Assembly (NCBI RefSeq): GCF_000003605.2 | Contig: NW_003114037.1 | Coordinates: 1-23,655, forward strand | Length of the DNA stretch: 23,655 nt | Source: Saccoglossus kowalevskii | Taxonomy: Eukaryota > Hemichordata > Enteropneusta > Harrimaniidae | Reading direction: 5' to 3' | Made by a program: the position numbers and the translations under genes | The notes under the pieces: generated by a model | Told to the model about the DNA's origin: nothing | Database searches by the model: none | Seen by the model: the letters and a program-made list of their open reading frames with translations, nothing else | Part shown: one piece after another, positions 1 to 23,655 of the stretch | Position numbering within the stretch: position 1 is the stretch's first letter | Layout of the letters: every line of letters begins with the position of its first letter

Positions 1-640
1 CAGCTCAGAGTCCATTGCTTCCAATAGATAGTAGCTCAGGCGCCCATTGCTTCCAATTGATAGTAGCTCAGGTACCCATTGCTCACAATAGATAGTAGCT
101 CAGGCGCCCATTGCTTCCAATTGATAGTAGCTCAGGGACCCATTGCTCACAATAGATAGTAGCTCAGGCGCCCATTGCTTCCAATTGATAGTAGCTCAGG
201 GACCCATTGCTCCACAATAGATAGTAGCTCAGGGGCCCATTGCTTCCAATTGATAGTTGCTCAGGGACCCATTGCTCACAATAGATAGTAGCTCAGGCGC
301 CCATTGCTTGCAATTGATAGTAGTCCAGGGACCCATTGCTCACAATAGATAGTAGCTCAGGCGCCCATTGCTTCCAATTGATAGTAGCTCAGGGACCCAT
401 TGCTCACAATAGATAGTAGCTCAGGCGCCCATTGCTTCCAATTGATAGTAGCTCAGGAACCCATTGCTCACAATAGATAGTAGCTCAGAGGGCCCATTGC
501 TCACTGTAGATAGTTGCTCAGGGGCCCATTGCTTCCAATTGATAGTAGCTCAGGGACCCATTGCTCACAATAGATAGTAGCTCAGGCGCCCATTGCTTCC
601 AATTGAATGTAGCTCAGGGACCCATTGCTTGCAATAGATA
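1..640. repeat. Segment recurring near the other end (offset 21,206)
   Basis: Diagnostic variants in this segment are the core ggtaccc at 69, a head with gatagttgct at 252, and a head with gtagtcc at 320. All three recur at exactly +21,206 (21,275, 21,458 and 21,526). They also recur at +5,931 (6000, 6183 and 6251), inside the first copy of the 5391-6416 higher-order repeat. The first monomer of the window carries the unusual core agtcc, seen again near 11,578. The head variant gaatgtagc at 605 is shared only with 8108 and 23,447. The segment is therefore a mosaic related to three other places in the window. Confidence 0.85.
123..186. repeat. Representative 64-bp B+A dimer
   Basis: This is a clean example of the dominant two-monomer unit. 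Type B (123-154) has core gggaccc and tail tcacaata. Type A (155-186) has core ggcgccc and tail ttccaatt. The two differ at five of 32 positions (15, 16, 26, 27 and 32), about 84% identity, while copies of the same type are often identical across many kilobases. The homogenised unit is therefore in many places the 64-bp dimer and not the 32-bp monomer. Type A carries GGCGCC, and its tail joins the next monomer to make CAATTG. Type B has neither. Confidence 0.95.
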
Positions 641-1093
641 GTAGCTCAGGGGCCCATTGCTTGCAATTGATAGTAGCTCAGGGACCCATTGCTCACAATA
701 GATAGTAGCTCAGGCGCCCATTGCTTCCAATTGATAGTAGCTCAGGGGCCCATTGCTTCCAATTGATAGTAGCTCAGGGGACCATTGCTCCCAATTGATA
801 GTAGCTCAGGGACCCATTGCTTGCAATGGATAGTAGCTCAGGGGCCCATTGCTTCCAATTGATAGTAGCTCAGGGACCCATTTTTCACAATAGATAGTAG
901 CTCAGGCGCCCATTGCTTCCAATTGATAGTAGCACAGGGACCCATTGCTCACAATAGATAGTAGCTCAGGCGCCCATTGCTTCCAATTGATAGTAGCTCA
1001 GGCGCCCATTGCTTCCAATTGATAGTAGCTCAGGGACCCATTGATCACAATAGATAGTAGCTCAGGGGGCCCATTGCTCACTATAGATAGTAG

Positions 1094-1110
1094 CTCCGGG
1101 ACCCATTGCT
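1094..1110. repeat. Landmark monomer head ctccggga (seven copies)
   Basis: A head with ctccggga in place of ctcaggga occurs at about 1094, 2758, 4779, 12,152, 13,691, 16,161 and 20,278. In all of them it follows a core gggggcccat monomer with tail ctcactata (the 20,278 copy has a tcagtag head), and a tail gatcacaata lies just before that. The fixed context shows the seven copies come from duplication of one ancestral multi-monomer block and not from recurrent mutation. They make useful anchors for aligning copies. Confidence 0.85.
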
Positions 1111-1599
1111 CACAATAGATAGTAGCTCAGGCGCCCATTGCTTCCAATTGATAGTAGCTCAGGGACCCATTGCTCACAATAGATAGTAGCTCAGGCGCCC
1201 ATTGCTTCCAATTGATAGTAGCTCAGGGACCCATTGCTCACAATAGATAGTAGCTCAGGCGCCCATTGCTTCCAATTGATAGTAGCTCAGGGACCCATTG
1301 CTCCACAATGGATAGTAGCTCAGGCGCCCATTGCTTCCAATTGATAGTAGCTCAGGGACCCATTGCTCACAATAGATAGTAGCTCAGGCGCCCATTGCTT
1401 GCAATTGATAGTAGCTCAGGGACCCATTGCGCACAAAAGATAGTAGCTCAGGCGCCCATTGCTTCCAATTGATAGTAGCTCAGGGACCCATTGCTCACAA
1501 TAGATAGTAGCTCAGGCGCCCATTGCTTCCAATTGATAGTAGCTCAGGGACCCATTGCTCACAATAGATAGTAGCTCAGAGGGCCCATTGCTCACTATA

Positions 1600-1756
1600 G
1601 ATAGTAGCTCAGGAGCCCATTGCTCTAATTGATAGTAGCTCAGGGCCCATTGCTCCCAAAATATAGTAGCTCAGGGGCCTATTGCTCCCAATTGATAGTA
1701 GCTCAGGGTCACATTGCTCACAATTGATAGTAGTTCAGGGGCCATTGCTCACAATA
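1600..1756. repeat. Degenerate monomers with length changes
   Basis: Monomers here depart from the A/B alternation. They include tail ctctaatt in a 31-bp unit, tail ctcccaaaata with the next head shortened to atatagtag, core ggggcctat, core gggtcacat, head tagttcagg and a core lacking one c. The concentration of private substitutions and indels contrasts with the near-identical dimers on both sides. It suggests a stretch that has escaped recent homogenisation, or an older array edge now buried inside. Confidence 0.8.
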
Positions 1757-2044
1757 GATAGTAGCTCAGGGGCCCATTGCTTGCAATAGATAGTAGCTCA
1801 GGCGCCCATTGATTGCAATAGATAGTAGCTCAGGCGCCCATTGCTCACAATTGATAGTAGCTCAGGAGCCCATTGCTTGCAATAGATAGTAGCTCAGGCG
1901 CCCATTGCTCGCAATTGATAGTAGCTCAGGGGCCCATTGCTTGCAATAGATAGTAGCTCAGGCGCCCATTGCTCGCAATTGATAGTAGTTCAGGGGCCCA
2001 TTGCTTGCAATAGATAGTAGCTCAGGCGCCCATTGCTCACAATT
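1757..2044. repeat. Alternative locally homogenised dimer
   Basis: From 1853 to 2044 three successive 64-bp dimers alternate a unit with core ggagccc or ggggccc and tail ttgcaata with a unit with core ggcgccc and tail ctcgcaatt or ctcacaatt. This differs from the standard B+A dimer: the ttgcaata tail is tied to the first unit and the cgcaatt tail to the second. Monomers from 1757 to 1852 are related but irregular. The tail ctcgcaatt was noticed only here. It is a small independently amplified subfamily within the main array. Confidence 0.8.
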
Positions 2045-2082
2045 GATAGTAGCTCAGGCGCCCATTGCTCCTAATTGATAGT

Positions 2083-2850
2083 AGCTCAGGGACACATTGC
2101 TCACAATTGATAGTAGCTCAGGCGCCCATTGCTCACTATAGATAGTAGCTCAGGCGCCTATTACTCCTAATTGATAGTAGATCAGGGACCCATTTCTCAC
2201 AATTGATAGTAGCTCAGGCGCCCATTGCTCACATTTGATAGTAGCTCAGGTGCCCATTGCTCACAATTGATAGTAGCTCAGGGACCCAATGCTTGCAATA
2301 GATAGTAGCTCAGGGGTCCATTGCTTCCAATTGATAGTAGCTCAGGGACCCATTGTTCACAATAGATAGTAGCTCAGGCGCCCATTGCTTCCAATTGATA
2401 GTAACTCAGGGACCCATTGCTCACAATAGATAGCAGCTCAGGCGCCCATTGCTTCCAATTGATAGTAGCTCAGGGACCCATTGCTTCCAATTGATAGTAG
2501 CTCAGGGGCCCATTGCTTCCAATTGATAGTAGCTCAGGGACCCATTGTTCACAATAGATAGTAGCTCAGGCGCCCATTGCTTCCAATTGATAGTAGCACA
2601 GGGACCCATTGCTCACAATAGATAGTAGCTCAGGCGCCCATTGCTTCCAATTGATAGTAGCTCAGGCGCCCATTGCTTCCAATTGATAGTAGCTCAGGGA
2701 CCCATTGATCACAATAGATAGTAGCTCAGGGGGCCCATTGCTCACTATAGATAATAGCTCCGGGACCCATTGCTCACAATAGATAGTAGCTCAGGCGCCC
2801 ATTGCTTCCAATTGATAGTAGCTCAGGGACCCATTGCTCCACAATAGATA
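2083..2850. repeat. Segment duplicated at 13,016-13,783 (offset 10,933)
   Basis: Landmarks gacacat (2091 and 13,024), tcacatttg (2231 and 13,164), gatagtaactc (2397 and 13,330), the gatcac tail (near 2707 and 13,640) and ctccggga (2758 and 13,691) all share offset 10,933. The match ends upstream near 2083/13,016, where the second copy abuts a ggatcc-core monomer. It ends downstream near 2850/13,783, where this copy jumps to a ccattatatgcaatt monomer. The span is about 770 bp and looks nearly identical by eye. Confidence 0.82.
2091..2436. repeat. Cassette X, copy 1
   Basis: Cassette X is a run of unusual monomers in fixed order. It begins with the core gggacacat, then a core ggcgcctat unit with tail ctcctaatt, a tail tcacatttg, a core ggtgccc, a core ggggtcc, a head gatagtaactc and a head gatagcagctc. 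Copy 1 has private variants shared only with copy 4: cctattactcc, head tagatcagg, catttctcac and cccaatgcttgc. Its tcacatttg and gatagtaactc landmarks are 166 bases apart, as in all full copies except copy 6. Confidence 0.88.
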
Positions 2851-2888
2851 GTAGCTCAGGCGCCCATTATATGCAATTGATAGTAGCT

Positions 2889-4687
2889 CAGGGATCCATT
2901 GCGCACAATAGATAGTAGCTCAGGCGCCCATTGCTTCCAATTGATAGTAGCTCAGGGACCCATTGCTCACAATAGATAGTAGTTCAGGCGCCCATTGCTT
3001 CCAATTGATAGTAGCTCAGGGACCCATTGCTCACAATAGATAGTAGCTCAGAGGGCCCATTGCTCACTATAGATAGTAGCTCAGGGGCCCATTGCTTCCA
3101 ATTGATAGTAGCTCAGGGACCCATTGTTCACAATAGATAGTAGCTCAGGCGCCCATTGCTTCCAATTGATAGTACCTCAGGGGCCCATTGCTCACTATAG
3201 ATAGTAGCTCAGGGACCCATTGCTCACAATAGATAGTAGCTCAGGCGCCCATTGCTTCCAATTGATAGTAGCTCAGGGACCCATTGCTCCACAATGGATA
3301 GTAGCTCAGGCGCCCATTGCTTCCAATTGATAGTAGCTCAGGGACCCATTGCTCACAATAGATAGTAGCTCAGGCGCCCATTGCTTGCAATTGATAGTAG
3401 CTCAGGGACCCATTGCGCACAATAGATAGTAGCTCAGGCGCCCATTGCTTCCAATTGATAGTAGCTCAGGCACCCATTGCTCACAATAGATAGTAGCTCA
3501 GGCGCCCATTGCTTCCAATTGATAGTAGCTCAGGGACCCATTGCTCACAATAGATAGTAGCTCAGAGGGCCCATTGCTCACTATAGATAGTAGCTCAGGG
3601 GCCCATTGCTTCCAATTGATAGTAGCTCAGGGACCCATTGTTCACAATAGATAGTAGCTCAGGCGCCCATTGCTTCCAATTGATAGTAGCACAGGGACCC
3701 ATTGCTCACAATAGATAGTAGCTCAGGCGCCCATTGCTTCCAATTGATAGTAGCTCAGACGCCCATTGCTTCCAATTGATAGTAGCTCAGGGACCCATTG
3801 CTCACAATAGATAGTAGCTCAGGGGCCCATTGCTCACTATAGATAGTAGCTCAGGGACCCATTGCTCACAATAGATAGTAGCTTAGGCGCCCATTGCTTC
3901 CAATTGATAGTAGCTGAGGGACCCATTGCTCACAATAGATAGTAGCTCAGGCGCCCATTGCTTCCAATTGATAGTAGCTCAGGGACCCATTGCTCACAAT
4001 AGATAGTAGCACAGGCGCCCATTGCTCCTAATTGATAGTAGCTCAGGGACACATTGCTCACAATTGATAGTAGCTCAGGCGCCCATTGCTGACTATAGAT
4101 AGTAGCTCAGGCGCCTATTGCTCCTAATTGATAGTAGCTCAGGGACCCATTGCTCACAATTGATAGTAGCTCAGGCGCCCATTGCTCACATTTGATAGTA
4201 GCTCAGGTGCCCATTGCTCACAATTGATAGTAGCTCAGGGACCCATTGCTTGCAATAGATAGTAGCTCAGGGGTCCATTGCTTCCAATTGATAGTAGCTC
4301 AGGGACCCATTGTTCACAATAGATAGTAGCTCAGGCGCCCATTGCTTCCAATTGATAGTAACTCAGGGACCCATTGCTCACAATAGATAGCAGCTCAGGC
4401 GCCCATTGCTTCCAATTGATAGTAGCTCAGGGACCCATTGCTTCCAATTGATAGTAGCTCAGGCGCCCATTGCTCCTAATTGATAGTAGCTCAGGGACCC
4501 ATTGCTTGCAATGGATAGTAGCTCAGGGGCCCATTGCTTCCAATTGATAGTAGCTCAGGGACCCATTGTTCACAATAGATAGTAGCTCAGGCGCCCATTG
4601 CTTCCAATTGATAGTAGCACAGGGACCCATTGCTCACAATAGATAGTAGCTCAGGCGCCCATTGCTTCCAATTGATAGTAGCTCAGG
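2889..4687. repeat. Composite block, copy a (simplest form)
   Basis: The block starts at a core ggatcc monomer with tail gcgcacaata (2889) and continues through head gtacctc (3172), core ggcaccc (3467) and cassette X copy 2. The first part recurs at +6,027 (8916, 9199 and 9494). From about 3180 onward it also recurs at +6,477. The difference of 450 is explained by a tandem duplication in the second copy. The match with copy b ends near 4687/11,164, where copy b lacks four monomers including the gatcac and ctccggga landmarks. Confidence 0.83.
4048..4393. repeat. Cassette X, copy 2
   Basis: This copy has the full order of diagnostic monomers, with 338 bases from gacacat to gatagcag, as in copies 1, 3, 4 and 7. 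It has cctattgctcc (not cctattactcc) and a tail ctgactata, placing it in the subgroup with copies 3, 5, 6 and 7, although copy 5 reads ctgattata. It lies inside the 3180-4687 block that recurs at 9657-11,164. Confidence 0.88.
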
Positions 4688-5390
4688 CGCCCATTGCTTC
4701 CAATTGATAGTAGCTCAGGGACCCATTGATCACAATAGATAGTAGCTCAGGGGGCCCATTGCTCACTATAGATAGTAGCTCCGGGACCCATTGCTCACAA
4801 TAGATAGTAGCTCAGGCGCCCATTGCTTCCAATTGATAGTAGCTCAGGGACCCATTGCTCACAATAGATAGTAGCTCAGGCGCCCATTGCTTCCAATTGA
4901 TAGTAGCTCAGGGACCCATTGCTCCACAATGGATAGTAGCTCAGGCGCCCATTGCTTCCAATTGATAGTAGCTCAGGGACCCATTGCTCACAATAGATAG
5001 TAGCTCAGGCGCCCATTGCTTGCAATTGATAGTAGCTCAGGGACCCATTGCGCACAATAGATAGTAGCTCAGGCGCCCATTGCTTCCTATTGATAGTAGC
5101 TCAGGGACCCATTGCTCACAATAGATAGTAGCTCAGGCGCCCATTGCTTCCAATTGATAGTAGCTCAGGGACCCATTGCTCACAATAGATAGTAGCTCAG
5201 AGGGCCCATTGCTCACTATAGATAGTAGCTCAGGGGCCCATTGCTTCCAATTGATAGTAGCTCAGGGACCCATTGTTCACAATAGATAGTAGCTCAGGCG
5301 CCCATTGCTTCCAATTGATAGTAGCACAGGGACCCATTGCTCACAATAGATAGTAGCTCAGGCGCCCATTGCTTCCAATTGATAGTAGCT

Positions 5391-6416
5391 CAGACGCCCA
5401 TTGCTTCCAATTGATAGTAGCTCAGGGACCCATTGCTCACAATAGATAGTAGCTCAGGGGCCCATTGCTCACTATAGATAGTAGCTCAGGGACCCATTGC
5501 TCACAATAGATAGTAGCTCAGGCGCCCATTGCTTCCAATTGATAGTAGCTCAGGGACCCATTGCTCACAATAGATAGTAGCTCAGGCGCCCATTGCTTCC
5601 AATTGATAGTAGCTTAGGGACCCATTGCTCACAATAGATAGTAGCTCAGGCGCCCATTGCTTGCAATAGATAGTAGCTCAGGGGCCCATTGCTTCCAATT
5701 GATAGTAGCTCAGGGACCCATTGTTCACAATAGATAGTAGCTCAGGTGCCCATTGCTTCCAATTGATAGTAGCACAGGGACCCATTGCTCACAATAGATA
5801 GTAGCTCAGGCGCCCATTGCTTCCAATTGATAGTAGCTCAGGCGCCCATTGCTTCCAATTGATAGTAGCTCAGGGACCCATTGCTCACAGTAGATAGTAG
5901 CTCAGGGGGCCCATTGCTCACTATAGATAGTAGCTCAGGAACCCATTACTCACAATAGATAGTAGCTCAGGCGCCCATTGCTTCCAATTGATAGTAGCTC
6001 AGGTACCCATTGCTCACAATAGATAGTAGCTCAGGCGCCCATTGCTTCCAATTGATAGTAGCTCAGGGACCCATTGCTCACAATAGATAGTAGCTCAGGC
6101 GCCCATTGCTTCCAATTGATAGTAGCTCAGGGACCCATTGCTCCACAATAGATAGTAGCTCAGGGGCCCATTGCTTCCAATTGATAGTTGCTCAGGGACC
6201 CATTGCTCACAATAGATAGTAGCTCAGGCGCCCATTGCTTGCAATTGATAGTAGTCCAGGGACCCATTGCTCACAATAGATAGTAGCTCAGGCGCCCATT
6301 GCTTCCAATTGATAGTAGCTCAGGGACCCATTGCTCACAATAGATAGTAGCTCAGGCGCCCATTGCTTCCAATTGATAGTAGCTCAGGAACCCATTGCTC
6401 ACAATAGATAGTAGCT
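5391..6416. repeat. Higher-order repeat, copy 1 (1026 bp)
   Basis: This unit begins at a core gacgccc monomer. In order it contains head agcttaggg (5611), a core ggtgccc unit followed by head agcacagg, core ggaaccc with tail actcacaata (5936), core ggtaccc (6000), head gatagttgct (6183) and head gtagtcc (6251). The next copy begins at 6417 with the same gacgccc core, exactly 1026 bases on, and agcttaggg recurs at 6637 (+1026). The length equals 32 monomers plus two extra bases from 33-bp units. This is a genuine higher-order layer above the 64-bp dimer. Confidence 0.85.
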
Positions 6417-7282
6417 CAGACGCCCATTGCTTCCAATTGATAGTAGCTCAGGGACCCATTGCTCACAATAGATAGTAGCTCAGGGGCCCATTGCTCACTA
6501 TAGATAGTAGCTCAGGGACCCATTGCTCACAATAGATAGTAGCTCAGGCGCCCATTGCTTCCAATTGATAGTAGCTCAGGGACCCATTGCTCACAATAGA
6601 TAGTAGCTCAGGCGCCCATTGCTTCCAATTGATAGTAGCTTAGGGACCCATTGCTCACAATAGATAGTAGCTCAGGCGCCCATTGCTTGCAATAGATAGT
6701 AGCTCAGGGGCCCATTGCTTCCAATTGATAGTAGCTCAGGGACCCATTGTTCACAATAGATAGTAGCTCAGGTGCCCATTGCTTCCAATTGATAGTAGCA
6801 CAGGGACCCATTGCTCACAATAGATAGTAGCTCAGGCGCCCATTGCTTCCAATTGATAGTAGCTCAGGCGCCCATTGCTTCCAATTGATAGTAGCTCAGG
6901 GACCCATTGCTCACAGTAGATAGTAGCTCAGGGGGCCCATTGCTCACTATAGATAGTAGCTCAGGAACCCATTACTCACAATAGATAGTAGCTCAGGCGC
7001 CCATTGCTTCCAATTGATAGTAGCTCAGGTACCCATTGCTCACAATAGATAGTAGCTCAGGCGCCCATTGCTTCCAATTGATAGTAGCTCAGGGACCCAT
7101 TGCTCACAATAGATAGTAGCTCAGGCGCCCATTGCTTCCAATTGATAGTAGCTCAGGGACCCATTGCTCCACAATAGATAGTAGCTCAGGGGCCCATTGC
7201 TTCCAATTGATAGTTGCTCAGGGACCCATTGCTCACAATAGATAGTAGCTCAGGCGCCCATTGCTTCCAATTGATAGTAGCT
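6417..7282. repeat. Higher-order repeat, copy 2 (866 bp)
   Basis: This copy has the same order of landmarks as copy 1: gacgccc core (6417), agcttaggg (6637), ggtaccc (7026) and gatagttgct (7209). It then ends early and lacks the five monomers that in copy 1 include gtagtcc. The spacing from ggtaccc to gatagttgct is 183 bases, as in copy 1. Confidence 0.85.
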
Positions 7283-8150
7283 CAGACGCCCATTGCTTCC
7301 AATTGATAGTAGCTCAAGGACCCATTGCTCACAATAGATAGTAGCTCAGGGGGCCCATTGCTCACTATAGATAGTAGCTCAGGGACCCATTGCTCACAAT
7401 AGATAGTAGCTCAGGCGCCCATTGCTTCCAATTGATAGTAGCTCAGGGACCCATTGCTCACAATAGATAGTAGCTCAGGCGCCCATTGCTTCCAATTGAT
7501 AGTAGCTTAGGGACCCATTGCTCACAATAGATAGTAGCTCAGGCGCCCATTGCTTGCAATAGATAGTAGCTCAGGGGCCCATTGCTTCCAATTGATAGTA
7601 GCTCAGGGACCCATTGTTCACAATAGATAGTAGCTCAGGTGCCCATTGCTTCCAATTGATAGTAGCACAGGGACCCATTGCTCACAATAGATAGTAGCTC
7701 AGGCGCCCATTGCTTCCAATTGATAGTAGCTCAGGCGCCCATTGCTTCCAATTGATAGTAGCTCAGGGACCCATTGCTCACAGTAGATAGTAGCTCAGGG
7801 GGCCCATTGCTCACTATAGATAGTAGCTCAGGAACCCATTACTCACAATAGATAGTAGCTCAGGCGCCCATTGCTTCCAATTGATAGTAGCTCAGGTACC
7901 CATTGCTCACAATAGATAGTAGCTCAGGCGCCCATTGCTTCCAATTGATAGTAGCTCAGGGACCCATTGCTCCACAATAGATAGTAGCTCAGGGGCCCAT
8001 TGCTTCCAATTGATAGTTGCTCAGGGGCCCATTGCTTCCAATTGATAGTAGCTCAGGGACCCATTGCTCACAATAGATAGTAGCTCAGGCGCCCATTGCT
8101 TCCAATTGAATGTAGCTCAGGGACCCATTGCTTGCAATAGATAGTAGCTC
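7283..8150. repeat. Higher-order repeat, copy 3 (about 867 bp)
   Basis: It starts with the gacgccc core (7283), then a core gggggcccat unit where copies 1 and 2 have ggggcccat, then agcttaggg (7504) and ggtaccc (7893). Spacing to gatagttgct (8012) is 119 bases, 64 fewer than copies 1 and 2, so one dimer is missing. It continues into a gaatgtagc head (8108). The 64-bp loss and the gaatgtagc head are shared with the segment at 22,773-23,490. Confidence 0.84.
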
Positions 8151-8728
8151 AGAGGGCCCATTGCTCACTATAGATAGTAGCTCAGGGGCCCATTGCTTCC
8201 AATTGATAGTAGCTCAGGGACCCATTGTTCACAATAGATAGTAGCTCAGGCGCCCATTGCTTCCAATTGATAGTAGCACAGGGACCCATTGCTCACAATA
8301 GATAGTAGCTCAGGCGCCCATTGCTTCCAATTGATAGTAGCTCAGACGCCCATTGCTTCCAATTGATAGTAGCTCAGGGACCCATTGCTCACAACAGATA
8401 GTAGCTCAGGGGCCCATTGCTCACTTTAGATAGTAGCTCAGGGACCCATTGCTCACAATAGATAGTAGCTCAGGCGCCCATTGCTTCCAATTGATAGTAG
8501 CTCAGGGACCCATTGCTCACAATAGATAGTAGCTCAGGCGCCCATTGCTTCCAATTGATAGTAGCTCAGGCGCCCATTGCTTCCAATTGATAGTAGCTCA
8601 GGGACCCATTGCTCACAATAGATAGTAGCTCAGGGGCCCATTGCTCACTATAGATAGTAGCTCAGGGACTCATTACTCACAATAGATAGTAGCTCAGGGG
8701 CCCATTGCTTCCAATTGATAGTAGCTCA

Positions 8729-8834
8729 GGACCCATTGCTCACATAGATAGTAGCTCAGGCGCCCATGCTTCAATTGATAGTAGCTCAGGGACCATTGCT
8801 CCACAATGGATAGTAGCTCAGGCGCCCATTGCTT
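8729..8834. other. Small cluster of homopolymer indels
   Basis: Within about 105 bases there are five one-base changes in homopolymer runs that lack counterparts in related copies: ggg to gg (8729), aa to a in cacatag (8744), tt to t in cccatgct (8766), cc to c in cttcaatt (8772) and tt to ttt in gctttcc (8832). The nearby core ggaccattgctcc is not counted, because it also occurs near 12,867, 14,403 and 16,807. The pattern suggests local sequencing or consensus error, possibly at an assembly join. Confidence 0.6.
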
Positions 8835-9203
8835 TCCAATTGATAGTAGCTCAGGGACCCATTGCTCACAATAGATAGTAGCTCAGGCGCCCATTATTTG
8901 CAATTGATAGTAGCTCAGGGATCCATTGCGCACAATAGATAGTAGCTCAGGCGCCCATTGCTTCCAATTGATAGTAGCTCAGGGACCCATTGCTCACAAT
9001 AGATAGTAGTTCAGGCGCCCATTGCTTCCAATTGATAGTAGCTCAGGGACCCATTGCTCACAATAGATAGTAGCTCAGAGGGCCCATTGCTCACTATAGA
9101 TAGTAGCTCAGGGGCCCATTGCTTCCAATTGATAGTAGCTCAGGGACCCATTGTTCACAATAGATAGTAGCTCAGGCGCCCATTGCTTCCAATTGATAGT
9201 ACC

Positions 9204-10103
9204 TCAGGGGCCCATTGCTCACTATAGATAGTAGCTCAGGGACCCATTGCTCACAATAGATAGTAGCTCAGGCGCCCATTGCTTCCAATTGATAGTAGCT
9301 CAGGGACCCATTGCTCCACAATGGATAGTAGTTCAGGCGCCCATTGCTTCCAATTGATAGTAGCTCAGGGACCCATTGCTCACAATAGATAGTAGCTCAG
9401 GCGCCCATTGCTTGCAATTGATAGTAGCTCAGGGACCCATTGCGCACAATAGATAGTAGCTCAGGCGCCCATTGCTTCCAATTGATAGTAGCTCAGGCAC
9501 CCATTGCTCACAATAGATAGTAGCTCAGGCGCCCATTGCTTCCAATTGATAGTAGCTCAGGGACCCATTGCTCACAATAGATAGTAGCTCAGAGGGCCCA
9601 TTGCTCACTATAGATAGTAGCTCAGTGGCCCATTGCTTCCAATTGATAGTAGCTCAGGGGCCCATTGCTCACTATAGATAGTAGCTCAGGGACCCATTGC
9701 TCACAATAGATAGTAGCTCAGGCGCCCATTGCTTCCAATTGATAGTAGCTCAGGGACCCATTGCTCCACAATGGATAGTAGCTCAGGCGCCCATTGCTTC
9801 CAATTGATAGTAGCTCAGGGACCCATTGCTCACAATAGATAGTAGCTCAGGCGCCCATTGCTTCCAATTGATAGTAGCTCAGGGACCCATTGCGCACAAT
9901 AGATAGTAGCTCAGGCGCCCATTGCTTCCAATTGATAGTAGCTCAGGCACCCATTGCTCACAATAGATAGTAGCTCAGGCGCCCATTGCTTCCAATTGAT
10001 AGTAGCTCAGGGACCCATTGCTCACAATAGATAGTAGCTCAGAGGGCCCATTGCTCACTATAGATAGTAGCTCAGTGGCCCATTGCTTCCAATTGATAGT
10101 AGC
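9204..10103. repeat. 450-bp tandem duplication (two copies)
   Basis: The two halves are about 9204-9653 and 9654-10,103. Paired landmarks ggcaccc (9494/9944) and agtggccc (9623/10,073) are exactly 450 bases apart, which is 14 monomers plus two bases from 33-bp units. By eye the halves differ at only a few places, such as head tagttcagg near 9329 against tagctcagg, and tail ttgcaatt against ttccaatt near 9411/9861. The homologous blocks at 2889 and 14,527 have a single copy, so the duplication is recent and specific to this block. Confidence 0.85.
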
Positions 10104-10524
10104 TCAGGGACCCATTGTTCACAATAGATAGTAGCTCAGGCGCCCATTGCTTCCAATTGATAGTAGCACAGGGACCCATTGCTCACAATAGATAGTAGCT
10201 CAGGCGCCCATTGCTTCCAATTGATAGTAGCTCAGACGCCCATTGCTTCCAATTGATAGTAGCTCAGGGACCCATTGCTCACAATAGATAGTAGCTCAGG
10301 GGCCCATTGCTCACTATAGATAGTAGCTCAGGGACCCATTGCTCACAATAGATAGTAGCTTAGGCGCCCATTGCTTCCAATTGATAGTAGCTCAGGGACC
10401 CATTGCTCACAATAGATAGTAGCTCAGGCGCCCATTGCTTCCAATTGATAGTAGCTCAGGGACCCATTGCTCACAATAGATAGTAGCACAGGCGCCCATT
10501 GCTCCTAATTGATAGTAGCTCAGG

Positions 10525-10870
10525 GACACATTGCTCACAATTGATAGTAGCTCAGGCGCCCATTGCTGACTATAGATAGTAGCTCAGGCGCCTATTGCTC
10601 CTAATTGATAGTAGCTCAGGGACCCATTGCTCACAATTGATAGTAGCTCAGGCGCCCATTGCTCACATTTGATAGTAGCTCAGGTGCCCATTGCTCACAA
10701 TTGATAGTAGCTCAGGGACCCATTGCTTGCAATAGATAGTAGCTCAGGGGTCCATTGCTTCCAATTGATAGTAGCTCAGGGACCCATTGTTCACAATAGA
10801 TAGTAGCTCAGGCGCCCATTGCTTCCAATTGATAGTAACTCAGGGACCCATTGCTCACAATAGATAGCAG
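10525..10870. repeat. Cassette X, copy 3
   Basis: This is a full-length cassette with 338 bases from gacacat to gatagcag. It is in the cctattgctcc / ctgactata subgroup and lies at +6,477 from copy 2 with identical landmark spacing. Confidence 0.88.
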
Positions 10871-11369
10871 CTCAGGCGCCCATTGCTTCCAATTGATAGT
10901 AGCTCAGGGACCCATTGCTTCCAATTGATAGTAGCTCAGGCGCCCATTGCTCCTAATTGATAGTAGCTCAGGGACCCATTGCTTGCAATGGATAGTAGCT
11001 CAGGGGCCCATTGCTTCCAATTGATAGTAGCTCAGGGACCCATTGTTCACAATAGATATTAGCTCAGGCGCCCATTGCTTCCAATTGATAGTAGCACAGG
11101 GACCCATTGCTCACAATAGATAGTAGCTCAGGCGCCCATTGCTTCCAATTGATAGTAGCTCAGGGACCCATTGCTCACAATAGATAGTAGCTCAGGCGCC
11201 CATTGCTTCCAATTGATAGTAGCTCAGGGACCCATTGCTCCACAATGGATAGTAGCTCAGGCGCCCATTGCTTCCAATTGATAGTAGCTCAGGGACCCAT
11301 TGCTCACAATAGATAGTAGCTCAGGCGCCCATTGCTTGCAATTGATAGTAGCTCAGGGACCCATTGCGC

Positions 11370-11822
11370 ACTATAGATAGTAGCTCAGGGACCCATTGCT
11401 CACAATAGATAGTAGCTCAGGCGCCCATTGCTCACAATAGATAGTAGCTCAGGGGCCCATTGCTTCCAATTGATAGTAGCTCAGGGACCCATTGCTCACA
11501 ATAGATAGTAGCTCAGAGACCCATTGCTCACAATTGATAGTAGCTCAGGGGCCCATTGCTCACAATAGATAGTAGCTCAGAGTCCATTGCTTCCAATTGA
11601 TATTAGCTCAGGGACCCATTGCTCACAATAGATTGTAGCTCAGGGACCCATTGCTCACAATTGATAGTAGCTCAGGGACCCATTGCTTGCAATAGATAGT
11701 AGCTCAGGGACCCATTGCTCCCAATTGATAGTAGCTCAGGCGCCCATTGCTTCCAATTGATAGTAGCTCAGGGACCCATTGCTTCCAATTGATAGTAGCT
11801 CAGGCGCCCAATGCTTGCAATA
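11370..11822. repeat. Irregular monomer stretch
   Basis: This zone mixes monomer types not found in this order elsewhere: core gagaccc, core gagtcc (as at the first base of the window), head gatattagc, head gattgtagc and several B-type cores in a row with changed tails. It ends in a hybrid monomer (11,801) with core ggcgcccaatg and tail cttgcaata directly before a gatagcag head. That same junction occurs at 15,810. Confidence 0.7.
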
Positions 11823-13019
11823 GATAGCAGCTCAGGCGCCCATTGCTTCCAATTGATAGTAGCTCAGGGACCCATTGCTTCCAATTGATAGTAGCTCAGG
11901 GGCCCATTGCTTCCAATTGATAGTAGCTCAGGGACCCATTGTTCACAATAGATAGTAGCTCAGGCGCCCATTGCTTCCAATTGATAGTAGCACAGGGACC
12001 CATTGCTCACAATAGATAGTAGCTCAGGCGCCCATTGCTTCCAATTGATAGTAGCTCAGGCGCCCATTGCTTCCAATTGATAGTAGCTCAGGGACCCATT
12101 GATCACAATAGATAGTAGCTCAGGGGGCCCATTGCTCACTATAGATAGTAGCTCCGGGACCCATTGCTCACAATAGATAGTAGCTCAGGCGCCCATTGCT
12201 TCCAATTGATAGTAGCTCAGGGACCCATTGCTCCACAATGGATAGTAGCTCAGGCGCCCATTGCTTCCAATTGATAGTAGCTCAGGGACCCATTGCTCAC
12301 AATAGATAGTAGCTCAGGCGCCCATTGCTTGCAATTGATAGTAGCTCAGGGACCCATTGCGCACAAAAGTTAGTAGCTCAGGCGCCCATTGCTTCCAATT
12401 GATAGTAGCTCAGGGACCCATTGCTCACAATAGATAGTAGCTCAGGCGCCCATTGCTTCCAATTGATAGTAGCTCAGGGACCCATTGCTCACAATAGATA
12501 GTAGCTCAGAGGGCCCATTGCTCACTATAGATAGTAGCTCAGGGGCCCATTGCTTCCAATTGATAGTAGCTCAGGGACCCATTGTTCACAGTAGATAGTA
12601 GCTCAGGCGCCCATTGCTTCCAATTGATAGTAGCACAGGGACCCATTGCTCACAATAGATAGTAGCTCAGGCGCCCATTGCTTCCAATTGATAGTAGCTC
12701 AGACGCCCATTGCTTCCAATTGATAGTAGCTCAGGGACCCATTGCTCACAATAGATAGTAGCTCAGGGGCCCATTGCTCACTATAGATAGTAGCTCAGGG
12801 ACCCATTGCTCACAATAGATAGTAGCTCAGGCGCCCATTGCTTCCAATTGATAGTAGCTCAGGGACCATTGCTCCACAATGGATAGTAGCTCAGGCGCCC
12901 ATTGCTTCCAATTGATAGTAGCTCAGGGACCCATTGCTCACAATAGATAGTAGCTCAGGCGCCCATTATTTGCAATTGATAGTAGCTCAGGGATCCATTG
13001 CGCACAATAGATAGTAGCT
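11823..13019. repeat. 1.2-kb segment duplicated at 1,539-bp spacing (copy 1)
   Basis: Head gatagcag (11,823 and 13,362), ctccggga (12,152 and 13,691), the odd monomer with cacaaaagttag (12,361 and 13,900), tail gttcacagtag (12,584 and 14,123) and core ggatcc (12,988 and 14,527) all share offset 1,539. The cacaaaagttag form was found only in these two places; the window has a related cacaaaagatag at 1431. Copy 1 stops near 13,019, where it joins cassette X copy 4. A small difference is tail attatttgcaatt here against attgcttgcaatt in copy 2. Confidence 0.85.
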
Positions 13020-13023
13020 CAGG

Positions 13024-13369
13024 GACACATTGCTCACAATTGATAGTAGCTCAGGCGCCCATTGCTCACTATAGATAGTAGCTCAGGCGCCTATTACTCC
13101 TAATTGATAGTAGATCAGGGACCCATTTCTCACAATTGATAGTAGCTCAGGCGCCCATTGCTCACATTTGATAGTAGCTCAGGTGCCCATTGCTCACAAT
13201 TGATAGTAGCTCAGGGACCCAATGCTTGCAATAGATAGTAGCTCAGGGGTCCATTGCTTCCAATTGATAGTAGCTCAGGGACCCATTGTTCACAATAGAT
13301 AGTAGCTCAGGCGCCCATTGCTTCCAATTGATAGTAACTCAGGGACCCATTGCTCACAATAGATAGCAG
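13024..13369. repeat. Cassette X, copy 4
   Basis: This is a full-length cassette sharing the private variants of copy 1 (cctattactcc, tagatcagg, catttctcac, cccaatgcttgc) at offset 10,933. It sits between the two copies of the 1,539-spaced segment, so that pair is not a simple head-to-tail duplication. Confidence 0.88.
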
Positions 13370-14558
13370 CTCAGGCGCCCATTGCTTCCAATTGATAGTA
13401 GCTCAGGGACCCATTGCTTCCAATTGATAGTAGCTCAGGGGCCCATTGCTTCCAATTGATAGTAGCTCAGGGACCCATTGTTCACAATAGATAGTAGCTC
13501 AGGCGCCCATTGCTTCCAATTGATAGTAGCACAGGGACCCATTGCTCACAATAGATAGTAGCTCAGGCGCTCATTGCTTCCAATTGATAGTAGCTCAGGC
13601 GCCCATTGCTTCCAATTGATAGTAGCTCAGGGACCCATTGATCACAATAGATAGTAGCTCAGGGGGCCCATTGCTCACTATAGATAGTAGCTCCGGGACC
13701 CATTGCTCACAATAGATAGTAGCTCAGGCGCCCATTGCTTCCAATTGATAGTAGCTCAGGGACCCATTGCTCCACAATGGATAGTAGCTCAGGCGCCCAT
13801 TGCTTCCAATTGATAGTAGCTCAGGGACCCATTGCTCACAATAGATAGTAGCTCAGGCGCCCATTGCTTGCAATTGATAGTAGCTCAGGGACCCATTGCG
13901 CACAAAAGTTAGTAGCTCAGGCGCCCATTGCTTCCAATTGATAGTAGCTCAGGGACCCATTGCTCACAATAGATAGTAGCTCAGGCGCCCATTGCTTCCA
14001 ATTGATAGTAGCTCAGGGACCCATTGCTCACAATAGATAGTAGCTCAGAGGGCCCATTGCTCACTATAGATAGTAGCTCAGGGGCCCATTGCTTCCAATT
14101 GATAGTAGCTCAGGGACCCATTGTTCACAGTAGATAGTAGCTCAGGCGCCCATTGCTTCCAATTGATAGTAGCACAGGGACCCATTGCTCACAATAGATA
14201 GTAGCTCAGGCGCCCATTGCTTCCAATTGATAGTAGCTCAGACGCCCATTGCTTCCAATTGATAGTAGCTCAGGGACCCATTGCTCACAATAGATAGTAG
14301 CTCAGGGGCCCATTGCTCACTATAGATAGTAGCTCAGGGACCCATTGCTCACAATAGATAGTAGCTCAGGCGCCCATTGCTTCCAATTGATAGTAGCTCA
14401 GGGACCATTGCTCCACAATGGATAGTAGCTCAGGCGCCCATTGCTTCCAATTGATAGTAGCTCAGGGACCCATTGCTCACAATAGATAGTAGCTCAGGCG
14501 CCCATTGCTTGCAATTGATAGTAGCTCAGGGATCCATTGCGCACAATAGATAGTAGCT
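13362..14558. repeat. 1.2-kb segment duplicated at 1,539-bp spacing (copy 2)
   Basis: This is the second copy of 11,823-13,019, with every listed landmark at +1,539. A private substitution is core ggcgctcat near 13,570. After the core ggatcc monomer at 14,527 it continues into composite block copy c, where copy 1 instead switches to cassette X. Confidence 0.85.
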
Positions 14559-15776
14559 CAGGCGCCCATTGCTTCCAATTGATAGTAGCTCAGGGACCCA
14601 TTGCTCACAATAGATAGTAGCTCAGGCGCCCATTGCTTCCAATTGATAGTAGCTCAGGGACCCATTGCTCACAATAGATAGTAGCTCAGAGGGCCCATTG
14701 CTCACTATAGATAGTAGCTCAGGGGCCCATTGCTTCCAATTGATAGTAGCTCAGGGACCCATTGTTCACAATAGATAGTAGCTCAGGCGCCCATTGCTTC
14801 CAATTGATAGTAGCTCAGGGGCCCATTGCTCACTATAGATAGTAGCTCAGGGACCCATTGCTCACAATAGATAGTAGCTCAGGCGCCCATTGCTTCCAAT
14901 TGATAGTAGCTCAGGGACCCATTGCTCCACAATGGATAGTAGCTCAGGCGCCCATTGCTTCCAATTGATAGTAGCTCAGGGACCCATTGCTCACAATAGA
15001 TAGTAGCTCAGGCGCCCATTGCTTGCAATTGATAGTAGCTCAGGGACCCATTGCGCACAATAGATAGTAGCTCAGGCGCCCATTGCTTCCAATTGATAGT
15101 AGCTCAGGCACCCATTGCTCACAATAGATAGTAGCTCAGGCGCCCATTGCTTCCAATTGATAGTAGCTCAGGGACCCATTGCTCACAATAGATAGTAGCT
15201 CAGAGGGCCCATTGCTCACTATAGATAGTAGCTCAGTGGCCCATTGCTTCCAATTGATAGTAGCTCAGGGACCCATTGTTCACAATAGATAGTAGCTCAG
15301 GCGCCCATTGCTTCCAATTGATAGTAGCACAGGGACCCATTGCTCACAATAGATAGTAGCTCAGGCGCCCATTGCTTCCAATTGATAGTAGCTCAGACGC
15401 CCATTGCTTCCAATTGATAGTAGCTCAGGGACCCATTGCTCACAATAGATAGTAGCTCAGGGGCCCATTGCTCACTATAGATAGTAGCTCAGGGACCCAT
15501 TGCTCACAATAGATAGTAGCTTAGGCGCCCATTGCTTCCAATTGATAGTAGCTCAGGGACCCATTGCTCACAATAGATAGTAGCTCAGGCGCCCATTGCT
15601 TCCAATTGATAGTAGCTCAGGGACCCATTGCTCACAATAGATAGTAGCACAGGCGCCCATTGCTCCTAATTGATAGTAGCTCAGGGACACATTGCTCACA
15701 ATTGATAGTAGCTCAGGCGCCCATTGCTGATTATAGATAGTAGCTCAGGCGCCTATTGCTCCTAATTGATAGTAGC
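14527..15776. repeat. Composite block, copy c
   Basis: Core ggatcc (14,527) and core ggcaccc (15,105) lie at +5,611 from copy b. Core agtggccc (15,234) and cassette X (15,686) lie at +5,161 from copy b's second half, the difference being the 450-bp duplication absent here. At the site of the gtacctc head of copies a and b this copy has the ordinary gtagctc (near 14,810). It ends inside a truncated cassette X. Confidence 0.82.
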
Positions 15777-15839
15777 TCAGGGACACATTGCTCACAATTG
15801 ATAGTAGCTCAGGCGCCCAATGCTTGCAATAGATAGCAG
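15686..15839. repeat. Cassette X, copy 5 (internally deleted)
   Basis: Gacacat to gatagcag is 146 bases here against 338 in full copies, a loss of 192 bases or exactly six monomers. The missing part includes tcacatttg, ggtgccc, ggggtcc and gatagtaactc. The junction is a hybrid monomer with core ggcgcccaatg and tail cttgcaata (15,810), identical in arrangement to the one at 11,801. It also has ctgattata where other copies have ctgactata. Confidence 0.85.
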
Positions 15840-16931
15840 CTCAGGCGCCCATTGCTTCCAATTGATAGTAGCTCAGGGACCCATTGCTTCCAATTGATAG
15901 TAGCTCAGGGGCCCATTGCTTCCAATTGATAGTAGCTCAGGGACCCATTGTTCACAATAGATAGTAGCTCAGGGGCCCATTGCTTCCAATTGATAGTAGC
16001 ACAGGGACCCATTGCTCACAATAGATAGTAGCTCAGGCGCCCATTGCTTCCAATTGATAGTAGCTCAGGCGCCCATTGCTTCCAATTGATAGTAGCTCAG
16101 GGACCCATTGATCACAATAGATAGTAGCTCAGGGGGCCCATTGCTCACTATAGATAGTAGCTCCGGGACCCATTGCTCACAATAGATAGTAGCTCAGGCG
16201 CCCATTGCTTCCAATTGATAGTAGCTCAGGGACCCATTGCTCACAATAGATAGTAGCTCAGGCGCCCATTGCTTCCAATTGATAGTAGCTCAGGGACCCA
16301 TTGCTCCACAATGGATAGTAGCTCAGGCGCCCATTGCTTCCAATTGATAGTAGCTCAGGGACCCATTGCTCACAATAGATAGTAGCTCAGGCGCCCATTG
16401 CTTGCAATTGATAGTAGCTCAGGGACCCATTGCGCACAATAGATAGTAGCTCAGAGGGCCCATGCTCACTATAGATAGTAGCTCAGGGGCCCATTGCTTC
16501 CAATTGATAGTAGCTCAGGGACCCATTGTTCACAGTAGATAGTAGTTCAGGCGCCCATTGCTTCCAATTGATAGTAGCACAGGGACCCATTGCTCACAAT
16601 AGATAGTAGCTCAGGCGCCCATTGCTTCCAATTGATAGTAGCTCAGACGCCCATTGCTTCCAATTGATAGTAGCTCAGGGACCCATTGCTCACAATAGAT
16701 AGTAGCTCAGGGGCCCATTGCTCACTATAGATAGTAGCTCAGGGACCCATTGCTCACAATAGATAGTAGCTCAGGCGCCCATTGCTTCCAATTGATAGTA
16801 GCTCAGGGACCATTGCTCCACAATGGATAGTAGCTCAGGCGCCCATTGCTTCCAATTGATAGTAGCTCAGGGACCCATTGCTCACAATAGATAGTAGCTC
16901 AGGCGCCCATTATATGCAATTGATAGTAGCT

Positions 16932-18515
16932 CAGGGATCCATTGCGCACAATAGATAGTAGCTCAGGCGCCCATTGCTTCCAATTGATAGTAGCTCAGGG
17001 ACCCATTGCTCACAATAGATAGTAGCTCAGGCGCCCATTGCTTCCAATTGATAGTAGCTCAGGGACCCATTGCTCACAATAGATAGTAGCTCAGAGGGCC
17101 CATTGCTCACTATAGATAGTAGCTCAGGGGCCCATTGCTTCCAATTGATAGTAGCTCAGGGACCCATTGTTCACAATAGATAGTAGCTCAGGCGCCCATT
17201 GCTTCCAATTGATAGTAGCTCAGGGGCCCATTGCTCACTATAGATAGTAGCTCAGGGACCCATTGCTAACAATAGATAGTAGCTCAGGCGCCCATTGCTT
17301 CCAATTGATAGTAGCTCAGGGACCCATTGCTCCACAATGGATAGTAGCTCAGGCGCCCATTGCTTCCAATTGATAGTAGCTCAGGGACCCATTGCTCACA
17401 ATAGATAGTAGCTCAGGCGCCCATTGCTTGCAATTGATAGTAGCTCAGGGACCCATTGCGCACAATAGATAGTAGCTCAGGCGCCCATTGCTTCCAATTC
17501 ATAGTAGCTCAGGGACCCATTGCTCACAATAGATAGTAGCTCAGGCGCCCATTGCTTCCAATTGATAGTAGCTCAGGGACCCATTGCTCACAATAGATAG
17601 TAGCTCAAAGGGCCCATTGCTCACTATAGATAGTAGCTCAGGGGCCCATTGCTTCCAATTGATAGTAGCTCAGGGACCCATTGTTCACAATAGATAGTAG
17701 CTCAGGCGCCCATTGCTTCCAATTGATAGTAGCACAGGGACCCATTGCTCACAATAGATAGTAGCTCAGGCGCCCATTGCTTCCAATTGATAGTAGCTCA
17801 GACGCCCATTGCTTCCAATTGATAGTAGCTCAGGGACCCATTGCTCACAATATATAGTAGCTCAGGGGCCCATTGCTCACTATAGATAGTAGCTCAGGGA
17901 CCCATTGCTCACAATAGATAGTAGCTCAGGCGCCCATTGCTTCCAATTGATAGTAGCTCAGGGACCCATTGCTCACAATAGATAGTAGCTCAGGGGCCCA
18001 TTGCTCACTATAGATAGTAGCTCAGGGACCCATTGCTCACAATAGATAGTAGCTCAGGCGCCCATTGCTTCCAATTGATAGTAGCTCAGGGACCCATTGC
18101 TCACAATAGAGAGTAGCTCAGGCGTCCATTGCTTCCAATTGATAGTAGCTCAGGGACCCATTGCTCACAATAGATAGTAGCACAGGCGCCCATTGCTCCT
18201 AATTGATAGTAGCTCAGGGACACATTGCTCACAATTGATAGTAGCTCAGGCGCCCATTGCTGACTATAGATAGTAGCTCAGGCGCCTATTGCTCCTAATT
18301 GATAGTAGCTCAGGGACCCATTGCTCACAATTGATAGTAGCTCAGGCGCCCATTGCTCACATTTGATAGTAGCTCAGGTGCCCATTGCTCACAATTGATA
18401 GTAGCTCAGGGACCCATTGCTTGCAATAGATAGTAGCTCAGGGGTCCATTGCTTCCAATTGATAGTAGCTCAGGGACCCATTGTTCACAATAGATAGTAG
18501 CTCAGGCGCCCATTG
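16932..18515. repeat. Composite block, copy d (expanded)
   Basis: Core ggatcc (16,932) is followed by a ggggcccat / ctcactata unit at the same distance as in copy a. Cassette X then begins 1,287 bases in, against 1,159 in copy a, an excess of 128 bases or four monomers. Private landmarks are tail ctaacaata (17,266), a ttcatag junction (17,498) and core caaagggccc (17,606). The first two recur at +5,273 (22,539 and 22,771). Ttcatag and caaaggg recur at +1,393. Confidence 0.78.
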
Positions 18516-18780
18516 CTTCCATTGATAGTAACTCAGGACCCATTGCTCACAATAGATAGCAGCTCAGCGCCCATTGCTTCCAATTGATAGTAGCTCAGGA
18601 CCCATTGCTTCCAATTGATAGTAGCTCAGCGCCCATTGCTCCTAATTGATAGTAGCTCAGGACCATTGCTTGCAATGGATAGTAGCTCAGGGCCCATTGC
18701 TTCCAATTGATAGTAGGCTCAGGACCCATTGTTCACATAGATAGTAGCTCAGGCGCCCATTGCTTCATGATAGTAGCTCA
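17446..18780. repeat. 1.3-kb segment repeated immediately downstream (copy 1)
   Basis: Ttcatag (17,498 and 18,891) and caaaggg (17,606 and 18,999) share offset 1,393. Later landmarks, such as tcacatttg (18,359 and 19,688), share offset 1,329 because copy 1 holds one extra 64-bp dimer. Copy 2 begins near 18,839, directly after the indel-rich patch at 18,520-18,830. The adjacency may be biological or an unresolved assembly overlap. Confidence 0.83.
18219..18562. repeat. Cassette X, copy 6 (two bases short)
   Basis: Gacacat to gatagcag measures 336 bases, two fewer than full copies. The losses are one a in the tail ttccattg (18,520) and one g in the core caggacc (18,534), both in homopolymers. 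The first 300 bases are clean. The cassette's 3' part enters the indel-rich patch. Confidence 0.85.
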
Positions 18781-18830
18781 TGGACCCATGCTCACAATAG
18801 ATAGTAGCTCAGGCGCCCATGCTTCCATGA
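18520..18830. other. Indel-rich patch, probable uncorrected consensus
   Basis: About 17 single-base deletions and one insertion fall within 310 bases, nearly all in runs of two to four identical bases. Examples are ggg to gg and gg to g in cores, ccc to cc in ggaccattg, aa to a in ttcacatag, and ttccaatt shortened to ttcat or ttccat. The intact equivalent near 19,850-20,130 has almost none (one ggg to gg at 19,993). Ordinary satellite variants in this window are substitutions or single fixed indels shared by several copies. These are private and clustered, which is the signature of low-coverage long-read sequence used to bridge a gap. Confidence 0.75.
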
Positions 18831-18838
18831 TAGTAGCT

Positions 18839-20100
18839 CAGGGACCCATTGCGCACAATAGATAGTAGCTCAGGCGCCCATTGCTTCCAATTCATAGTAG
18901 CTCAGGGACCCATTGCTCACAATAGATAGTAGCTCAGGCGCCCATTGCTTCCAATTGATAGTAGCTCAGGGACCCATTGCTCACAATAGATAGTAGCTCA
19001 AAGGGCCCATTGCTCACTATAGATAGTAGCTCAGGGGCCCATTGCTTCCAATTGATAGTAGCTCAGGGACCCATTGTTCACAATAGATAGTAGCTCAGGC
19101 GCCCATTGCTTCCAATTGATAGTAGCACAGGGACCCATTGCTCACAATAGATAGTAGCTCAGGCGCCCATTGCTTCCAATTGATAGTAGCTCAGACGCCC
19201 ATTGCTTCCAATTGATAGTAGCTCAGGGACCCATTGCTCACAATAGATAGTAGCTCAGGGGCCCATTGCTCACTATAGATAGTAGCTCAGGGACCCATTG
19301 CTCACAATAGATAGTAGCTCAGGCGCCCATTGCTTCCAATTGATAGTAGCTCAGGGACCCATTGCTCACAATAGATAGTAGCTCAGGGGCCCATTGCTCA
19401 CTATAGATAGTAGCTCAGGGACCCATTGCTCACAATAGATAGTAGCTCAGGCGCCCATTGCTTCCAATTGATAGTAGCTCAGGGACCCATTGCTCACAAT
19501 AGATAGTAGCACAGGCGCCCATTGCTCCTAATTGATAGTAGCTCAGGGACACATTGCTCACAATTGATAGTAGCTCAGGCGCCCATTGCTGACTATAGAT
19601 AGTAGCTCAGGCGCCTATTGCTCCTAATTGATAGTAGCTCAGGGACCCATTGCTCACAATTGATAGTAGCTCAGGCGCCCATTGCTCACATTTGATAGTA
19701 GCTCAGGTGCCCATTGCTCACAATTGATAGTAGCTCAGGGACCCATTGCTTGCAATAGATAGTAGCTCAGGGGTCCATTGCTTCCAATTGATAGTAGCTC
19801 AGGGACCCATTGTTCACAATAGATAGTAGCTCAGGCGCCCATTGCTTCCAATTGATAGTAACTCAGAGACCCATTGCTCACAATAGATAGCAGCTCAGGC
19901 GCCCATTGCTTCCAATTGATAGTAGCTCAGGGACCCATTGCTTCCAATTGATAGTAGCTCAGGCGCCCATTGCTCCTAATTGATAGTAGCTCAGGACCCA
20001 TTGCTTGCAATGGATAGTAGCTCAGGGGCCCATTGCTTCCAATTGATAGTAGCTCAGGGACCCATTGTTCACAATAGATAGTAGCTCAGGCGCCCATTGC
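18839..20100. repeat. 1.3-kb segment, copy 2
   Basis: This is the clean second copy of 17,446-18,780. It starts at a tail gcgcacaata monomer and includes ttcatag (18,891), caaaggg (18,999) and cassette X copy 7. It lacks one dimer (64 bp) present in copy 1 before the head agcacagg. A few substitutions separate the two, such as tatatag near 17,851 and agagagtag near 18,109 in copy 1, so it is not a literal copy. Confidence 0.83.
19548..19893. repeat. Cassette X, copy 7
   Basis: This is a full-length cassette (338 bases from gacacat to gatagcag) of the cctattgctcc / ctgactata subgroup. A private change gives core agagaccc after gatagtaactc (19,865), where other copies have agggaccc or, in copy 6, aggaccc. 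Confidence 0.88.
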
Positions 20101-21206
20101 TTCCAATTGATAGTAGCACAGGGACCCATTGCTCACAATAGATAGTAGCTCAGGCGCCCATTGCTTCCAATTGATAGTAGCTCAGGCGCCCATTGCTTCC
20201 AATTGATAGTAGCTCAGGGACCCATTGATCACAATAGATAGTAGCTCAGGGGGCCCATTGCTCACTATAGTCAGTAGCTCCGGGACCCATTGCTCACAAT
20301 AGATAGTAGCTCAGGCGCCCATTGCTTCCAATTGATAGTAGCTCTGGGACCCATTGCTCACAATAGATAGTAGCTCAGGCGCCCATTGCTTCCAATTGAT
20401 AGTAGCTCAGGGACCCATTGCTCCACAATGGATAGTAGCTCAGGCGCCCATTGCTTCCAATTGATAGTAGCTCAGGGACCCATTGCTCACAATAGATAGT
20501 AGCTCAGGCGCCCATTGCTTGCAATTGATAGTAGCTCAGGGACCCATTGCGCACAATAGATAGTAGCTCAGGCGCCCATTGCTTCCAATTGATAGTAGCT
20601 CAGGGACCCATTGCTCACAATAGATAGTAGCTCAGGCGCCCATTGCTTCCAATTGATAGTAGCTCAGGGACCCATTGCTCACAATAGATAGTAGCTCAGA
20701 GGGCCCATTGCTCACTATAGATAGTAGCTCAGGGGCCCATTGCTTCCAATTGATAGTAGCTCAGGGACCCATTGTTCACAATAGATAGTAGCTCAGGCGC
20801 CCATTGCTTCCAATTGATAGTAGCACAGGGACCCATTGCTCACAATAGATAGTAGCTCAGGCGCCCATTGCTTCCAATTGATAGTAGCTCAGACGCCCAT
20901 TGCTTCCAATTGATAGTAGCTCAGGGACCCATTGCTCACAATAGATAGTAGCTCAGGGGCCCATTGCTCACTTTAGATAGTAGCTCAGGGACCCATTGCT
21001 CACAATAGATAGTAGCTCAGGCGCCCATTGCTTCCAATTGATAGTAGCTCAGGGACCCATTGCTCACAATAGATAGTAGCTCAGGCGCCCATTGCTTCCA
21101 ATTGATAGTAGCTCAGGCGCCCATTGCTTCCAATTGATAGTAGCTCAGGGACCCATTGCTCACAATAGATAGTAGCTCAGGGGGCCCATTGCTCACTATA
21201 GATAGT

Positions 21207-21850
21207 AGCTCAGGAACCCATTACTCACAATAGATAGTAGCTCAGGCGCCCATTGCTTCCAATTGATAGTAGCTCAGGTACCCATTGCTCACAATAGATA
21301 GTAGCTCAGGCGCCCATTGCTTCCAATTGATAGTAGCTCAGGGACCCATTGCTCACAATAGATAGTAGCTCAGGCGCCCATTGCTTTCAATTGATAGTAG
21401 CTCAGGGACCCATTACTCCACAATAGATAGTAGCTCAGGGGCCCATTGCTTCCAATTGATAGTTGCTCAGGGACCCATTGCTCACAATAGATAGTAGCTC
21501 AGGCGCCCATTGCTTGCAATTAATAGTAGTCCAGGGACCCATTGCTCACAATAGATAGTAGCTCAGGCGCCCATTGCTTCCAATTGATAGTAGCTCAGGG
21601 ACCCATTGCTCACAATAGATAGTAGCTCAGGCGCCCATTGCTTCCAATTGATAGTAGCTCAGGAACCCATTGCTCACAATAGATAGTAGCTCAGAGGGCC
21701 CATTGCTCACTATAGATAGTTGCTCAGGGGCCCATTGCTTCCAATTGATAGTAGCTCAGGGACCCATTGCTCACAATAGATAGTAGCTCAGGCGCCCATT
21801 GCTTCCAATTGATAGTAGCTCAGGGACCCATTGCTCACAATAGATAGTAG
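21207..21850. repeat. Segment matching window start and the 5.9-6.4 kb region
   Basis: Core ggaaccc with tail actcacaata (21,211), core ggtaccc (21,275), gatagttgct (21,458) and gtagtcc (21,526) lie at +15,275 from 5936, 6000, 6183 and 6251. The last three also lie at +21,206 from 69, 252 and 320. Private changes are tail tttcaatt, cattactcca and a taatag junction at about 21,385-21,525. Confidence 0.84.
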
Positions 21851-22162
21851 CTCAGGGGCCCATTGCTCCCAATAGATAGTAGCTCAGGGGCCCATTGCTC
21901 CCAATTGATAGTAGCTAAGGGGCCCATTGCTCACAATAGACTGTAGCTCAGGTGCCCATTGCTCCCAATTGATAGTAGCTCAAGCGCCCATTGCTCCCAA
22001 TTGATAGTAGCTCAGGCGCCCATTGCTCACAATAGATAGTAGCTCAGGGGCCCATTGCTCCCAATTGATAGTAGCTCAGGGGCCCATTGCTTACAATAGA
22101 TAGTAGCTCAGGGGCCCATTGCTCCCAATAGATAGTAGCTCAGGGGCCCATTGCTCCCAATT
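21843..22162. repeat. Ten-monomer block with ctccc tails
   Basis: Exactly 320 bases (ten 32-bp monomers) in which most tails read ctcccaata or ctcccaatt and most cores are ggggccc. Private heads include tagctaagg, ctgtagctc and ctcaagcg. Ctccc tails are otherwise rare (near 790, 1650-1700, 11,720 and the last monomer of the window). The block has no B-type core gggaccc at all. It is a distinct subfamily lying between two standard segments. Confidence 0.82.
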
Positions 22163-22189
22163 GATAGTAGCTCAGGCGTCCATTGCTTG

Positions 22190-22771
22190 CAATTGATAGT
22201 AGCTCAGGGACCCATTGCGCACAATAGATAGTAGCTCAGGCGCCCATTGCTTCCAATTGATAGTAGCTCAGGGACCCATTGCTCACAATAGATAGTAGCT
22301 CAGGCGCCCATTGCTTCCAATTGATAGTAGCTCAGGGACCCATTGCTCACAATAGATAGTAGCTCAGAGGGCCCATTGCTCACTATAGATAGTAGCTCAG
22401 GGGCCCATTGCTTCCAATTGATAGTAGCTCAGGGACCCATTGTTCACAATAGATAGTAGCTCAGGCGCCCATTGCTTCCAATTGATAGTAGCTCAGGGGC
22501 CCATTGCTCACTATAGATAGTAGCTCAGGGACCCATTGCTAACAATAGATAGTAGCTCAGGCGCCCATTGCTTCCAATTGATAGTAGCTCAGGGACCCAT
22601 TGCTCCACAATGGATAGTAGCTCAGGCGCCCATTGCTTCCAATTGATAGTAGCTCAGGGACCCATTGCTCACAATAGATAGTAGCTCAGGCGCCCATTGC
22701 TTGCAATTGATAGTAGATCAGGGACCCAATGCGCACAATAGATAGTAGCTCAGGCGCCCATTGCTTCCAAT
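22190..22771. repeat. Segment matching 16.92-17.50 kb (offset 5,273)
   Basis: Tail ctaacaata (22,539) and the ttcatag junction (22,771) match 17,266 and 17,498 at offset 5,273. Private changes are head tagatcagg and core cccaatgcgcac near 22,720-22,735. Right after ttcatag the sequence switches to relatives of the 7434-8150 region. Confidence 0.8.
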
Positions 22772-22772
22772 T

Positions 22773-23490
22773 CATAGTAGCTCAGGGACCCATTGCTCAC
22801 AATAGATAGTAGCTCAGGCGCCCATTGCTTCCAATTGATAGTAGCTTAGGGACCCATTGCTCACAATAGATAGTAGCTCAGGCGCCCATTGCTTGCAATA
22901 GATAGTAGCTCAGGGGCCCATTGCTTCCAATTGATAGTAGCTCAGGGACCCATTGTTCACAATAGATAGTAGCTCAGGTGCCCATTGCTTCCAATTGATA
23001 GTAGCACAGGGACCCATTGCTCACAATAGATAGTAGCTCAGGCGCCCATTGCTTCCAATTGATAGTAGCTCAGGCGCCCATTGCTTCCAATTGATAGTAG
23101 CTCAGGGACCCATTGCTCACAGTAGATAGTAGCTCAGGGGGCCCATTGCTCACTATAGATAGTAGCTCAGGAACCCATTACTCACAATAGATAGTAGCTC
23201 AGGCGCCCATTGCTTCCAATTGATAGTAGCTCAGGTACCCATTGCTCACAATAGATAGTAGCTCAGGCGCCCATTGCTTCCAATTGATAGTAGCTCAGGG
23301 ACCCATTGCTCCACAATAGATAGTAGCTCAGGGGCCCATTGCTTCCAATTGATAGTTGCTCAGGGGCCCATTGCTTCCAATTGATAGTAGCTCAGGGACC
23401 CATTGCTCACAATAGATAGTAGCTCAGGCGCCCATTGCTTCCAATTGAATGTAGCTCAGGGACCCATTGCTTGCAATAGATAGTAGCTCA
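22773..23490. repeat. Partial higher-order repeat, copy 4 (offset 15,339)
   Basis: Agcttaggg (22,843), ggtaccc (23,232), gatagttgct (23,351) and gaatgtagc (23,447) lie at exactly +15,339 from 7504, 7893, 8012 and 8108. Spacing from ggtaccc to gatagttgct is 119 bases, so it shares the 64-bp loss of copy 3. The match stops about 40 bases after gaatgtagc, where this copy continues with a ggggccc / ttgcaatt unit like positions 640-680. Confidence 0.85.
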
Positions 23491-23569
23491 GGGGCCCATT
23501 GCTTGCAATTGATAGTAGCTCAGGGACCCATTGCTCACAATAGATAGTAGCTCAGGCGCCCATTGCTTC

Positions 23570-23655
23570 CAATTGATAGGAGCTCAGGGGGCCCATTGCT
23601 TCCAATTGATAGTAGCTCAGGGGAGCATTGCTCCCAAATGATAGTAGCTCGGGGA
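23570..23655. repeat. Irregular terminal monomers
   Basis: The last monomers show head gataggagctc, core gggggccc, core ggggagcat with tail ctcccaaatg, and a final head ctcgggga. None of these combinations was noticed elsewhere. Rising irregularity at one end is what is seen when an array approaches its edge, but the window stops before any unique sequence. Confidence 0.65.

Follow-up and report, generated by a model that had tools for sequence, protein, structure and literature searches.

Read-quality sequence at a putative join inside a tandem satellite contig of Saccoglossus kowalevskii

The window analysed here, a stretch of 23,655 nt that makes up the whole contig C790:1-23655 of a 572 Mb assembly with 4,830 contigs, contains a dense cluster of short insertions and deletions at positions 18,521–18,827 (forward strand, as for all features below except the satellite array, to which no strand was assigned). 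Alignments and a window scan identified this tract as a noisy version of 19,850–20,169, which we read as an unpolished read or a low-depth consensus, and at its right end the order of the satellite repeats starts over. The tract would represent never-polished sequence of read quality at a putative join inside a satellite contig. It separates the clean part of a first copy (17,435–18,521) from a clean second copy (18,828–20,180), and we lean towards the view that this second copy may be a false duplication stemming from an unmerged contig overlap.

The entire 23.7 kb contig consists of satellite DNA. TRF assigned positions 12–23,654 to a long array of short units arranged head to tail (period 32, 738 copies across the contig), in which the 32-bp units alternate as ~64-bp dimers and build longer, irregular blocks; the window is free of N gaps. 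The landmark TTGCGCACAA occurs 18 times in the contig, at spacings of 450–3,878 bp, and a collinearity test over 720 bp at 459 positions of the contig yielded 192 discontinuous, 192 continuous and 75 unclassifiable positions. With these spacings and with 192 of the 384 classifiable positions discontinuous, the contig shows no regular higher-order repeat with a fixed multi-monomer period, and the array is a mosaic. This organization resembles satellite DNA with irregular higher-order structure in its 32-bp tandem units, its dimers and its partial order in longer blocks, and differs from it in the lack of a fixed higher-order period over the same landmark spacings. Three probe strings taken from the array were without a match in the literature under which the satellite could be named, and a broader literature search on the satellite, as well as one on unpolished contig ends, returned nothing specific among the matches listed. 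One exact 18-mer of the satellite occurs once in each of nine prokaryote genome stretches and was not found among viral contigs; the prokaryote matches are taken as chance.

Compared with 19,847–20,169, the segment 18,518–18,827 lacks 14 bases, spread over 13 runs, and carries one extra base and two substitutions. The full alignment adds two further losses at the right-hand end of the noisy tract, which brings the count against the clean copy at 19,847–20,173 to 16 missing bases and one extra base, 17 indel bases in total. The sequence-only reading had spoken of about 18 homopolymer indels in 310 bases, which is borne out by this count and by the observation that 13 of the 14 listed losses fall into runs of two to four identical bases. 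The clean homologues starting at 19,847, 4,347 and 10,824 differ pairwise by no or one indel over ~323 bases. With regard to substitutions the noisy tract is equally close to 4,347–4,670 and to the second copy (two in each case); its sites 18,537 and 18,778 have no simple fit to the second copy, and the former is explained more simply by a GGG ancestor than by the AGA of the second copy.

When 588 windows of 160 bp were each compared with the best partner within the contig, no indel was found in 520 of them. At least five indels were present in 11 windows, which form two clusters only, at 8,641–8,880 (three windows) and at 18,481–18,920 (eight windows). With the background rate of the same scan rounded to ~0.12 indel runs per 160 bp, the Poisson probability of 15 indel runs in 310 bp is ~2e-22. 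Because of this value and of the confinement of windows with at least five indels to two clusters, the indel storm is a real fact of the sequence and far beyond chance.

The type of error was addressed by comparing 11 CTCA/CACA-G(n) sites of the noisy tract and its flank with the homologue at 4,330–4,671. Seven consecutive sites, from 18,532 to 18,718, are each shorter by exactly one G; G(n) is kept at 18,501 (the site before the seven), 18,748 and 18,808, and 18,777 is altered by a substitution. The seven sites represent different monomer types in normal order, so the spread of one mutant unit cannot explain their losses, and such parallel changes suggest that the sequence was misread systematically. 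The loss at 18,656 recurs in the clean second copy, at 19,990, and could represent a true variant. At 19,990 this one-G loss stands alone (CTCAGGACCC), at the same site as the loss at 18,656; CTCAGGACC was elsewhere found only in the two noisy patches.

The second of these patches is smaller and of the same kind, and is located at 8,728–8,838, where four bases are missing and one is extra relative to 12,770–12,942; immediately to its left lies a true sequence difference from this partner. The patch comes without a local repeat, as no gapless segment of at least 400 bp at an offset below 2,000 bp starts within 8,728–8,838. The best partner switches beside the patch, from 20,877 for 8,330–8,720 to 2,822 and 16,866 for 8,850–9,100.

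As an outside control, we scanned nine neighbouring contigs, C791 and C792 as a whole and the initial 8,000 bases of each of C793–C799. All nine scanned pieces consist mostly of tandem repeats, with unrelated units (27, 32, 35, 36, 47, 56, 108, 150 and ~215 bp in C791–C799), and such a run of neighbouring arrays is an unusual concentration. C799 is a 5S rDNA array in which a patch at ~3,257–3,470, when compared with 6,147–6,414, contains 33 inserted bases in 28 runs, no missing base and seven substitutions, and is hence denser than the storm in C790. Of the inserted bases, 30 of 33 equal the neighbouring base. The first 8,000 bases of the contig contain 33 5S matches; the patch overlaps two of these, one being the lowest-scoring of all (3,439–3,558, 45.9 bits), and the best partner shifts across the patch from 5,897 to 5,123. 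This patch shows that the assembly includes sequence of raw-read quality in at least one further tandem array. Losses dominate in the C790 storm and gains in C799, a contrast for which local depth and the method of consensus calling may be responsible. Additional patches in C799, at 4,041–4,320, 4,841–5,160 and 9,761–9,920, combine insertions and losses, partly with substitutions.

In the scanned parts of the other eight contigs, nothing as strong was found inside a well-matching array. The maximum number of indel runs per window was two in C795, four in C792 (one window), four in C797 and six in C798, and the clusters in C797 near 5,841 (four runs) and in C798 at 561–800 (four and six runs) were considered too weak. 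The high indel counts at C794 1–720, C791 1–160, C793 7,521–7,760 and C796 1–160 were excluded, since each of these windows has 11 to 24 mismatches, a mark of poorly matching sequence. At the left array edge of C791 (81–240), one window has five indel runs with a single mismatch and may be a small noisy patch.

Taken from the error type and the noise as observed, the origin of the indels at 18,521–18,827 is almost certainly technical, because the losses affect short homopolymers, seven sites lost one G each, a second patch exists at 8,728–8,838 and a further one in C799. The earlier suggestion that low-quality sequence had been built into the contig thus receives strong support from the error type, from the second patch in the window and from the comparable patch in the unrelated C799 array.

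The two copies flanking the noise are nearly identical. Between 17,435–18,110 and 18,828–19,503 there is one mismatch in 676 bp (99.85%), and between 18,077–18,521 and 19,406–19,850 there are two. Aligned over 17,435–18,521 and 18,828–19,850, the clean parts are identical except for one substitution, at 17,853, and one 64-bp dimer at 18,062–18,125, an alignment gap that marks a dimer of the first copy absent from the second. The previously described single dimer was therefore confirmed, and the "some substitutions" reduce to one in the clean part. Likewise, the restart is real, and its start needs correction: the second copy had been placed at 18,839 and its counterpart at 17,446, and can be traced back to 18,828 and 17,435, respectively. 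From 18,521 onwards, the noisy part of the first copy still tracks the second copy (19,850 onward), no part of the repeat is missing before the second copy starts, and the noise reaches the restart. The dimer occupies a slot of variable length, which measures 332, 332, 364, 396 (second copy) and 460 bp (first copy) between CTCAGACGCC and TTGCTGACTATAG-type landmarks at five places, and the 43 31-mers starting at 18,081–18,123 within the dimer of the first copy are unique in the contig. At 17,797–18,257 and 19,190–19,586 the slot changes by whole monomers or dimers.

Over 676 bp the two copies are mutual closest relatives, whereas the five other partners listed for 18,828–19,387 have three to five mismatches in 560. 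Within the contig, CTCAAAGGG is found at 17,604 and 18,997 only, and is thus a variant exclusive to the pair with a spacing of 1,393 bp. The motif ATTCATAG at 17,498 and 18,891, which the sequence-only reading had chosen as a tag for both copies, is a weak one, with a third occurrence at 22,770. No CTCCACAATGG landmark stands at the position predicted for it, 126 bp ahead of 18,849; in 15 of 18 cases this landmark lies 126 or 127 bp ahead of TTGCGCAC, and it is missing at the second copy, at 2,899 and at 22,215. On the basis of this missing landmark and of the tail scores given below, the backward jump in repeat order was assigned to the interval 18,740–18,828, the finest placement of the junction that the sequence allows.

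Since the copies are closest relatives and share the exclusive CTCAAAGGG, since the repeat runs in full to the restart with the noise extending to it, and since the TTGCGCAC-linked landmark is missing before the second copy, we slightly favour a false duplication. To account for the observed noise, error type, restart and near-identity of the copies, the noisy tail of a read would close one assembled piece at ~18,828, where the following piece would begin, the two truly overlapping by ~1.3–1.4 kb. The noise and the one-dimer difference, perhaps a difference between haplotypes, would have prevented merging, and the overlap would consequently have been written twice, so that the second copy would be the same locus as the first. 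According to passages in PMC8081667, overlapping sequence at contig boundaries leads to tandem false duplicates whose consensus quality differs between the copies, and a passage in PMC9516828 describes that error-bearing reads can be incorporated between false duplicates. The situation in C790 resembles the homotype false duplications at contig boundaries described there in that near-identical copies lie side by side (17,435–18,521 and 18,828–19,850), and in that the quality, as judged from sequence only, is unequal, with noise at the boundary (17 indel bases per ~310 bp in the first copy). Unlike in those descriptions, C790 has no N gap between the copies, and their clean sequence shows a difference of one dimer and one base. 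With heterotype false duplications, as outlined in the same passages, it shares the combination of a difference in dimer number with a single-base difference, which would be possible for two satellite alleles.

Several observations speak against an unmerged overlap. The dimer and the substitution separate the copies in clean sequence, although the dimer sits in a slot of variable length. The poor fit of the sites 18,537 and 18,778 to the second copy, the equal closeness of the noisy tract to 4,347–4,670 in substitutions, the G loss at 18,656 that may be real and the lack of an N gap also count against it. Equally similar, noise-free neighbours exist, such as 5,381–6,240 and 6,407–7,266 (860 bp, no mismatch, offset 1,026) or 11,818–13,023 and 13,357–14,562 (1,206 bp, three mismatches, offset 1,539), and adjacent copies of 0.6–1.2 kb with 99.4–100% identity also occur outside both noisy clusters. 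Breaks of repeat order are common in the array, and the jump at the storm therefore proves nothing by itself: the test centres at the storm (18,511–18,811) were discontinuous in five of seven cases and unclassifiable in two, while at the second patch two of six centres were even continuous, and with 192 discontinuous positions among 384 classifiable ones we rejected the view that a phase jump proves a join. Finally, the noisy tail fits both sides. For the last 90 noisy bases, the continuation of the first copy and the predecessor of a copy start reach the same score of 149, each with two mismatches and five missing bases (continuations in the second copy and at 4,578; predecessors at 17,340, 20,431 and 3,297), and the continuation at 11,055 scores 144; given this tie, diagnostic bases could not attribute the tail to either side. 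The tied tail, the common breaks and the similar neighbours mean that the sequence by itself cannot separate an unmerged overlap from a raw-read gap fill in a real duplication. The claim that the array is falsely lengthened by ~1.3 kb is a plausible reading, against which stand the noise-free neighbours, the 192 breaks among 384 positions and the tied tail.

A gap filled with a raw read, or a misjoin, is a possible though less probable explanation for the join. The noise would again be technical, the copies might be real neighbours, several hundred bases between them may have been mangled or lost, and the true length would be uncertain. Such a gap fill is consistent with the equally good match of the tail to the predecessor of a copy start and to the continuation of the first copy, with the frequency of near-identical neighbours in the array, and with the landmark spacing of 1,393 bp, after which this landmark recurs at the longer intervals of 1,698 and 1,668 bp. 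Against it stand the landmark missing before 18,849, which precedes TTGCGCAC elsewhere in most cases, and the status of the two copies as closest relatives over 676 bp that share a variant exclusive within the contig.

We consider it unlikely that unequal exchange produced a real, recent tandem duplication here and that an independent patch of low-quality consensus came to lie near its junction by chance. Such a duplication could be reconciled with the dimer and the substitution if both post-date it, other recent duplications are present in the array, and the patch at 8,728–8,838, which has no such local repeat, indicates that patches occur independently of one; however, noise and junction must then coincide, with the junction inside the final 90 bp of noise. 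That the indels themselves are real, laid down by error-prone repair or replication where a duplication was joined, is highly improbable, and less credible still is the wider proposition that duplicating a 1.4-kb satellite block left an error-prone tract and that fresh tandem duplications carry such a junction scar, since, although the cluster terminates at a rearrangement junction and order shifts were also seen at or beside the second patch (8,611–8,861; four of six centres discontinuous, two continuous) and across the C799 patch (3,211–3,511; three of seven discontinuous, four unclassifiable), seven successive sites are each short of one G, the tract in the 5S array C799 of the same assembly has insertions only, and order breaks are so frequent (in C799 overall 112 of 312 positions discontinuous, 84 continuous and 116 unclassifiable) that the association is weak.

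The storm and the restart are a matter of assembly and add nothing new on biology. They call for caution where copy number, duplication age or mutation rate are measured in assembled satellites, as unpolished patches in satellite contigs can mimic hypermutation and may flag sequence that was counted twice. Elsewhere in the window, the region 5,381–7,972 holds a block in three copies with exact identity over 623–860 bp at offsets of 1,026, 867 and 1,893 and without noise, which may reflect either a recent tandem amplification or more unmerged overlaps.
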